This document shows positions 1 through 64,000 of a DNA stretch of 64,000 bases, one piece after another. The notes under the pieces were generated by a model. It made no database searches, was not told the DNA's origin, and worked only from the letters and a program-made list of their open reading frames with translations. This stretch comes from Bacilli bacterium (GTDB lineage: Bacteria; Bacillota_I; Bacilli_A; RF39; UBA660). Positions within the stretch are counted from its first letter, which is position 1. Each line of letters starts with the position of its first letter. Location of the stretch: positions 699,013-763,012 of the forward strand of contig JAFQCG010000001.1 of NCBI GenBank assembly GCA_017416535.1, given 5' to 3'. Made by a program: the position numbers and the translations under genes.

Positions 1-410
1 AAAGTATGTGTGTTGATTTAATTAATAAGGGATTAAATATTTCTATTACATCTGCATATAGAAGTTATGATGAACAAAAAGAATTATATAATACTTATTT
101 AAAATTATATGGTAAAAGTTATGTAGATAAATATGTAGCGATTCCAGGATGTTCTGAACACCAAACTGGTTTAGCGGTTGACTTAGAATCATTAGAATAT
201 GATATATTTAAAAATTCACAAGAATATTTATGGGTTAAAGAGAACTCATATAAGTATGGTTTTATAATAAGATATCAAAAAGGTAGAGAAAAGATAACTG
301 GTTATAGTGCTGAAGAATGGCATATAAGATATGTTGGAAAGAAAACAGCAGAATATATTTATAAAAATAATATTACTTTTGAAGAATACTATGATTTGTT
401 TTTAAAATAG
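1..410 (+). CDS. VanY-type D-alanyl-D-alanine carboxypeptidase, 5' end cut by the window
   Basis: This is the C-terminal part of a zinc D,D-carboxypeptidase of the VanY (peptidase M15B) family, which trims the terminal D-Ala of peptidoglycan stem peptides outside the membrane. Counting from the first Met in view, the signature SEHQTGLAVD lies at residues 50-59 and EEWHIRYVG at 103-111; His52, Asp59 and His106 are the expected zinc ligands. The frame is open back to base 1, so the real start and any signal peptide or membrane anchor lie upstream of the window. A terminator follows directly. The family call is secure; the exact substrate is not shown by the sequence. Confidence 0.9.
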   Translation, partial: SMCVDLINKGLNISITSAYRSYDEQKELYNTYLKLYGKSYVDKYVAIPGCSEHQTGLAVDLESLEYDIFKNSQEYLWVKENSYKYGFIIRYQKGREKITGYSAEEWHIRYVGKKTAEYIYKNNITFEEYYDLFLK

Positions 411-423
411 TAAATTGAAATTT

Positions 424-451
424 AAAGAGTAGATGTATGATCTACTCTTTT
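424..451 (+). terminator. Rho-independent terminator after the VanY gene
   Basis: Bases 424-434 (AAAGAGTAGAT) pair with 440-450 (ATCTACTCTTT) around a 5-base loop, and the 3' arm runs into T residues. The 3' arm leads straight into an extended -10 promoter at 453-461. The same 23-base arm-plus-promoter string recurs at 3981-4003. Confidence 0.8.
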
Positions 452-452
452 A

Positions 453-461
453 TGTTATAAT
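453..461 (+). promoter_or_regulatory. Extended -10 promoter for the VOC/methyltransferase genes
   Basis: TGTTATAAT sits immediately after the terminator stem, about 50 bases before the start at 516. No good -35 is visible, as expected for an extended -10 promoter. Confidence 0.6.
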
Positions 462-515
462 GTAAGATGTTGAATGAAATTTAATTATGCAATATGATAA
501 AGGAGAAGTTATGTA

Positions 516-923
516 ATGAAAAATGAAAAATTATGTGTATTTAAATTACATCATATTGATATTTGGATAAATAATGTCGAAGAAAGTATACGATTTTATA
601 GTTATTTAGGATTTAATAAGATAAAAGAAATTGATAAAAAAGAATTAAATAAAAAATTTATTTTTATGGAAAAGGATAATGTCTTACTAGAAATGAAGTA
701 TCATTATAGTAATGATTGTCAGCATAATAATGTTAAGTGTAGCGATAATAAAGTATTTGGTTTATCAGTAGAAAATATAGAAGATGCTAAAGAGTTTGTT
801 GAAAGTAATAATTTAGTTGACCAAGAGATAATTATTGATTATGGTATTCTTGGAAATAAATATTTTATAATAAAAGATCCTAATGGAATAAATATTGAGT
901 TTATTGAAGATAGAGGTGTCTAA
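516..923 (+). CDS. VOC (glyoxalase/bleomycin-resistance/dioxygenase) family protein
   Basis: A 135-residue protein of the vicinal oxygen chelate fold, about the length of one two-module VOC domain. The N-terminal LHHIDIWI supplies the first metal-ligand position (His13), LLEM the second (Glu59), and KDPNGINIEFIE the C-terminal glutamate (Glu128). Known members act as lyases, dioxygenases or antibiotic-binding proteins; nothing here picks one. It starts at ATG 516 after GGAGAAG and is followed two bases later by a methyltransferase, so the two form an operon under the promoter at 453. Confidence 0.8.
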   Translation: MKNEKLCVFKLHHIDIWINNVEESIRFYSYLGFNKIKEIDKKELNKKFIFMEKDNVLLEMKYHYSNDCQHNNVKCSDNKVFGLSVENIEDAKEFVESNNLVDQEIIIDYGILGNKYFIIKDPNGINIEFIEDRGV

Positions 924-925
924 TA

Positions 926-1582
926 TTGGAGAAAGAATATATACAAGTTAATAGAAAAGCGTATAATGATTTTGCAGCTCAACATTCAACTAGACATAAG
1001 AAGATTGGCAAATATGATTTAACTGATGATGATTGGGTGAAACTTTTAAGTGAAGAAGTGTTAAAGAAATCTTCAAATAATATTGTTTTAGAAATAGGCC
1101 CTGGAACAGGAAGAATGTTGAAAATATTTGAAGAAAGGTTAAATTGTAGAACATGTGCAGTAGAACTTTCGAAAGAGATGATTAAATATGCAAAAGAGAA
1201 GTCGCCAAATACGATGTTTATTGAAGACAATATATTAAATGTTAGATTTTCTGATAATTCATTTGATGCAATATTTATGGGTGCCTTGATTCATAATTTT
1301 CCAAAAGATGATGCTAGGAAGTTATTGGAGCTTTCGCATAGATGGATAAAAGAAGACGGAAGAATTTTAATTTATACTACAATTCATGATAATTCTGAAG
1401 AAGGTTATTATGAAAAAGAAGATTATAAAGGAAATATAGTTAGATTTAGAAAAAAATATACAGAAGAAGAATTAAAGAAATTAGTTGAAGAGTGTAATTT
1501 TAAAATTGTATATAAAATGTATACTGCAGAACCTGATCGTAATAAAAAGTGGTTAACTTATATTATAGAGAAATTAGATTAG
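926..1582 (+). CDS. Class I SAM-dependent methyltransferase, substrate unknown
   Basis: A 218-residue Rossmann-fold methyltransferase. The SAM-binding motif I is LEIGPGTGRM at residues 55-64, followed by the acidic end of strand 2 (AVELS) and a motif IV-like segment NSFDAIFMGALIHNF. It most resembles the Methyltransf_11/25 group that acts on small molecules or lipids. The start is TTG at 926, with GAGGTG at 912-917 inside the end of the upstream gene as the ribosome-binding site. Substrate cannot be read from the sequence. Confidence 0.85.
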   Translation: MEKEYIQVNRKAYNDFAAQHSTRHKKIGKYDLTDDDWVKLLSEEVLKKSSNNIVLEIGPGTGRMLKIFEERLNCRTCAVELSKEMIKYAKEKSPNTMFIEDNILNVRFSDNSFDAIFMGALIHNFPKDDARKLLELSHRWIKEDGRILIYTTIHDNSEEGYYEKEDYKGNIVRFRKKYTEEELKKLVEECNFKIVYKMYTAEPDRNKKWLTYIIEKLD

Positions 1583-1608
1583 AATAATGTTATTTTAGGA
1601 GGGATAAT

Positions 1609-1872
1609 ATGCCACAAGTTATTGAAATAGTTGTTGGGACAAAAAATTATCAAATTGAATGGGCTTTATCAGAATATTTTGGTGAGTTAAAAGGCAAAAA
1701 GTTTATGGTTAATGAGATGGCGGCTGATCAAATTGTTTTGATTAATGATTTGTCAGATACTGCGAAAATATTATTATCAGCAGTAGCAGGAGCAGTAATA
1801 CAACATTTGATTGATGATAATTGTCAAATAGATGAAGTTTTTGAAAAAGGATATTTTATTGTTAAGGATTAG
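1609..1872 (+). CDS. Small hypothetical protein (87 aa)
   Basis: I do not recognise this protein. It is 87 residues, acidic and soluble-looking, beginning MPQVIEIVVGTKNYQIEWAL, with no Cys pairs, membrane segment or catalytic motif apart from a short apolar alanine-rich stretch (AKILLSAVAGAVI). A strong ribosome-binding site (AGGAGGG) precedes ATG 1609. It follows the methyltransferase by 26 bases and ends at a terminator, so it is the last gene of the VOC-methyltransferase transcript. Confidence 0.6.
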   Translation: MPQVIEIVVGTKNYQIEWALSEYFGELKGKKFMVNEMAADQIVLINDLSDTAKILLSAVAGAVIQHLIDDNCQIDEVFEKGYFIVKD

Positions 1873-1875
1873 TTT

Positions 1876-1905
1876 AAAGGGTAGATGAAAAATCTACTTT
1901 TTATT
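1876..1905 (+). terminator. Rho-independent terminator
   Basis: GGGTAGAT at 1879-1886 pairs with ATCTACTTT at 1892-1900 (one G-U pair) around a short A-rich loop, followed by a T-rich run. The stem core GTAGAT/ATCTAC is the same as in the terminators at 424 and 3970. Confidence 0.75.
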
Positions 1906-1917
1906 TGTTTTTATGCC

Positions 1918-1929
1918 AAACAAATGTTC
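1918..1929 (+). promoter_or_regulatory. LexA-like operator before the BRO/DinD-like gene
   Basis: AAACAAATGTTC is a near-palindrome with 4-base half sites and 4-base spacing. It differs by one base from the element overlapping the lexA -35 (26225-26236, AAACAAATGTTT) and by two from the element in the divergent SOS promoter (26253-26264, GAATAAATGTTC). It abuts the -35 hexamer at 1930. Calling it a LexA site is inference from that similarity and from the Bacillus consensus GAAC-N4-GTTC. Confidence 0.65.
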
Positions 1930-1958
1930 TTGTTTTTGCTTTTCTTTTGAACTATAAT
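1930..1958 (+). promoter_or_regulatory. Sigma-A promoter of the BRO/DinD-like gene
   Basis: TTGTTT at 1930-1935 and TATAAT at 1953-1958 are separated by exactly 17 bases. The LexA-like element touches the upstream edge of the -35. Confidence 0.75.
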
Positions 1959-1994
1959 GTATTTGTAGAAAAAGTTTTAGAAAGGAGTTAATGA

Positions 1995-2843
1995 ATGAAT
2001 AAAAAGAAAGAAACAATGTTAAATCTTTTTGAAGGAAAAGAAATTAGAAGTATTTGGGATGCTGAAAAGGAGGATTATTATTTTAGCATAGTTGATGTTA
2101 TTGGTGTATTAACAGAAAGTAGTGACCCATCACATTATTGGAGAACTTTAAAATCTCGAATGATTAAAGAAGGAAATGAAACCGTCACAAATTGTGACAC
2201 TTTCAAATTAGAAGCTAAAGACGGAAAGATGCGTAATACTGATATGTTGGATACTGAAGGGATATTTAGATTAATTGAATCTATTCCATCTAAAAAAGCA
2301 GAACCATTTAAATTATGGCTTGCTAAATTAGGTAGAGAAAAAATTGATGAGGTTTTTGACCCATCTAAAGGGATTGATCAAATGATAGATTTTTATCAAA
2401 AGAAGGGTTATTCTTTAGAATGGATTGAAGCAAGAATTAAAGCAATTATTGAACGTAAGAGACTTACTAATGTTTGGAAGGATAATGGAATTAGTGAAGG
2501 GGTAGAATATGCAATTTTAACTAATGATATTTATAAAGAATGGTCTGGTATGACTGCAAGTGAGTATAAAACTTTTAAAGGTATTAGAAAAGAAAATTTA
2601 AGAGATAATATGACCGATTTAGAAATTACTATTACTAATATTGGAGAACTTGCAACTCGTGAGATTGCTAAAAATGAGAAACCTTTAGGACTAAATGAAA
2701 ATAGAAAGGTTGCTAGAAGAGGTGGTGGAGTTGCAAAGAAAACAAAAGACTTTTTTGAAGAAGAGACAGGAAGTAAAGTTTTATCTCAAAGTAATTTGTT
2801 AAATTATCAATATAGTGATGATATTAAATATATAGAAAAATAG
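1995..2843 (+). CDS. BRO-N/DinD-like antirepressor-family protein
   Basis: A 282-residue protein with an N-terminal BRO-type domain (EIRSIWDAEKEDYYFSIVDV at residues 16-35, then SHYWRTLKSR) and a conserved PFKLWLAKLGREKIDE segment. It belongs to the family variously annotated as BRO family, prophage antirepressor or DNA-damage-inducible protein D. BRO domains bind nucleic acid; the molecular role of this subgroup is not established. It starts at ATG 1995 after AGGAG; an ATG at 1991 is followed at once by an in-frame stop. It stands alone with no phage genes beside it, and its LexA-like operator suggests SOS induction, as known for E. coli dinD. Confidence 0.8.
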   Translation: MNKKKETMLNLFEGKEIRSIWDAEKEDYYFSIVDVIGVLTESSDPSHYWRTLKSRMIKEGNETVTNCDTFKLEAKDGKMRNTDMLDTEGIFRLIESIPSKKAEPFKLWLAKLGREKIDEVFDPSKGIDQMIDFYQKKGYSLEWIEARIKAIIERKRLTNVWKDNGISEGVEYAILTNDIYKEWSGMTASEYKTFKGIRKENLRDNMTDLEITITNIGELATREIAKNEKPLGLNENRKVARRGGGVAKKTKDFFEEETGSKVLSQSNLLNYQYSDDIKYIEK

Positions 2844-2871
2844 GAATTCCACGAATAGTTCCTGTTTTTTT
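2836..2871 (+). terminator. Terminator overlapping the stop of the BRO/DinD-like gene
   Basis: AAAAATAGGAA (2836-2846) pairs with TTCCTGTTTTT (2859-2869), one T-G pair, ending in a T run. The stop codon lies inside the 5' arm. Confidence 0.75.
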
Positions 2872-2881
2872 ATATGCTTTT

Positions 2882-2890
2882 TGATATAAT
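2882..2890 (+). promoter_or_regulatory. Extended -10 promoter for the Xre-type regulator
   Basis: TGATATAAT lies 23 bases before the start at 2913 and just after the preceding terminator. Confidence 0.6.
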
Positions 2891-2912
2891 AACTATTATA
2901 TGGAGGTGTAAT

Positions 2913-3971
2913 ATGAACCAAGAAAAGATTGGTAAATTTATACAAGAATTAAGAAAAGAAAAAGGTTTAACACAGGTAGAACTTGCTGAAAAGTTAGGTG
3001 TAAGTAATAGAACTGTTTCCAAATGGGAAAATGGTAATAATTTGCCAGATTATTCTATGTTTAATATTTTATGTGAAGAACTTAACATTTCAATAAATGA
3101 ATTATTATCAGGAGAAAAATTAACTAAAGAAAATTATCAGAAAAAATTAGAAGAAAATTTTGTTAGTACAATTGATTATAATAATAAAAAAAGAAATAAG
3201 AAGATAAAAAGATTTATTGGTTTAATAATTTTTATATTAATAATTTATTTTCTTTATAAAGCTTTTATAGCCTATGTTTATTTTAAAGACTATACAGAAC
3301 ATGAAGATAATAGTTTTCCTTATAATCAAAATATAGATATATATAGAGTAAATAATAATGTAATGGCAAATAAAAATGTATTTGATAATGAATTAAATAT
3401 TTATATACCTGAAGGATTTGAACTTGTTACAGATAAAGCTAAAAGTAATTTTGTAAATGATGATTGCGAACCATATATAAAGGGAAATAGAAGTTTGAAC
3501 GACTTTGATGCAATGGTTTTAATCTGTCATAGAACACATTCAATTGATTTAGGTAATATAGATTATTATGGAATTAATAGTACTTTATTTCCTTGGTTAG
3601 ATGTATATAGTTTGTTTGAAAAGTATGATATAAATGACTCAGTTGATTTAATAAAATTTTATGAGAAAAATTATAAGTTTAAGCAAAACATCTTTACTAG
3701 CAGTAATGACATAAAAATAAATTATTTAGCAAGAACTTATGTTTCTTTTACACTTCCTTCATATGATTATTTTTATTATTTAGAAAATGATTTAAGAGGA
3801 TATGTTTTAGAAACTTATAGAAATAATTCTAATTATTTTCAAGAGACTATATTAAGTTATAAGAGCGGTGGTTATGGTGAAATAAATTATGGTGTTTCTT
3901 TTATGAATAATAAAGAAGAGTATTTTAATCATGACAATAGTTTTGAAATTGTTAATAGTATTTCAAGATAG
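2913..3971 (+). CDS. Xre/Cro-type DNA-binding protein with a membrane anchor
   Basis: 352 residues starting at ATG 2913, behind GGAGGTG at 2902-2908. Residues 1-60 form an HTH_3 domain (LTQVELAEKLGVSNRTVSKW is the helix-turn-helix). A basic linker (NNKKRNKKIKRF) leads into one membrane segment, IGLIIFILIIYFLYKAFIAY, near residue 105. The remaining 230 or so residues are extracytoplasmic with no motif I recognise. The layout suggests a one-component sensor that couples an outside signal to transcription; the target is unknown. An upstream in-frame ATG at 2874 would lie before the promoter and is rejected. Confidence 0.8.
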   Translation: MNQEKIGKFIQELRKEKGLTQVELAEKLGVSNRTVSKWENGNNLPDYSMFNILCEELNISINELLSGEKLTKENYQKKLEENFVSTIDYNNKKRNKKIKRFIGLIIFILIIYFLYKAFIAYVYFKDYTEHEDNSFPYNQNIDIYRVNNNVMANKNVFDNELNIYIPEGFELVTDKAKSNFVNDDCEPYIKGNRSLNDFDAMVLICHRTHSIDLGNIDYYGINSTLFPWLDVYSLFEKYDINDSVDLIKFYEKNYKFKQNIFTSSNDIKINYLARTYVSFTLPSYDYFYYLENDLRGYVLETYRNNSNYFQETILSYKSGGYGEINYGVSFMNNKEEYFNHDNSFEIVNSISR

Positions 3972-4003
3972 AGTAGAGAAATCTACTCTTTTATGTTATA
4001 ATG
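3970..4003 (+). terminator. Terminator fused to the rbgA promoter
   Basis: AGAGTAGA at 3970-3977 pairs with TCTACTCT at 3982-3989 around GAAA, then T residues. It overlaps the stop of the upstream gene and runs directly into TGTTATAAT at 3994-4002, an extended -10 for rbgA. Bases 3981-4003 are identical to 440-462. Confidence 0.75.
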
Positions 4004-4025
4004 GTGAGGAATTGGAAGTGATATT

Positions 4026-4913
4026 ATGTCAAAGACAGATAACGTAAATGGATATGAAGGTAAAAAGACAATTAACTGGTATCCTGGACATATGGCTAAA
4101 ACAAAAAGAGAAATAGCTGAAAAATTAAATTTAATTGATGTTGTTTATGAAGTTATTGATGCAAGAATGCCATATTCTTCTAAGATAGTTGATATTGAAG
4201 ATTTAATTAAAGATAAACCTAGAATTCTTGTAATGACAAAGTTTGATTTGTGTGATGAAGATGAAACGAATAAGTTTGTTAAATATTATGAAGAACAAGG
4301 TTATAAAGTTGTTACTGTTGATTTAATGAGTAATAATAACGGAGTTAAGAAAATTATTGATGCAACGAATGAATTGATGGTTGAGGTTAATAAGAAACGT
4401 GCTGAAAAAGGTATGATGCCAAGAGCTGGACGTGTATTAATAGTAGGTATTCCTAATGCTGGTAAATCTACTTTAATTAATCGATTAGTTGGTAGAAAGG
4501 CAGCTGGTGTTGGAAATACACCTGGCTTTACTAAGAGTCTTAGTTGGATAAGAATTAATAAGGATTTAGAACTTTTAGATTCTCCTGGAATACTTTGGCC
4601 TAAGTTAGAAGATCAAGAAGCTGCACATGTTCTTGCAAGTTTATCTTCTATAAAAGAAGAAATATTAAATATAGATGATATTGCGATATTTATTTTAAAG
4701 AAGATGTATGAACTATATCCAGAAAAGTTAGAAGAAAGATATGGTATTACTGAACTTGATGAAGACTTTATTGAAACTTATGATATGATTGCTTCTAAAA
4801 GAGGCGCTCTTAGTCGAGGTGGAGTAGCTGACTATGAAAAAGTATCAGGTATTATTGTTAAAGATTTAAAGAATGGTTATTTTGGAAAAATAACTTTAGA
4901 TAGATTAAAGTAA
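4026..4913 (+). CDS. rbgA: Ribosome biogenesis GTPase RbgA (YlqF)
   Basis: A circularly permuted GTPase needed for late assembly of the 50S subunit. The G motifs occur in the permuted order G4 TKFD (71-74), G1 GIPNAGKST (141-149), G3 DSPG (185-188). The diagnostic N-terminus NWYPGHMAKTKREI is present at 17-30, and the C-terminal region (from about residue 215) matches the RNA-binding part of the family. At 295 residues it has normal length. The start is ATG 4026. The next gene starts on the last base of its stop codon. In many Firmicutes rbgA neighbours rnhB, as it does here with one gene between. Confidence 0.96.
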   Translation: MSKTDNVNGYEGKKTINWYPGHMAKTKREIAEKLNLIDVVYEVIDARMPYSSKIVDIEDLIKDKPRILVMTKFDLCDEDETNKFVKYYEEQGYKVVTVDLMSNNNGVKKIIDATNELMVEVNKKRAEKGMMPRAGRVLIVGIPNAGKSTLINRLVGRKAAGVGNTPGFTKSLSWIRINKDLELLDSPGILWPKLEDQEAAHVLASLSSIKEEILNIDDIAIFILKKMYELYPEKLEERYGITELDEDFIETYDMIASKRGALSRGGVADYEKVSGIIVKDLKNGYFGKITLDRLK

Positions 4914-5683
4914 TGAAAGAATTTGAAATTTTAACAATTAATACTCCTGTTGTTAGAGCGACTATGAAAAATCAAGGAATTGCTTTAGTAAAAGGAATGC
5001 CTGAGGTGTATCATAAAGAGTTTGATATAACTGAATTTATAGGGGAAAAACTAGCGGGTATTAGAAATGTTAGAAGTGCTCATTATATTCCTATTTGTTT
5101 TGGAGAATATAAGAAATGTTTAACAGATGCTAAATATGGAAATGATAGAGGAAATATTAGAGTAGGCTCTCCAAATTTTAAACAAAAAGGAACAAAATAT
5201 GTTTTTGTATTTGATATTCCTAGTTATTATATGGGAAAAGGTTTAAAAGATTTAGCAGAACAATGTCCTACTGAAGAAAATAAAACAGCTCTTATAAATG
5301 AACATTTTGAAATGGAAGCATTAGATACATATATGGGACAAAAAGATAGAAGAGCTAATATATATTATGAATATCATCCTAATGGAGAAATACATTTATC
5401 AAGAATGTTTGATTATGAAAATTCAATGTTTGAAGAATTAAAAGATGAAATTTATTATCTTAATGATTTTCATGAATATCATACAATTGATGATTATAGA
5501 AGAATGATTGATAAATATCCTCAGTTTGGTTGTTATTTAGGTAGTTATGTTGGAATTGATTTAGTTGAACAAATTAAGTTGATGGCTAAAGAAAGAGGTT
5601 TTGATTTAAGCAGTTTTGATATGGAACCATATAAAATATTTAATGAGTCAACTCAAAAAAAATTAGAACTAATATTAAAGTAA
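4913..5683 (+). CDS. Hypothetical protein with HipA/PI3K-like kinase motifs
   Basis: 256 residues, translationally coupled to rbgA (TAATG overlap of one base). I do not recognise a named family, but the segment at about residues 145-185 reads YMGQKDRRANIYYEY, then GEIHLSRMFDYENSM. That spacing resembles the catalytic loop (D-R-x-x-x-N) and metal-binding Asp (F-D-x-x-x-S) of HipA-type and PI3K-like kinases. A classic glycine-rich loop is not obvious in the first 100 residues. It could be a small protein kinase, a pseudokinase, or chance similarity. Position between rbgA and rnhB is compatible with a role in translation, but that is conjecture. Confidence 0.5.
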   Translation: MKEFEILTINTPVVRATMKNQGIALVKGMPEVYHKEFDITEFIGEKLAGIRNVRSAHYIPICFGEYKKCLTDAKYGNDRGNIRVGSPNFKQKGTKYVFVFDIPSYYMGKGLKDLAEQCPTEENKTALINEHFEMEALDTYMGQKDRRANIYYEYHPNGEIHLSRMFDYENSMFEELKDEIYYLNDFHEYHTIDDYRRMIDKYPQFGCYLGSYVGIDLVEQIKLMAKERGFDLSSFDMEPYKIFNESTQKKLELILK

Positions 5684-5720
5684 AGTTTACGTATTGAGAA
5701 AATATGGAAACTTTATTTTT
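5682..5720 (+). terminator. Terminator after the kinase-like gene
   Basis: AAAGTTT (5682-5688) pairs with AAACTTT (5708-5714); the interior CGTATT/AATATG extends the stem with one wobble, and a run of seven T follows. Confidence 0.65.
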
Positions 5721-5770
5721 TTGTCATAAAAAATTATTTATGTTAATATTAGTTATGGAGTGTGTTTTAA

Positions 5771-6400
5771 ATGGAAGAATTTGACAACTATAAATATGAA
5801 AAAGAATTAAGAGGTAATGGTATTAAATTTATTGCTGGAGTTGATGAAGTTGGACGTGGTCCATTAGTTGGTCCGGTTGTTGCTGCATGTGTTGTTTTAC
5901 CTGAAGAATTTAATTTAGATGGTTTAACTGATTCTAAAAAGTTAAGTGAAAAAAAACGTGACTTTTATTTTGAAGAAGTTAAAAGACAAGCTTTAGGATA
6001 TGGTATTGGTATAATTGATGAAAAGAAAATAGACGAAGTAAATATATATGAAGCAACTAAACTTGCAATGAAAGAAGCGATTGAAGATTGTAAGAAGATG
6101 TGTAAAATTGAACATGTATTAATTGATGCAATGCCACTTGAATTAGATGTTCCAACAACTTCTATTATTAAAGGAGATTTAAAGAGTATTACAATTAGTG
6201 CAGCTTCAGTTATTGCTAAAGTTACAAGAGATAGGATGTTAGATGAGTTACATGAGAAGTTTCCTATGTATGATTTTAAAAAGAATAAAGGTTATCCTAC
6301 AAAGAAGCATCTTGAAGCAATAGAAGAATATGGTATAATTGATGAGCACAGAAGAAGTTATGGACCTGTAAAGAATTATTTAGAAAAAAATGAGAAATAA
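5771..6400 (+). CDS. rnhB: Ribonuclease HII
   Basis: Cleaves RNA in RNA-DNA hybrids and at single misincorporated ribonucleotides. The type 2 RNase H signature GVDEVGRG is at residues 23-30 (catalytic Asp25, Glu26), with the further acidic position in HVLIDAMPL and VTRDRML. A C-terminal segment HLEAIEEYG...HRRSYGPV is typical of the family. 209 residues, normal length, start ATG 5771 after ATGGAGTG. It has its own terminator upstream and appears monocistronic. Confidence 0.96.
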   Translation: MEEFDNYKYEKELRGNGIKFIAGVDEVGRGPLVGPVVAACVVLPEEFNLDGLTDSKKLSEKKRDFYFEEVKRQALGYGIGIIDEKKIDEVNIYEATKLAMKEAIEDCKKMCKIEHVLIDAMPLELDVPTTSIIKGDLKSITISAASVIAKVTRDRMLDELHEKFPMYDFKKNKGYPTKKHLEAIEEYGIIDEHRRSYGPVKNYLEKNEK

Positions 6401-6437
6401 TTTTAAAAAAGTTCGTATAATAATTATGATGTTAAAA

Positions 6438-6466
6438 TTGACAAATAGAGAATAAACTTGTATAAG
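6438..6466 (+). promoter_or_regulatory. topA promoter
   Basis: TTGACA at 6438-6443 and TATAAG at 6461-6466 with a 17-base spacer; the start codon follows at 6486 behind AGGGAGTGG. Confidence 0.75.
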
Positions 6467-6485
6467 TTAATAAGGGAGTGGTTAT

Positions 6486-8507
6486 ATGGCCAAGAATTTA
6501 GTTATAGTGGAAAGTCCTAGTAAGAGTAAGACAATTGAAAAATATTTAGGTAAAGATTTTAAAGTTGTTTCTTCTAAAGGACATATTAGAGATTTATCTA
6601 CTACTGGACATTATGGTTTAGGTGTTGATATTGAAAACGGATTTAAGCCTAATTATATTGCGATTAAGGGTAAGAATAGTGTTATTAAAGAATTAAAGAA
6701 GGATGTTAAAGAAGCAGACCTTGTTTATCTTGCAAGCGACCCGGACCGCGAAGGAGAAGCAATTGCATGGCATTTAAAAGATGCTTTAGGTATTAAAGAT
6801 AATAAATATAAAAGAGTTTTATTTCATGAAATTACAAAGGATAAAGTAATTCAAGCAATTAATAATCCTACTGTTATTGATGATAATTTAGTACATAGTC
6901 AAGAAACTAGAAGAATTCTTGATCGTATTATTGGATTTAGATTATCTAAGTTATTGCAAAGTAAGATTGGTGCAAAGAGTGCAGGGCGTGTACAAAGCGT
7001 TGCTTTAAAATTAATTGTTGATCGTGAAAGAGAAATTATGGCATTTGTTCCTGAAGAATATTGGACAATTACTGCTAATTTTAATGATTATGAAGCTAAT
7101 TTATTTAAATATAAAGAAGATGATATTGAGTTAAAGTGTAAGGATGATGCAGATAAGGTATTAAATGAAATTAGTGATACTTATACAGTTGAAAGTGTTG
7201 AAAAGAAAGAAAAGAATAAAAAGAGTAAACTTCCTTTTACAACTTCAACATTACAACAAGAAGCATCTACTAAATTAGGTTTTGCTGCTAAAAAGACTAT
7301 GAGCATAGCTCAAAAGTTATATGAAGGTATTGATTTAGGAGATGAAACAGTCGGATTAATTACTTACATGAGAACTGATTCAATTCGTTTGTCAGATGAC
7401 TTTACTAGACCAACGATGGCTTATATAAATGAAAATTATGGAGATAACTATGTTGGTTATGTTAAAGCTGCTAAGAAGAATGATAATGTTCAAGATGCAC
7501 ATGAAGCAATTCGTCCAACAAGTATTAATCGTGAACCAAGTAAAATTAAACAATATTTATCAAATGATGAGTTTAAATTATATAGTATGATTTATAAAAG
7601 AGCATTAGCATCATTAATGGCTGATGCTAAAGTAAATCAAACAACAGTTGTTTTTGATAATAATGATTATAAGTTTAAGACTACTGGGCAAATTCTTATT
7701 TTTGATGGATATTTAAAAGTATATAAAGATTATGAATCTAGCGAAGATAAAATTTTACCTGAGTTTAATGAAGAAGGAAAACTAGTTACAAAAGATGTTT
7801 CTTCTGAACAACATTTTACTAATCCACCAGCAAGATATACAGAAGCTAAATTAATTAAAGAAATGGAAGAATTGGGGATTGGTAGACCTTCTACTTATGC
7901 TAAAACAATTGATACAATTAAAGAACGTGATTATGTAACTATGGAAGAAAAGAAATTCAAACCAACTGAAATTGGTTTTGAAACTACAGATAAGCTACAA
8001 GAATTTTTTAGTGATTTAATTAATGTAGAATATACTCGTGATATGGAAGAGGATCTTGATGAAATTGCTGAAGGTAAAGCTATTTGGAATAAAGTACTTG
8101 CAGATTTCTATAAATTATTTGAACCTCGTGTAAAAGAAGCTTTTGCTGATATGGAGAAAAAAGCACCTGAGACAACTGGTGAAGTGTGTCCAGAATGTGG
8201 AAGTGAACTTGTGGTTAGAAAAGGTAGATATGGGGAATTTGTAGCTTGTTCTAATTATCCTGAATGTAAATATATTAAGAAGGAAGTAGTGGAAGTTAAA
8301 GAAATTATGGATTGCCCAGAATGTGGCGGCAAAATCGTAGAAAAACCAACTAGAAAAGGTAAAGTTTTCTATGGATGTAATAATTATCCTAAGTGTAAAT
8401 TTGCATTATGGGATAAACCAACTGGAGAATTTTGCCCAGAATGTGGCAAAGTTTTAGTTGAAAAGAATGGTAAAATAAAATGTAGTGAGTGTACTTATGA
8501 AGTGTAG
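6486..8507 (+). CDS. topA: DNA topoisomerase I (type IA)
   Basis: Relaxes negative supercoils through a 5'-phosphotyrosine. The N-terminal TOPRIM domain opens with LVIVESPSKSKTIEKYLG and has DPDREGEAIAWH near residues 78-89. The active tyrosine is in GLITYMRTDSIRLS at about residue 296. The C-terminus carries zinc ribbons of the topo I type: CPECGSEL...CSNYPEC, CPECGGKI...CNNYPKC, and a final CPECGKVL...CSEC. 673 residues, a typical Firmicutes length. Its last codons form the 5' arm of its own terminator. Confidence 0.97.
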   Translation: MAKNLVIVESPSKSKTIEKYLGKDFKVVSSKGHIRDLSTTGHYGLGVDIENGFKPNYIAIKGKNSVIKELKKDVKEADLVYLASDPDREGEAIAWHLKDALGIKDNKYKRVLFHEITKDKVIQAINNPTVIDDNLVHSQETRRILDRIIGFRLSKLLQSKIGAKSAGRVQSVALKLIVDREREIMAFVPEEYWTITANFNDYEANLFKYKEDDIELKCKDDADKVLNEISDTYTVESVEKKEKNKKSKLPFTTSTLQQEASTKLGFAAKKTMSIAQKLYEGIDLGDETVGLITYMRTDSIRLSDDFTRPTMAYINENYGDNYVGYVKAAKKNDNVQDAHEAIRPTSINREPSKIKQYLSNDEFKLYSMIYKRALASLMADAKVNQTTVVFDNNDYKFKTTGQILIFDGYLKVYKDYESSEDKILPEFNEEGKLVTKDVSSEQHFTNPPARYTEAKLIKEMEELGIGRPSTYAKTIDTIKERDYVTMEEKKFKPTEIGFETTDKLQEFFSDLINVEYTRDMEEDLDEIAEGKAIWNKVLADFYKLFEPRVKEAFADMEKKAPETTGEVCPECGSELVVRKGRYGEFVACSNYPECKYIKKEVVEVKEIMDCPECGGKIVEKPTRKGKVFYGCNNYPKCKFALWDKPTGEFCPECGKVLVEKNGKIKCSECTYEV

Positions 8508-8523
8508 GTACACTCCTTTTTCT
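8487..8523 (+). terminator. topA terminator, overlapping the stop codon
   Basis: GAGTGTAC (8487-8494) pairs perfectly with GTACACTC (8508-8515) and is followed by CTTTTTCTT. The topA stop (8505-8507) lies in the loop. Confidence 0.85.
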
Positions 8524-8542
8524 TGATTTTTTAATGGTTTTA

Positions 8543-8551
8543 TGGTATAAT
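8543..8551 (+). promoter_or_regulatory. Extended -10 promoter for the 202-aa orphan
   Basis: TGGTATAAT, 26 bases before the ATG at 8577. Confidence 0.6.
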
Positions 8552-8576
8552 ATGTGCAACATTGGGGGTATTGTGT

Positions 8577-9185
8577 ATGGTAGCTAGATTAGTTTATTTA
8601 GTAGATGGACAAGAAATAGAACTTGAAAAAATGAGTTTAGATGCTTTAGATGATTTAACTTATTCAGCATTTGGAACAGAAGATGATATTATTAATTCTT
8701 TGAGATATGAAAAATTATTAGATAAGGTTTCAAAAGATGGGGAAGTAAAAGTTGCTTATGATGCATTAGAAGTTCCACTTAAAACAATTGACTATGTTGC
8801 TGGATTTGGATTTGATCCGTTTCATCAACAAGTACAATATATGAGTGTGTTAGTTGGTGATAGAAAGATTGGACCAACACTTAGAAGTTTAAGAGAAAAT
8901 ATAATTCGAACATTAAGTGATATAGATGTAGTTCAAGATTTTTATGAAATATTTAAAGATAAATATACTGCAAAAGAACGTTTATATTATAGTGCTGGAA
9001 TGCTTTATGAAAATGATAAGTTGGTTTTTGATGGCATTAGAAGAATTGTTGATGAGGCTACAAATCATAGCGAAGGGTATTTAGCAGGAAGATTATTTAT
9101 TGATGGTTTAAGTAAACTCGATAGTGTCAAGAATAAAGATGAAAAGGGAAGAATAGTTTCTCCTAAAGTATATGAAAAAAAATAA
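8577..9185 (+). CDS. Hypothetical protein (202 aa)
   Basis: I do not recognise this protein. The start is ATG 8577, eight bases after GGGGG; a TTG at 8562 would precede the ribosome-binding site. It begins MVARLVYLVDGQEIELEKMS and is soluble, mixed alpha/beta by composition, with no Cys and no signal peptide. The C-terminus (about residue 175 on) is charged and probably flexible. It has its own promoter and lies between topA and another orphan. Confidence 0.6.
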   Translation: MVARLVYLVDGQEIELEKMSLDALDDLTYSAFGTEDDIINSLRYEKLLDKVSKDGEVKVAYDALEVPLKTIDYVAGFGFDPFHQQVQYMSVLVGDRKIGPTLRSLRENIIRTLSDIDVVQDFYEIFKDKYTAKERLYYSAGMLYENDKLVFDGIRRIVDEATNHSEGYLAGRLFIDGLSKLDSVKNKDEKGRIVSPKVYEKK

Positions 9186-9206
9186 ATGTAAATAATTTGC
9201 TTTTAA

Positions 9207-9235
9207 TTGCATGATATCTTTTATAAAGATATAAT
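9207..9235 (+). promoter_or_regulatory. Promoter with a palindrome filling its spacer
   Basis: TTGCAT (9207-9212) and TATAAT (9230-9235) have 17 bases between them. Bases 9214-9232 form a perfect inverted repeat, ATATCTTT-tat-AAAGATAT, occupying the spacer and entering the -10. This is the usual place for a repressor site; the regulator is unknown. Confidence 0.65.
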
Positions 9236-9257
9236 GAAAGTAAGGGTGGTGTAGATT

Positions 9258-10565
9258 ATGGATACATATTTCTTAATTGCACGAAGTAGAAAAGACAATA
9301 GTTTTACAGTTTTAAAATTACAAGAAACTTGGTATTTAGGAAGAGAAAAGGGTCGTCAAGGTGTCTTAACACGTGAAAATGATTTAGAAGCTATTGATTT
9401 AGTTACTACTAGATTTGGTAGTGAAGAAGAAATGGCAAATAGAATGGCTATGAATGGATATATTCCTGATAGTGATGTAGATATTTTTATTGCGAGTAAA
9501 AGACAAAAAGATGGAAAGAGTTATATAAGGTTTGATGAAGTAATATATAACCCTGATAAAGATAGAAGAATTGATTCTTTAAGAAGAATTGCGCTTACAT
9601 CTTTAGCATCAGATTTTAAAGATGATAAGTACGATATTGATTCTATTTATGATGAAGTGATTGCACTTTCTTATATGGCTGATGATTATTTGGCAATGCT
9701 ATTAGATGGAGATATGAATGTATCTTTAATATTTGCTGAACAATTAAGAGGTGTTCAACAATATTCAGAAATTCCTTATTTCTTAAAAGAAAGAGTGGGA
9801 TTTGGTGCGGATAATTATTTAGTTTTAAGAAATATTGTTGAATCAATTAATAGATTAGAACAAGTTAGTACACATTCACGTGCGGATAGATTTGTTCAAA
9901 ACGCTGATTTTATTGGTAAAAATTTATCTGGTAGAATGGCTTTGGTTCCTGATCTTGCTATGCAACTTGATAAGTCATATGTTGAAGGACAATTATCATT
10001 ATTTTCATTACTTGATGATAAGGGTAAAGAACAAGTAGTGGAAGCTACTAAGAAGGTTGCGGAAGAAGAAAAATTAATACCACAAAAAATACATATACCA
10101 AGAAGTGGTGTTAGTGACTATGATAAGAGAAAAGAAGTATTTAGAGTATTAAGACATGCTGAAGGTAAAGTTTTTTATAAAGATAAAGAAACTGATACAT
10201 ATAAAGTAAACTATGATGTATTTACTAGTTATCCACCAACAGAGGATGAAGCAAGAAAGCTAAATACATATTTGACTGGTAAACTTCCAAAATATTTTGC
10301 ACATTATATTTATGATTATAGAATGTTATGTGAATGTCAAAAAGATTCATTTACACCACCATCAGAGATTGCGGAATTACAAACAGAAGTTGAATATGAT
10401 ATTAGAAAAGTAGATGCGAGATTTAAAAGTGCTAAAACATTAAATATGGCCTATGAATGGTGTATGTTATACGAGGGTGCTCGAAAGAGAGACAAGGCGG
10501 TTAGTGAAGGTGCTAAAGTAAGTTCTGATTTAGATGATAAGGCAAAAACTTATGGAAAAAAGTAA
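9258..10565 (+). CDS. Hypothetical protein (435 aa)
   Basis: I do not recognise this protein. It is 435 residues, soluble, without signal peptide or membrane segment. Residues 1-75 look like a compact alpha/beta module (MDTYFLIARSRKDNSFTVLK). The middle is helical and rich in Asp, Arg and Leu, and the C-terminal 40 residues are charged. There is no recognisable nucleotide-binding or catalytic motif. The promoter carries a palindrome in its spacer. Its last 14 bases overlap the start of the recombinase gene, so the two are probably coupled. Confidence 0.6.
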   Translation: MDTYFLIARSRKDNSFTVLKLQETWYLGREKGRQGVLTRENDLEAIDLVTTRFGSEEEMANRMAMNGYIPDSDVDIFIASKRQKDGKSYIRFDEVIYNPDKDRRIDSLRRIALTSLASDFKDDKYDIDSIYDEVIALSYMADDYLAMLLDGDMNVSLIFAEQLRGVQQYSEIPYFLKERVGFGADNYLVLRNIVESINRLEQVSTHSRADRFVQNADFIGKNLSGRMALVPDLAMQLDKSYVEGQLSLFSLLDDKGKEQVVEATKKVAEEEKLIPQKIHIPRSGVSDYDKRKEVFRVLRHAEGKVFYKDKETDTYKVNYDVFTSYPPTEDEARKLNTYLTGKLPKYFAHYIYDYRMLCECQKDSFTPPSEIAELQTEVEYDIRKVDARFKSAKTLNMAYEWCMLYEGARKRDKAVSEGAKVSSDLDDKAKTYGKK

Positions 10566-11457
10566 TATATTTTTAAATGATTATTTGGAATATTTAAAAT
10601 ATCAAAAAAATTATTCTGATTATACGGTTTTAAGTTATCAAAATGATATAGAAGAATTTTTAGAATATTTAAATAGGGAAGCACTTGATTTTAAAGATAT
10701 TGAATATAGTGATTTAAGATTTTATTTGATGTATTTGAAAGAAGAAAAGAATGATAACAATTCTTCTATAGATAGAAAATTAAGTGCATTACGTGGTTTT
10801 TATAAATATTTAGCTAATGAAGGAATTGTTAAAAGTAATGTTTTTTCATTAGTAAGTGGACCAAAGAAAGAAAAGAAATTACCTAGATATTTTGAATATA
10901 ATGAATTAGAAGAATTATTTAATGTGCCAGATAGTGATACTGCGTTAGGGCAAAGAGATTTATTGTTATTAGAACTTTTATATGCGACAGGGGTACGTGT
11001 TGGAGAGTTAACTAATATTAAAATTAAAGATATAGATTTAAGTAGTAAGAGTATTTTAATTCTTGGTAAAGGTAATAAGGAAAGAATTGTAACTTATGGT
11101 GACTATTGTGAGGAGATCTTGAAAAGGTATTTGAGTGATGGATATATTCTTTTAAATACTAAGAGTAGTGAATATTTATTTTTAAATAAAAATGGTGGTT
11201 CCTTAACTGAAAGAGGAGTTAGATATATACTTGATCAGATTATTAAACAAACCAGTATTAATAAGAATATCTCGCCACATATGATTAGACATAGTTTTGC
11301 AACTCATTTGCTTAATGAGGGCTGTGATCTTACTACTGTTCAAAAATTATTAGGACATGAAAGTATTAAGGCTACGCAAATTTATACTCATGTTACTACT
11401 GATAGACTTAAGGAAGTTTATTATAATAGTTTTCCGAGAGCAAAAAAGGACGATTAA
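10552..11457 (+). CDS. XerC/XerD-type tyrosine recombinase
   Basis: 301 residues with an N-terminal SAM-like core-binding domain (YLEYLKYQKNYSDYTVLSYQ) and a C-terminal catalytic domain. The catalytic set is visible: Arg in ATGVRVGELTNI, Lys in GKGNKERIV, HMIRH, LLGHESI and the nucleophile in IYTHV. Length and motifs match chromosomal dimer-resolution recombinases rather than integrases of mobile elements, and no element borders are seen. XerC and XerD cannot be separated here. Start ATG 10552 overlaps the previous gene by 14 bases; an earlier in-frame start at 10534 has no better ribosome-binding site. Confidence 0.9.
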   Translation: MEKSNIFLNDYLEYLKYQKNYSDYTVLSYQNDIEEFLEYLNREALDFKDIEYSDLRFYLMYLKEEKNDNNSSIDRKLSALRGFYKYLANEGIVKSNVFSLVSGPKKEKKLPRYFEYNELEELFNVPDSDTALGQRDLLLLELLYATGVRVGELTNIKIKDIDLSSKSILILGKGNKERIVTYGDYCEEILKRYLSDGYILLNTKSSEYLFLNKNGGSLTERGVRYILDQIIKQTSINKNISPHMIRHSFATHLLNEGCDLTTVQKLLGHESIKATQIYTHVTTDRLKEVYYNSFPRAKKDD

Positions 11458-11472
11458 TATCGTCTTTTTTCT
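11443..11472 (+). terminator. Terminator after the recombinase gene
   Basis: GACGAT (11449-11454) pairs with ATCGTC (11459-11464) around TAAT, with an A run before and a T run after. It overlaps the stop codon. Confidence 0.8.
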
Positions 11473-11523
11473 TTGTTTTTAAAAGAAATTAATGATTTAT
11501 ATGTTTTATTTTAAATATTAATT

Positions 11524-11532
11524 TGATATAAT
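11524..11532 (+). promoter_or_regulatory. Extended -10 promoter for the comN-secDF operon
   Basis: TGATATAAT, 30 bases before the start at 11562. Confidence 0.6.
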
Positions 11533-11561
11533 TAAGTTATTCAAAAGGTGTGTGATCTTTT

Positions 11562-11840
11562 ATGGATTATGAATTTTCTAGTAAGGAAGAATTATTTCAA
11601 AGAGTTAAACCTGCACTAAAAGCAAAAGTTAATGAATTCAAAAGACTTGGATATAAGTATGTTCAAGAGGTAGATGTATGGAATTATTTAATTGAAAATG
11701 TTTGGTGTAAGGCTAAAGATTTAATGCTTTCGGATATTGTTAATGATATCTTACATGTAAAGATTAAGAAGATTGATGATTATATAAAAGAAAAAATGAG
11801 CAGTACTAATAGAACACAATATTTTGATAGTAATAATTAA
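11562..11840 (+). CDS. comN: ComN-like post-transcriptional regulator
   Basis: 92 residues. The segment LKAKVNEFKRLGYKYVQEVD, followed by VWNYL and SDIVNDILHVKI, fits the ComN (YrzD, Post_transc_reg) family, which in B. subtilis controls comE expression and localises to division sites. The assignment is backed by position: in Bacillus comN lies just upstream of secDF, and here secDF follows after 18 bases. There are no competence genes in the window, so the target in this organism is open. Confidence 0.75.
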   Translation: MDYEFSSKEELFQRVKPALKAKVNEFKRLGYKYVQEVDVWNYLIENVWCKAKDLMLSDIVNDILHVKIKKIDDYIKEKMSSTNRTQYFDSNN

Positions 11841-11858
11841 TATTTATGAGGTGAAAAC

Positions 11859-14138
11859 ATGAAGAAAAAAGGAAATAAGAAAAAAGTAGTTTTGACAACT
11901 ATGTTTTTATGCCTTGTAATAGTTGGAATATGTTTTTTATGTGTTCCATTATTTAAAAATCTAAAATTTGGTTTAGATTTACAAGGTGGGTTTGAAGTTT
12001 TATATAAGGTTGAATCTGTTGATGGTTCTAAGATGACATCTGAAAAGATGACTGCAACATATAAAACATTAAGTAAAAGAATTGATAGTTTAGGAGTAAG
12101 TGAACCAGAAATTATTCTAGAGGGTACTGATAGAATTAGAGTTAAGTTAGCTGGAGTTACTAATCCTGAAGAAGCACGTAGTCAATTATCTACTGTTGCA
12201 TCACTAAGTTTTAGAGATACAGATGATAAATTATTAATGACTAGTGATGTTTTATCAGCAGGCCAAGCAAAAATAGGTCAAGATGATCAAAAAAGACCAG
12301 CTGTAGCTTTAACAGTAAAAGATAAAGAAAAGTTTTATGAAGTTACTAAAGCTATAAGTGAAAAAGAAGATGGAAAAAATATGATAGTTATTTGGCTTGA
12401 TTATAATCCATTGACTGATAAGTTTGAAGATGATAAAAATACTTGTGGTGCGAGTGGTTCAAATTGTTTAAGTGCTGCAACTGTTTCACAAGGATTTGCA
12501 AGTGATGTTATTATTCAAGGTAACTTTACTTTAGAAGAAGTAGAAAATCTAGTTGATTTAATTAATAGTGGATCACTTCCAAGTAAATTAAGTGAAGTTT
12601 CTAGTCAAACAGTAGGAGCTACATTTGGAGATCAAACATTAGAAAAAACATTAATTGCAGGAATTATTGGTATTGCATTAATCGTTATTATTTTAGTTGC
12701 TGTATACCATTTTGTTGGATTTGTTGCATCATGTGCAATGATTATTTATGCATTTTTAGTATTCTTAGTATTTTGGTTAATTGGTGGAGTATTAACACTT
12801 CCTGGAATTGCCGCATTAGTACTTGGAATTGGTATGGCAGTAGATTCAAATGTTATTACATTCTCTCGTATTAGAGATGAGTTACATAAAGGTAAGAGTT
12901 TACCACTTGCTGTTAGAGAAGGAACTAAGTCAAGTTTCTCAGCAATTATTGATGGAAATCTTACTACATTAATCGTTGCAATTATTATGTTTATTTATGG
13001 CGAATCTAGTATTAAAGGATTTGCAACAATGAATATAATTACAGTTATTGTTACAATGTTTACAATGGTTTGGTTAACAAGATTATTAATTAATGCTTTT
13101 GTAAAAACTGATTTCTTTAATGATAAAGTTAATTTATTTATTAATGTTAAGAAGAAAAATATTCCTAACGTTAGTAAAAATGAAGAAGTTAAAGTTAAAC
13201 CATTTAGTAAAGTTAATTTCTTAAAACATAGAGTAATTTGGTCACTTATTTCAGTAGTTATTATTGTTGCTGGTGGAGTTATGATTGGTGTTAAAGGATT
13301 AAATCTTGGTATCGATTATAAAGCTGGTAGTGATATTACTATTTCTACAGAAGAAAAAGTTACTGAAAAAGTATTGAAAGCAGATTTAAAAGAATTAGGG
13401 TTTGAAGCAAGTGAAATTACTATGTTAGAAGATGAAGTAGTAATTAGAGTTGATAAATCATTTAGTGGTGATGAAGTTAAAGAAGTAAATAGTTATTTTG
13501 AAGATAAATATGATGCTAAAGTTAATATTGGAGTTGTTACTAATATTGTTAAACAAGAATTAGTTAAAAATGCAGTTATTTCAGTATTATTCGCTTTAGT
13601 TGGAATTATTATCTATGTATCATTAAGATTTAAGTTTAGTTATGCAGTAGGTGGAGTTATTGCTTTAATACATGATGCTGCAATGATGTTTGCTTTATTT
13701 GCATTATTAAGATTAGAAGTAGATTCAATGTTTATTGCAGCGATACTTGCAATTATTGGATATTCAATTAATGATACTATTGTTTCTTTTGATAGAGTTC
13801 GTGAGAATTTAAAAGCAGTTGATGATAAGAAATTAGATAAAGTAAAATTAGAAGAAATTTGTAATAGAAGTATTCAAGAAACTTTCTCTAGAACATTATT
13901 TACATCTATTACAACATTAATTCCTGTAATAGCTTTAACATTCTTAGGATCAAGAGAAATCTTTACATTTAATATGGCAATGTTAATGGGTTTAGTTGCT
14001 GGTACATATTCATCAATATTTATTTCAATGTCTGTATTCTTAGGACTTGAAAAAAGAAATATTGGTAAACCAAAAAAGAAAAAGAAAATTTATACAGATG
14101 AATTTGAAGAAAAGAAGATAAAGGGAATTAATTGTTAG
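11859..14138 (+). CDS. secDF: Protein translocase SecDF (fused SecD and SecF)
   Basis: A 759-residue fusion of SecD and SecF, an RND-type membrane protein that uses proton flow to assist export through SecYEG. The SecD half (about 1-435) has the N-terminal membrane helix, FGLDLQGGFEVLY, the periplasmic P1 domain, and membrane helices containing GIGMAVDSNVITFSRIRDEL. The SecF half begins near residue 450 with its own first helix and GLNLGIDYKAGSDI, and ends with IIGYSINDTIVSFDRVREN. The fused form is the one found in Bacillus. Start ATG 11859 behind GAGGTGA; relA follows nine bases after its end. Confidence 0.96.
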   Translation: MKKKGNKKKVVLTTMFLCLVIVGICFLCVPLFKNLKFGLDLQGGFEVLYKVESVDGSKMTSEKMTATYKTLSKRIDSLGVSEPEIILEGTDRIRVKLAGVTNPEEARSQLSTVASLSFRDTDDKLLMTSDVLSAGQAKIGQDDQKRPAVALTVKDKEKFYEVTKAISEKEDGKNMIVIWLDYNPLTDKFEDDKNTCGASGSNCLSAATVSQGFASDVIIQGNFTLEEVENLVDLINSGSLPSKLSEVSSQTVGATFGDQTLEKTLIAGIIGIALIVIILVAVYHFVGFVASCAMIIYAFLVFLVFWLIGGVLTLPGIAALVLGIGMAVDSNVITFSRIRDELHKGKSLPLAVREGTKSSFSAIIDGNLTTLIVAIIMFIYGESSIKGFATMNIITVIVTMFTMVWLTRLLINAFVKTDFFNDKVNLFINVKKKNIPNVSKNEEVKVKPFSKVNFLKHRVIWSLISVVIIVAGGVMIGVKGLNLGIDYKAGSDITISTEEKVTEKVLKADLKELGFEASEITMLEDEVVIRVDKSFSGDEVKEVNSYFEDKYDAKVNIGVVTNIVKQELVKNAVISVLFALVGIIIYVSLRFKFSYAVGGVIALIHDAAMMFALFALLRLEVDSMFIAAILAIIGYSINDTIVSFDRVRENLKAVDDKKLDKVKLEEICNRSIQETFSRTLFTSITTLIPVIALTFLGSREIFTFNMAMLMGLVAGTYSSIFISMSVFLGLEKRNIGKPKKKKKIYTDEFEEKKIKGINC

Positions 14139-14147
14139 TGAGAGGAG

Positions 14148-16310
14148 ATGGTTCCTACGTCTAAGAATAAAGATGATATTACTTTTGAAATGGTAGAAGA
14201 GAAAGTAAGATTATATATCGATAATGAAGAACAAATAAAGGTAATCCAAGAGGCTTACCTTTTTGCTAAAGATAAACATGATGGACAATTTAGAAAAACA
14301 GGGGAACCTTACATTATACATCCACTTAATGTGGCACAAATACTTACAACAATATATGCAGATTATGAAACAATTTCAGCGGGGTTAATGCATGATGTGT
14401 TAGAAGATTGTGATTGTACTGTAAATGAAATGGAAGAAAAGTTCGGAAAAGAAATAACTAAATTAGTACAAGGTGTTACAAAACTTAGTAAAATTAATTT
14501 TTCTACCGAAAATGAATATTTAATTGATTATTATAAAAAAATAATAGTTGGTATGAGTGAAGATGTTAGAGTTATTATAATTAAGTTAGCTGATCGTCTT
14601 CATAATATGAGAACTTTATGGGCAATTCCTGAAGATAGACAAAGAGTAAAGGCACATGAGGCGCTAGATATTTTGGCGCCTATTGCTCACCATTTAGGAA
14701 TTCATAAAATAAAAAGTGAATTAGAAGATTTGTCATTACGTTATTTGAAACCGGATGTTTTTTATGATATAGTTGAAAAACTTAATAAGACAAAGGTTGA
14801 GAGAGATAAAACTGTATTTGACATGCAAAGAGATGTTTCTGATTTATTAACAGAACATCATATACCACATGAGATTAAAGGTAGAGCAAAGAGTATTTAT
14901 AGTATTTATAATAAACTTGATAAAGGTAAGAAGTTTAGTGATATTTATGATTTATTGGCATTAAGAATCTTAGTTCATACTGAACAAGAGTGTTATTTAG
15001 CATTAGGTATTATTCATTCTAAATTCAGACCTTTACCTAAGAGATTTAAAGACTATGTTGCTATGCCAAAACCAAATATGTATCAATCATTACATACAAC
15101 TGTATTTGGTGTAGATGGATATTTATTTGAAATTCAAATAAGAACTTATGATATGGATGAAGTTGCGGAAAATGGAATTGCTTCGCATTGGGCATATAAG
15201 GAAAATGGAGGTTCTACATCTACTGCTAATCTTCATTCAACAACAGAGCAAAAGTTACAATTCTTTAAGTCAATTATTGATTTAAGTAAAGATAAAATGA
15301 GTAGTGAAGAATTTGTTAATAGTGTTAAAGATGAAGTTTTAAATAATAATATTTATTGTTTTACACCTAAAGGTGATGTTATTGAGTTACCAAGAGGTGC
15401 TACTCCAATTGATTTTGCTTATGCAATACATACTAAAGTTGGAGAAACTATGGTAGGAGCGATTGTTAATAATAATATTGTTCCACTAAACTATGAACTT
15501 AAAGACAATGATATTGTTAAGATTAATACTAATAAGAGTTCTACACCATCTAAAGAATGGTTAAATATAGTAAAAGCAACTAAGACTAAAAATAGAATAA
15601 AAAGTTTCTTTACTAAAAATGATCGTGAAATTTATATTGAACGTGGTACTTATGCTTTAGAAAAAGAGTTACGTAAGAAAAAATTAAGTATTTCAGAATT
15701 TTTAAGTGATGAAAATTTAGATAAAATATTTGAGTCATTTAAAGTTGATGATTTAGAAGATTTATATTTACATATTGGTAATGGTAAAGCTCCTGTAAAT
15801 GCTGTTATTAATACTGTTTATAAGAGTGATGATACACCAGCGCCTAAAGTTGTAAAAGTTACTTCTAAAAATATAGATGCTGATATTATTGTTAGTGGAA
15901 TTGATAAAGTAAAAGTTAATTTAGCTAATTGTTGTAATCCAATATATGGGGATTCTATTATTGGTTATATTACAAAAGGAAATGGTATTAGTGTTCATAG
16001 GTTGAATTGTCATAATTTATCTTCTATGGAAGAAAGAACAGTAGAAGTATTGTGGAATGATAATACTAATAAGAGATATTTAACTTCTGTATTAATTCAT
16101 ACTAATACTAGTGATAATCATATGCTTGATTTAATGCAAGCAATATCTATGGTTAATGTAAGTGTAGATAGTATGAATACAGTTAGTAAAGTAGATAAAG
16201 TTACATATGAAGTTAATTGTTATGTAACTGGTGTTGAACAATTAAATAAAATGGTTTTAGCATTAGAAAAAAATCAATTTGTAGAAAAAGTTGAGAGGGT
16301 TATGCGATGA
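14148..16310 (+). CDS. relA: Bifunctional (p)ppGpp synthetase/hydrolase (RelA/SpoT, Rel)
   Basis: 720 residues with all domains of long Rel proteins. The HD hydrolase domain (HDVLEDCD near residue 83, and [13 protein letters not shown]) looks intact, as does the synthetase domain ([23 protein letters not shown]), so both activities are expected. TGS ([20 protein letters not shown]) and a C-terminal ACT domain follow. The start is uncertain: AGGAG at 14143-14147 directly abuts ATG 14148, leaving no spacer. The next in-frame ATG is 14190, which would trim 14 residues before conserved sequence but lacks a clear ribosome-binding site. It overlaps dtd by four bases. Confidence 0.95.
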
Positions 16311-16744
16311 GAGTATTAGTACAAAGAAGTGGTAATGCTTCAGTTAAGGTTGATGGAAAGATTGTTGGTGAAATAGAAAGCGGGTTAGTACTTCTTGTTG
16401 GTTTTACTAATGGAGACACAATTGAAGAAGTGAAACTTTTAGCAAAAAAATGTGCTAATCTTAGAATATTTCCTGATGAAGATGATGTAATGAATAAAAG
16501 TTTGTTAGATTTTGGAGGAGATATTTTATCTATTTCGCAATTTACTTTATATGGAGACGCTAAAAAAGGAAATAGACCAAGTTATATTAATGCGATGAAA
16601 AATGATGAGGCCATTCCTTTATATGAGGCATTTAATGAAGAACTTCGTACATATGGAGTTAAAGTTGAGACTGGTATTTTTGGAGCGGATATGGATGTTG
16701 CTCTTACAAATATTGGACCAACAACAATTTGGTTGGAAAAATAA
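16307..16744 (+). CDS. dtd: D-aminoacyl-tRNA deacylase
   Basis: 145 residues, the usual length. Removes D-amino acids mischarged onto tRNA. Diagnostic segments are [15 protein letters not shown] at the N-terminus, [18 protein letters not shown] around residue 77, and the substrate-gating [10 protein letters not shown] at the C-terminus (the family form is NxGPVT). It starts inside the relA stop (ATGA overlap), matching the relA-dtd order of Bacillus. Confidence 0.95.
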
Positions 16745-16760
16745 TATTTAGGGGGTTTTT

Positions 16761-17921
16761 ATGAATATTATTACTGGTAATCAAGAAGATTTAAAAATAC
16801 TTATTGATGGTGCATATCAAAGACTTAGAAGAAGTAAAGATAGTTTTGAAAAATATGCTTTAATTGACTATCTTACAGAATTACATGGTTTAGAATCTGC
16901 ACTTACTGGAAAGAATATTTCTTTTGATGAAAGAAGAGCAAATCTTTCTAATAGTCAACAAAGAAAATATTTAAAATATATAAGTTATTTATTCGGACGT
17001 TTAGAAGATGAATTTATTAAATTTAAAGATTGTCATAATGAAATATTTGGAACAATGTTAACAATAAATGATTCTATTTTAGATGAAGTTGTTGAAGATT
17101 GTTATGCCGATGATTATACTATTATGTCTGAAGAAGAATTTTGTGAATACTTTTTTGAATTTTTAAAAGAATATAAACTAGAAGAGTATTTTGATAAACT
17201 TATTACTGGTAGAAAGATATATAATAGAGAACTAAATGATAGTCATAGAAATCCTGGTAATGTTATACATGATCCTATTAAGAAAAGATCTTCTGTTGTG
17301 ATGGGAGGTTTTGAATATTCAGTTCCATATTTATTAAATTTAGGACATGAATTAGGCCATGTAGTTGATTTAAGCAAATTAAATAGAAAAGATTTAGAGA
17401 AATATTTAAATTATTCTTATTCATCAGTTTATGGTGAAGTTGTTTCAACTTTATTTGAAAAGTTATTTTATGACTTTTTGTTTAGAAAAAAATATAGACT
17501 TGATGAAGTAAAAGAGGTATATAGTGAATTTTTATTTGAAAATAAGAATTATGTATTAGATGGATATATCCTTTCGTTATTAGAAGATACAGACATTAGA
17601 AAACTTTCTGTTAATGGATTAAGTAATGGCGAAATAATAAAAAAAGTTGAATCGTCTTTTATGAGATTAGATGAAATAGAATATCATTTGGATGGTCGAG
17701 TGCTTAGTACATGGAATACACCTTTATATGCTTATGGTGATTATTTTTCAACGGTACTTAAAGATGATGTTCAAAAAAATGGATTTGATGGTAAAATGAT
17801 GAGAAAATTTATGGCGCTTAGAACAGGTGAGTTTGATCCAGAACTTTTTGAAGATATTGGGTTTGAATTTGATAATTACCAAAAAGTATATAAAAAGGAT
17901 GTTTCTAGATTAAAAAAATAA
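16761..17921 (+). CDS. Putative zinc metallopeptidase with HELGH motif (M3-like)
   Basis: 386 residues, cytoplasmic by the absence of a signal peptide. The gluzincin motif HELGH occurs in LNLGHELGHVVDLSKL near residue 195, and a downstream Glu in YGEVVSTLFEKL about 30 residues later is placed like the third zinc ligand of M3 oligopeptidases. The rest does not obviously match PepF, and the protein is about 200 residues shorter than those enzymes. It follows dtd by 16 bases with GGGGG as ribosome-binding site and ends just before the T-box promoter. Peptidase activity is inferred from the motif only. Confidence 0.6.
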   Translation: MNIITGNQEDLKILIDGAYQRLRRSKDSFEKYALIDYLTELHGLESALTGKNISFDERRANLSNSQQRKYLKYISYLFGRLEDEFIKFKDCHNEIFGTMLTINDSILDEVVEDCYADDYTIMSEEEFCEYFFEFLKEYKLEEYFDKLITGRKIYNRELNDSHRNPGNVIHDPIKKRSSVVMGGFEYSVPYLLNLGHELGHVVDLSKLNRKDLEKYLNYSYSSVYGEVVSTLFEKLFYDFLFRKKYRLDEVKEVYSEFLFENKNYVLDGYILSLLEDTDIRKLSVNGLSNGEIIKKVESSFMRLDEIEYHLDGRVLSTWNTPLYAYGDYFSTVLKDDVQKNGFDGKMMRKFMALRTGEFDPELFEDIGFEFDNYQKVYKKDVSRLKK

Positions 17922-17950
17922 TTGTTTATTTTTAATATTTAATATATAAT
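17922..17950 (+). promoter_or_regulatory. Promoter of the T-box-hisS-aspS operon
   Basis: TTGTTT (17922-17927) and TATAAT (17945-17950), 17-base spacer, beginning at the base after the upstream stop codon. Confidence 0.8.
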
Positions 17951-17956
17951 ATAGGT

Positions 17957-18140
17957 AACTTCTTGGGAAAGAGTAGTCTTATTTTGAGTTGCAGAGAGAA
18001 TACGGAAGGTGTAAGTATTTATTTATGTAAGATGAAGACATCCTAAAAATAAGAAGCGGGTAACTACGTTATAAGTATTAAGAGTATAAAATAAGGTGGC
18101 ACCACGAAGAATTTCGTCCTTAGGAGGGTGGCACTTTTTT
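17957..18140 (+). ncRNA. T-box leader controlling the orphan-hisS-aspS operon
   Basis: The leader holds the hallmark antiterminator: AAGG (18093-18096), the 7-base bulge TGGCACC (18097-18103), ACGAA (18104-18108), closed by TTCGT (18113-18117) and CCTT (18118-18121). Stem I elements are present upstream: GAGTAG of the S-turn, GCAGAGAGAA, and GGTG in the distal loop. In the expected place after GAA there is GAC followed by A (in TGAAGACATCC), which suggests an aspartate specifier; a His codon CAT overlaps it, so specificity is not settled. A T run at 18135-18140 fits a terminator, but I cannot draw the competing terminator stem convincingly. Uncharged tRNA would switch the operon on. Confidence 0.92.
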
Positions 18141-18158
18141 ATTTTATCAGGAGGAGAA

Positions 18159-18569
18159 ATGGAAACGAAAGATAAGCTCTGTCTTTATAAAGGAATACTT
18201 TTAGGACAAAGCGGTAATTCATTAACTAATAGATTTAAGTTAATGAGAATTGTTAGAGATAACAATGTTGAAAATTTATATGCAGGAGTAAGAATTGATA
18301 ATTTAAGTGAAGAAGATTTTGAAACTGGGGAGATTATTAGATCTGACTGGAGTGATGCGTTGGTATTTGTTCCAGGAAGAGGAGAGGAGACGGTGTTCCG
18401 ACATTGTCCCGAAGATGGTTATTATTATGATTTATTAGATGGTAATACGAGATGCCAATATATTGATGATAATACTACTTCAGTAAAACACGGTTGTTGT
18501 AACTTAAGAAATATGAGTTATGAAAGTGTTTGTGGAAGTGTTAAAGTATATAAAAAAGAAAGAAGATAG
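18159..18569 (+). CDS. Hypothetical protein (136 aa) in the T-box operon
   Basis: I do not recognise this protein. It starts at ATG 18159 after CAGGAGGAG; an in-frame ATG at 18096 lies within the T-box antiterminator and is rejected. 136 residues, soluble, with six Cys, five of them in the second half (FRHCPEDGYYYD, NTRCQY, KHGCCNL, YESVCGS). It sits between the T-box and hisS with 12 bases to hisS, so it is expressed with the two synthetases. That context hints at a link to tRNA charging, but there is no direct evidence. Confidence 0.65.
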   Translation: METKDKLCLYKGILLGQSGNSLTNRFKLMRIVRDNNVENLYAGVRIDNLSEEDFETGEIIRSDWSDALVFVPGRGEETVFRHCPEDGYYYDLLDGNTRCQYIDDNTTSVKHGCCNLRNMSYESVCGSVKVYKKERR

Positions 18570-18581
18570 GAGGAAAAAAAG

Positions 18582-20072
18582 ATGATACAAAAACAAAAAG
18601 GTTGTAATGACATCTATGGAAGAGAAGCTAAGGTTTGGAAATATGTAGAAAGCGTTATCGATGCTGCAATGGAAAAGTATAATTATACTTATATGCGTAC
18701 ACCGATATTTGAGGCTACTGAATTATTCCATAGAGGTATTGGTGAAGGTACAGATATTGTTTCAAAAGAAACTTATGATTTTGTAGATAGAGGTGGAAGA
18801 AATATTACACTTCGTCCAGAAGGTACTGCAGGTGTTGTTAGAAGTTATATTGAAAATAAAATGTATGGGGATCCTAATCAACCTGTAAAGGTTTATTATA
18901 ATGGAACAATGTATAGATATGAAAGACCACAATCTGGAAGAGATAGAGAGTTAACTCAATTTGGTATGGAAGTATTAGGAAGTGATGATCCACTTACTGA
19001 TGCAGAAGTTATTTCTTTAGCAGTTAACATTTATAAAATGTTAGGTTTAAAAGAAATTAAAGTTAATATCAATTCATTAGGAGACAATGAATCAAGAAAA
19101 GCGTATAGAGATGCTTTAGTTGAGTATTTTACTCCTTACATTAATGAATTATGTGAAGATTGCCAAGTAAGACTTGAGAAGAATCCATTAAGAATATTAG
19201 ATTGTAAGGTAGATGCAGGTTCAGATATTTTAAAAAATGCACCTAAGACAATTGATTATTTAAATGATGCAAGTAAGAAAAGATTTGATGAAGTTAAGGA
19301 TTACTTAGATATTATGCAAATAAAGTATGAAGTTAATCCTAATATAGTTAGAGGTCTTGATTACTATAACCATACAGTATTTGAAATTGAAGCTAAAGTT
19401 GAAGGGTTTGGTTCAAATAATGTATTAGGTGGTGGAGGTCGTTATAATGGACTTTGTAGTCAATTAGATGGACCAGAAACTGCATGTATTGGATTTGCAT
19501 CTGGAATGGGTAGAGTTGTTAAAGCATTAGAGTTAGAAAATGTTAAAATGCCAATTGTAGATGATGTAGATTTATTCATTATGTATGTTAATGAAGAAGA
19601 AAAGAAATATGCTGCATATTTAACACAAGAATTAAGAATGGCTGGATTTATTGTAGAGACAGAATATACTGGTAGAGGATTAAAAGGGCAATTTAAACAA
19701 GCTGATAGATTAAATGCTAAATATATTGCAATTTTAAATAGTGAAGATTTAAACAATAATGAAGTACACATTAAGAATAATAAAACTAAAGAAGAAGATG
19801 TTATTAGTTTAGATGTGTTAATTTATTATTTAGATGAACAATTAAATACAGGAGACTGTGATTGCGGTTGCGATGATGAATATTGTGATTGTGGTCATGA
19901 TCATGGATGTGGTTGTGATGAATCATGTGATTGCGGATGCCAAGAAGGTTATGAATGTACTTGTGGCGATGATGAACATGATTGCGATTGCGGTGGAGAT
20001 TGTCATTGTAACGAAGAAGGACATGAATGCCATTGTGGTGAAGATGGACACAAATGTCATTGTCATGAATAA
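18582..20072 (+). CDS. hisS: Histidyl-tRNA synthetase with a Cys/His-rich C-terminal tail
   Basis: Class II synthetase that charges tRNA-His. The core, residues 1 to about 423, has all expected parts: [20 protein letters not shown], motif 2 [18 protein letters not shown], the HisA motif [12 protein letters not shown], motif 3 GGGGRYNGL...GFASGMGR, and an anticodon-binding domain. Normal HisRS stops near 420-430. Here the frame continues for 73 residues (424-496) containing 20 Cys and 9 His, mostly as C-x-C pairs such as CDCGC, CHC and CTC, with Asp, Glu and Gly between. The tail looks like a metal-binding, metallothionein-like segment. It ends at an ordinary TAA, with aspS starting 18 bases later, so it is not a frameshift artefact at the gene border. 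Confidence 0.95.
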
Positions 20073-20089
20073 AAGAGAGGAAGAAGTTA

Positions 20090-21838
20090 ATGAAGACATT
20101 AGATAATGGAACTTTAACAATTAAAAATGTTGGAGAAGTAGTTACACTTCATGGTTGGGTTCAAAAGAAACGTGACCTTGGTGGAGTTGTATTTATTGAT
20201 TTAAGAGATAGAAGTGGAATAGTACAAATCGTTGTTAGAGACGGTGCAGAATTTTATGATTTAGCTGCTTCTTTAAAAAGTGAATCAGTATTAAAAGTTA
20301 CTGGGACAGTTAGTGAAAGAGAAAGTAAAAATCCTAATATTCCAACTGGAGATATTGAAGTAGAAGTATCTGAATTAGAACTACTTAATACTAGTAAGGA
20401 TATTCCTTTTGAAATTAGTGATGATACTACAGCACTTGAAGATACTAGATTAAAATATAGATATTTGGATATTAGAAGAAGTGGAGTTACTAATAATTTA
20501 GTTACTCGTCATAAAGTAACTATGGCAGTTAGAAATTTCTTGGATAAAGAAAAGTTTATTGAGGTAGAAACTCCAATTCTTTGTAAGTCTACTCCAGAAG
20601 GAGCAAGAGATTATTTAGTACCTAGCCGTGTAAATAATGGTAAATTCTTTGCCCTACCACAATCACCTCAAATATTTAAGCAACTTTTGATGGTTGGGGG
20701 AATGGAAAGATATTTCCAAATAGCTAAGTGTTTTAGAGATGAAGATTTAAGAGCAGATAGACAACCAGAATTTACGCAAATAGACTTAGAAATGAGTTTT
20801 GTTGATCAAGATGATGTTATGGATTTAACAGAAAGATTAGTTGCTCATGTATTTAAGGAAGTTAAGGGTGTTGATGTTAAATTACCACTTAGACGTATGC
20901 CTTATAATGAAGCTATGGATAAGTATGGTTCTGATAAGCCGGATTTAAGATTTGATATGCCAATTAATGATATTACTGATATATTTAAAAATACTGAATT
21001 TACAGTATTTAAGAATGTAATTGATAATAATGGTATTATTAACTGTTTAGTTGTTAAAGGACAAGCAGATAATTATTCTAGAAAAGGGTTAGATCAACTT
21101 ACTGATTATGTTAAAACATATAGAGCAAGTGGTCTTGCATATTTAAAAATCGCTGATGAAGTAACTGGAAGTATTGCTAAGGTTGTAAGTGAAGATGAAC
21201 TTAATAATTTAAAAGACAATTTAGGTTTAGAAAATGGAGACTTAGTACTAATTGTTGCAGATCAAAAGAGACAAGTTGTAAAAGTTTCTCTTGGTGCTCT
21301 TCGTTGTAAGTTAGGAAGAGACTTAGATTTAATTAAGGAAGGTCATTATGAACTTTTATGGGTAACTGAATTCCCATCATTTGAATATAGTGAAGAAGAA
21401 GGACGTTATATGGCTTGTCACCATCCATTTACTGCACCACTTGATAGTGATGTTGATAAGTTGCTTACAGATAAGGGTAATTGTTATTCTAAAGCTTATG
21501 ATATCGTTATTAATGGGTATGAAGCTGGTGGTGGATCAATTCGTATCCATAGTGGTGAAGTTCAAGATAAGATGTTTAGAGCATTAGAATTAACTGAAGA
21601 AGATATTAAAGAAAAGTTTGGATTCTTCGTTGAAGCACTACAATATGGAACACCTCCACATGGTGGACTTGCATTAGGATTAGATAGACTTGTTATGTTG
21701 TTAACTGGTACTGAAAATATTCGTGATGTAATTGCATTTCCTAAGACTGCAAGTGCATCTTGTCTAATGAGTGATTGTCCTAATGTTGTTGACGAAAAAC
21801 AATTAAAAGAATTAGGTATTTCAATAGATAAGAAATAA
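20090..21838 (+). CDS. aspS: Aspartyl-tRNA synthetase
   Basis: 582 residues, bacterial-type AspRS. It has an N-terminal OB fold ([23 protein letters not shown]), class II motif 2 in [21 protein letters not shown], the GAD insertion domain in the middle, and motif 3 [16 protein letters not shown]. Third gene of the T-box operon, as in Bacillus, and closed by a strong terminator. Confidence 0.96.
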
Positions 21839-21840
21839 TT

Positions 21841-21869
21841 AAAAAGATACTTAATAAGTATCTTTTTTT
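21841..21869 (+). terminator. Terminator of the hisS-aspS operon
   Basis: AAAAAGATACTT (21841-21852) pairs with AAGTATCTTTTT (21856-21867) around a 3-base loop and runs into T residues. Confidence 0.9.
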
Positions 21870-21882
21870 ATTTATCTTTTTT

Positions 21883-21891
21883 TGATATACT
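21883..21891 (+). promoter_or_regulatory. Extended -10 promoter for the 191-aa membrane protein
   Basis: TGATATACT, 26 bases before the start at 21917. Confidence 0.55.
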
Positions 21892-21916
21892 TGTTATAGA
21901 ATAAGTGGGTGTTAAT

Positions 21917-22492
21917 ATGAAAAAGAAAGTTAAAAAGTTAAGTGCTTCTAAAAGAATTAAGGCAGATGAAAAACAAATTGTTTTGGGTATTGCTTTTGTA
22001 ATAGTTGTTTTAGTTGCTTTAGTTATTTGTTTTGTATTTTCTGCATTAAATGGTGAAAATATTCCTGGTATTAAATCGGGCCCTTTATATATTGAATTTA
22101 GTGATAATGAAGATGGTATGAGTGATATTGTTAATTTTACGGAAAAAAATATTCCTGATGAAGAAGAAGGTTATACAATATATAGTACAAGTTTTAAAGT
22201 TACTAATACTAAGAGTGGAAGTAGTTGGTATGCAATATACTTAGATGATTATATTGATATGATTAAGTTGGATGAATGTCAAAATAATTTATATGACAAA
22301 GAAGAAATATATTTTAGTATTGATAATTTAGAACCTATATCTTTAGCGTCTGTAAATTATGGCGGTAGATATGTCATTAGTGAAGGGATAATTGATTCTA
22401 ATAATGATGTTACGCATACTGTTAAAGTGTGGTATAAAAGTGATGAGAAAAAACATTACCATGGTAAAATATCAGTAGAGTGTTTGAGGTAA
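21917..22492 (+). CDS. Membrane-anchored exported protein, possibly TasA/camelysin-like
   Basis: 191 residues from ATG 21917. A basic N-terminus (KKKVKKLSASKRIKADEK) precedes one membrane segment, IVLGIAFVIVVLVALVICFV, then an outside beta-rich domain. The pattern ISFKVTNTK-like (TSFKVTNTKSGSSWYAIYLD) and the ending TVKVWYKSDEKKHYHGKISV recall the TasA/camelysin group and share layout with the proteins at 45433 and 46141. The similarity is weak, so the family is tentative. It is a single gene between two terminators. Confidence 0.5.
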   Translation: MKKKVKKLSASKRIKADEKQIVLGIAFVIVVLVALVICFVFSALNGENIPGIKSGPLYIEFSDNEDGMSDIVNFTEKNIPDEEEGYTIYSTSFKVTNTKSGSSWYAIYLDDYIDMIKLDECQNNLYDKEEIYFSIDNLEPISLASVNYGGRYVISEGIIDSNNDVTHTVKVWYKSDEKKHYHGKISVECLR

Positions 22493-22493
22493 T

Positions 22494-22521
22494 AAAAAGG
22501 TCAGATTACTGATCTTTTTTT
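22494..22521. terminator. Bidirectional terminator between convergent genes
   Basis: AAAAAGGTCAG (22495-22505) pairs with CTGATCTTTTT (22510-22520). The stop codon of the minus-strand hydrolase (22506-22508) is in the loop, so one stem serves both genes. Confidence 0.8.
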
Positions 22522-23273
22522 ATGAATTCATAAATTATTTTGTTTACTAATATTGGATATTGAAGATAACTGTAGTGAGTTGCATTTTTTAAAGTTATAA
22601 GAGCAGATTCTTTGATTAATTTGTTAATTTTAATACCATCTTTTAATGGTGTATCTTGATCGTTTTCTCCCCAGATAATAAGTGTTTCTGTTTTTATTGC
22701 TTTGAAGTGGTTGGTTAGATCTTCATTAATTATATTTTTAAAAGTTTCTCTCATTGCTGGTGGCAGTAGATAATAATCAGATGATGCATATTTTTGAAAT
22801 AATTTTTGTTTATATATTTCTTGTTTTCTCTTTGGTAAAAGTTTTATTAATTTTTTTTTAATTTTATATTGTTTTTCTTTGATATATTTTTTTAATGTTT
22901 TTTTAGGTTTTATACCCGCAACATCTATTAATATTAACTTATTTATTTTATAGCTATAGATACTTGAAATAGTTGATATAATTCTTCCTCCAAATGAGTG
23001 GGCGATTATTATAGGGTTTGTTATGTTTTTTATTTTTGTAAATTCATATATTAATTCTGCATAGTTATAAATATTTAAAGTGTTTGTAGGGATTGGACTT
23101 TTTCCTAATCCTGGGTAGTCTATTATATAAATTGTATAATAATCTTTAAAATAGTCTATTATATATCTAAATGTTTCTCTTGTATTTCCCCAACCAGGAA
23201 GTATTAATATTGTAGTTTTACCTTTTCCATATTTTTCATAATATATAGTTAAGTCCTTTACAGTTAGATACAT
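22506..23273 (-). CDS. Alpha/beta hydrolase
   Basis: 255 residues, alpha/beta hydrolase fold. The oxyanion region LPGWGNTRETF is near residue 25, the nucleophile elbow is AHSFGGR (Ser in G-x-S-x-G with Ala at the first position), the acid is in IIWGENDQDTPL, and the catalytic His is in KNATHYSYLQYP. No signal peptide. Substrate cannot be told; close relatives include esterases and C-C hydrolases. It lies on the strand opposite to its neighbours, between aspS and 6S RNA. Confidence 0.85.
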   Translation of the reverse strand: MYLTVKDLTIYYEKYGKGKTTILILPGWGNTRETFRYIIDYFKDYYTIYIIDYPGLGKSPIPTNTLNIYNYAELIYEFTKIKNITNPIIIAHSFGGRIISTISSIYSYKINKLILIDVAGIKPKKTLKKYIKEKQYKIKKKLIKLLPKRKQEIYKQKLFQKYASSDYYLLPPAMRETFKNIINEDLTNHFKAIKTETLIIWGENDQDTPLKDGIKINKLIKESALITLKNATHYSYLQYPILVNKIIYEFIKKDQ

Positions 23274-23322
23274 TGAATCACCTATAGTAGTTTATGAAAA
23301 GGTGTCAAATGAGTGAAAAATG

Positions 23323-23352
23323 TTGCGATGGAGTTTTTTTGTATGGTATAAT
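23323..23352 (+). promoter_or_regulatory. 6S RNA promoter
   Basis: TTGCGA (23323-23328), an 18-base spacer and extended -10 TGGTATAAT (23344-23352). Transcription would begin about 23359. Confidence 0.75.
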
Positions 23353-23358
23353 TAAATT

Positions 23359-23543
23359 GTCAGAGAGATGCGACACCGGCCCATCTAAAACCGACTAAAA
23401 TAACGATACGGGAGTTTTGAACAGTTATCGGTGTTGAATGCTTATTGTAATGAATAAGAATCCTAATGATAACGTAAGAACACCCACCTGGACTAAGGAC
23501 AGGTTTTATCGTACGCTAGGACGCTCTCAACTGACGTTTTTTT
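23359..23543 (+). ncRNA. ssrS: 6S RNA
   Basis: A structured stretch of about 185 bases, more GC-rich than its surroundings, with its own promoter and a T run at the 3' end. The two ends pair: GTCAG-AGAGA-TGCG at the 5' end with CGC-TCTCA-ACTGAC at the 3' end, the closing stem of 6S RNA. The 3' half carries a hairpin ACCTG...CAGGT and a region resembling the E. coli 6S 3' half. The position between aspS and tcdA is exactly that of B. subtilis 6S-1 (bsrA). 6S RNA binds sigma-A RNA polymerase and is copied into short product RNAs. The central bubble was not modelled. Confidence 0.82.
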
Positions 23544-23544
23544 A

Positions 23545-23573
23545 TTGCATAAAAACCTAATATTTGATATAAT
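23545..23573 (+). promoter_or_regulatory. Promoter for the 269-aa orphan and tcdA
   Basis: TTGCAT (23545-23550), 17-base spacer, TATAAT (23568-23573) preceded by TGA. It begins right behind the 6S RNA end. Confidence 0.75.
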
Positions 23574-23595
23574 AGGCCGTACGAGGTGAGAACTT

Positions 23596-24405
23596 ATGTT
23601 AATCCTTCCTATAGTTAATAGAAATAGGATTTTAAATGTTGAAGTTAAACTTAAATCTGCAGATAAGATTAGAACTGGAGTTAAATTTTCTGATGCACCA
23701 GAAAGTGAAGTTATTGTTAATGGAAAAAGACTTTCTGATTCTAGTTATAAAGATGATAGAAGTGATGGTGCAGCATTAGAGTTTATTAGAACAAATTCTG
23801 TTAGATTTAAAAGAAATTATTTGATTACGACACGTCAAGAAAATAGTTCATCATTATATGATGTATATGAGGTTTCTCAACCTCCAAGAAGAGTTAATGA
23901 TGGACTTGATAATTTGTATACTAGTGTAATAACTGATATGAGAAAAGAAATTCCTGGTATTAAAAGAGGTAGATATTTATCTTTAGAAAAACTTGGTGTT
24001 GGTGAACATTTAACTGATGATAAAATCCAAAGATTACAAGATATTGTAAGAAGTGTTAGAGATACAAGTGAATGGCCTTTAATTTTTGAAAGAGAAGGTA
24101 TTGCTGATTTAGTTGATACTTTAGAGTTTATTAATCATTTTGATTGTACTGTTGTTGAGGATACAACTATTCCTGAAGAAACATTACAAGGGATGGTTGA
24201 AACATTAAAAAAATTAAATACGAGAGAAACAAGAAATTTAGCTAGTTATTATAATATGGCTCTAAGCAATAGAGATATTTATTCTAAATTATCTAATATT
24301 AATAAGATTATTTATGATAAACCACTTACATTAATTCAATCAAAAAGACAAAAACAAAAACAATTAGTTAAATCTGTAGGAGAAGTTAATGGAAAAGCTG
24401 CATAA
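23596..24405 (+). CDS. Hypothetical protein (269 aa)
   Basis: I do not recognise this protein. 269 residues, soluble, starting at ATG 23596 behind GAGGTGAG. The N-terminal 100 residues look beta-rich (LPIVNRNRILNVEVKLK, VIVNGKRLSDSSYK); the rest is helical and charged, ending in a Lys/Gln-rich helix (SKRQKQKQLVKSV). No Cys pair, no nucleotide-binding motif. Its end overlaps tcdA by 17 bases, so the two are coupled. Confidence 0.6.
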   Translation: MLILPIVNRNRILNVEVKLKSADKIRTGVKFSDAPESEVIVNGKRLSDSSYKDDRSDGAALEFIRTNSVRFKRNYLITTRQENSSSLYDVYEVSQPPRRVNDGLDNLYTSVITDMRKEIPGIKRGRYLSLEKLGVGEHLTDDKIQRLQDIVRSVRDTSEWPLIFEREGIADLVDTLEFINHFDCTVVEDTTIPEETLQGMVETLKKLNTRETRNLASYYNMALSNRDIYSKLSNINKIIYDKPLTLIQSKRQKQKQLVKSVGEVNGKAA

Positions 24406-25081
24406 ATTTGATAGATTATCAAAAGTTATTGGTGATGATAATGTTTTATTATTATCGGAAAAGACAGTTTTAGTTTTAGGTGTTGGTGGAGTAGGCGGTT
24501 ATGTTTGTGAAGCGCTTGCAAGATCGGGAATTGGAAAACTAATTATTGTTGATTTTGATTTAGTAGATGAAACTAATATTAATAGACAAATTATTGCATT
24601 AGATTCAACTGTTGGTTTGAAAAAAGTTGATGTTTTAGAAAAGAGAATTAAAGATATAAATAGTGGTTGTGAAGTTATTAAAATTGATAAATTTATCGAT
24701 AAGGATAATTTATTAGAGTTGTTTAATTATAATATAGATTATTTTGTTGATGCATGTGATACTATGACTGTTAAAAAGATGGTTATTACCGAATGTATCA
24801 AAAGAAAAATTAAATTTGTTTCTAGTATGGGTACTGGTAATAAAATAGATCCTTCTAAATTAGAAATAATGGATATTAGAAAGACTGTTAATGATCCTTT
24901 AGCAAAAGTAATTAGAAAATTTGTTAAAGATGAAAAGATTAATAGTAAAGTTATGGTTTTATCATCTAGCGAATTGCCTGTAAAGACTGGGGAGAGAACT
25001 CCTGGTTCTACGGCTTTTGTTCCAGCTAGTGCAGGATTATTAATAGCTAGTTATGTAGTTAGACAATTTATTAGTAAATAA
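24389..25081 (+). CDS. tcdA: tRNA threonylcarbamoyladenosine dehydratase (TcdA, E1-like)
   Basis: 230 residues of the ThiF/E1-like superfamily. The ATP-binding GVGGVGGYV lies near residue 31, followed by DFDLVDETNINRQ, both typical of TcdA (CsdL/YrvM), which cyclises t6A37 of tRNA to ct6A. The near-C-terminal motif ELPVKTGERTPGSTAFVPA is also characteristic. The order aspS-6S RNA-tcdA is as in B. subtilis. The E1-like fold is certain; TcdA rather than ThiF/MoeB is supported by length and synteny. Confidence 0.9.
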   Translation: MEKLHKFDRLSKVIGDDNVLLLSEKTVLVLGVGGVGGYVCEALARSGIGKLIIVDFDLVDETNINRQIIALDSTVGLKKVDVLEKRIKDINSGCEVIKIDKFIDKDNLLELFNYNIDYFVDACDTMTVKKMVITECIKRKIKFVSSMGTGNKIDPSKLEIMDIRKTVNDPLAKVIRKFVKDEKINSKVMVLSSSELPVKTGERTPGSTAFVPASAGLLIASYVVRQFISK

Positions 25082-25107
25082 AAAAGAACGATGTTTCGTT
25101 CTTTTAT
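25080..25107. terminator. Bidirectional terminator between tcdA and the zinc-ribbon gene
   Basis: AAAAAGAACGA pairs with CGTTCTTTT around a short loop, with a T run to the right and an A run to the left. Confidence 0.75.
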
Positions 25108-25484
25108 TTTGTTATTGTAAAATTGTTATTACAATGTGGACAGATATTACTATTATTGTTTTCAAAACTTGCTCCGCAATTTGGACAAAAATTCGGAGTT
25201 GGTATGTTATTGTTTATTGTTTGGGTTTCATCACTTATTTTTTCTCCATTAACATATTTGACTGTTCTAACAGTTTTGGTTGAGGTAATTTGTGTATTCT
25301 TATTTTTCATTTGTTCTAATATTTCAGTTGGAAAATTATTTTCTTCCATAAATTGTTTTAAATCTTCTGGATTGTTCGTTTTAATTATTCTTGTTTTCTT
25401 TTTTATACTATTTTTAAAAAGAACAAATATTGCTACTATTTGTAAAATGAATCCAAAAGTTATTAGTAATGTTGCTATTTCCAT
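25104..25484 (-). CDS. Membrane protein with C-terminal zinc ribbon
   Basis: 126 residues. One N-terminal membrane helix (IATLLITFGFILQIVAIFVLF) is followed by a basic, probably cytoplasmic linker and a C-terminal double-CxxC zinc ribbon, FCPNCGASFE...ICPHCNNNF. A 35-residue central stretch is polar and likely flexible. The function is unknown; this layout is common among uncharacterised Firmicutes proteins. Its promoter, TGTTATAAT on the minus strand, is at 25508-25500. Confidence 0.65.
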   Translation of the reverse strand: MEIATLLITFGFILQIVAIFVLFKNSIKKKTRIIKTNNPEDLKQFMEENNFPTEILEQMKNKNTQITSTKTVRTVKYVNGEKISDETQTINNNIPTPNFCPNCGASFENNNSNICPHCNNNFTITK

Positions 25485-25499
25485 ATAATCACCATATTT

Positions 25500-25508
25500 A
25501 TTATAACA
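25500..25508 (-). promoter_or_regulatory. Extended -10 promoter of the zinc-ribbon gene
   Basis: On the minus strand the bases read TGTTATAAT, 16 bases before the start. Confidence 0.55.
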
Positions 25509-25525
25509 ATATGATATAAAATTAA

Positions 25526-25553
25526 AAAGTGTAAACTTATTTGTTTACACTTT
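25526..25553 (-). terminator. lexA terminator
   Basis: AAAGTGTAAAC (25526-25536) pairs perfectly with GTTTACACTTT (25543-25553). On the minus strand it is followed by TTTTTAATTTT, directly downstream of the lexA stop. Confidence 0.85.
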
Positions 25554-25557
25554 GTTT

Positions 25558-26175
25558 TTATAACTTTCTGTATAATCCAATTACTTTACCAAGGATAGTT
25601 ACTTCTTTTAATATGATTGGTTCCATTGTATCATTTTCTGGTTGTAGTCTAAAATATCCGTTTTCTTTATAGAATGTTTTTACTGTTGCTTCATTATCTT
25701 CATTCATTGCAACAACTGTTTCTCCATTATGTGCAGTGTTTTTTCTTTCTACAATTAAAATATCTCCGTCATAAATACCTACATTAATCATTGATTCACC
25801 GCTTACTCGTAATGTAAATACATCATTTTTTGTAGAAATTAGATTTGCGGGTAGTGAAAAATATTCATCTGGCATTTCAATTGCTTCAATAGGAGTACCA
25901 GCAGTTACTTTTCCTAGTAGCGGTACATCTACAACACTTTCTTCTTTTTCTATATATTCATTTGGAACTAATATTTCTATTGTTCTGTTTTTGCTGCTTC
26001 CTTTTCTTATATATCCTTTTTCTTCTAGTTTTGTTAAGTGAAAGTGTATAGTTGCTGGAGAATTAAGATTTGCTTTTTCTCCAATTTCTCTTACTGTTGG
26101 TGGATATCCGTTTTTAGCAACTAATTGTTTGATTATTTGTAATATATGTTCTTGTCTAGTAGTCAACTTTTCCAA
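25558..26175 (-). CDS. lexA: LexA repressor, SOS regulator
   Basis: 205 residues, standard length. The N-terminal winged helix contains REIGEKANLNSPATIHFHLT. The self-cleavage site is the Ala-Gly bond in GKVTAGTP near residue 92. The catalytic Ser is in GESMINVGIYDGD and the Lys in NEATVKTFYKENG. The start is TTG at 26175 with a near-perfect AAGGAGGGA ribosome-binding site. It has its own promoter overlapped by a LexA-like operator, so it is autoregulated in the usual way, and it is divergent from a small SOS-type membrane gene. Confidence 0.97.
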   Translation of the reverse strand: MEKLTTRQEHILQIIKQLVAKNGYPPTVREIGEKANLNSPATIHFHLTKLEEKGYIRKGSSKNRTIEILVPNEYIEKEESVVDVPLLGKVTAGTPIEAIEMPDEYFSLPANLISTKNDVFTLRVSGESMINVGIYDGDILIVERKNTAHNGETVVAMNEDNEATVKTFYKENGYFRLQPENDTMEPIILKEVTILGKVIGLYRKL

Positions 26176-26197
26176 ATTAATCCCTCCTTATGTATTT

Positions 26198-26226
26198 AGT
26201 TTACCATTTTAGATGTAAAATGTCAA
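26198..26226 (-). promoter_or_regulatory. lexA promoter
   Basis: On the minus strand, TTGACA (26226-26221), 17-base spacer, and TAAACT (26203-26198) preceded by TGG. Confidence 0.75.
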
Positions 26227-26236
26227 ACAAATGTTT
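26225..26236. promoter_or_regulatory. LexA operator overlapping the lexA -35
   Basis: AAACAAATGTTT is a symmetric AAAC-N4-GTTT element that overlaps the lexA -35 by two bases. It shares AAACAAATGTT with the site at 1918-1929. Confidence 0.75.
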
Positions 26237-26245
26237 TAATATTTA

Positions 26246-26274
26246 TTGACACGAATAAATGTTCGAATTATAAT
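26246..26274 (+). promoter_or_regulatory. SOS promoter with the LexA operator inside its spacer
   Basis: TTGACA (26246-26251) and TATAAT (26269-26274) are consensus hexamers 17 bases apart. The 14-base LexA-like box CGAATAAATGTTCG fills 26252-26265 of that spacer. It matches the Bacillus consensus CGAACATATGTTCG at all but three positions. A bound repressor would block the promoter completely. Confidence 0.88.
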
Positions 26275-26303
26275 TTAAGTATAAATTGAAAGGAGAGATG
26301 TAT

Positions 26304-26462
26304 ATGAGATTAAAAGAAAATGTAAGAAAGGTTTTAAATTTAGTTTTAGTTTATGTTATAGCTGGTGCTTTAATATTTGCTATGAGTGAGAGAGTTGAAA
26401 GACTAAATGAACAAGATAGGATTGAAAAAGGTTGTAATATTGCCGTAAAAATTACTAAGTAA
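26304..26462 (+). CDS. 52-aa SOS-controlled single-pass membrane protein (YneA-like position)
   Basis: A short gene starting at ATG 26304, nine bases after AGGAG (an ATG at 26298 is too close to it). The 52 residues are a basic N-terminus (MRLKENVRK), one membrane helix (VLNLVLVYVIAGALIFAM, about 10-27) and a 25-residue charged tail SERVERLNEQDRIEKGCNIA and onwards, with a single Cys. It is divergent from lexA and driven by a consensus promoter with a LexA box in its spacer. In Bacillus and Staphylococcus that place holds yneA or sosA, small SOS membrane proteins that block division. There is no LysM domain and no clear sequence similarity, so the function is inferred from context. Confidence 0.8.
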   Translation: MRLKENVRKVLNLVLVYVIAGALIFAMSERVERLNEQDRIEKGCNIAVKITK

Positions 26463-26484
26463 AGTAGTTTAAAAAAGGTAATTA

Positions 26485-26493
26485 TGATATACT
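26485..26493 (+). promoter_or_regulatory. Extended -10 promoter for polA
   Basis: TGATATACT, 17 bases before the polA start at 26511, giving a short leader. Confidence 0.55.
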
Positions 26494-26510
26494 AGTTGCA
26501 GGTGATTAAG

Positions 26511-29117
26511 ATGAAGAAAATAATATTAGTTGATGGTAACAATTTATTGTTTAGAAGTTTTTATGCAACAGCATATCAAGGTGTTATCATGAAAAATTCT
26601 AAAGGATTTCCTACGAATGCATTATATGGATTTATTAATATGATGAATAAGATTATTAAAGAGGAAAATCCTACATATATTATGGTTGCTTTTGATAAAG
26701 GGAAAACCTTTAGACATGATAAATATGATGATTATAAAGCAGGTCGCCAAGCTATGCCTGATGAATTGAAATTACAATTTCCTAAAGCAAAAGAAGTTCT
26801 TGATGCGATGGGTATTAAACATTTTGAAATTGATAATTATGAGGCTGATGATATAATTGGTACGCTTGCTAAAAGAGTGGATGAAGAAGATGAATTTATT
26901 GCTACAATTGTAAGTAGTGATAAAGACTTATTACAATTAATAAGTGATGAAGTAGATGTTAAATTATTAAAACAAAGTGGTCATATTTTGATGACGAGAG
27001 AAGAATTTATTAATACTTATCAAGTTGAACCTATTAGAATGATTGATTTAAAAGCATTAATGGGTGATAGTAGCGATCATATTCCTGGAGTAAAAGGAAT
27101 TGGCGAAAAAACAGCAATTAATTTACTTGTTAAGTATGGTAGTTTAGATGGCTTATATGAAAATATTGAAAGTGTTACTGGCAAAACTAAAGAGAAACTT
27201 TTAGCCGATAAAGATAATGCTTATATGAGCTATGATTTGGCCACAATATTTAGAGATGTTCCATTAGAATTTGAATTAGAAGATTGCAAATATGGTGGAT
27301 TAAATGAAGAAGAATTTGTAAAAATGCTTAATGAGTTTGAGTTTCATTCGATGTTAAGAAAATTAGAATTTGATTCAGTTAAAGTAGAAGAAGAGAAGAA
27401 AGAAGAAAAAGAATTAGTTATTAAAGATATTAGTGAATTTGTAAGTAAGAATTTTGCCTTTTATTTAGAAACAAGGGGGACAATTTATAGTAAGAGTGAA
27501 ATATTAGGAATGGGTATTTATGATGGAATAAATGGATATTTCATTCCTAAGGATGAACTTTTAAATTATAAAGATTTATTTTTGACGGATGTAGAAAAAT
27601 ATACATATGATTTTAAAAAGAATTTAGTTGTATTAAATAGTTTAGATATTAATTTTAATAATGTTACATTTGATACAATGATTGCGACATATTTATTAGA
27701 TTATATTATTAAAGATGATATTAGTTTTGTTGCACAAGCATTTGATTATAATATTCCTTTATATGAAGATTTATATGGTACAGATAAAAGACCTAAAGAA
27801 ATTAGTGATGATTATTTAAAAGAAATTTGTTGTAAGAAAGCACAATTTATATATGAAACAAGAGAAAGATTATTAAAGGAATTAGAAGAAAATGAGGAAA
27901 CAGAATTATTTAATAAGATAGAGATGCCTTTAACTAGAGTTTTGGCTGATATGGAAATTACTGGGATTAAAGTAGATACTGAGTATTTAAAGTCAATTGA
28001 AATTGACTTAAAAGAACAGTTAGATAATTTAGAAAGCGAAATACATAGTCTTGCTGGAAGTGAGTTTAATATTATGTCTCCTGTTCAACTTGGAAAAGTA
28101 TTGTTTGATGATTTGGCAATTCCTTATCCAAAGAAAACTAAAGACAATAAATATTCTACAAGTAAAGACATTTTAGATAAAATTAGATTTGTTCATCCTA
28201 TTGTAGATAAGATTTTAGAGTATAGAACATTAGCTAAACTTTATACTAATTATGCTGTTGGATTAAGAGAAGAAGTTAGAGAAGATGGTAGAATACATAC
28301 TATATTTACTCAAACTTTAACTAGAACTGGTAGACTTTCTAGTATTAGTCCAAATCTACAAAATATACCAGCAAGAGCAGATTATTCAAGATTAATAAGA
28401 AAAGCGTTTGTTGCTGATAGCAATTCTAAATTACTATCAAGTGATTATTCGCAAGTAGAACTTAGAATTTTTGCTCATATGTCTAATGCTACAAATTTAA
28501 TTCAAGCGTTTGTTGAGGATAAAGATATTCATACTAAAACAGCTAGTGATATTTATAAAGTCCCAATGGAAGAAGTTACTAAGGATATGAGAAGAACTGC
28601 TAAAGCAGTAAATTTTGGTATTTTATATGGTATAAGTAGCTTTGGATTATCAGAGGATTTAGGTATTGATATTAGTACTGCTAAGAAGTTTATTGATAAT
28701 TATTTAGAAACATATCCTGGTATAAAAGAGCATATGGAAAAAGAAAAAGCAGATGCTTATAGTTATGGATATGTTAAGACTTTAATGAATCGTAAGAGAG
28801 TTATTGAAGAATTACAAAGTAAGAACTTTATGGTTAGAAGTAGTGGAGAGAGAATGGCACTTAATACACCTATTCAAGGAACTGCTGCTGATATATTAAA
28901 GAAAGCTATGGTTGAAATATATGAGGAACTTAATAAGCGAGGATTAAAGAGTAAAATGTTAATTCAAGTACACGATGAACTTGTATTTAATGTTTATGAT
29001 AACGAATTAGAAGAAGTAAAAGAACTTGTAAAGAATATAATGGAAAATACATTTAAGTTATTAGTTCCATTAAAGGTAGAAATTGAAATTGGTAATAACT
29101 GGTATGAAGCTAAATAG
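26511..29117 (+). CDS. polA: DNA polymerase I
   Basis: 868 residues from ATG 26511 (behind CAGGTGA; an in-frame ATG at 26496 would precede the ribosome-binding site). The 5'-nuclease domain (1 to about 290) has IILVDGNNLLFRSFYA and NYEADDIIGTL. The middle domain, where a proofreading exonuclease would be, is degenerate: the expected D-x-E is FYLETRG, so the Asp is lost, as in Bacillus Pol I. The polymerase domain has motif A DYSQVELRIFAH, the O-helix RRTAKAVNFGILYG and motif C QVHDELVF. It works in repair and Okazaki fragment processing. mutM follows after 11 bases. Confidence 0.97.
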   Translation: MKKIILVDGNNLLFRSFYATAYQGVIMKNSKGFPTNALYGFINMMNKIIKEENPTYIMVAFDKGKTFRHDKYDDYKAGRQAMPDELKLQFPKAKEVLDAMGIKHFEIDNYEADDIIGTLAKRVDEEDEFIATIVSSDKDLLQLISDEVDVKLLKQSGHILMTREEFINTYQVEPIRMIDLKALMGDSSDHIPGVKGIGEKTAINLLVKYGSLDGLYENIESVTGKTKEKLLADKDNAYMSYDLATIFRDVPLEFELEDCKYGGLNEEEFVKMLNEFEFHSMLRKLEFDSVKVEEEKKEEKELVIKDISEFVSKNFAFYLETRGTIYSKSEILGMGIYDGINGYFIPKDELLNYKDLFLTDVEKYTYDFKKNLVVLNSLDINFNNVTFDTMIATYLLDYIIKDDISFVAQAFDYNIPLYEDLYGTDKRPKEISDDYLKEICCKKAQFIYETRERLLKELEENEETELFNKIEMPLTRVLADMEITGIKVDTEYLKSIEIDLKEQLDNLESEIHSLAGSEFNIMSPVQLGKVLFDDLAIPYPKKTKDNKYSTSKDILDKIRFVHPIVDKILEYRTLAKLYTNYAVGLREEVREDGRIHTIFTQTLTRTGRLSSISPNLQNIPARADYSRLIRKAFVADSNSKLLSSDYSQVELRIFAHMSNATNLIQAFVEDKDIHTKTASDIYKVPMEEVTKDMRRTAKAVNFGILYGISSFGLSEDLGIDISTAKKFIDNYLETYPGIKEHMEKEKADAYSYGYVKTLMNRKRVIEELQSKNFMVRSSGERMALNTPIQGTAADILKKAMVEIYEELNKRGLKSKMLIQVHDELVFNVYDNELEEVKELVKNIMENTFKLLVPLKVEIEIGNNWYEAK

Positions 29118-29128
29118 GAGGGATTAAT

Positions 29129-29950
29129 ATGCCTGAAAAACCTGAGGTAATAACAGTTGCAGAAAGTTTAAAAACAAAAATATTAGGTAAAAAAATTACA
29201 GGATGCAATGTATATCATGATAATATAATTGCTTATCCTGTAAGTTGTGAATTTAAAAAGAAAATTATAGGTCAAAAGATTAATGATATTACAACTCGTG
29301 GTAAATGGATTGTTATGTTTCTTGATAAAGATAGTTTACTTGTACATTTAAGAATGGAAGGTAAATTTATGTTTAGAAAAAAGGGAGAAGCTCTTTCTAA
29401 ACATGAACATGTTGAATTTATATTAGATGACGAAGAAAGTTTTAGATTTCATGATGTACGTAAATTTGGTAAGATGCATTTAGTTTCTAAAGATAAAGTG
29501 TATGAGTCATATCCACTAAATGAACTTGGTAAAGAGTTTTATGATGAAACACTTACTAAAGAATATTTATATGATGCTATTAAGAATAAAAAATTACCAA
29601 TTAAGACTTTATTACTTGATCAAAGCATTATTTGTGGTATTGGGAATATATATGATGATGAAATATTATTTATGAGTAAAATACATCCTTTAAGAAAAGG
29701 GTGTACCATTTCTTTAGAAGAATGTGATACAATAATAAAGAATACAAGAATAGTTTTAGAAAAGGCAATTAAATTAGGTGGTACAACTATTAAAAGTTTT
29801 ACATCTAGTGAAGGTGTACATGGTCTTTTTCAAAATGAATTGTTAGTACATGGCAAAGGTGGAGAAAAATGTCCTGAATGTTCTAATATATTAGAAAAAA
29901 TTAGAGTTGGCGGACGTGGAACTCATTATTGTGAGAATTGTCAAAAATAG
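29129..29950 (+). CDS. mutM: Formamidopyrimidine-DNA glycosylase (Fpg/MutM)
   Basis: 273 residues. The N-terminus MPEKPEVITVAESL has the catalytic Pro and Glu after Met removal (family MPELPEVE). Lys in VHLRMEGKF, the helix-two-turn-helix region with LLLDQSIICGIGNIYDDEIL, and the C-terminal zinc finger CPECSNIL...CENC complete the enzyme. Removes 8-oxoguanine and nicks the abasic site. The polA-mutM pair is the usual Firmicutes arrangement. Confidence 0.96.
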   Translation: MPEKPEVITVAESLKTKILGKKITGCNVYHDNIIAYPVSCEFKKKIIGQKINDITTRGKWIVMFLDKDSLLVHLRMEGKFMFRKKGEALSKHEHVEFILDDEESFRFHDVRKFGKMHLVSKDKVYESYPLNELGKEFYDETLTKEYLYDAIKNKKLPIKTLLLDQSIICGIGNIYDDEILFMSKIHPLRKGCTISLEECDTIIKNTRIVLEKAIKLGGTTIKSFTSSEGVHGLFQNELLVHGKGGEKCPECSNILEKIRVGGRGTHYCENCQK

Positions 29951-29972
29951 TTAGGGGTTTTGTTTGATATAC

Positions 29973-30016
29973 TTGCATTGAAACGTGTTTTGTGTTATTA
30001 TGGAAAAGCGCGCTTT
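29973..30016 (+). promoter_or_regulatory. pyk promoter and 12-base palindrome at the start of the leader
   Basis: TTGCAT (29973-29978), 17-base spacer, TATTAT (29996-30001) with TG at 29993-29994. A perfect palindrome AAAGCGCGCTTT covers 30005-30016, about the transcription start and just before AGGAGGAG. An alternative upstream -10 (TGATATACT, 29964-29972) is also present. The palindrome could be an operator or a small hairpin hiding the ribosome-binding site. Confidence 0.5.
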
Positions 30017-30029
30017 AGGAGGAGTAAGT

Positions 30030-31442
30030 ATGAAAAAGACAAAAATTATATGTAGTATTGGTCCTGCATCAAATCAAGTAGAAATTATGGAACAAATGGT
30101 TTTAGCCGGAATGAATGTAGCTAGAATTAACTTTACTCATGCAACAACAGAAGAAAGATTACAAGTATTAAATTCTGTAGAAGCAGTTAGAGCAAAGACA
30201 TGTTGTAATGTTGCTGTTCTTTGGGATACAAAAGGTCCTGAATTTAGAAGTGGTAACTTTGAAAATGATAAAGTTAGTTTAGTACCAGGAAAAACTATTA
30301 GAATCGTTAAGGATAATGTTTTAGGAAATAGTGAAAGATTTACTGTTAATCATCCTGAAGCATTAGATGGTTTAGAAGTAGGTAGTGTTGTTTTACTTGA
30401 AAATGCTAAGATGAAATTAGAAGTTATTAGTAAGGAAGATGATGGTGTTACTTGCTTAATCGTAAGTGGTGGAGTACTTGGTAATAGAAAGAGTATGAGC
30501 GTACCAGGTGTTAAATTAAATATTCCATATTTAAGTGATGAAGATAGAGAAGATATTAAATTTGCTTGTGAACATGGTGGAGAATATTTAGCTATTTCTT
30601 TTGTTTCTTGTAAAGAAGATGTTTTAGAGATAAAAGAGTTATTAAAAGAATATAATCGTGAAGATATGTTAATTATTTGTAAGATTGAAAGTGACTTAGG
30701 TATTCAAAATCTTGAATCAATCTTAAAAGTATCTGATGGTATTATGGTTGCAAGAGGAGATTTAGGAACTGAAATAGAATCTGAAAGACTACCTATTGTT
30801 CAAAAAAATATGATTAAGACTTGTCGTAGAATGAGTAAATTATGTATTGTTGCTACTGAAATGTTAGAAACAATGATGGAAAATAATAGACCAAAAAGAG
30901 CTGAAACATCTGATATTGCAAATGCTGTATTAGATGGTACAGATGCTGTAATGCTAAGTGGTGAAACTACTGTTGGTAAACATCCAGTTGAAACAGTTGC
31001 AGCTATGGCGAGAATTTGTGAAGTTACAGAACAATATGCTGATTTTGATTATATTAGTAAAGTTACTAAAGTAAAAGCAGTTAATGCTGCTATATGTGAA
31101 AGTGTAGTTGATAGTGCTAATAGATTAGATGCGAAATTAATTTGTACTGCTACTATCAGTGGTTCTACTGCTAAGATGATTAGTAACTTTAAACCAAAAG
31201 CACCGATTCTTGCATTATGTCCTGATGAAGCTGCTTGTCGTAGACTTGCATTAAACTGGGGTGTTTATACAAGAACAATTCCTATGTATGGAACTACTGA
31301 TGAAGTTTTAACTGCTAGTGTTGAAATTGCTAAAGAATTTAGTAGTTTAGAAATAGGTGATATAGTTGTTTTAACTGGTGGTTTCCCTACAACAGGTAGA
31401 TCTAAAACAACAAATCTAATGAAGATTGAAGAAATAAAATAA
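30030..31442 (+). CDS. pyk: Pyruvate kinase
   Basis: 470 residues from ATG 30030 behind AGGAGGAG. Glycolytic enzyme forming pyruvate and ATP from phosphoenolpyruvate and ADP. Seen: N-terminal KTKIICSIGPAS, NVARINFTHAT, the active-site signature IICKIESDLGIQNLE, MVARGDLGTE, and SGETTVGKHPVE in the A domain. It ends with the C-terminal domain (IGDIVVLTGGFP) and lacks the extra PEP-utiliser domain found in Bacillus enzymes. It has its own promoter and terminator. Confidence 0.97.
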   Translation: MKKTKIICSIGPASNQVEIMEQMVLAGMNVARINFTHATTEERLQVLNSVEAVRAKTCCNVAVLWDTKGPEFRSGNFENDKVSLVPGKTIRIVKDNVLGNSERFTVNHPEALDGLEVGSVVLLENAKMKLEVISKEDDGVTCLIVSGGVLGNRKSMSVPGVKLNIPYLSDEDREDIKFACEHGGEYLAISFVSCKEDVLEIKELLKEYNREDMLIICKIESDLGIQNLESILKVSDGIMVARGDLGTEIESERLPIVQKNMIKTCRRMSKLCIVATEMLETMMENNRPKRAETSDIANAVLDGTDAVMLSGETTVGKHPVETVAAMARICEVTEQYADFDYISKVTKVKAVNAAICESVVDSANRLDAKLICTATISGSTAKMISNFKPKAPILALCPDEAACRRLALNWGVYTRTIPMYGTTDEVLTASVEIAKEFSSLEIGDIVVLTGGFPTTGRSKTTNLMKIEEIK

Positions 31443-31463
31443 ACTGCGAAATGCAGTTTTTTC
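31441..31463 (+). terminator. pyk terminator
   Basis: AAACTGC (31441-31447) pairs with GCAGTTT (31453-31459), followed by TTTCTTTATTTTTT. Confidence 0.8.
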
Positions 31464-31483
31464 TTTATTTTTTTTCTGTTTTG

Positions 31484-31492
31484 TGTTATAAT
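31484..31492 (+). promoter_or_regulatory. Extended -10 promoter for the transglutaminase-like gene
   Basis: TGTTATAAT, 24 bases before the start at 31516. Confidence 0.6.
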
Positions 31493-31515
31493 TGCTGCAA
31501 GAAAAGGGGGTGGTA

Positions 31516-32697
31516 ATGATGGAAGAAATGATTAGAATGTCACCGGGTTTACCTAGAAGTGGTTATTCTGCTAATGTAGAAGTTAATGACATGGCTTTAC
31601 AAACGTTTTCTGCTGATGAAATTAAAACTGAATGTAATAAAAGAAGAAAAAATAATAATCCAGTTCATGTTTCATTATCAATTAATAATGTATTTTGTTT
31701 AGAAACATATTATGAACTTTTAAAGAAATTAGAAGTAGCTATTGGTGAAAATGTTAAACTTGATATTTATGCAAGTGGTGAAGGATTTAATACTTTGATG
31801 GATGCTATTAGTTATAGTAGTATTAAAGATAAAATAATAGTTCATATTGATGATTATGATGTAAGAAGATATATTGATTTAGGTTGTATTGATTTGACAA
31901 AGACTTCATGTAAGTGTAAATTTTCTAGAAAATATATTAGAAACTTTGAACAGAAAGATTTTAATAAAATATGTATGGATGATAGATTTATATTTGATAG
32001 AAATAAGGCAATGGAAGAAAGAAAGATAATTAGTGAAGTTTGGCGAACTATTGGTGTTGATGATAAGTTAGTGAATAGACTTAGTGGTATTGCGAAAACA
32101 ATTTTAATTACTGATTATATTAATAATAATATAAGTTATGCTCATGATGGACATCGTATTATAGGGACACATAATGGTATTAATCAACATTATGTAGAAG
32201 AATGGGCGAAAGATGGAGTATTAACTTATAAGAGAAAAAGAGGAGTTTGTAGCGGACAAGCTGAGTTAGCTGAGATTCTTTTAAATAACTATTATGCAAA
32301 AACAAATTGTTTTATAGTTTCGGGTGTTTATAGACCACTTAGAGATAAACATATGTGGATAGCACTTAAAGAACAAGATCAAAGTTATGGAATTTGTTTA
32401 ACTATGAGAAGAAGATTTGTTGATTTAAACAAGTTTGGATATGAGGATCATGAAGTAACACTAGAATATGAGCATCAGAATAGAAATGATTACAAATACA
32501 ATATTGATAGGTATGCTGAATTTAGTGATGAAAAGTGTAAATCTTTGAGGATGAGAGTTTATCAAATTTTAGCAGGTGATGAAACACCATTACCACCAAG
32601 AAGACTCCCTAGACCTTTACCTAAAAGAAAAATCAAAGAAACACCATTACCACCAAGAAGATTACCTAAAAGAGTTAATAATATTGAAAACAAATAA
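31516..32697 (+). CDS. Transglutaminase-like protein with a Pro/Arg-repeat tail
   Basis: 393 residues; ATG 31516 or the adjacent ATG 31519, behind GGGGGTGG. The region near residue 250 reads KRGVCSGQAELAEILLNNYY, then HMWIALKEQ, the Cys and His of the transglutaminase/papain-like fold; VDLNKFG is in the place of the third residue. The N-terminal 150 residues are alpha/beta with no family I know. The C-terminus carries two copies of TPLPPRRLP (near residues 356 and 376) joined by a basic linker, a motif like SH3-binding polyproline. No signal peptide, so it is probably cytoplasmic. Enzymatic activity is inferred from the motif only. Confidence 0.6.
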   Translation: MMEEMIRMSPGLPRSGYSANVEVNDMALQTFSADEIKTECNKRRKNNNPVHVSLSINNVFCLETYYELLKKLEVAIGENVKLDIYASGEGFNTLMDAISYSSIKDKIIVHIDDYDVRRYIDLGCIDLTKTSCKCKFSRKYIRNFEQKDFNKICMDDRFIFDRNKAMEERKIISEVWRTIGVDDKLVNRLSGIAKTILITDYINNNISYAHDGHRIIGTHNGINQHYVEEWAKDGVLTYKRKRGVCSGQAELAEILLNNYYAKTNCFIVSGVYRPLRDKHMWIALKEQDQSYGICLTMRRRFVDLNKFGYEDHEVTLEYEHQNRNDYKYNIDRYAEFSDEKCKSLRMRVYQILAGDETPLPPRRLPRPLPKRKIKETPLPPRRLPKRVNNIENK

Positions 32698-32725
32698 AAA
32701 ATACTGGAAGCCCAGTATTTTTTTT
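32695..32725. terminator. Bidirectional terminator between convergent genes
   Basis: TACTGG (32702-32707) pairs with CCAGTA (32712-32717), with A6 before and T8 after, extending the stem. It serves the transglutaminase-like gene and gmk. Confidence 0.85.
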
Positions 32726-33407
32726 AATCTATTTTTTCTGATATACTATCATTTTCAAAATCTTCATCCATAAGAAGTTCGTGGATTTCTTCTTCTTTTG
32801 TATCTAAGTATACTTCTTCAATACGATCGACACGACACTTTTCTGCTTTAATAATTGATTCTACTTTGTTTACAGCTTCATCTAAGTCATCGTTTACAAC
32901 TACGTAGTTATATTGTGTAACTTGGTTTACTTCTTTATATGCTTGACGGAAGCGTTCTATTATTTTGTCTTTTGATTCTGTCTTTCTGTTTTGTAAGCGT
33001 TTTACCATTGTTTTTAATGATGGAGGCATTATAAAAATAAATAGAGCTTCTGGAACTAATTTTTTTATGTTTGAAGCACCTTCAATTTCGATTTCTAAAA
33101 TAACGTCAATTCCAGAATCTAATTTTTTCTTTATAGCTTCTTTTGGTGTTCCATAATAATTTCCAGCGTAATTTGTATATTCAATAAAGAAATCTTCTTT
33201 TATTAAATCTTCAAATTCTTCTCTTGTTACAAAGTTGTATGTTACTCCTGGAATATCTATTGGTCTAGGCATTCTAGAAGTGGTTGAAACGGATAACCAT
33301 CTGTTTGTATTATCATTTTCTAATAAGCGATTAATTATTGTTCCTTTCCCACTACCACTTGGGGCAGAGATAACTATTAATTGGCCAGTGTTTTTGTGTC
33401 TTATCAT
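32724..33407 (-). CDS. gmk: Guanylate kinase
   Basis: 227 residues, slightly longer than usual because of an acidic C-terminal extension. Converts GMP to GDP. P-loop SAPSGSGKGTI near residue 15, SVSTTSRMPRPIDIPGVTYNFV for GMP binding, then DVILEIEIEGA and the lid region. It starts two bases after the stop of tmcAL on the minus strand with AAGGAG before it, so both are on one transcript. Confidence 0.96.
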   Translation of the reverse strand: MIRHKNTGQLIVISAPSGSGKGTIINRLLENDNTNRWLSVSTTSRMPRPIDIPGVTYNFVTREEFEDLIKEDFFIEYTNYAGNYYGTPKEAIKKKLDSGIDVILEIEIEGASNIKKLVPEALFIFIMPPSLKTMVKRLQNRKTESKDKIIERFRQAYKEVNQVTQYNYVVVNDDLDEAVNKVESIIKAEKCRVDRIEEVYLDTKEEEIHELLMDEDFENDSISEKID

Positions 33408-33408
33408 A

Positions 33409-34551
33409 TTATTCTCCTTTTCTCATTAAATTTCTATATTCTTTATTATTTAATTCATTTGGATCTTGATCTGTTAGAGAATAAATTGTAGTCGTGTAAA
33501 GTTCAAATTCTAACATAGGATCTTTTTCTCTATTAATTTTACTAATAATTGGAATTTCAACTTCTTTTTTTATTTTGTTTAAATATATTTGTCCTTGTTT
33601 AGAAAACCCTAATATTCTTAAATATGTTATATCTTTAAATTGTTTAGCTTTTTCTTTTGTGAAGTTACATAGAATATGTAGTAGCATTCTTGTTATTTTA
33701 TTATGAGTATATCTTTTGCTTTTTACTCTGTTGATTAGTTCTTCGTAAGATGTAGATTCTAAAATATGTTTTTTTAGAGAACTATCTAATCCTTCATCGA
33801 CTGTTTGATATATTGATAAATTATTTTCTGTAATTATTTTATATTTTAGTAATGGAAAATAATCTTCTATAAAATGAAGGTTATTTAGATGTTTTTTTGT
33901 GATTTCTGGTACAAAGTTTGTTACATCTTTATTTTTTCTTAAAGCATTTCTAATTGCTGATGCAGAAGAATGTTCTATTAAAGAATTATCATGATAGTCA
34001 GATGTTCTTTTTATTGTTTCAGGGATAATTTTATAATTATTTTGTTTTATTGTTTTTATATAACTTATACCTAATAGGTCATTTGGTGTTGTGATAACTT
34101 TTCCTGTTAGATCTTCTAAAGCAAGAGATAGTGCAGTAGGATAATTATTTCCAAACTTAGAATATATTTTGACTAATTTATCAAAGTCTTCATTATTAAT
34201 TTGAGCATCAGCTATAGCAGATAAATCTTCAATGTTATCTGATTCACTACCAAATATGACTCTTTCTACTTTAAGATGCTCTAAAATAGTAATTGCACCA
34301 TAACTAAAGTAATCGGCACTTTGTGTTGCGAAGGGGAATGGTAATTCTACGATTAGATCGATTCCTGCTTCTTTTGCAATTTCTGTTTTTTTCCATTTAT
34401 CTATAATTGATACGTCTCCACGTTCTGTAAAGTTACCATTCATTACCAGGATTATAGTATGATCTGGATATAATTCTTTTACTTTTTTTAGATGATATAG
34501 ATGACCATTATGGAATGGATTATATTCAGCAATTATTCCAACTGATTTCAT
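33409..34551 (-). CDS. tmcAL: tRNA(Met) cytidine acetate ligase (TmcAL, YlbM)
   Basis: 380 residues. The nucleotidyltransferase motif GIIAEYNPFHNGHLYHL is at the N-terminus, with MNGNFTERGDVSIIDKW and VELPFPFATQSADYFS next, all diagnostic of YlbM/TmcAL, which makes ac4C at the wobble base of elongator tRNA-Met from acetate and ATP. First gene of the tmcAL-gmk transcript, with AGAGGGA before the ATG. Confidence 0.93.
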   Translation of the reverse strand: MKSVGIIAEYNPFHNGHLYHLKKVKELYPDHTIILVMNGNFTERGDVSIIDKWKKTEIAKEAGIDLIVELPFPFATQSADYFSYGAITILEHLKVERVIFGSESDNIEDLSAIADAQINNEDFDKLVKIYSKFGNNYPTALSLALEDLTGKVITTPNDLLGISYIKTIKQNNYKIIPETIKRTSDYHDNSLIEHSSASAIRNALRKNKDVTNFVPEITKKHLNNLHFIEDYFPLLKYKIITENNLSIYQTVDEGLDSSLKKHILESTSYEELINRVKSKRYTHNKITRMLLHILCNFTKEKAKQFKDITYLRILGFSKQGQIYLNKIKKEVEIPIISKINREKDPMLEFELYTTTIYSLTDQDPNELNNKEYRNLMRKGE

Positions 34552-34626
34552 AATATCCCTCTTTTCTTTGAATGTATTTTAACATAATTTTTTTGTTTAT
34601 ACAATTATTTACTTTGGAGTATAACG

Positions 34627-34761
34627 TGATATAATTTATATGTATAGTATAAATAAAATGTAAAGTGAATATGATTTAAAAGAAGATATTTGTCAAGTTA
34701 TGTAGAATAGGTGTCTAGATTACTTGGATTTTTAAGTTATGAAGTAAATTTATGTTATAAT
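34627..34761 (+). promoter_or_regulatory. Two extended -10 promoters before murG
   Basis: TGATATAAT at 34627-34635 and TGTTATAAT at 34753-34761 lie 126 bases apart in the gap before murG. The proximal one gives a leader of about 16 bases. The distal one would give a leader of about 140 bases, in which I see no strong stem or reading frame. Confidence 0.5.
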
Positions 34762-34783
34762 AAGTTAACTGAGGTGAGACTTT

Positions 34784-35860
34784 TTGAGAGCAATTATTGT
34801 AGCAGGTGGAACTGGAGGACATATTTATCCAGCTCTTGCGATTATTAATAAAATTAAAGAAAAAGAACCTAAAAGTGAATTTTTATATATTGGGACAACT
34901 GATCGTATGGAGAAGGATATTGTTCCAAAACTTGGGATAGATTATGTAGGATTAGAAGTTGTAGGTTTAAATCGTAAAAATTTATTTAAAAATATAGATG
35001 TTTTTAAAAAATATAATAAAGCAGTAAATGATGCGAAAAAAGAAATAAAAAAATTTAATCCAGATGTAGTTATTGGTGTTGGTGGGTATATTACTTTACC
35101 TGTTTTAACTGCTGCGAATAAGTTGGGATATAAGACTGTTATTCATGAACAAAATTCTATACCTGGTCTTTCTAATAAGATGTTAGCGAGATTTGCGGAT
35201 TGTGTATGTGTTTCTTTACCTAATAGTTTGAAACTATTTAAAAATAAGAATGTTGTTTATACAGGGAATCCTAGAAGTGAAGAAATTATTGATGTAAAAA
35301 AGGTTACTAAAAAGAGTTTAGGGCTTGATAGTACTAAAAAATTAGTTGTTATTGTAATGGGATCATTAGGATCACAAACAATGACAAAGAAATTAAAAGA
35401 ATTAATACCAGGTTTTAAAAATAAGAATTATCAAGTAATTGTAGTTACTGGTAAGGGATATATTGATAATTATAAGGATGTTGAAACTCCTTCAAATGTT
35501 CAAATTGTTCCATTTTTAGATAATTTTATTAATGTATTAAAGGATACTGATTTAATAGTATCTAGAGCAGGAGCATCTACTATTGCGGAGATTACAGCAA
35601 TTGGATTACCTGCAATATTAGTTCCATCACCATATGTTACTCATAATCATCAATATATGAATGCGAAAGAGTTAGAAGATTTAGGGGCATGTGTTATTGT
35701 TTCTGAAGATGAGTTTGGTAAGGATAAATTAATTGGTGAAATTGATAAATTATTAAATGATAGTGAAAGCTATGTTAAAATGGCATCTGCAAGTAAGAAA
35801 TTAGGTGTTAGTGATTCGGCAACTAGAATTTATGATGAGGTTAGAAAGTTAATTGGGTGA
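34784..35860 (+). CDS. murG: UDP-GlcNAc:undecaprenyl-PP-MurNAc-pentapeptide GlcNAc transferase
   Basis: 358 residues from TTG 34784 behind GAGGTGAG. Makes lipid II on the inner face of the membrane. The first glycine-rich loop AGGTGGHIYPALAI is at the N-terminus, the second GVGGYITLPVLTA near 94, and the UDP-GlcNAc site in SRAGASTIAEI and ITAIGLPAILVPSP. First gene of a wall-and-division cluster; murB follows four bases after its TGA stop. Confidence 0.96.
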   Translation: MRAIIVAGGTGGHIYPALAIINKIKEKEPKSEFLYIGTTDRMEKDIVPKLGIDYVGLEVVGLNRKNLFKNIDVFKKYNKAVNDAKKEIKKFNPDVVIGVGGYITLPVLTAANKLGYKTVIHEQNSIPGLSNKMLARFADCVCVSLPNSLKLFKNKNVVYTGNPRSEEIIDVKKVTKKSLGLDSTKKLVVIVMGSLGSQTMTKKLKELIPGFKNKNYQVIVVTGKGYIDNYKDVETPSNVQIVPFLDNFINVLKDTDLIVSRAGASTIAEITAIGLPAILVPSPYVTHNHQYMNAKELEDLGACVIVSEDEFGKDKLIGEIDKLLNDSESYVKMASASKKLGVSDSATRIYDEVRKLIG

Positions 35861-35864
35861 AAAC

Positions 35865-36779
35865 ATGAAAAATGAATTATATGAATTAGTAGAACAATTA
35901 AATGTAGGTAGATGTGAAAAGGATGTACCATTAAGTAAACATACAACTTATAAAGTTGGTGGAAAAGCAAAGGTTATGGTTTATCCTAAAAGCGTTGATC
36001 ACCTAATTAAATTAATGAAATTTTTGAAAGCTCAAAAAATTAAACACAAAGTTTTAGGACTAGGCTCTAATGTATTGTTTAGTGATGATATTTACGATGG
36101 TGTAATTATTAGATTAAGTGAAATAGATCATATTGAGTTTTTTGGTAGAAATAAGATTAGAGTTGGAGCTGGCTATTCTTTAATGAAATTAAGTTTACTT
36201 GCTGCAAAAAAAGGATTGGCTGGGTTAGAGTTTGCATCTGGTATTCCTGGAACTGTCGGTGGAGCTGTCTTTATGAATGCCGGTGCTTATAAAAGTGATA
36301 TGGGTTATGTTGTTACTGAGGTTAAAGTATTAACACCAGAACTTAAAATTATTACTTTAGAAAATAAAGAAATGAATTTTCATTATAGAACTTCTTTCTT
36401 ACAGACTCATCCAGGATATATTTGTTTAGAAGCAGTTATAAAATTAACTAAAGGTGATAAGAATGCGCTAGATGAAGTAATTAAAGAAAGACGTCAAAGA
36501 AGAATGGAATCTCAACCATTAGAATATCCATCAGCGGGTTCTGTATTTAGAAATCCAGAAGGTATGTTTGCTGGAAAATTAATTGAAGATTTAGGACTTA
36601 AAGGTAAAACTATTGGTGGTGCTAAGGTTAGTGAAAAACATGCTAATTTTATTATTAATTTTAATAAAAAAGCAAAGGGTAGTGATATTAAGAAATTAAT
36701 TGAACTTGTCCATGATAAAGTATTAGAAGAATATAATGTAGATATGAAAATAGAACAAGAATTTGTTAATTGGGAGTAA
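35865..36779 (+). CDS. murB: UDP-N-acetylenolpyruvoylglucosamine reductase
   Basis: 304 residues from ATG 35865; its ribosome-binding site GGGTGA overlaps the murG stop. FAD-dependent reduction to UDP-MurNAc. Type II MurB features: KHTTYKVGGKA near the N-terminus, GLGSNVLFSD, GLEFASGIPGTVGGAVFMNAG split across the FAD site, SAGSVFRNPEG with the catalytic Ser, and C-terminal HANFIIN. Confidence 0.96.
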   Translation: MKNELYELVEQLNVGRCEKDVPLSKHTTYKVGGKAKVMVYPKSVDHLIKLMKFLKAQKIKHKVLGLGSNVLFSDDIYDGVIIRLSEIDHIEFFGRNKIRVGAGYSLMKLSLLAAKKGLAGLEFASGIPGTVGGAVFMNAGAYKSDMGYVVTEVKVLTPELKIITLENKEMNFHYRTSFLQTHPGYICLEAVIKLTKGDKNALDEVIKERRQRRMESQPLEYPSAGSVFRNPEGMFAGKLIEDLGLKGKTIGGAKVSEKHANFIINFNKKAKGSDIKKLIELVHDKVLEEYNVDMKIEQEFVNWE

Positions 36780-36787
36780 TAAGGGAT

Positions 36788-37477
36788 ATGGCAAAAAAAA
36801 TAGTTAAAAAGAAAAAACTAAAGATATTTAATTTATTTTTAATATTAATAGTCACTTTTGGACTATTTTTTGGCGTATATGTATATTTGAAATTACCAAT
36901 TAAAAATTTAGTTGTAAAAGGGAATAGTTATTTAAATGATGATTATATTTTGAGTTTATCTGGTTTAAAAAAATATCCTAGTTTTTGGTTAACTAGTATG
37001 AATAAGAGTGAAAAGAAATTAAAGAAATCTAACTATATAGTTAATGCAAAAATAAAAAGAGGTTTCAAAAGAGTTATTACTATTGAGGTAGAAGAAAATA
37101 TTGCTTTATTTTCTAAAGAAAATGAAAATGGAAAAATAGTTTTTTCTAATGGTGAAGAACTTAATGTTAATGATAACTTTAGTTTTAGAGTACCGAGACT
37201 TATGAATTATGTTCCTGGTGATCAATATAAAGATTTTGTTAAGGGAATGAAAATAATTAAGTCTGATATCTTACAAAAAATATCTGATATAGAGTATGTT
37301 CCTAATGATATTGATAAAGAAAGATTTTTACTTTATATGGATGATGGAAATGTAGTTTATTTAACATTAACTAAGTTTAAAATGATAAACTATTATAATG
37401 ATGTGTTAGAACAATTAGAAGATAAACATGGTATATTATATTTAGATAATGGAAACCATTTCCAGATAAAGGAGTAG
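36788..37477 (+). CDS. divIB: Cell division protein DivIB/FtsQ
   Basis: 229 residues from ATG 36788 after AAGGG; a TTG at 36770 inside murB is less likely. A basic cytoplasmic N-terminus and one membrane helix (LFLILIVTFGLFFGVYVYL) lead into a POTRA domain (IKNLVVKGNSYLNDDYILSL) and the beta domain. The protein is short but complete. It forms the divisome complex with DivIC and FtsL. Place after murB matches Bacilli dcw clusters. Confidence 0.88.
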   Translation: MAKKIVKKKKLKIFNLFLILIVTFGLFFGVYVYLKLPIKNLVVKGNSYLNDDYILSLSGLKKYPSFWLTSMNKSEKKLKKSNYIVNAKIKRGFKRVITIEVEENIALFSKENENGKIVFSNGEELNVNDNFSFRVPRLMNYVPGDQYKDFVKGMKIIKSDILQKISDIEYVPNDIDKERFLLYMDDGNVVYLTLTKFKMINYYNDVLEQLEDKHGILYLDNGNHFQIKE

Positions 37478-37480
37478 AAT

Positions 37481-38854
37481 ATGAACTTGCAAACACTTAT
37501 AAAGAAGAATATTAAATATGTAGTTTTATTTATACTTTTCTTTTTGTGTTTGCAATTTTTTTATGTAAATTTTTCGGCAGATCAAATGTATAATTATGGT
37601 TTTTCATATGCTGTTTCTTTGGGGGAAATTCCTTATAGAGATTTTAATATGATTATTCCACCAGTTGGGGCTTTGATTTATTCGCTTCCTTTTTTATTAT
37701 TTGGATCTAATTTAATTGTTTTTAATTTATATCAAGCGCTTTTATTATGTATTCTTTTTTATTTTTTGTTTAAATTATTTAAAGAAAAAACTTGGATAAT
37801 ATTAATTATTTTAATGTTGACGTTACCAATACCTTTTATTCATGTCTTATTTCAAGGATATAATTTTTTACTTGTTTTAGAATTTGTTATTTTGATGTAT
37901 TCACTTAAAGAAAAGAAAAGTGATTATTTAATTGGTTTTTTACTTGGAGTATTTTGTTTAACTAAGCAGACTGTTGGTGTACTTATGTGTATTCCTAGTA
38001 TTTTATATTTATTTAAAGATTATAAGAAAACACTTAAAAGATTTTTAGGATTTTTAATACCTTGTTTTATATTTTTAATATATTTGTTATTAACAAAATC
38101 TTTTAGACAATTTTTTGATTTATGTTTGTTTGGAATGTTTGATTTTACAACTAAGAATTCTGGGTTTTTAAGAATATTAAGTGATTTTAATTTTTATATA
38201 TTTGTACTGGAAATAGTTTTTTTAGTTTATTTAATTATTAAATATAGAAAGAATGATAAGTATATTAAAAACTTGATTTATTTATTGTTGTTTTCTTCTA
38301 TTTCAATTCCATTGTTTGATTATATTCATGTTTCATATTTTAGTTTTATATTTATGTTTGTTTTGGTTGATATGATTAAGATAAAGAATAAGAAAATTGC
38401 TTTTAATTCATATTTATTTGCAACTTCTTTTGCGATTATTTGGTTTTTATTTATATTTGGGTTTAAATTACCTAATATTGTTTATATAAATAATTATGGC
38501 TATAGTGTTATGCCAAAAAAGGAATATAAGGAAATAACTACTATTAGTGAATATATAACTAAAAATAAGAATTCTATTGTACTTTCAGATAGGGCATATT
38601 TAGTTAAGTTTGCAGCTGAAGAAAAACTTACTTATTATGATTTGTTGAATTATGGTAATCATGGTTATAAAGGTACAGATAAATTAATTAATATGATAAA
38701 AGATGAAAAAGATAAATATATTTTAATTAATATGGATGATTATGAAAGAGTGGATGTAGGTCAACAAACAAATAAAGATGTAATGAAGTTTGTTATTGAT
38801 AATTATGAAAAAGTGTCAGAACTTGAAATGTATAATATTTATTATAAGGAGTGA
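37481..38854 (+). CDS. GT-C-like multi-pass membrane protein, first of three paralogs
   Basis: 457 residues with about ten membrane helices. After the first helix comes an outside loop with Asp in ADQMYNYGFSYA, then G-E-I-PYRDFNMIIPP, a pattern of the GT-C/PMT_2 (GT39-like) glycosyltransferases that use polyprenyl-phosphate sugars. The central FFDLCLFGMFDF and the C-terminal YYDLLNYGNHGYKG are shared with the next two genes. The start, ATG 37481, has its AAGGAG in the end of divIB. The glycosyltransferase call rests on topology and the loop-1 pattern; acceptor and sugar are unknown. Confidence 0.6.
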   Translation: MNLQTLIKKNIKYVVLFILFFLCLQFFYVNFSADQMYNYGFSYAVSLGEIPYRDFNMIIPPVGALIYSLPFLLFGSNLIVFNLYQALLLCILFYFLFKLFKEKTWIILIILMLTLPIPFIHVLFQGYNFLLVLEFVILMYSLKEKKSDYLIGFLLGVFCLTKQTVGVLMCIPSILYLFKDYKKTLKRFLGFLIPCFIFLIYLLLTKSFRQFFDLCLFGMFDFTTKNSGFLRILSDFNFYIFVLEIVFLVYLIIKYRKNDKYIKNLIYLLLFSSISIPLFDYIHVSYFSFIFMFVLVDMIKIKNKKIAFNSYLFATSFAIIWFLFIFGFKLPNIVYINNYGYSVMPKKEYKEITTISEYITKNKNSIVLSDRAYLVKFAAEEKLTYYDLLNYGNHGYKGTDKLINMIKDEKDKYILINMDDYERVDVGQQTNKDVMKFVIDNYEKVSELEMYNIYYKE

Positions 38855-38859
38855 TTGTT

Positions 38860-40209
38860 TTGAAAAAGTATTTAAAAAATATTTGTATTTTTTTACTTGT
38901 TTTTATTGCTTCTTTTTTAGCAATTCATATACTAGGATTTGCTAATGGATATGGTGATCCTATTAATAGTTATGGATTTGCAAAAGCTATTAGTATGGGA
39001 CAAGTTCCTTATTTGGAATTTAATACTATTTCAACTCCTTTATATGCAATATATCAATCATTATTCTTACATATATATGATGATTTTATAATGATTAATA
39101 TTTCTCAAGCTTTAATAACTGCGGCATCAATTGTTTTAATTTATAAATTATTTGGAAAGAAGAGTTTGTTATTACTTTTAATAGTTTCGATATTTCAATT
39201 TAGAAATATGATTCCAACTTATAATTCATTTAGTTTATTTTTTGTTATTTTGCTTATGTACATGGAAAAAAAACATTCTAATAAAGATTTTTTGATTGGT
39301 ATAATTATTGCTTTAGGTATTATGGCTAAACAGACTGTAGGATGTTTTATGATTATTCCTTCAATTATTTTATATCATAAGAAATTAAAGAAATTAGGAA
39401 TGAGATTTTTAGGATTTTTAATTCCTTGTTTTGTCTTTTTAATTTATTTACTTGTAAATGGTGCATTATATAAATTCTTTGATTTATGTTTATTTGGAAT
39501 GTTTGATTTTTTAAATAATAATGGAGTAGGTGGAGGTCATATTAATACTTTTTGGATTATTATTTCTTTAATTACCTTTATTATTGGAATTATTTTGATA
39601 TTTAAAAATAAAAAAGAAACAAATAATTATTATTTAATTTGGGGGATTTTGTTTGCTTTTCCATTATTTGATATTACACATGTATGTTTTTGGTTAACTT
39701 GTTTTGTGATGATGATTATGCCTTTTTTAAAGAAAAATACTAATGTTATATTAACTATATCTATAGCAGTTGCGATTACTTATACTATTTTATATTCTTT
39801 CTTTTGGACATTTAAATTGGATTTGTGTATATCTAAGGATTTTAATCATTTTAAACATAATTTACATAGAAAAGTAACATACGATAATATTATTAAAATG
39901 AATAATTATGTTAATACATATGATAATCCTATTGTAGTTGGATATTTTTCTATGACACATACTATAATGAATGACAGAAAGTTAAGTTATTTTGATATTT
40001 TATATGATGGGAATTATGGGTATAATGGTATTAAGAAAATGAAGAAAATGATAAGTAAAATGCATGATCAAATATTTGTAGTTTCAATGAATGATTATAA
40101 TAATGATGATGAGTTTTCTCAATTTTCTAAAGAATTAGCAGATTACATAATGGATAATAGTAAAAAAATAGATTCTAATTATGGATTTGATGTTTATTAT
40201 AAGGAGTGA
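38860..40209 (+). CDS. GT-C-like membrane protein, second paralog
   Basis: 449 residues. The start is TTG 38860, eight bases after AAGGAG (38846-38851), which itself overlaps the stop of the first paralog; the GTG at 38851 is inside that site. It shares with paralog 1 the loop Asp (GDPINSYGFAKA), PYLEFNTISTP, KQTVG, FFDLCLFGMFDF and YFDILYDGNYGYNG. The acidic residue of the second loop motif is Glu instead of Asp. Identity looks moderate, so the duplication is old. Confidence 0.58.
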   Translation: MKKYLKNICIFLLVFIASFLAIHILGFANGYGDPINSYGFAKAISMGQVPYLEFNTISTPLYAIYQSLFLHIYDDFIMINISQALITAASIVLIYKLFGKKSLLLLLIVSIFQFRNMIPTYNSFSLFFVILLMYMEKKHSNKDFLIGIIIALGIMAKQTVGCFMIIPSIILYHKKLKKLGMRFLGFLIPCFVFLIYLLVNGALYKFFDLCLFGMFDFLNNNGVGGGHINTFWIIISLITFIIGIILIFKNKKETNNYYLIWGILFAFPLFDITHVCFWLTCFVMMIMPFLKKNTNVILTISIAVAITYTILYSFFWTFKLDLCISKDFNHFKHNLHRKVTYDNIIKMNNYVNTYDNPIVVGYFSMTHTIMNDRKLSYFDILYDGNYGYNGIKKMKKMISKMHDQIFVVSMNDYNNDDEFSQFSKELADYIMDNSKKIDSNYGFDVYYKE

Positions 40210-40213
40210 TTTA

Positions 40214-41554
40214 ATGAAAAAATATAAAGGTTTTATTAAATATATATTTATATTTTGCTTATCTTTAATATTTTTAAATTTCATTCCTTTTGATTTGGAT
40301 GAAATTTGGAATTATGGTTTTATGCATAGTATTTATAATGGTTTAAATCCTTATAAAGATTTTAATATGGTTATAACACCATTTTTTCCTTTTTTATATT
40401 CGTTACCATTTTATATATTTGGATCTAATTTATTAGTTGTTAATGTATGTCAGTCGATACTTATTACATTAGTTTATTTTGTATTAGAAAAGTTATTTGG
40501 TAAGAATGCAAATATATTATTAATAATTTTATTTTTTAATTATGATATGCTTTATGCTAGTTATAATTTCTTTATATTTTTCTTGTTTTTACTTCTTTTA
40601 TGGATGGAGAAAAATGAACTTAATGATTATTTAATTGGTATTGTAATTGGACTTGCTGTACTTACAAAACAAAGTATTGGTGGATGTTTAGCTTTAGTTT
40701 CTTTATTTTACTTATTTAAAAATTATAAGAAGTTTTTTAAAAGAGTTTGTGGGGCAATGATTCCAACGATAATATTTATTATATATATGTTTATAAATAA
40801 CTGTTATAATGAGTTTTTTGATTTATGTATAATGGGAATGTTTGATTTTGGAAAAGAAAATTATATCGGAAATATTTATGTATTATTTTTATTCTTTGTA
40901 TGTTTAGGATTGATTATATATGCAATTTTTAAAGATAAAAAGAATATTAATAATTATTATATTTTAGCATTTTCATCTATAGCTATTCCAATGTTTGATT
41001 TCTTTCATTTTAAGTTTTTCTTACTAGGATTAATATTTATTTGGATAGGAAAATTAAATATTAAAAAGATTGATTTAGATTTACTTATGTATGGATGTTT
41101 AAGTGGTTTAGTCATTATTAATATGATATCTTCAATTGATGGTAGTTTTACTTATCCTAATGATATTAAACACTTTGAATTTAGATATATATCTGATAAG
41201 CATATTAAGGAAACAAAAGATGTTAGTAAAGCTTTATTAAAGTACAAAGATAAGAATGTTATATTGTTGTTTGAACAAAGTTATTACTATAAGATTTTAA
41301 ATGATATTCCAATTAATTATTTTGATTTGATTAATACAGGTAATTGGGGATTTGATGGTTCTAAGAAGTTATATAATAAATTAGAAGAAAATAAGAAAAG
41401 TATTTTTGTTATTAATAGATATTCTTATGTGGGGACTAATCAATCTGATAAAACAGCTTTAAATTATGTTTTAGATAATGGGACTAAAATAGATGAAATA
41501 TATAATTTTGAATTTTATATTATTGAGGATGAGAATACTAACAAAAGTTCTTAA
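40214..41554 (+). CDS. GT-C-like membrane protein, third paralog
   Basis: 446 residues from ATG 40214, ten bases after AAGGAG (40201-40206) that overlaps the stop of paralog 2; an earlier in-frame ATG at 40181 lies in the upstream gene. Shared landmarks: loop Asp in DLDEIWNYGFMHS, PYKDFNMVITP, KQSIGG, FFDLCIMGMFDF and YFDLINTGNWGFDG. Same topology as its neighbours. It ends 62 bases before ftsA, which seems to have its own promoter. Function as for the other paralogs. Confidence 0.58.
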   Translation: MKKYKGFIKYIFIFCLSLIFLNFIPFDLDEIWNYGFMHSIYNGLNPYKDFNMVITPFFPFLYSLPFYIFGSNLLVVNVCQSILITLVYFVLEKLFGKNANILLIILFFNYDMLYASYNFFIFFLFLLLLWMEKNELNDYLIGIVIGLAVLTKQSIGGCLALVSLFYLFKNYKKFFKRVCGAMIPTIIFIIYMFINNCYNEFFDLCIMGMFDFGKENYIGNIYVLFLFFVCLGLIIYAIFKDKKNINNYYILAFSSIAIPMFDFFHFKFFLLGLIFIWIGKLNIKKIDLDLLMYGCLSGLVIINMISSIDGSFTYPNDIKHFEFRYISDKHIKETKDVSKALLKYKDKNVILLFEQSYYYKILNDIPINYFDLINTGNWGFDGSKKLYNKLEENKKSIFVINRYSYVGTNQSDKTALNYVLDNGTKIDEIYNFEFYIIEDENTNKSS

Positions 41555-41582
41555 AATACTTTCATAAAATTTAAATTTATAG

Positions 41583-41588
41583 TATAAT
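41583..41588 (+). promoter_or_regulatory. Possible ftsA promoter (-10)
   Basis: TATAAT at 41583-41588, 28 bases before ftsA, with a weak TTTCAT about 17 bases upstream. It would let ftsA-ftsZ be expressed apart from the membrane genes. Confidence 0.45.
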
Positions 41589-41615
41589 TGTTTTTAAGAA
41601 TAGGAGATGCATTTG

Positions 41616-42854
41616 ATGAGTAATATTTATACTGGAATCGAACTTGGAACTAGTAGTATAAAGATTGTTGTATTAGAGAAAACTGATGATCAATACCATG
41701 TTTTAGCGTCTGTTAGTAGTGCGTCTTCTGGTATTAAGAATGGTCAAGTTGTTGATATGAAACAAGCTATTGTTTCTATTAAAGAGGCTTTAAAACAAGT
41801 GGATGAAATGTTAGGAGTTAAGATTACTAAAGTAGTTGCTTGTGTTCCTCCAACAGATTGTCGTATGGATATTGTTGTTGGAAGTAGTAATGTTGAAGAT
41901 ACTAAATGTATTACAGGAGAAGATATATGTAGTGCATTGAGTGATGCTTTAAGAGGTCAAGATTTTGAAGAATATGAATTGATTACAGCAACACCTATTA
42001 GTTTTAAAGTAGATGGAAAAGAAAATATAAAGGATCCTAAAGGTATGAGTGGAGATGTATTAGAAACAAGAGTGGTTATTAGTACACTTCCTAAAGAGGG
42101 ATTATATAGAATACTTGAAGTGTTAAAGTTAAGTGGAGTTGAAACTGTAGATATAGCATTTACTTCTACAGGAGATTACTATGCTATTAAGAATGATAAA
42201 TATGATGAGATAGTAGGAGCAATTATTAATATTGGTGAGACATCTACTAATATTTCTGTATTTAATAAAGGAATTCAAATAAAACATGCAATTATTCCGG
42301 TTGGAAGTTATAATGTTGATAGAGATATTGCTTATATTTTTAAGATTGAAAATAGTGAAGCAAGAAAGTTAAAAGAGACTTTTGCAGTTAGTTTAAATAG
42401 TTATGCTGATAATAATGATGTAGTTGAAGTTAAGGATATTTATGGTGAAAAGAAGTTGCTTTCACAAGTTGGTGTATCTAAAATAGTAGAGGCAAGACTT
42501 AGAGAAATACTAAAGTTTGCTAAAAATGAAATAAAAAACTTAACAAATAGAGAAATACGTTATATAATTATTACAGGTGGTTTAAGTGAACTTGCCGGAT
42601 TTTCGTATTTAATAGAAGAAGAGTTCGGAAGTTTAGCTAAAGTTTGCAATATTTCGACAATGGGAATTAGACATAATAAATACAGTAGTACTTTAGGTAT
42701 TGTTAAATATTTTGATGATAAACTATCTTTAAGAGGAAAAAGCTATAATATGCTAAATAATGAAGATATTGAAAGTTTAATTTCAACAGGACAAAGACTA
42801 ACAAATAATGATAATATTATTAGCAAAGTGTTTGGGCATTTTTTTGATAATTAA
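41616..42854 (+). CDS. ftsA: Cell division protein FtsA
   Basis: 412 residues from ATG 41616, nine bases after GGAG. Actin-like ATPase that tethers FtsZ to the membrane. Phosphate-1 motif IELGTSSIKIVVLE at the N-terminus, the SHS2 1C domain following (KITKVVACVPPTDCRM), connect/phosphate-2 region GAIINIGETSTNISVF and adenosine motif IIITGGLSELAGF. The C-terminal part (ISKVFGHFFDN) is the amphipathic membrane-targeting helix. ftsZ follows after 12 bases. Confidence 0.95.
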   Translation: MSNIYTGIELGTSSIKIVVLEKTDDQYHVLASVSSASSGIKNGQVVDMKQAIVSIKEALKQVDEMLGVKITKVVACVPPTDCRMDIVVGSSNVEDTKCITGEDICSALSDALRGQDFEEYELITATPISFKVDGKENIKDPKGMSGDVLETRVVISTLPKEGLYRILEVLKLSGVETVDIAFTSTGDYYAIKNDKYDEIVGAIINIGETSTNISVFNKGIQIKHAIIPVGSYNVDRDIAYIFKIENSEARKLKETFAVSLNSYADNNDVVEVKDIYGEKKLLSQVGVSKIVEARLREILKFAKNEIKNLTNREIRYIIITGGLSELAGFSYLIEEEFGSLAKVCNISTMGIRHNKYSSTLGIVKYFDDKLSLRGKSYNMLNNEDIESLISTGQRLTNNDNIISKVFGHFFDN

Positions 42855-42866
42855 GGAGGACGAGGT

Positions 42867-43997
42867 ATGTTAGGCGGATTAGAAATGGATCAATTAGCAA
42901 AAATAAAAGTTATTGGACTTGGTGGTGGTGGAGGAAATGCCATCAACCGAATGGTAGAATCTGGGGTTAAAGGTGTTGAATTTATTGCAGCAAACACAGA
43001 TTTACAAGTATTAAATTCATCAAAAGCAGATGTTAAAATCCAATTAGGACCTTCACTAGCAGAAGGACTTGGAGCAGGTGGAAGACCTGAAATTGGGAAA
43101 GAAGCTGCTATTGAGTCAAAGAAAGAAATAGAAGATGCATTAGCAGGTGCAGATATGATTTTCATCACAAGTGGTATGGGTGGTGGAACTGGTACAGGAG
43201 CTGCACCAGTAGTTGCTGAAATAGCTCAAGGACTTGGAGCTTTAACAGTAGCAATCGTAACTAAACCATTCTCATTTGAAGGTAAGAGAAGAATGGAAAA
43301 TGCATTAGCAGGAATAGATGAATTAAAGAAACATGTTGATACATTAATCGTTATTCCTAATGATAGATTAAGAGAAATCATTGATAAATCAACTCCAATG
43401 TTAGAAGCATTTAAAGAAGTTGATAATGTATTACGTCGTGGTGTTCAATCAATTTCAGATTTAATTGCTGTAGTTGGACTTGTTAACTTAGACTTTGCTG
43501 ACGTTAGAGCAGTAATGGAAAAATCAGGTAGAGCATTAATTGGTATTGGTATTGGTATGGGAGAAGATAGAGCTATTGAAGCTGCTAAACAAGCTGTTTC
43601 ATCTGCACTTCTTGAAAATTCAATCGAAGGTGCTACTGATGCAATTATTAATATTACAGGTGGAGTAAACTTAACATTATTCGAAGCAGAACAAGCTGCT
43701 GAAGTAGTTAGAGCTGCTGCTAATACAGATATTAATACTATCTTTGGATCAGTTATTAATGAAAACTTATCTGATGAAGTTATCGTTACAGTAATTGCTA
43801 CTGGTTTTGATAAAAAGAAACCACAAGTACAAGAACCAGTATTCAGTAACGTTAATCAATCAAGAAGAAGTGCTCCAGTAAGAGATGATGGTCCTTATGG
43901 TGGAGTAAGTCCAGAAGTATTAGATAATGATGATGATGGTAGTGATGATGGAGATATCTATGATTTACCTCCATTCTTAAGAGAAAGAAATTATTAA
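42867..43997 (+). CDS. ftsZ: Cell division protein FtsZ
   Basis: 376 residues with a strong AAGGAGGACGAGG leader. Tubulin-like GTPase forming the Z ring. Seen: N-terminal [16 protein letters not shown], the tubulin signature [15 protein letters not shown], and the T7 loop [11 protein letters not shown]. After a short variable linker rich in Asp, the C-terminal peptide [13 protein letters not shown] gives the site for FtsA binding. Base use is a little richer in GC and CA-ending codons than neighbours, as often for highly expressed genes. Confidence 0.98.
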
Positions 43998-44005
43998 TAA
44001 TATGT

Positions 44006-44031
44006 AAAGCAAGAGAAATCTTGCTTTTTTT
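44006..44031 (+). terminator. ftsZ terminator
   Basis: AAAGCAAGA (44006-44014) pairs perfectly with TCTTGCTTT (44019-44027) around GAAA, then T residues. Confidence 0.88.
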
Positions 44032-44074
44032 GTTTATTAAAGTAGTGTATACTTAAATAAGATAGGTGAAGTAT

Positions 44075-45325
44075 ATGATAGTGGCTATTTGTTTAATTTC
44101 ATTATTAATTGCTATACCAGGTTTTGTTCATAAAGCTGGTTATAGTTTTTCTAAAGCTTTAATACCGGGATATAATATTTATTTGTTTTTAACTTTAATT
44201 GAGTTTCCTCCTGTATTACTTTTATTACTTGCTTTAGGACTTATATTTTTACCAGATAGAATGTTTATTGCGACATTTATTTGTATAATACTTCCTTTTA
44301 TGACTAATGATGCTTATGGTAAAGGTAAGATTTCTTCAATGCTAACTTTATTTTTACCATTTTTTATGTATCCTTTTTTAGGATATTTTAGTGGAGTATA
44401 TGCATATGATGTTACATCTGAAAAATATAGATTTATAAAAAACCATAAAATATTATGTATTTTATTAGTTTTTTTCTCAGTATATATGTATTCTAATTTT
44501 ACTGTATTGGTTGAAGGCAATAAATTAGTTAATAAAGATGATTTTCATTATGTTAATGATATTTATATGTCGGATGGAAAGATTTATAATGATTATTTAA
44601 ATGATAGAGAAAAGAAAATGTATGAATTTATGTTTAAGAATACACTAGCTTTTAAAAATAAGTTAGATGTTGATATGAGCGAGTTTGGATGTATTGATTA
44701 TAGTGATTGTGGTGATTTGATTAACTCGGCACATGAAGCTATTTTGATTGATCATCCTGAGTTAATTAATTATGCTGGATACTCTTGGATCTATAGAGAG
44801 GATAGTGGTTTTAAACTTACTTTAAATTTTTCTGTAGGTAATATGATTTCTGCAAAAATTGGAGAAATGAAAATACAAAGAATAATTGATAATATTAAGA
44901 CTGAGACTAAAGGTATGTCTGATATTGATAAGATTCATTACGTTTATGAATGGATTGGAGAGAATAATGATTATGATAAGACATTTACCTATATGTCAAA
45001 GAATCAATCTATTTATAATGTATTTATGAAGAATAATGCAGTATGTGCTGGATTTGCGAAAGCAAGTCAGGTAATATTTCAAAATATTGGAATAAATTCT
45101 TATACAATAACAGGAAATAGTACAGGACCACATATGTGGAATGTAGTAGAACTTGATAATAAATATTATTTTTATGATTCGACAGTTGCGACTAGTGCGA
45201 GAAATAAAGAGACCAGTTGGTATTACGATGGACTAAAACAAGATTTTATGTCTAGCTATACGGTTGATCATGCAGAATGGTATCCTAAAATAGAAAAAAC
45301 TAATGGTTTGTATATAAAAGAGTAA
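44075..45325 (+). CDS. Membrane protein with extracytoplasmic transglutaminase-like domain
   Basis: 416 residues from ATG 44075, after AGGTGA (the in-frame GTG at 44066 is part of that site). About four N-terminal membrane helices up to residue 145, then a soluble domain. Its Cys, His and Asp in AVCAGFAKASQVIFQNIGI, TGPHMWNVVEL and KYYFYDST are spaced as the triad of transglutaminase-core enzymes. Related domains in Gram-positive bacteria cross-link or cleave surface proteins. A terminator overlaps its stop. The TGase fold is a good call; the reaction is not known. Confidence 0.75.
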   Translation: MIVAICLISLLIAIPGFVHKAGYSFSKALIPGYNIYLFLTLIEFPPVLLLLLALGLIFLPDRMFIATFICIILPFMTNDAYGKGKISSMLTLFLPFFMYPFLGYFSGVYAYDVTSEKYRFIKNHKILCILLVFFSVYMYSNFTVLVEGNKLVNKDDFHYVNDIYMSDGKIYNDYLNDREKKMYEFMFKNTLAFKNKLDVDMSEFGCIDYSDCGDLINSAHEAILIDHPELINYAGYSWIYREDSGFKLTLNFSVGNMISAKIGEMKIQRIIDNIKTETKGMSDIDKIHYVYEWIGENNDYDKTFTYMSKNQSIYNVFMKNNAVCAGFAKASQVIFQNIGINSYTITGNSTGPHMWNVVELDNKYYFYDSTVATSARNKETSWYYDGLKQDFMSSYTVDHAEWYPKIEKTNGLYIKE

Positions 45326-45342
45326 TTATACTCTTTTTTTTG
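45316..45342 (+). terminator. Terminator overlapping the stop of the transglutaminase-like gene
   Basis: AAAAGAGTA (45316-45324) pairs with TACTCTTTT (45329-45337) around ATTA; the TAA stop is at 45323-45325. Confidence 0.85.
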
Positions 45343-45382
45343 TAAAGTAGTTAAATTTAGTCGTTAATATATGTAGAATTAA

Positions 45383-45391
45383 TGATATAAT
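45383..45391 (+). promoter_or_regulatory. Extended -10 promoter for the TasA-like pair
   Basis: TGATATAAT, 41 bases before the start at 45433. Confidence 0.55.
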
Positions 45392-45432
45392 TAAAATAGA
45401 TAAGTATATAATAAAAATGGTGGTTAGAGTTT

Positions 45433-46128
45433 ATGAAAGAGAGTAAGAGAAAATCAAAAGTTATCGAAATAATAGCACTTCTTTTATCTGTATTAGCTTT
45501 TATTATTGGTATATTTGCTTTTGGAATTTCTAGTAATATAAAAGATAAAACAGAAGTAAAACCAGAAGGTATTACTGGTGTGGGTGCAGAAAAACCATCT
45601 ATTGTTTTCTCCTCTGATAAAGATAAGAAAGATACAATTGTTTCTGGAAAGACAATTAATGGAGCTGTTGCAGGTAGTGCAAAGATTATTACTAACGAGG
45701 ATGAAACTCTAGCTAATTTTGATGTAAGATTTACTAAACCCGGGCAAGAGGTTATATATACTTTTTATTCTCAAAATAAGGGGAAAATAGATGCTTATTT
45801 AGATACTATTACTTATGCTAATGTTAAAGGAGGAAACTTCTTTAAAATATGTAGTGCAGTTAATCCTAAAACTACAAATAGATATTTAGTTAGTAGTGCG
45901 TGTGAAGCGATTAGTATGACTGTTAAAGCAGGAGATAATGTTATTACTAATGGTTCTATTACAGATATTAAAGAACATATTTTAAAAAGTGGAGATAAGG
46001 AAAAAATAGTTATTACTATTAAGTATGATAAAAATGGAACTCAAGTAGATGGAGATTTTGTTGTTAGATTTGGTTCTGTTACTTTATCGTATTTATCAGA
46101 AAGTGAGTTACTAAATATAAGCAGATAG
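45433..46128 (+). CDS. Exported TasA/camelysin-like surface protein (231 aa)
   Basis: A basic N-terminus (MKESKRKSKVIE) and hydrophobic segment IIALLLSVLAFIIGIFAFGI form an uncleaved anchor or late-cleaved signal. The outside part is beta-rich with FDVRFTKPGQEVIYTFYSQN and an ending IVITIKYDKNGTQVDGDFVV, the kind of pattern seen in TasA/camelysin proteins. Two Cys (KICSAV, SSACEA) are in the same relative places in the next gene and may form a disulfide. The two genes are four bases apart. The family call is by pattern, not by search. Confidence 0.55.
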   Translation: MKESKRKSKVIEIIALLLSVLAFIIGIFAFGISSNIKDKTEVKPEGITGVGAEKPSIVFSSDKDKKDTIVSGKTINGAVAGSAKIITNEDETLANFDVRFTKPGQEVIYTFYSQNKGKIDAYLDTITYANVKGGNFFKICSAVNPKTTNRYLVSSACEAISMTVKAGDNVITNGSITDIKEHILKSGDKEKIVITIKYDKNGTQVDGDFVVRFGSVTLSYLSESELLNISR

Positions 46129-46140
46129 GATGTGATTATT

Positions 46141-47025
46141 TTGATTACAAGATATCGAAGAAATAGAAATCTATTATTAATAATCTTAGTAATAGCGGTT
46201 TCGTTTATGACAGTTGGTTTTGCGGCTTTTTCTTCAGAGTTAACAATTAGTTCTAGTGCTATAGTAAAACCTGATGCAAGTGCATTTAGAGTTGTATTTT
46301 CATCTAGTGGAACAGAATATTTAACAAATGAGGTTTCAGGTACTGCAACAGGGGATGCTACTGCATATAAAGCAAATATTGCTAATGATGGAGATAGCCC
46401 AACAATAAAGAATTTAACTGCAACGTTTACTGGACCAGGTGAAGCTGTTAAGTATGAATTTTATGTTTATAATTCTGGTGCTTATGTTGCTTATTTAACT
46501 GATATAAAATTTAATAATGTTGATGGTGAAAGTTTACCTAAAGTATGTACTGCGATTGATAGTAGTTCAGTTACTGAAACACTAATGAATAATGCTTGTA
46601 ATGATATAAGTGTAACTGTAGATATTGGAGATAATTCAGTTACAAGTTCTACTTCAAAAATAAGTGGTAATTCGTTAGATAAAAATGCATTTAAGAAGGT
46701 AACTGTTACAATTAAATATGAAGATAATGGTAATAGTTCAGATGGTGACTTTAAAGTAGAATTTGGAGATATTAAATTTACTTATAGTACGGTTGATACT
46801 GCTAGAAACTTAATTTCTTTTACTATTGATGGAGTAAGTTATCAAGCTGAACCTGGTATGACATGGGATGCTTGGATGAATAGTGAGTATAATACAGTAG
46901 GATTATATGCTGATGGTTGTAGAAGTCCTGCGATTAATGGTTTAGCTTTGTCTACGGTTTATTATATGAGTGATGTAATAGAATCGGGTTCTTCTTATTT
47001 TGCTGTATCACCAGCTTGTCCTTAG
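46141..47025 (+). CDS. Exported TasA/camelysin-like surface protein with extra C-terminal module (294 aa)
   Basis: Starts at TTG 46141, ten bases after AGGA; the GTG at 46132 is too close. The signal is LLLIILVIAVSFMTVGFAAFSS, typical of TasA/camelysin proteins that begin with an alternate signal. The beta domain matches the previous protein (TATFTGPGEAVKYEFYVYNS, paired Cys in KVCTAI and NNACND, VTVTIKYEDNGNSSDGDFKV). From about residue 225 a second module follows, ISFTIDGVSYQAEPGMTWDA, with two more Cys. Function is likely structural at the cell surface; no matching signal peptidase gene is in the window. Confidence 0.55.
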   Translation: MITRYRRNRNLLLIILVIAVSFMTVGFAAFSSELTISSSAIVKPDASAFRVVFSSSGTEYLTNEVSGTATGDATAYKANIANDGDSPTIKNLTATFTGPGEAVKYEFYVYNSGAYVAYLTDIKFNNVDGESLPKVCTAIDSSSVTETLMNNACNDISVTVDIGDNSVTSSTSKISGNSLDKNAFKKVTVTIKYEDNGNSSDGDFKVEFGDIKFTYSTVDTARNLISFTIDGVSYQAEPGMTWDAWMNSEYNTVGLYADGCRSPAINGLALSTVYYMSDVIESGSSYFAVSPACP

Positions 47026-47033
47026 TGGTAAAT

Positions 47034-47061
47034 AAAAAGACTTCAAATTGAAGTCTTTTTT
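47034..47061. terminator. Bidirectional terminator
   Basis: AAAAAGACTTCAA (47034-47046) pairs with TTGAAGTCTTTTT (47048-47060). It ends the TasA-like pair on one strand and the arginase-family gene on the other, whose stop is at 47060. Confidence 0.85.
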
Positions 47062-48181
47062 ATAATCTTTGTATTTCTGGTTGTGCAACTGGTTGAACTT
47101 GTTGTTGCATTGGAGTTTCTATAACTTGTGGTTGTGTTGGTATTGGTGTTTCTGCTGGTTGCTCAGTTACTGTTGCAGTTGGTTGCGGTAGTTCAGTAGG
47201 TGGTACGATTTTTACTTCTGGTTGTTGTTCTTCTTTTGGAGGAACAATTTTTACTTTATATTGTTCTGCTTGTTGTTGAGTAAGATCTATTTTTCCATAC
47301 TTATCTTTTTTCTCTACAGCTTTTATTATTTGAGCAACTAAGTTGATTGCTATTTGTTCCGTTTTTCTTTCTAAATCACGTAGTGGATTATATTCAACTA
47401 AGTCATATGAAACTACTTTATCTATATGTTTAACTACTTGTTTATTTATTTCCATTGCTTCTTCAACAGTTATTCCATCAAACTCTGGAACTGATACTCC
47501 TGGAGCAAGGGAAGGGTCAATTACATCAAGATCGAAACTTACGTGAACACCTTTTGTTTTTTTAGATGCTATTTCAAATGCTTTAGACATTATTGCTTCT
47601 ACACCTTGTTCTTTTATATCTTCTGTTGTGAATACTGTTACTCCAGCATATTTTAGGTTATCTTTTTCCGCTGGATCAAGACTTCTAGCGCCAACTATGA
47701 CTGCATTCTCTGGATTAATCGTATTGCCATCGTGGAAGTATCTTAATTCATGGTTTTTATAACCTGTTATTGCTGCTAGAGGTAATCCATGAATATTACC
47801 TGTAACTGTTGTATCAAATGTATTGAAATCACCATGGGCATCTATCCATATAATACCAATGTCAGTATATTTTTTTGCGCTTGCTAGGGCGGATGCTACT
47901 GCAACTGAATGATCTCCACCTAAAAGGATAGGGAAAGCTTCATTATTTATATTTTCTAGAATTGCTTTATAAATAGCACTATTAAATTTATCTATATCAT
48001 ATTCATTTTTACGACGATCTGATAAATTTCTACTTTTTAATATATTTTCATCTTGTACAAAGGAAATTCTATCTCCTTTATAAAAACTTTGTAAATCACT
48101 TGATAGTTGTGCTGGACCTATATGTGCTCCATCAATATGAACACCTAAGTCACTTCCAGCACCTACAATAATTGTTTTCAT
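47060..48181 (-). CDS. Arginase/agmatinase-family ureohydrolase with Pro/Gln-rich tail
   Basis: 373 residues. The ureohydrolase core (1 to about 288) has all manganese motifs: LLGGDHSVAV, WIDAHGDFNT, and VSFDLDVIDPSLAPGV. By its GxGxDLG N-terminus and lengths it is closer to arginase (urea and ornithine from arginine) than agmatinase, but formiminoglutamase cannot be excluded. Beyond the core is an 85-residue tail very rich in Pro, Gln, Val and Thr, with VKIVPPKEEQQPE and then VKIVPPTELPQP as near repeats. Enzymes of this family normally have no such tail. Divergent from murE. Confidence 0.85.
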   Translation of the reverse strand: MKTIIVGAGSDLGVHIDGAHIGPAQLSSDLQSFYKGDRISFVQDENILKSRNLSDRRKNEYDIDKFNSAIYKAILENINNEAFPILLGGDHSVAVASALASAKKYTDIGIIWIDAHGDFNTFDTTVTGNIHGLPLAAITGYKNHELRYFHDGNTINPENAVIVGARSLDPAEKDNLKYAGVTVFTTEDIKEQGVEAIMSKAFEIASKKTKGVHVSFDLDVIDPSLAPGVSVPEFDGITVEEAMEINKQVVKHIDKVVSYDLVEYNPLRDLERKTEQIAINLVAQIIKAVEKKDKYGKIDLTQQQAEQYKVKIVPPKEEQQPEVKIVPPTELPQPTATVTEQPAETPIPTQPQVIETPMQQQVQPVAQPEIQRL

Positions 48182-48235
48182 CTTATCACCTTAACTAATT
48201 TTAACGTAAATTTAATGTTATATCAAGGAAAAAAC

Positions 48236-48264
48236 TTTGAATTATAAATTCTTTACTGTATAAT
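48236..48264 (+). promoter_or_regulatory. murE promoter
   Basis: TTTGAA (48236-48241), 17-base spacer, TATAAT (48259-48264) with TG directly before it. Confidence 0.65.
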
Positions 48265-48280
48265 GAGAGTAGGTGATAAA

Positions 48281-49726
48281 ATGAAGAAGTTAAATGATTT
48301 GTATCCTGGTATAGGTACAGATATTGTTATTAAAAGGATTTCTATTAATTCTAAAGAAGTTGAACCAGGAGATTTATTTGTATGTACTATGGGTGTTACT
48401 GCAGATAGACATGATTTTATAGATAATGCGATTGAAAATGGTGCGAGTGCCATTGTTGTAAGTAAGGATATTAGAGATAAGAGTGTTCCTATTATTAAGG
48501 TTCCTGATACTAATAGAGAGTTACCTTATTTATGTCAAAAGTTATATGATTATCCAGATAAGAAATTAAAAATGATAGGTGTTACTGGTACTGATGGTAA
48601 GACAAGTGTTGCGACAATTATTCAAAGTTTAATTGGTAGTGATTTATGTGGTTATATTGGTACTAATGGTAGAAGTTGTGCTGCTTTTAAAGGAGATAAT
48701 CCAAATACTACACCAGATGCTCATTTACTTTATGATTACTTAGATGAATTTGTTAGATTTAATTGTAAATATGCTTCTACTGAAGCAAGTAGTGAAGCTT
48801 TCTTTAGAGGAAGATTACAAGCTATGGAATATGATGCTTCAGTATATACAAACATTACTAGTGAACATTTAAATATTCATGGTAGTTTTGAAAATTATGT
48901 TGAATGTAAATTGCAATTATTTAAGCAAACTAAAAAAGATGGTATTTGTGTTTTAAATAAAGATGATAAGTTTTATGAACAAGTTAGAAGTGTATGTAAT
49001 GGGAATGTATTTACTTATGGACTAGATAGTGATAATACATTACAAATAGTTGAGTTTAAGGTGTTCCCAAATAAGACTGATATTACATTTAATTATAAGG
49101 GTAATGAATTTAGTTTTGTTAGTCCGTTACTTGGAGACTTTAATGTATATAATTTAGCAGCTGCACTGCTTACTTGTTTAGAACTTGGATTTAAATTAGA
49201 AGAATTACTTCAAAACATTGAAAGTTTATACATTGATGGTAGATTACAATTATTAAATACTAAGAGTCCTTATTATGTAATGGTTGATTATGCTCATACT
49301 CCTAATGGTATTCAAAGATTATTAAATTTTGTTCATACATTAGATATTAATCGTAGTATTGTTGTTATAGGACAAGCAGGAGAAAGAGATTATTTAAAAA
49401 GACCACAAGTTGGTGAAGTTGTAGTTAATAATGCAACTTATGCAATATTTACATATGAAGATCCTAGAAGTGAAGATCCTGTAAATATTTGTAATGATAT
49501 AGTTAAGACTTTTAAAGATACAAAAGATAATTTTGAAATTGTTATTGATAGACGCGAAGCTATTCAAAAAGCTATTGATATGGCTAATGAAAAAGATATG
49601 GTTTTAATACTTGGTAAGGGTAATGAAACTTATCAAAAATTAAAGAATGAAACAATTTACTTTAATGATGTAGAAGAAGCATATCAAGCTGTTGTTAATA
49701 GAAATTTAAAAGAAGAAATAAAGTAG
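48281..49726 (+). CDS. murE: UDP-N-acetylmuramyl-tripeptide synthetase MurE
   Basis: 481 residues from ATG 48281 behind AGGTGAT. Adds the third residue of the stem peptide. Seen: ISINSKEVEPGDLFV, P-loop GVTGTDGKTSVA (the usual Asn is Asp), NTTPDAHLLY, TSEHLNIHGSFENYV and VDYAHTPNGIQRLL. The amino-acid pocket motif is EDPRSEDP, against DNPR in meso-diaminopimelate enzymes and DNPA-like in lysine enzymes; the retained Arg favours mDAP. It is separated from the murG-ftsZ cluster and followed eight bases later by a prepilin-like gene. Confidence 0.93.
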   Translation: MKKLNDLYPGIGTDIVIKRISINSKEVEPGDLFVCTMGVTADRHDFIDNAIENGASAIVVSKDIRDKSVPIIKVPDTNRELPYLCQKLYDYPDKKLKMIGVTGTDGKTSVATIIQSLIGSDLCGYIGTNGRSCAAFKGDNPNTTPDAHLLYDYLDEFVRFNCKYASTEASSEAFFRGRLQAMEYDASVYTNITSEHLNIHGSFENYVECKLQLFKQTKKDGICVLNKDDKFYEQVRSVCNGNVFTYGLDSDNTLQIVEFKVFPNKTDITFNYKGNEFSFVSPLLGDFNVYNLAAALLTCLELGFKLEELLQNIESLYIDGRLQLLNTKSPYYVMVDYAHTPNGIQRLLNFVHTLDINRSIVVIGQAGERDYLKRPQVGEVVVNNATYAIFTYEDPRSEDPVNICNDIVKTFKDTKDNFEIVIDRREAIQKAIDMANEKDMVLILGKGNETYQKLKNETIYFNDVEEAYQAVVNRNLKEEIK

Positions 49727-49733
49727 GGATAAT

Positions 49734-50198
49734 ATGAAGATTAATAGTAAAGGTGTTTCTGCTAAAGAAATGTTAGCTGTAATTATTATTGTATGTATGA
49801 TTATTGTAGTTTCAATACCAGCGATACTTGGTTTTATTAAAAACTCAGAAAAGAAAGTTTTAGTAAATAATGTTATTACTTTTAGAAATGAGATTAATGA
49901 ATTATTAAGTGATTTCGTAAGTAATGGTGAATGGATTGGTGATGGAAGTTACTATGTAATGAAAGATGGTAATGTTTGTCTAGGAAGTTATGATAAGAAA
50001 AATAATAAATGTAGTGATGAGTTTTTAAAAGTAGAAATTGAAGGGTTAAAACCTAATGCTGGATGTGTTGATATATCTGGTAGTTATGTAAGTAATTTAT
50101 ATAATATAGAGTTTAATCATATGTATGTTAATATTGATAAGAAATTTGATTATTACGTAAGCGATGAACCAATAACTAAAGCTTTATGTAGACCATAG
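49734..50198 (+). CDS. Degenerate type IV prepilin-like protein (154 aa)
   Basis: The N-terminus MKINSKGVSAKEMLAVIII keeps the prepilin layout: Gly7, then a mature start VSAKE with Glu at +5 and a hydrophobic helix ending IPAILGFI. The usual Phe at +1 is Val. A 110-residue globular part follows with four Cys (NVCLGS, NNKCSD, NAGCVD, KALCRP). It may be a pilin, a pseudopilin of a competence or secretion system, or a surface protein. It is downstream of murE and ends at a terminator; no pilus assembly genes are nearby. Confidence 0.6.
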   Translation: MKINSKGVSAKEMLAVIIIVCMIIVVSIPAILGFIKNSEKKVLVNNVITFRNEINELLSDFVSNGEWIGDGSYYVMKDGNVCLGSYDKKNNKCSDEFLKVEIEGLKPNAGCVDISGSYVSNLYNIEFNHMYVNIDKKFDYYVSDEPITKALCRP

Positions 50199-50220
50199 GT
50201 TGTTTTGACAACCTTTTTTT
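50197..50220 (+). terminator. Terminator after the prepilin-like gene
   Basis: AGGTTGT (50197-50203) pairs with ACAACCT (50208-50214) around TTTG, then T7. It includes the last base of the stop codon. Confidence 0.85.
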
Positions 50221-50270
50221 GTGGCAAAAAACTTTTCTATTAATATAATATATTGAAAGGAGAGAAGCTT

Positions 50271-50408
50271 ATGTATTATGGTGGTTGTTGTAATTATGGA
50301 AATAATTCAGGTAATGGTTCTTGGTTATGGATCGTATTAATTGTTTTTATTATTTTATTTTTATTTAGAGGTAATGATGGTTGTGGTAATGGATGCTGTA
50401 ATAGATAG
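50271..50408 (+). CDS. 45-aa Gly/Cys-rich small membrane protein
   Basis: A short gene from ATG 50271 behind a strong AAAGGAGAG. The product begins MYYGGCCNYGNNSGNGSW, has one membrane helix LWIVLIVFIILFLF and ends RGNDGCGNGCCNR, so Cys-rich ends flank the membrane on both sides (five Cys in total). It is like the short Gly-rich membrane peptides of the YjcZ type in Bacillus, though these lack the Cys. Its terminators on both sides show it is its own transcript. Function unknown. Confidence 0.75.
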   Translation: MYYGGCCNYGNNSGNGSWLWIVLIVFIILFLFRGNDGCGNGCCNR

Positions 50409-50427
50409 AAGCTTCGGCTTCTTTTTG
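50407..50427 (+). terminator. Terminator with TTCG tetraloop
   Basis: AGAAGC (50407-50412) and GCTTCT (50417-50422) enclose TTCG, followed by TTTTG. The first bases belong to the stop of the 45-aa gene. Confidence 0.85.
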
Positions 50428-50507
50428 TTTACATATTAACTTGTTATATAAGGGTATTTTCTTGCTTTTTTTAACTATTTTAGATATATTTTAATAAGGT
50501 GAATGCA

Positions 50508-50984
50508 GTGATTAGAAAAATTATTAAATTTATTTTAATTATTTTATGGATGATGCTTATATTTTCTTTTTCTAATGATACTGGTAATGTTTCTACTAAG
50601 AAGAGTGATGGTTTTATTATAAAAATTGTTGAATCTATTAGTGGAAGAAAACTTAGTGAGGTTGAAAAAGAAAAATGGACTACTTATTTGGTTGTTCCTG
50701 TTAGAAAGGGTGCTCATTTGGGTGTTTACTTTGTACTTGGAATACTTGTGTTTAGTTTTATTAGTGAGTTTATGATTATTAGTTATAAATCAATATTACT
50801 GTCAATTGGTATTTCTATTTTATATGCTTGTAGTGATGAGATTCATCAATTATTAGTTCCAGGTAGAAGTGGACAAATAAAAGATGTTTTTTTAGATACT
50901 ATTGGAGCTTGTATTGGAGTAATTGGTTATTCATTTGTAGTTAGGAAGTGTAGTAAAAATGAACAAAAAGAAAGAACTAGCTAA
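50508..50984 (+). CDS. VanZ-like membrane protein
   Basis: 158 residues, probably starting at GTG 50508, eight bases after AAGG (the GTG at 50499 is part of the site). Four membrane helices; the family pattern is seen in IILWMMLIFSFSNDTG at the start, RKGAHLGVYFVLGIL, CSDEIHQLLVPGRSGQIKDV and the last helix. VanZ proteins give low-level teicoplanin resistance in some species; in most their role in the envelope is unknown. It overlaps the flippase gene by 26 bases. Confidence 0.88.
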   Translation: MIRKIIKFILIILWMMLIFSFSNDTGNVSTKKSDGFIIKIVESISGRKLSEVEKEKWTTYLVVPVRKGAHLGVYFVLGILVFSFISEFMIISYKSILLSIGISILYACSDEIHQLLVPGRSGQIKDVFLDTIGACIGVIGYSFVVRKCSKNEQKERTS

Positions 50985-52368
50985 AAATACAATTATTATA
51001 TTTTTAGGTAAGGTTTGTACTCAATTAATATCTTTTTTCTTATTACCTTTATATACAGGGTATTTAACTACTAAACAATATGGTGTAGTTGATTTAATCC
51101 AGACGTATGTAAGACTTTTGGTACCTTTATTGACAATTGAACTTGAGATGGGGGTATTTAGATTTTTAATTGATACTAGAGGTAAAGATAAAGATACAAA
51201 AGAAGTTATGTCTAATAACTTTACTATATTATTTGGATCATTATTTTTATTTAGTATTTTATATATTATAGTTACTAGTATTTGGCATATTGATTATAGA
51301 TGGTTAATTTTATTTGATATATTTATTTGTACAATTACAGGTAATTTATTACAAGTAGCACGTGGATTTGGTAAGACTCTTGACTATTCAATTGCATGTA
51401 TTATTACAGGTGCTATGACTGTTTTATTAAATATTTTATTAATTGTATTTGGTGGTTTAAGAGTAACTGGTATGGTCTTATCTATGGCTATTGCGAATGG
51501 ACTTGGTGCTTTATATTTATTTATTAAGTTAAAATTATATAGATATTTTAATAAGAAACTTATTGATAAAAATTTAATTAAAAGTATGATTAAATATTCG
51601 GCACCACTTGTACCTAATAGTTTAAGTTGGTGGGTAGTTAGTGTTAGTGATAGAAGTATTATTTCAGTTGTGCTTGGTGCTGCTAGTAATGGTATTTATG
51701 CTATTAGTAATAAATTTCCAACACTTCTTTCTAGTGTCTTTGCTATATTTAATATGTCTTGGTGTGAAAGTGCAACACTTCATATAAATAGTGAAGATCG
51801 TGATGAGTTTTTTTCTGATGTTTGTAATACAGTAGTTAAACTATTTACTTCTTTAGGAGTGGGAATGATTGCTTGTATGCCATTTGTTTTTCCAATCTTA
51901 ATTAATTCTAGTTATAATGAAGCATTTATTTATATTCCAATTCTTGCGATTGGAGTTGTATTTAATGTAGGTGTTTCATTATATAGTTCAATTTATATTG
52001 CTAAAAAGATGACTAAACAGGTTGCTTCTACTTCAGTAATGGGGGCAATTATTAATATAGTTGTTAATGTATTATTGATTAAGTTTATTGGATTATGGGC
52101 GGCTTGTATATCTACAATGATTTCATATTTTGTAATGATGATATATAGACATTTTGATTTAAAAAAATATATTAAAATTAAGTATGAAAAAGGAATTTTT
52201 ATAAAAACAATTTTAATATTTGCTTTTGCAATTGTTCTTTATTATCAAAAAAATATGATCTTAAATATTATTAATTTAGTGGTAGTTTCACTATATGCAT
52301 TCTTTATTAATAAGAAATTTTTACTTGGGATATTAAAGGGTGTTTTTAAAAAATTAAAACGTAATTAA
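50959..52368 (+). CDS. MATE/Wzx-type polysaccharide flippase
   Basis: 469 residues with about 14 membrane helices. The N-terminus TIIIFLGKVCTQLISFFLLP and the loop TGYLTTKQYGVVDLI are typical of the Polysacc_synt (Wzx/RfbX) family that moves lipid-linked sugars across the membrane. It could serve the same lipid-linked glycans as the GT-C-like genes, but it is 9 kb away. Starts inside the VanZ-like gene. A specific role such as MurJ or SpoVB is not supported. Confidence 0.85.
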   Translation: MNKKKELAKNTIIIFLGKVCTQLISFFLLPLYTGYLTTKQYGVVDLIQTYVRLLVPLLTIELEMGVFRFLIDTRGKDKDTKEVMSNNFTILFGSLFLFSILYIIVTSIWHIDYRWLILFDIFICTITGNLLQVARGFGKTLDYSIACIITGAMTVLLNILLIVFGGLRVTGMVLSMAIANGLGALYLFIKLKLYRYFNKKLIDKNLIKSMIKYSAPLVPNSLSWWVVSVSDRSIISVVLGAASNGIYAISNKFPTLLSSVFAIFNMSWCESATLHINSEDRDEFFSDVCNTVVKLFTSLGVGMIACMPFVFPILINSSYNEAFIYIPILAIGVVFNVGVSLYSSIYIAKKMTKQVASTSVMGAIINIVVNVLLIKFIGLWAACISTMISYFVMMIYRHFDLKKYIKIKYEKGIFIKTILIFAFAIVLYYQKNMILNIINLVVVSLYAFFINKKFLLGILKGVFKKLKRN

Positions 52369-52404
52369 TGACAAAATTAGACATATAATTCACTAGGTGA
52401 TTAT

Positions 52405-53097
52405 ATGTTTTTTTTAATGGATATTTTTAAAAATCTATTTTGTTTTACAGGAAGTTATTCTGTGACTAGTTTTCCTGATCCGCTAAGTAGTAGTGATGAA
52501 GAAAAGTATATTAAATTAAAAATGAATGGTGATTGTAATGCGAGAAATAAACTTGTAGAACATAACTTAAGATTAGTTGCACATATTATAAAAAAATATG
52601 AAAGTAAATTTGTATCTAATGATGATTTAATTAGTATTGGAACTATTGGTTTAATAAAGGGTGTTGATACTTATTCTCCTGATAAAGGTGTTAAGATTAC
52701 AACTTATTGTGCAAAGTGTATAGAAAATGAAATATTAATGTATTTTAGAACTAATAATAAATATAGTAAAGATGTTTCTATGAATGAAGTTATTGGATAT
52801 GATAAAGATGGGGGAGAAATATCAATTATTGATGTTCTTCAAGCTAGTAGCCCTGATTTTTTAGAGGGGTTAGAACTTAAAGAAAATATTAGTTTGGTAA
52901 ATAAATATTTAGATGTTCTTAGTGATAGAGAAAAAGAAGTAATTATTAGAAGATATGGACTTTTTAATAGAAAAAGTGAAACTCAAAAAGTTATTTCTAA
53001 GAAAATAGGTATATCTAGAAGTTATGTTTCAAGAATTGAAAAGAAAGCATTAGAGAAAATATTAGGAGAGTTTATAAAAAATAATAAAGTTTCTTAA
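52405..53097 (+). CDS. Pro-SigK-like sporulation-type sigma factor
   Basis: 230 residues from ATG 52405 behind AGGTGAT. Region 2 is intact (ARNKLVEHNLRLVAHIIKKY, DDLISIGTIGLIKGVDTYSP, TTYCAKCIENEILMYFR), as is region 4 (LDVLSDREKEVIIRRYGL, KKIGISRSYVSRIEKKALEK). These are the patterns of SigK/SigE. The first 29 residues are a hydrophobic extension with GSYSVTSFPDPLSSSDEE, matching the pro-sequence junction of Bacillus pro-SigK (VSYVKNNAFPQPLSSSEE), which SpoIVFB cuts. No other spore genes are in the window. Upstream is TATAAT at 52384-52389 with a poor -35. Confidence 0.85.
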   Translation: MFFLMDIFKNLFCFTGSYSVTSFPDPLSSSDEEKYIKLKMNGDCNARNKLVEHNLRLVAHIIKKYESKFVSNDDLISIGTIGLIKGVDTYSPDKGVKITTYCAKCIENEILMYFRTNNKYSKDVSMNEVIGYDKDGGEISIIDVLQASSPDFLEGLELKENISLVNKYLDVLSDREKEVIIRRYGLFNRKSETQKVISKKIGISRSYVSRIEKKALEKILGEFIKNNKVS

Positions 53098-53152
53098 AGT
53101 AGACAAAGTTTAAATTTAAAGTTATAATTTTAGTAGAAAGAGTTGAAGTAGT

Positions 53153-54556
53153 ATGGTAAAAACAAGATTAGTAATTAATAAGACATTTTTATTTTTTATG
53201 TTTGTAAATATACTAGCAATCTCTGTAGTTTTATTTAATCATTTTATGTTTGCTCATGTTGAATTGGTGGGTAAAAGTAATGTTATTCTTAACTATAAAG
53301 AGGAGTATATTGAAAAGGGATTTACTGCGACAAGAGTTGGTAAGGATATTAGTGATGAAGTTCTTGTTACTGGCAAGGTAAATACTTCAAAGTTGGGAAA
53401 ATATAAAATTACTTATGAAGTTCCTGGTTTATTTGGAAAAAGTGTTGTTAGAACTATTGAAGTTAAAGATTTAGAAAAACCAGTTTTGGATGTTGATGGT
53501 AGTAAGAAAATATATTTATGTCCAGGCACTAAATATAAAAAAGAAAATATTAAAGCAAATGATAATTATGATGGAGATTTAAGTAAAAAAGTTGTAATTG
53601 AATCTGATGATAAGAAGGTTACTTATACTGTAGAAGATAGTTCTGGGAATAAGAGTTCTATTGAAAGAAGTATTGTTTATGAAGATATAAAAAAACCAGT
53701 TATAACTTTAAATGGTACTAAATATGATTATGTTTTTTTAGGTGAAAAATATAACGATAAAGGTGCTAAGGCTAGTGATAATTGTAGTGGAGATATTACT
53801 AGTAAATTGTCAGTTAAGAACAATGTTAATATTAATAAGAGTGGTTCTTATACAGTTGAATATAGTGTCAGTGATTCTAATGGTAATACTACTAAGTTGG
53901 TTAGAAATGTACGTGTTTCGGAAAGAAATAAGAAAGGTACTGTTTATTTGACATTTGATGATGGTCCACAATGGGGTACTACTGATAAGATATTAGATAT
54001 TTTAAAAGAAGAAGGTGTAGAAGCAACATTCTTTGTTACTAATAAGGGACCGGACGAATTAATTAAGAGAATGTATAATGAGGGACATACTGTTGCATTA
54101 CATACTGCTAGTCATGATTATGCAAAAGTATATGCTTCGGTAGATAGTTATTTTAAAGATTTAGAAAGTGTTTCTAATAGAGTTAAAAGAATTACTGGAT
54201 ATGAATCTAAAATTATAAGATTTCCTGGAGGTAGTTCAAATACAATAAGTAGAAATTATTCTAAAGGTATTATGAGTAAATTAACAAATGAAGTTGTTAA
54301 TCGTGGTTATAAATATTATGATTGGAATGTATCTAGTGGTGATGCTGCTGGAGGGCGACCAACTTCTACTCAAATTAAAAATAATGTTATAAATAATTTA
54401 AGAAAAGATAGAATTAATATGGTTTTAATGCATGATATTAAAACTTATACTAGAGATGCTTTAAGAAGTATAATTAAAGAAGGAAAAGAAAAAGGATATA
54501 CTTTTGAAAAGATTACTATGGACACTACAATGGTAAAGCAAAGAGTAAATAATTAG
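53153..54556 (+). CDS. Membrane-anchored polysaccharide deacetylase with Ig-like repeats (PgdA-like)
   Basis: 467 residues. One N-terminal membrane helix (FLFFMFVNILAISVVLF), then three beta-rich repeats of DUF5011/Big type (VILNYKEEYIEKGFTATRVG, VFLGEKYNDKGAKASDNCSG, and a middle copy), then a NodB deacetylase domain from about residue 265. Catalytic motifs: TFDDGPQWGTTDKI, HTASHDYAKVY, RFPGGSSN, and MVLMHD. Likely removes acetyl groups from peptidoglycan GlcNAc or MurNAc at the surface. The ribosome-binding site is weak. It follows the sigma gene by 55 bases. Confidence 0.9.
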   Translation: MVKTRLVINKTFLFFMFVNILAISVVLFNHFMFAHVELVGKSNVILNYKEEYIEKGFTATRVGKDISDEVLVTGKVNTSKLGKYKITYEVPGLFGKSVVRTIEVKDLEKPVLDVDGSKKIYLCPGTKYKKENIKANDNYDGDLSKKVVIESDDKKVTYTVEDSSGNKSSIERSIVYEDIKKPVITLNGTKYDYVFLGEKYNDKGAKASDNCSGDITSKLSVKNNVNINKSGSYTVEYSVSDSNGNTTKLVRNVRVSERNKKGTVYLTFDDGPQWGTTDKILDILKEEGVEATFFVTNKGPDELIKRMYNEGHTVALHTASHDYAKVYASVDSYFKDLESVSNRVKRITGYESKIIRFPGGSSNTISRNYSKGIMSKLTNEVVNRGYKYYDWNVSSGDAAGGRPTSTQIKNNVINNLRKDRINMVLMHDIKTYTRDALRSIIKEGKEKGYTFEKITMDTTMVKQRVNN

Positions 54557-54582
54557 ACTTATAATAAAAAATAGAGTATAAT
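54553..54582 (+). promoter_or_regulatory. Promoter of yqeG-yqeH
   Basis: TTAGAC (54553-54558), 18-base spacer, TATAAT (54577-54582), 17 bases before the start. Confidence 0.55.
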
Positions 54583-54599
54583 GTAAACAGGTGATTTTT

Positions 54600-55118
54600 A
54601 TGGCGCTATATAAGCCAACAATGTATAAAAAGAATATATTTGATATTGATTATAAGAAATTAAAAGAAAATGGTATTAAATGTTTAGTGTTTGATTTAGA
54701 TAATACTTTAGGGTTAATTGATGAGGAAAAATGCCCGAAAGAAGCTAAAAAGTTATTGAAGAAATTAAAAAAGGATTTTACTATTTTTATTAGTTCTAAT
54801 AATACTAGAAAAAGAATACTTCCTTATATTGAAGATTTAGAGATAGAAGGAGAATCATTTAGTTTAAAACCACTTCCTAAAGGATTAATGAGAATTAGAA
54901 AAAGATGTGGTTTTAAAAGAAATGAAATGGCCATGATAGGGGATCAAATGGTTACTGATATTTTATCTGGTAATTTATATGGTGTTACTACTATATTAGT
55001 TGATCCACTTGGTGTTAAAGATTTGAAGATAACAGGATTAAATAGAAAAATAGAAGGATTTATAGTAAAAATATACGAAAAACGTGGTATTTTTAAGAAA
55101 GGAAATCATTATGAGTAG
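54600..55118 (+). CDS. yqeG: YqeG-family HAD phosphatase
   Basis: 172 residues from ATG 54600 behind AGGTGAT. HAD superfamily III A: the nucleophile motif VFDLDNTLGLID, the Ser/Thr motif in IFISSNNTRKR and the acidic motif in MIGDQMVTDIL are intact. Bacterial YqeG is a phosphatase related to phosphatidylglycerophosphatase Gep4/PGPMT; its substrate here is not proven. It overlaps yqeH by eight bases, which is the conserved Bacillus order. Confidence 0.92.
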   Translation: MALYKPTMYKKNIFDIDYKKLKENGIKCLVFDLDNTLGLIDEEKCPKEAKKLLKKLKKDFTIFISSNNTRKRILPYIEDLEIEGESFSLKPLPKGLMRIRKRCGFKRNEMAMIGDQMVTDILSGNLYGVTTILVDPLGVKDLKITGLNRKIEGFIVKIYEKRGIFKKGNHYE

Positions 55119-56121
55119 TGAGAAGAAATGCTTGGGGTGTGGTGTTTTACTACAAGATGAGAATATACTTCAAGAAGGATATACGACAAGTATAGAAAAT
55201 GATATTTGCCAAAGATGTTTTAGAATGAAGAATTATGGTGAATATCAAGTTGTTACTAAATCTAATGAAGAATATATTAATATATTAAAAGGTGTTGCAG
55301 AAACTAAGGATTTAGTTTTATATATTACAGATTTAATTAATTTAGAAAGAAATTTGGAAGAGGTTAGAAATTTAATTCCTAATAAAATGATTCTTGTTTT
55401 AAATAAGAAAGATGCATTACCTAGATCTGTTAAAGAGGAAAAGTTAATTGCATATTTAGATAGTATGAATATTCATTTTGAAGAAGTAATAGTTATTAGT
55501 GCTAATAAGAACTATAATATAGACCATTTACTTCGTAGAGTTAAGTTTCATCAAACATCTAAAAACGTTTATGTTGTAGGTCATACAAATGCTGGTAAGA
55601 GTAGTTTGATTAATAAGTTAATCCAAAACTATTCAGATAATCATCAAGAACTTACTATGTCACCGTTACCGTCTACAACACTTAATACAGTTAAGATTGA
55701 AATTAATGATCATTTAACATTATTTGATACTCCTGGACTTGTACAAAATGGTTCAATGTTAAATCATGTTGATGAGAAGATGACAAAGAAGATTTCTCCT
55801 AAGAAAGAAATTAAACCAAAAACATTCCAACTTCGTAAAAATCAATCAATTATAATTGAAGATTTAATTAGAGTTGATTATGTTGAAGGAGAAAAGAATA
55901 GTTTTACAGTGTTTGTTTCTAATGATTTAAATATTAAAAGATTATTAAATTCTAGTAATCATGATGATCTTAAAGATTTAAATAAAGTAACATATCAAGT
56001 TGGATATGATGAAGATCTTGCGGTTACTGGACTTGGGTTTATTAAGATTGTTGATAAGGGAACAATTGATGTTTATGTTAATAAAGATGTAGAAACTTAT
56101 GTTAGAAAGTCTTTAATATAA
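55111..56121 (+). CDS. yqeH: Ribosome biogenesis GTPase YqeH
   Basis: 336 residues from ATG 55111. An N-terminal zinc finger (KCLGCGVLLQ...CQRCF) leads a circularly permuted GTPase: G4 LNKKDALP, then G1 GHTNAGKSSLI near 156, and G3 DTPG. Needed for 30S subunit assembly. In Bacillus aroE, yhbY and nadD follow; here a terminator ends the transcript, so the cluster is shortened. Confidence 0.94.
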   Translation: MSSEKKCLGCGVLLQDENILQEGYTTSIENDICQRCFRMKNYGEYQVVTKSNEEYINILKGVAETKDLVLYITDLINLERNLEEVRNLIPNKMILVLNKKDALPRSVKEEKLIAYLDSMNIHFEEVIVISANKNYNIDHLLRRVKFHQTSKNVYVVGHTNAGKSSLINKLIQNYSDNHQELTMSPLPSTTLNTVKIEINDHLTLFDTPGLVQNGSMLNHVDEKMTKKISPKKEIKPKTFQLRKNQSIIIEDLIRVDYVEGEKNSFTVFVSNDLNIKRLLNSSNHDDLKDLNKVTYQVGYDEDLAVTGLGFIKIVDKGTIDVYVNKDVETYVRKSLI

Positions 56122-56122
56122 A

Positions 56123-56149
56123 AAATAACTAGCTGTTGCTAGTTTTTTT
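56123..56149 (+). terminator. yqeH terminator
   Basis: AACTAGC (56127-56133) pairs with GCTAGTT (56138-56144) around TGTT, then T7. Confidence 0.85.
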
Positions 56150-56159
56150 GTGGTTTAGG

Positions 56160-56188
56160 TTTACTAATTATGAAAAAAATGTTATAAT
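56160..56188 (+). promoter_or_regulatory. Promoter for the 206-aa protein operon
   Basis: TTTACT (56160-56165), 17-base spacer, TATAAT (56183-56188) with TG at 56180-56181. Confidence 0.65.
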
Positions 56189-56213
56189 ATAATCTGCTTT
56201 TGAGGGAATGGAT

Positions 56214-56834
56214 ATGGCTGATAAGTATGAGGCATTTGTACATTATGGACCTTATGATGAGGAAACTATAGAAGCAATGTATAATGTTAGATTTTGTGGT
56301 ATGCCGGTTTCTTTTTTATTACTTGATAAAAGAAAGACTAATACATTTTGCCATATGTGTTCTAGTTTATTAACTTTTGCAATTCCTGGTTCTAAAAGAG
56401 TTGAAGGAAGGCTAGTTGTCCTTGACGGAGATGAACATTCTTGGGTAGAAATAGACGATGTTGTTTATGATACTACTGAAGGACTTATGTGGGATAAAAA
56501 AAGTTATTATGAAAAAGATGGAGTTTTATCTAGTAGAGTAGTAAGTGATGAAGAAATTCATGAAGATGCTGATAAATATTTAAGTGAAAATGGATTTGTT
56601 GAGTCATTTGTTGTATGGATAGAAGATTTAGAAAATAATTTAGATAAGAATATATATCGTAAGTATTTAAGAAATCATATAGATCGTTTTAAAGAAGAAG
56701 TTGATTATGATTCATTTGATGTTACAGAAGATGAAGTAGAGAAAGTAAGAATATCTTTAAATGCTTTATATGATGAGATTAGTACTTTTATAGATAAACA
56801 TCCAGTAAAATATAAGAAGAAGGAAGATGATTAA
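56214..56834 (+). CDS. Putative transglutaminase/papain-like fold protein (206 aa)
   Basis: From ATG 56214, seven bases after GAGGG (ATG 56208 is too close). The central part has CHMCSSLLTFAIPGSKRVEG, then HSWVEIDDVVYDTTEG: the Cys, His and Asp order and the phrase H-S-W-V-E-I-D recall transglutaminase-like cysteine enzymes. The C-terminal 90 residues are acidic helices. No signal peptide. If the reading is right, it would be a cytoplasmic cysteine hydrolase of unknown substrate. Two orphans follow on the same strand with 2- and 10-base gaps. Confidence 0.5.
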   Translation: MADKYEAFVHYGPYDEETIEAMYNVRFCGMPVSFLLLDKRKTNTFCHMCSSLLTFAIPGSKRVEGRLVVLDGDEHSWVEIDDVVYDTTEGLMWDKKSYYEKDGVLSSRVVSDEEIHEDADKYLSENGFVESFVVWIEDLENNLDKNIYRKYLRNHIDRFKEEVDYDSFDVTEDEVEKVRISLNALYDEISTFIDKHPVKYKKKEDD

Positions 56835-56836
56835 TT

Positions 56837-57376
56837 ATGACAGATATAGATATTATTAAAACAAAGTATGCATTGTATGAACCTGATACTATGCCTGATG
56901 ATAAATTTGATACATCAAAAGTTTTAGATTTTTTTATGAATGATATGAATTGTACTATGAAATCATCAACTAAGGCTGTTCATGAGAATTTTAGAGATGA
57001 GCAAATATCTAAAGTTAAGAACTTCTTTTATGATTTATTTGGATATGAACAAGAAGATTTAGAATTCTTTTCAGAAGACACAGGCATTATTTTAAGACAA
57101 AGTTGCTTGGCAGAAAGATATAAAGGATATTTTTCTAGAATGGCTAGTATTGTATCTGGAGATAATTTTAAAGAAATTTATAAGTTATCAATGTTTACAT
57201 ATGATAATTATACTGAAAACTATCGATATTTAGAATCGTTAAGAGATAGTGTTGCTTTTGCTACACAAGGTGTTAGATACTTTGGTACAGAAGAAAATAC
57301 GCAAGGAGAATTTAGTGAGTTTTTTGAAGGTGTATTTGAAGGATTAGTTGAGAAAGGTAAAACATATAAAAAATAG
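56837..57376 (+). CDS. Hypothetical acidic protein (179 aa), paralog of the next gene
   Basis: I do not recognise this family. 179 residues, acidic, helical by composition, no signal peptide. The segments KYALYEPDTM, EIYKLSMFTYDN and FSEFFEGVFEGL have counterparts in the following protein (EYDLFEVDDD, EIYRLMSFTRAK, FNEWFTGALEKA), so the two look like an old tandem duplication. Second gene of a three-orphan operon that precedes dnaG. Confidence 0.55.
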   Translation: MTDIDIIKTKYALYEPDTMPDDKFDTSKVLDFFMNDMNCTMKSSTKAVHENFRDEQISKVKNFFYDLFGYEQEDLEFFSEDTGIILRQSCLAERYKGYFSRMASIVSGDNFKEIYKLSMFTYDNYTENYRYLESLRDSVAFATQGVRYFGTEENTQGEFSEFFEGVFEGLVEKGKTYKK

Positions 57377-57386
57377 GAGGATTATT

Positions 57387-57935
57387 ATGGAAAAAGCAAA
57401 ACAATTAGAAAAGATTCAATTAGAATATGATTTATTTGAAGTAGATGACGATGTTACTTTAGGTAGAGTATTTACAATGATTTCTACTAATACAGAAGAA
57501 GTGGATGTTGCGAGAAGTCTTATTGATTTAGAAAAAAGAAGAAATAGAAGAAGAAGATTTATTTCTAGTGTACTTGGTAAACATGCGGAAAGATTTGGTT
57601 ATTTAGATTCATGGTATTATGATATGGATGATTCTTATTTAGATAAGAAGTCAGTGGTGTTAGATAAGTATTATAGTCAATTAAATGATTTTTGGTCTGC
57701 TTTAAATGATAATAATACTCAAGAAATTTATAGATTAATGTCTTTTACAAGAGCAAAAAACAGAGGTTATAGACTTACTATTGAAGAAGAAAGACAATGT
57801 ATTAAAAAGAGTGCAAATGGTGAGGAGTTTGAAAGACCTGTTGTTACTGATAATTTTAATACGTTTAATGAGTGGTTTACAGGTGCTTTAGAAAAAGCAA
57901 GTTATACACAAAATGTAGAAAAAGTAAAAAAATAA
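57387..57935 (+). CDS. Hypothetical protein (182 aa), paralog of the previous gene
   Basis: Starts at ATG 57387 behind TAGGAGG; an earlier in-frame ATG at 57348 lies in the upstream gene. 182 residues with a basic patch EKRRNRRRRF near residue 55, which the previous paralog lacks. The C-terminal landmarks EIYRLMSFTRAK and FNEWFTGALEKA match it. No known domain. The dnaG promoter begins at its stop codon. Confidence 0.55.
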   Translation: MEKAKQLEKIQLEYDLFEVDDDVTLGRVFTMISTNTEEVDVARSLIDLEKRRNRRRRFISSVLGKHAERFGYLDSWYYDMDDSYLDKKSVVLDKYYSQLNDFWSALNDNNTQEIYRLMSFTRAKNRGYRLTIEEERQCIKKSANGEEFERPVVTDNFNTFNEWFTGALEKASYTQNVEKVKK

Positions 57936-57944
57936 TGTTATAAT
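57936..57944 (+). promoter_or_regulatory. Extended -10 promoter for dnaG-rpoD-trmK
   Basis: TGTTATAAT starts at the base after the previous stop codon, 30 bases before the dnaG start. Confidence 0.6.
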
Positions 57945-57974
57945 AATGTTTAGATTTGTAAGGGAGTGGTGTTA

Positions 57975-59699
57975 ATGAATAATGATCTTGCTAATGAGAT
58001 TAGACGTAAGACAGATATTGTTGACATCATTGGTGAAAGAATTCCTTTAGTTGCAAGGGGAAAGAACTTTTTTGGAGTTTGTCCGTTCCATGATGATTCT
58101 AATCCTTCGATGTGTGTATCAAGAGAAAAACAAATATATACATGTTTTTCTTGCCATGCAACAGGGAATGTTTTTACTTTTTTAATGAATTATGAACATA
58201 TTGACTTTAAAGAAACACTTCGTTATTTAGGTGAAAAAGTTGGAGTTAATGTTAGTGGTATTCAGATAAAGCAAAAAAGTAATAAATTTGATAAGTTTTA
58301 TGATGCTTATAAGTTTTCGGTTAAGTATTTTCAAAATAATTTATCAAGTAGTTTTGGTAAGATGGCTAGAAGTTATTTAGCTAGTCGTGGTATTACTGAT
58401 GAAGTAATAAAAGAATTTGAAATTGGATTATCACTTGATTCTAGAGATGATTTAACTAAATTATTAATGAAAAAAGAATATGATTTAGTTGTGTTAAATA
58501 GAATTGGTTTGTCAAGTGATGATCATGATATATATAATGATCGTATTATGTTTCCTTTATATGATGTGTCTGGCAATGTAGTAGGATTTAGTGGACGTAT
58601 TTATAAAGATAATGGTCAAAATAAATATTTAAATACAAAAGAAACAGATATATTTAAAAAAGGTGAAATGTTATATCACTATCATATTGCAAGAGAAGAG
58701 TGTAGATTAAAAAAATCAGTTATAGTGATGGAAGGTTTCATGGATGTTATTAGAGCAAGTACTATTGGTATAAAAAATACAGTTGCTTTAATGGGTACTG
58801 CTTTAACAAAAGAACAAATTGCTTTAATCAAAAGATTATCTAATAATATTGTTTTATGTTTAGATGGAGATGGACCTGGAGTAAAGGCTGCTACAAGTAT
58901 TGGTGAGGAGTTACTTAATCAGGGTGTTGAAGTAAAAGTTGTAATGTTACCTGATAATGATGATCCAGATAGTTTTATATTAAAACATGGAAAAGATAGA
59001 TTTGTTGCTTTACTTGAAAATGCAGTTAACTTTAGTGATTTTAAGATTAGTAAATTAAAAGAAAATGTTAATTTTAAAAGTGATGAAGAAAAAGCAAATT
59101 ATATTAACGCGGTTTTAAAAGAAACTGTGAAAATTGATGATCCGATTAGGGTTGAAGTTGTACTTAAAAGACTTGCAAAAGAGTTTGATATAGGGTATAA
59201 TACACTGGAAATGCGATTTAATGACTTTAAAGATGAAAAGAAAGTTATTGTACAACAAATAGAAATTCCAAAGACTAAGGTTATTAAAAAGGACAAGTAT
59301 ACTAAAGCTGTTGAACAAATTTTATACTTTATGCTTAATAATGATTGGGCTGTTAGCCAAGTTGAAAAAGAAAGATTAATATTTCCAAGTGAGGAAACAA
59401 GAATACTTTCAAGTGAGATAATTTATTATTACAAAAAGTATGGAGTTATTAATGTAGCTGATTTTTATACTTATATTCAAGATAAAGAGAATATTCTAAT
59501 TTTACTTAATGGTATTTTAGCTTCTAATTATATTGAGAAGACTACAAAAGAAGAGTTGTTTGAATACTTTAAGGTGGTTCGTGAATACGGTATAAACCAA
59601 GAAATTAAAAGATTAACAAATTTAATGAAAAAAGAAGTAGATCCATTAGAACAAGCTAAAATAGTAGAAAAGATTAGAAAGCTTAGAATAGGAGAATAG
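57975..59699 (+). CDS. dnaG: DNA primase
   Basis: 574 residues from ATG 57975 behind AGGGAGTGG. Makes RNA primers at the replication fork. The N-terminal CHC2 zinc finger is [10 protein letters not shown]...CFSCHATG. The TOPRIM core has [24 protein letters not shown] and [12 protein letters not shown]. The C-terminal helicase-binding region is present. First gene of the dnaG-rpoD operon, the macromolecular synthesis operon of Firmicutes. Confidence 0.97.
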
Positions 59700-59701
59700 A
59701 C

Positions 59702-60793
59702 ATGGTTGGAGAAATTAAAACATTAGAAGAAAGAAAGAATAAATTACTAGCGTTAGGTAAAAAACAAGGGTTTGTTACTTATGAACAATTAGCTGATGAA
59801 TTAAAGGGACTTGATGTTGATAGTGATTCATTAGATGAACTTTATAATGCTTTAGTAGAAGCAGAGATTGATATTGTTACTGAAGATGGTAGTGACAATG
59901 CAAGTGGTGAAGAAATTACAGCTGATGTTGTTGTTGAAGATTTAACTTTATCAAAAGATGTTAAAATTAATGATCCTGTTCGTATGTATCTTAAGGAAAT
60001 TGGTAGAATTAACTTGCTTACTTCAGATGAAGAATTTGAGTATGCTAAAAGAGCAGAACAAGGTGATGAAGAAGCAAAAAGAATGCTTGCTGAATCTAAC
60101 CTTCGTTTAGTAGTTAGTATTGCTAAAAGATATGTTGGACGTGGAATGTTGTTCTTAGATTTAATTCAAGAAGGAAATATTGGATTAATGAAAGCAGTAG
60201 ACAAATTTGATCCAACTAAAGGATATAAATTCTCTACATATGCAACATGGTGGATTAGACAAGCAATTACAAGAGCTATTGCTGATCAAGCTAGAACAAT
60301 TCGTGTACCAGTACATATGGTAGAAACAATTAATAAATTGGCAAGAGTACAAAGACAATTAACTCAAGAATTAAATCGTGAACCAACTGATGAAGAAATT
60401 GCTAAGAAATTAGGAATTTCAATTGAAAAGGTTCGTGAAGTATATAAAATTAGTCAAGATCCAGTATCTCTAGAAACACCAATTGGTGAAGAAGATGACT
60501 CTCATTTAGGAGACTTCTTAAGAGATGAAAAAACTATGGGTCCTGAAGAATATGCAACAGTTGAAATGTTAAAAGAAGAGTTAAGTGGAGTACTTGCAAC
60601 ATTAACTGAAAGAGAAGAAAAAGTATTAAGACTTAGATTTGGTTTAGATGATGGACAATGTAGAACTCTTGAAGAAGTTGGACAAATCTTTGGAGTTACT
60701 CGTGAAAGAATTCGTCAAATTGAAGCTAAAGCTTTAAGAAAATTAAGACACCCATCACGTTCAAGAAAACTAAAGGATTTCTTAACAGATTAA
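59702..60793 (+). CDS. rpoD: Primary sigma factor SigA/RpoD
   Basis: 363 residues, normal for Firmicutes SigA. Region 1.1 is short; region 1.2 has [18 protein letters not shown]; region 2 has [20 protein letters not shown] and [17 protein letters not shown]; region 3 [12 protein letters not shown]; region 4.2 [20 protein letters not shown]. It will recognise the TTGACA/TATAAT promoters seen across the window. Two bases after dnaG. Confidence 0.98.
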
Positions 60794-61458
60794 TGAAAAT
60801 AAATGACAGATTAAAAACAATAGGAGATTTAGTTTCGGCTAACTCTTTTTGTTTAGATGTAGGTTGTGATCATGCCTTTTTATGTATTTATTTAGTTAAA
60901 AAGAATATGAATATTAAAGCGATTGCTTCAGATGTATTAGAAGGACCTTTAAAACATGCAAGAGAAAATATAAAAAGAGAAGGTTTGGAAAAACGAATAG
61001 AAGTAAGACTTGGGGATGGTTTAGATACCTATAGTGATGAAGTTGATACAGTTATTATTTCTGGTATGGGTGGAAGAAATATGATTGGAATCTTTAAGAA
61101 AAATTTACAAGTATTAAAGAAAATAAAAACTATAATTGTTAGTCCAAATAATTATCAAGAGGATGTAAAAAGATTTTTGGTTAAGAATGGTTTTGTTATT
61201 GATGACGAAGTAATGGTTAAAGAAAAGAAATTTATATATCAAATTATTAAATTTACTAGGGGTAAGAAAAGATATAGTAAAAGAGAATATTTCTTTGGAC
61301 CAAAATATTTAGAGAAAAAAGATAAACTATTTAAAGAATATTTTGAAAGAGAATTAAAATCTCGAGAAATACTTTTAGGAGTATTACCTAAAAACTTTAG
61401 GTGGAAAAGATTTATTACAAAAAGAGAAATTAAGATGATAAAAAAGGAACTTTATTAA
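60793..61458 (+). CDS. trmK: tRNA (adenine(22)-N1)-methyltransferase TrmK
   Basis: 221 residues, starting on the last base of the rpoD stop (TAATG). Methylates A22 of tRNA. Motif I LDVGCDHAFLCIYL and the diagnostic VIISGMGGRNMIGI followed by VSPNNYQ are those of TrmK (YqfN), which follows sigA in Bacillus. The Nif3-like gene usually next is absent. Its last codons overlap a terminator shared with the convergent gene. Confidence 0.93.
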   Translation: MKINDRLKTIGDLVSANSFCLDVGCDHAFLCIYLVKKNMNIKAIASDVLEGPLKHARENIKREGLEKRIEVRLGDGLDTYSDEVDTVIISGMGGRNMIGIFKKNLQVLKKIKTIIVSPNNYQEDVKRFLVKNGFVIDDEVMVKEKKFIYQIIKFTRGKKRYSKREYFFGPKYLEKKDKLFKEYFERELKSREILLGVLPKNFRWKRFITKREIKMIKKELY

Positions 61459-61474
61459 TTAGAGTTCCTTTTTT
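61441..61474. terminator. Terminator shared by trmK and the convergent TIGR04086-like gene
   Basis: AAAAAGGAACT (61441-61451) pairs with AGTTCCTTTTT (61463-61473). The stop codons of both genes lie between the arms, and each strand ends in a T run. Confidence 0.85.
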
Positions 61475-61815
61475 GTGTTTATTCCAACAATACTTCCAAA
61501 AGATGCTGTAAGTATAATTATTAAATAGTATAGAAGTATTTTAAGTGAAAATGAATTATTTATAACTGTAGTTATTAGGAAGATAGTTATTAGTGGTATT
61601 GAAAGTTTAATTCCTTCTATAAAACCTTTTTTTTCTGATTTTCTTCCTAAAATAAAACTATTTATAAATAATGATGTAAGTAAAAATACTATTTTTAAAA
61701 TATTGTATGTTACTGGAGATATTGCATTAAAATAATATAAAGTTGTTATAAGAAGTAGAGATAAAAGAATTGATAATATCGTAAATAAAAATGTTAAAAT
61801 GTAATTTTTTATAAT
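61459..61815 (-). CDS. TIGR04086/YrzE-like membrane protein with no ATG, GTG or TTG start
   Basis: On the minus strand a frame is open from the stop at 61821-61819 to TAA at 61461-61459, about 118 codons, and contains no ATG, GTG or TTG at all. The product has four membrane helices (including NYILTFLFTILSILLSLLLI, then VFLLTSLFINSFILG, LSIPLITIFLITTVI and LYYLIIILTA), a cytoplasmic GRKSEKKGF loop and ends FGSIVGINTKKEL. This matches TIGR04086 (YrzE) proteins. A good ribosome-binding site, AGAGGTGA (61826-61819), stands 3 bases before ATT (61815-61813) and 6 before ATA (61812-61810). So it probably uses a rare start codon, or has lost its start by mutation. Confidence 0.75.
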   Translation of the reverse strand: MIKNYILTFLFTILSILLSLLLITTLYYFNAISPVTYNILKIVFLLTSLFINSFILGRKSEKKGFIEGIKLSIPLITIFLITTVINNSFSLKILLYYLIIILTASFGSIVGINTKKEL

Positions 61816-61888
61816 AGGTCACCTCTAATAATATTTATGTAGTGTATAAAAAAATATGTATGTAATCAATATATAATTAGGTGATTAG

Positions 61889-62524
61889 ATGGATTTAGTT
61901 AATATACTTTTTAGAACTTTTATATTTTATGTTGTGATGAATATATTTTATAGAATAATGGGGAAAAGAGAAATTGGAGAGTTGAAAGTAATTGATTTAG
62001 TTCTTTCAATGTTACTTGCAGATGTTTTTGCGATTGGAATTGAAAATTATAAAGAAAATATATTTATGACATTTTTACCTGTATTATTACTTGTTTTTAT
62101 GCAGATAATTGTTTCTAAATATTCATTTAAATATGAAAAGGTAAGAAAATTTATTGATGGTGAACCTTCGATTATTATTAATAGAGGAAAAGTTAATTTT
62201 CAAGAAATGCTTAAACAAAGATATAATTTGGATGATTTATTAATGGAACTTAGAAGTCAAGGAATTAAATCGATTGAAGAAGTTTTTTATGCTGTATTAG
62301 AGGTAAGTGGTAGATTATCAGTTTTTACTAAAGATGCGAATGTTGAATATCCTCTTCCTGTGATTTTAGATGGTAAAGTAGATGAAGAAGTTTTATATCA
62401 AATTGGAAAAAATAATGATTGGTTAGATGAGGTTATTAATAAAGAAGGTTATTCTTTAAAAGAAATATTTTATGCTTTTTATCGTAATAATGAACTTTTT
62501 ATTATAAAGAATCAGAATAAATGA
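61889..62524 (+). CDS. DUF421 (YetF/YkjA-family) membrane protein
   Basis: 211 residues. Two or three N-terminal membrane helices with FYRIMGKREIGELKVIDLVLS, which is the family signature (M-G-K-R-x-I-G-x-L), then the cytoplasmic YetF domain with GEPSIIINRGK, LDDLLMELRSQGI and EEVFYAVLEVSG. Function of the family is unsettled; relatives with two DUF421 domains act in spore germination and spore stability in Bacillus. Start ATG 61889 behind AGGTGATT. Confidence 0.9.
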   Translation: MDLVNILFRTFIFYVVMNIFYRIMGKREIGELKVIDLVLSMLLADVFAIGIENYKENIFMTFLPVLLLVFMQIIVSKYSFKYEKVRKFIDGEPSIIINRGKVNFQEMLKQRYNLDDLLMELRSQGIKSIEEVFYAVLEVSGRLSVFTKDANVEYPLPVILDGKVDEEVLYQIGKNNDWLDEVINKEGYSLKEIFYAFYRNNELFIIKNQNK

Positions 62525-62568
62525 CAAATTAAGTATTAAATATTTAATATATTTAGTTTGGTGATTAA

Positions 62569-63741
62569 ATGAAAAAATTATTTCTTTGTATTTTGATGAT
62601 TATTTTTATTGGAGTTATTTTAATTATTAATGGTCCAAGGATTAAGGAAGAAGAAAAAGAAGTAAAAGAAAATAGGGGAATATTTATTAGTTATATTGAA
62701 CTTAGTAAATATTTAAATTGTAAGAGTAAAAATGCTGCAGAAACTATAATTGATGAAATGGTTAATAATGTAGAAAATTTAGGTTTTAATGAAATTATTT
62801 TGCAAGTTAGATCTTTTTCTGATGCAATATATAAATCGGATTTTTATCCTTGGAGTATGGTTATATCTAGTAAAGAAGGTGTTGATCCAGGTTATGATTT
62901 ATTGGAAATGTTTATTGAGAAATGTCATAAAAGAAACATTTTGTTAATGGCATGGATTAATCCTTATAGAATTAGAAATAATGAAGATATTAGTTCTATT
63001 AGTAAAGATAATTTAGCTTTTAAGTATTTAAATACAAATAATGTTTATATAAATAATGGTATTTATTTTAATCCATCTAGTGATATTATTTTAGATTTAA
63101 TTGTGAGCGGTGTTGAAGAAATTGTTAGAAAATATGATGTTGATGGTATTTTGTTTGATGATTATTTTTATCCCGATAATGAAATTGATAGACAAGAATA
63201 TGATGAGTATTTAAAATATAATGAATATATTTCTAAGGAAGAATATAACTTAAATGTTATTAATAATATGGTTAAGAAAGTTTATGAAGTGTGTAAGAAA
63301 TATAATGTTTTATTTGGAATATCACCGGATGGTAATATCGACAATAATTATAATAAAGTATTTGCTGATGTTAAAAAGTGGTGTAGTAGTAATGAATATA
63401 TTGATTTTATTATGCCACAGATTTATTATGGTTTTTATAATGAGACAAGAGGTTTTAAAAAGACTATTGATGAATGGGAAAGTTTTGTTAAAGATAGTAA
63501 TGTTGAACTAAGAATTGCTCTTGCGTTTTATAAGAATGGTACATATGATAAATGGGCAATGAGTGGTAGTAATGAATGGATAGAAAATGATGATATTATT
63601 ATGAGAGAAATAGTTCTTAGTCGAAATTTAAATAAGTATAATGGTTTTTCATTGTTTAGGTATGATTATTTATTTAGTAAGGATAAGTATACAGAGGTTA
63701 CGTTAAAGGAAATAGAAAATATTAAAAAAGTATTAAATTAG
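62569..63741 (+). CDS. Secreted GHL10 (DUF187) glycosyl-hydrolase-like protein
   Basis: 390 residues with an N-terminal membrane segment (LFLCILMIIFIGVILIING) and no lipobox. The TIM-barrel pattern of GHL10/YngK proteins is present: RGIFISYIELSKYL at the start, FNEIILQVRSFSDAIYKSDF, LLMAWINPYRI, YDVDGILFDDYFYP with the acidic pair, FGISPDG and IMPQIYYGF. Members act on peptidoglycan or other surface glycans. Fourth extracytoplasmic envelope gene in this part of the window. Start ATG 62569 after TGGTGATT. Confidence 0.88.
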   Translation: MKKLFLCILMIIFIGVILIINGPRIKEEEKEVKENRGIFISYIELSKYLNCKSKNAAETIIDEMVNNVENLGFNEIILQVRSFSDAIYKSDFYPWSMVISSKEGVDPGYDLLEMFIEKCHKRNILLMAWINPYRIRNNEDISSISKDNLAFKYLNTNNVYINNGIYFNPSSDIILDLIVSGVEEIVRKYDVDGILFDDYFYPDNEIDRQEYDEYLKYNEYISKEEYNLNVINNMVKKVYEVCKKYNVLFGISPDGNIDNNYNKVFADVKKWCSSNEYIDFIMPQIYYGFYNETRGFKKTIDEWESFVKDSNVELRIALAFYKNGTYDKWAMSGSNEWIENDDIIMREIVLSRNLNKYNGFSLFRYDYLFSKDKYTEVTLKEIENIKKVLN

Positions 63742-63762
63742 TGTTTATCTTCTTGAAAAATT

Positions 63763-63771
63763 TGTTATAAT
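63763..63771 (+). promoter_or_regulatory. Extended -10 promoter for the prepilin gene
   Basis: TGTTATAAT, 23 bases before the start at 63795. Confidence 0.6.
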
Positions 63772-63794
63772 TAAGAAGATAGGAAGGTGTTTGT

Positions 63795-64000
63795 ATGGCG
63801 AAGAATAATTCTGGATTTACAATGGTTGAATTATTGGCTGCTATGGTAGTTTTAGGTATTTCGATGATGGTTGCTATTCCTTCTGTTATTGAACTACTTA
63901 ATGATCAAAGAAGTGATACTTATATTAAAGATGCATTAAGATTTGCATCAAACATGGATAATAAATTAAGAAGTGATAATAAAATTACAGTTCCACGTAG
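63795..64000 (+). CDS. Type IV prepilin (ComGC/pseudopilin-like), 3' end cut by the window
   Basis: From ATG 63795 behind GGAAGGTG. The N-terminus MAKNNSGFTMVELLAAMVVLG is a canonical prepilin: cut after Gly7, Phe at +1, Glu at +5, then the hydrophobic helix ending VAIPSVIELL. 68 residues are visible. This is likely the first gene of a pilin or pseudopilin operon, which would need prepilin peptidase. It differs from the degenerate prepilin-like protein at 49734 by having the full consensus. Confidence 0.88.
   Translation, partial: MAKNNSGFTMVELLAAMVVLGISMMVAIPSVIELLNDQRSDTYIKDALRFASNMDNKLRSDNKITVPR

Follow-up and report, generated by a model that had tools for sequence, protein, structure and literature searches.

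Three-part glycosylation systems have been established for lipoteichoic acid (LTA)-like polymers of Gram-positive bacteria, including CsbB/GtcA/YfhO, GtlA/GtcA/GtlB, and GtsABC (PMC8035078). In Streptococcus mutans, a separate operon encodes PgfS together with two related membrane proteins, one of which belongs to the PMT-2 subfamily, and these proteins modify surface adhesins (PMC5856776). Here we describe three genes for predicted GT-C glycosyltransferases, denoted GT_A, GT_B, and GT_C, that lie between divIB and ftsA in the genome of a Bacilli bacterium of the order RF39. The locus has in common with the three-part systems a predicted GT-C enzyme in a genome that also encodes a GT2 candidate resembling polyprenyl-phosphate-sugar synthases and GtrA, and with the Pgf system a GT2 nearest to PgfS and more than one related membrane protein. 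In contrast to systems of the CsbB/GtcA/YfhO type, the GT-C genes are present in multiple copies within the division cluster, and the donor genes are mostly found elsewhere. The Pgf genes occupy their own operon beside an adhesin gene, whereas the genes described here are embedded among division genes. At about 455 aa, each of the three proteins is half as long as the YfhO frame (931 aa) encoded in the same genome. The placement of the genes is conserved and lineage-specific.

The window analysed is a stretch of 64,000 nucleotides, and the coordinates of the relevant features are presented in Table 1. As the original prediction had stated, three paralogs are found between divIB and ftsA. The genes are adjacent, on the same strand, and directly between the two division genes, a position that is referred to below as the slot. 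The pairwise identities of the proteins were determined to be 34 and 36% for GT_B and GT_C, respectively, against GT_A, and 29% for GT_B against GT_C. These three proteins are the sole members of the family in this genome.

Table 1. Features of the divIB-ftsA region (positions within the window)
Feature	Position	Strand	Remarks
divIB	36770..37477	+	upstream border of the slot; POTRA_1 4.6e-12, FtsQ_DivIB_C 5.7e-4
GT_A, GT-C fold glycosyltransferase (predicted), A-type paralog	37481..38854	+	457 aa; Pfam GT87 29.3 bits; AlphaFold2 model resembles ArnT
GT_B, GT-C fold glycosyltransferase (predicted), B-type paralog	38851..40209	+	452 aa; no Pfam match; AlphaFold2 model resembles ArnT
GT_C, C-type paralog	40181..41554	+	457 aa; start probably 40214; family assigned by alignment
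ftsA	41607..42854	+	downstream border of the slot; TIGR01174 above cut-off
ftsZ, last gene of the run	42867..43997	+	ORF named from sequence; relatives have an ortholog (67-95% identity) after ftsA
terminator-like stem-loop with T-run	44006..44027	+	2 found versus 1.4 expected in shuffles, weak evidence

There are 3 bases between divIB and GT_A, GT_A and GT_B overlap by 4 bases, and 52 bases separate GT_C from ftsA. The start of GT_C is probably the internal ATG at 40214 (MKKYKG...), 4 bases past the end of GT_B, and not the overlapping start at 40181, since the internal ATG is aligned with the starts of several homologs. The stem-loop 3' of ftsZ is the only plus-strand terminator-like site in the interval 34300-44200. 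Because of this and the tight spacing, murG, murB, divIB, the three glycosyltransferase genes, ftsA, and ftsZ look like a single transcription unit. A promoter scan was uninformative (60 sites versus 76 expected). Short DNA matches (about 31-49 bases) to other parts of the genome were set aside as probable chance similarity of low-complexity sequence.

Two other loci of the window were recorded in passing. After ftsZ (44066-47025) there are genes for a DUF5684 and transglutaminase-like membrane protein and for two related small secreted proteins with no Pfam match. Counterparts in the genomes G001 and G002 differ in order and number, with three small secreted proteins in G001. Between pyk and gmk (31492-32697) there is a 401 aa ORF with no Pfam match that by eye resembles a transglutaminase-like protease; G002 has other ORFs at this position.

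Structural models of GT_A and GT_B were obtained with AlphaFold2 using an input alignment of 14 sequences, with mean pLDDT values of 84.9 and 84.0, respectively, and a pTM of 0.86. The top Foldseek matches were ArnT and an oligosaccharyltransferase. The best match of both models is ArnT, the undecaprenyl-phosphate aminoarabinose transferase (PDB 5F15/5EZM), to which they align from end to end, C-terminal domain included, at a sequence identity of 8-10%; the acceptor context of ArnT (lipid A) differs. With VIA-align, the GT_A and GT_B models were aligned to ArnT with Z values of 15.7 (382 residues, rmsd 4.9) and 15.9 (380 residues, rmsd 5.2), respectively. ArnT was followed by ALG12, ALG3, PMT, AglB, OST, AftA, AftB, and EmbB. 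All of the listed rows with Z of at least 7.6 are GT-C enzymes, and the next row in the GT_A list, which is unrelated, has a value of 3.8. The models cover GT_A and GT_B, and GT_C was aligned with both proteins over its full length. In the GT_A model, TM1 is followed by two short first-loop helices carrying D34 and PYxDFN and then by TM2, an order typical of GT-C enzymes. D34 lies where the helix following TM1 begins, in a loop that the fold match predicts to be extracytoplasmic.

In profile searches, GT_A scored above the cut-off of 25 bits for Pfam GT87 (PF09594), and GT_B and GT_C gave no match to this family. For PMT_2 there were weak sub-threshold or borderline matches with GT_A and GT_C; GT_B and the homologs examined have no Pfam match above cut-off. 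The three proteins gave nothing in an NCBIfam search, and none of them matched YfhO (PF09586) with an E value limit of 1. When the PDB sequences were searched with the family profile, neither ArnT nor any other GT-C chain was recovered; the single match (E 0.5) was a peptide synthetase. From the whole-length model matches, together with the near-invariant loop Asp and other residues described below, it is very probable that the three proteins are GT-C glycosyltransferases acting outside the cytoplasm, and that their family has hardly any Pfam coverage. In other systems this fold serves to modify the cell envelope. The GT-C likeness suggested originally was thereby upheld by structure prediction, and a fold unlike GT-C was not obtained.

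All three proteins carry D34...NYGF, GxxPYx(D/E)FN, and FFDLCxxGMFDF, as predicted. The C-terminal motif had to be amended to xxGNxG(Y/F)xG; the N/D-x expected before GN fails in GT_B, where the residues are Y-D. Across 70 homologs that align with the family over the full length, D34 is found in 67 (42 of the 45 in the slot clade defined below and all 25 others), and D54, Y127, K162, F222, P277, H283, GN (392-393), G395, and Q429 are near-invariant. The dN/dS values relative to the sister genome G001 were determined to be 0.38, 0.32, and 0.215 for GT_A, GT_B, and GT_C, respectively, compared with 0.212 for divIB and 0.17 for ftsA. All three genes are under purifying selection, and GT_C, the slowest evolving of them, is like divIB in this respect. 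These ORFs are not chance, given the 70 full-length homologs and dN/dS values of 0.22-0.38.

The slot contains one to four copies of the family in at least eight genera of one family of bacteria. Besides the genome described here, it is filled in G001, G002, G015, G019, and contig CALVKW010000026 and, within an order-wide sample of 385 genomes, in G064, G142, G151, G171, G173, G192, G196, G275, G297, G382, and G406. Family copies precede ftsA at a contig end in G113 and G414. In ten other genera of this bacterial family (G025, G004, G018, G028, G033, G003, G012, G030, G021, and G005), and in the outgroup G041 from outside it, divIB is directly followed by ftsA. The contig of G006 (genus g5) ends at this gap. 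With the slot filled across genera and empty in neighboring lineages where the gap is readable, an insertion restricted to a single strain is ruled out. In G005, an ORF of 1147 aa that matches TelA below the threshold is inserted between murB and divIB (L041:4417-7860).

In the ftsA tree, the slot-filled genomes form one group with moderate support (95/54). A single clade of 45 rows (99/96) holds the slot copies together with four off-slot members and splits into a C-type (16 rows), an A-type (8), a B-type (8), and smaller groups; these groups cut across genera. By this tree the A, B, and C types separated long ago and have each been retained across genera, and a recent tandem duplication is ruled out. 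The simplest reading would be one entry into the slot, early duplication in place, and differential loss thereafter. The old paralogs suggest different acceptors or linkages. The earlier proposal that the three copies give different linkages is consistent with the age and retention of the paralog groups, but the copy number varies from 1 to 4. A divisome glycan carrying three linkages would be a reasonable, though conjectural, idea.

In G192 the order is divIB, GT-C, GtrA (97 bits), M23 peptidase, GDSL hydrolase, and ftsA (L098:4877-6717), and here GtrA is linked to the slot GT-C as in multi-component transmembrane glycosylation systems. The slot of G015 also holds a DUF6056 protein. A further branch of the family is represented in genus g102, where it lies just upstream of murG-murB-divIB, 144 and 141 bases before murG. 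Close homologs are found outside the division cluster in G098, G149, and G331, and the activity would therefore not depend on placement in the slot. Several neighbors of off-slot genes were inspected and share no theme (PDDEXK transposase, CofD and WhiA, RNase J, thymidylate kinase, and ThiI). Searches of the open-access literature yielded no earlier description of these organisms as having GT-C genes within the division cluster. As a separate observation, the slot of G406 (L089:1187-5572) contains four family copies, two large ORFs, and an amine-oxidase-like FAD protein before ftsA.

Candidate genes for the donor pathway were found mostly at a distance from the slot. A GtrA-type flippase domain is present above the cut-off in 18 of 18 slot-filled genomes, the match in G015 being weak. 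In the genome described here (G000), the segment C4:461-463 kb encodes a PssD-like protein, a PssE-like-GtrA fusion, and beside the fusion a GT2 of the CsbB/PgfS type (313 aa), which matches PgfS with 282 bits, below the cut-off of 500. This GT2 is not linked to the slot in its own genome. Among the minority of slot-filled genomes that were searched, orthologs are found in G001, G002, and G019; no CsbB/GT2 ortholog was found in G015 at 1e-40, although a slot copy is present. In G132, a family gene overlaps the end of a CsbB/PgfS-type GT2 gene. The ortholog is also common in slot-empty relatives, and so the co-occurrence of GT2 and slot genes is not specific. A whole-genome search of G000 located the YfhO GT-C elsewhere, and it may be this protein, as an alternative to the slot enzymes, that works with the GT2/GtrA pair; G001 and G002 have no YfhO at the threshold used for G000. 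Two fusions in contig C4 of G000 were also noted. One joins a PssE-like GT28 C-terminal domain to GtrA (L164:6142-7026), and GtrA-containing frames of similar size occur in many relatives. The other, of 800 aa, joins a CDP-alcohol phosphatidyltransferase to a sulfatase domain and overlaps a GtrA gene (L160:5588-7990).

We propose, with a probability of about 0.7, that the three enzymes move sugar from a polyprenyl-phosphate-sugar to an envelope acceptor and are produced along with the septal machinery. The CsbB/PgfS-type GT2 would synthesize the donor inside the cell and GtrA would flip it, both proteins being encoded elsewhere in the genome. At the outer face of the membrane, each enzyme would use the loop Asp (D34 in GT_A) to take one sugar from the polyprenyl-phosphate-sugar and would deliver it to an acceptor that may be a wall polymer, a surface protein, or a lipid-linked precursor. 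Decoration of new envelope during division is proposed because the three genes are in one run with septal genes, and they would be co-made with murG, murB, divIB, ftsA, and ftsZ.

It is not very likely, although worth considering, that the enzymes are protein O-glycosyltransferases of the Pgf/PMT type acting on secreted or surface proteins during their export, with the division cluster serving merely as a convenient constitutive operon. In the fold comparison, protein O-mannosyltransferases rank near the top, reaching Z values of 13.7 for GT_A and 14.6 for GT_B, and the GT2 of the same genome is nearest to PgfS. However, ArnT and enzymes with lipid acceptors match at least as well, so the fold does not decide the acceptor; the PgfS match is below the curated cut-off, and the slot contains no gene resembling a protein substrate. 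A slightly better, still tentative candidate is an LTA-like polymer, as for YfhO/GtlB in Bacillus and Listeria, which would be a narrower form of the main proposal. This acceptor is favored by the GtrA found in all 18 slot-filled genomes examined, by the LtaS-like protein that G000 encodes (304.9 bits to NF053595), and by the similarly long sulfatase-family proteins seen in 12 of 13 slot-filled genomes. The LtaS match, however, falls well short of the curated cut-off (970), the slot genes of G015 occur without a sulfatase-family match, a TagF-type polymerase match is absent in G000 and in 10 of 13 slot-filled genomes, and G000 already has YfhO. Uncultured orders such as RF39 are moreover predicted to be without standard wall and lipoteichoic acid synthesis (PMC10868615).

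Another narrow form of the main proposal, in which the enzymes act on lipid II or nascent septal peptidoglycan as a division-specific glycan change for septation, appears improbable. The position between divIB and ftsA is kept in eight genera, an M23 peptidase and a GDSL hydrolase share the slot in G192, and a family member is upstream of murG in genus g102. Against these points, neighboring genera with the same division genes do without a slot copy, some slot-clade homologs are off-slot, and GT-C enzymes are not known to use lipid II as a substrate. That the proteins are inactive with a GT-C fold, or that the array is a neutral hitchhiker in a strongly expressed operon, is very unlikely. The copy number does vary, and GT_A and GT_B evolve faster than ftsA and ftsZ, but 70 distant homologs preserve the loop Asp together with a set of polar residues, the dN/dS values are well below 1, and the paralog groups persist across genera.

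Transfer of sugar to an envelope acceptor, with expression alongside the septal genes, is the reading that we prefer. A more specific version, that the array is a division-coupled module acquired once in an ancestor, in which each paralog transfers a distinct sugar to an envelope component found only at the septum, is doubtful. In pneumococcus, capsule synthesis is reported to be tied to division (PMC10233549). The divIB-ftsA neighborhood is among the most stable in these genomes, and a group of gut Bacilli with reduced genomes has inserted and kept a glycosyltransferase array within it. The array suggests that this lineage makes an envelope glycan, and it provides a precise set of genes for asking whether surface glycosylation is tied to division.
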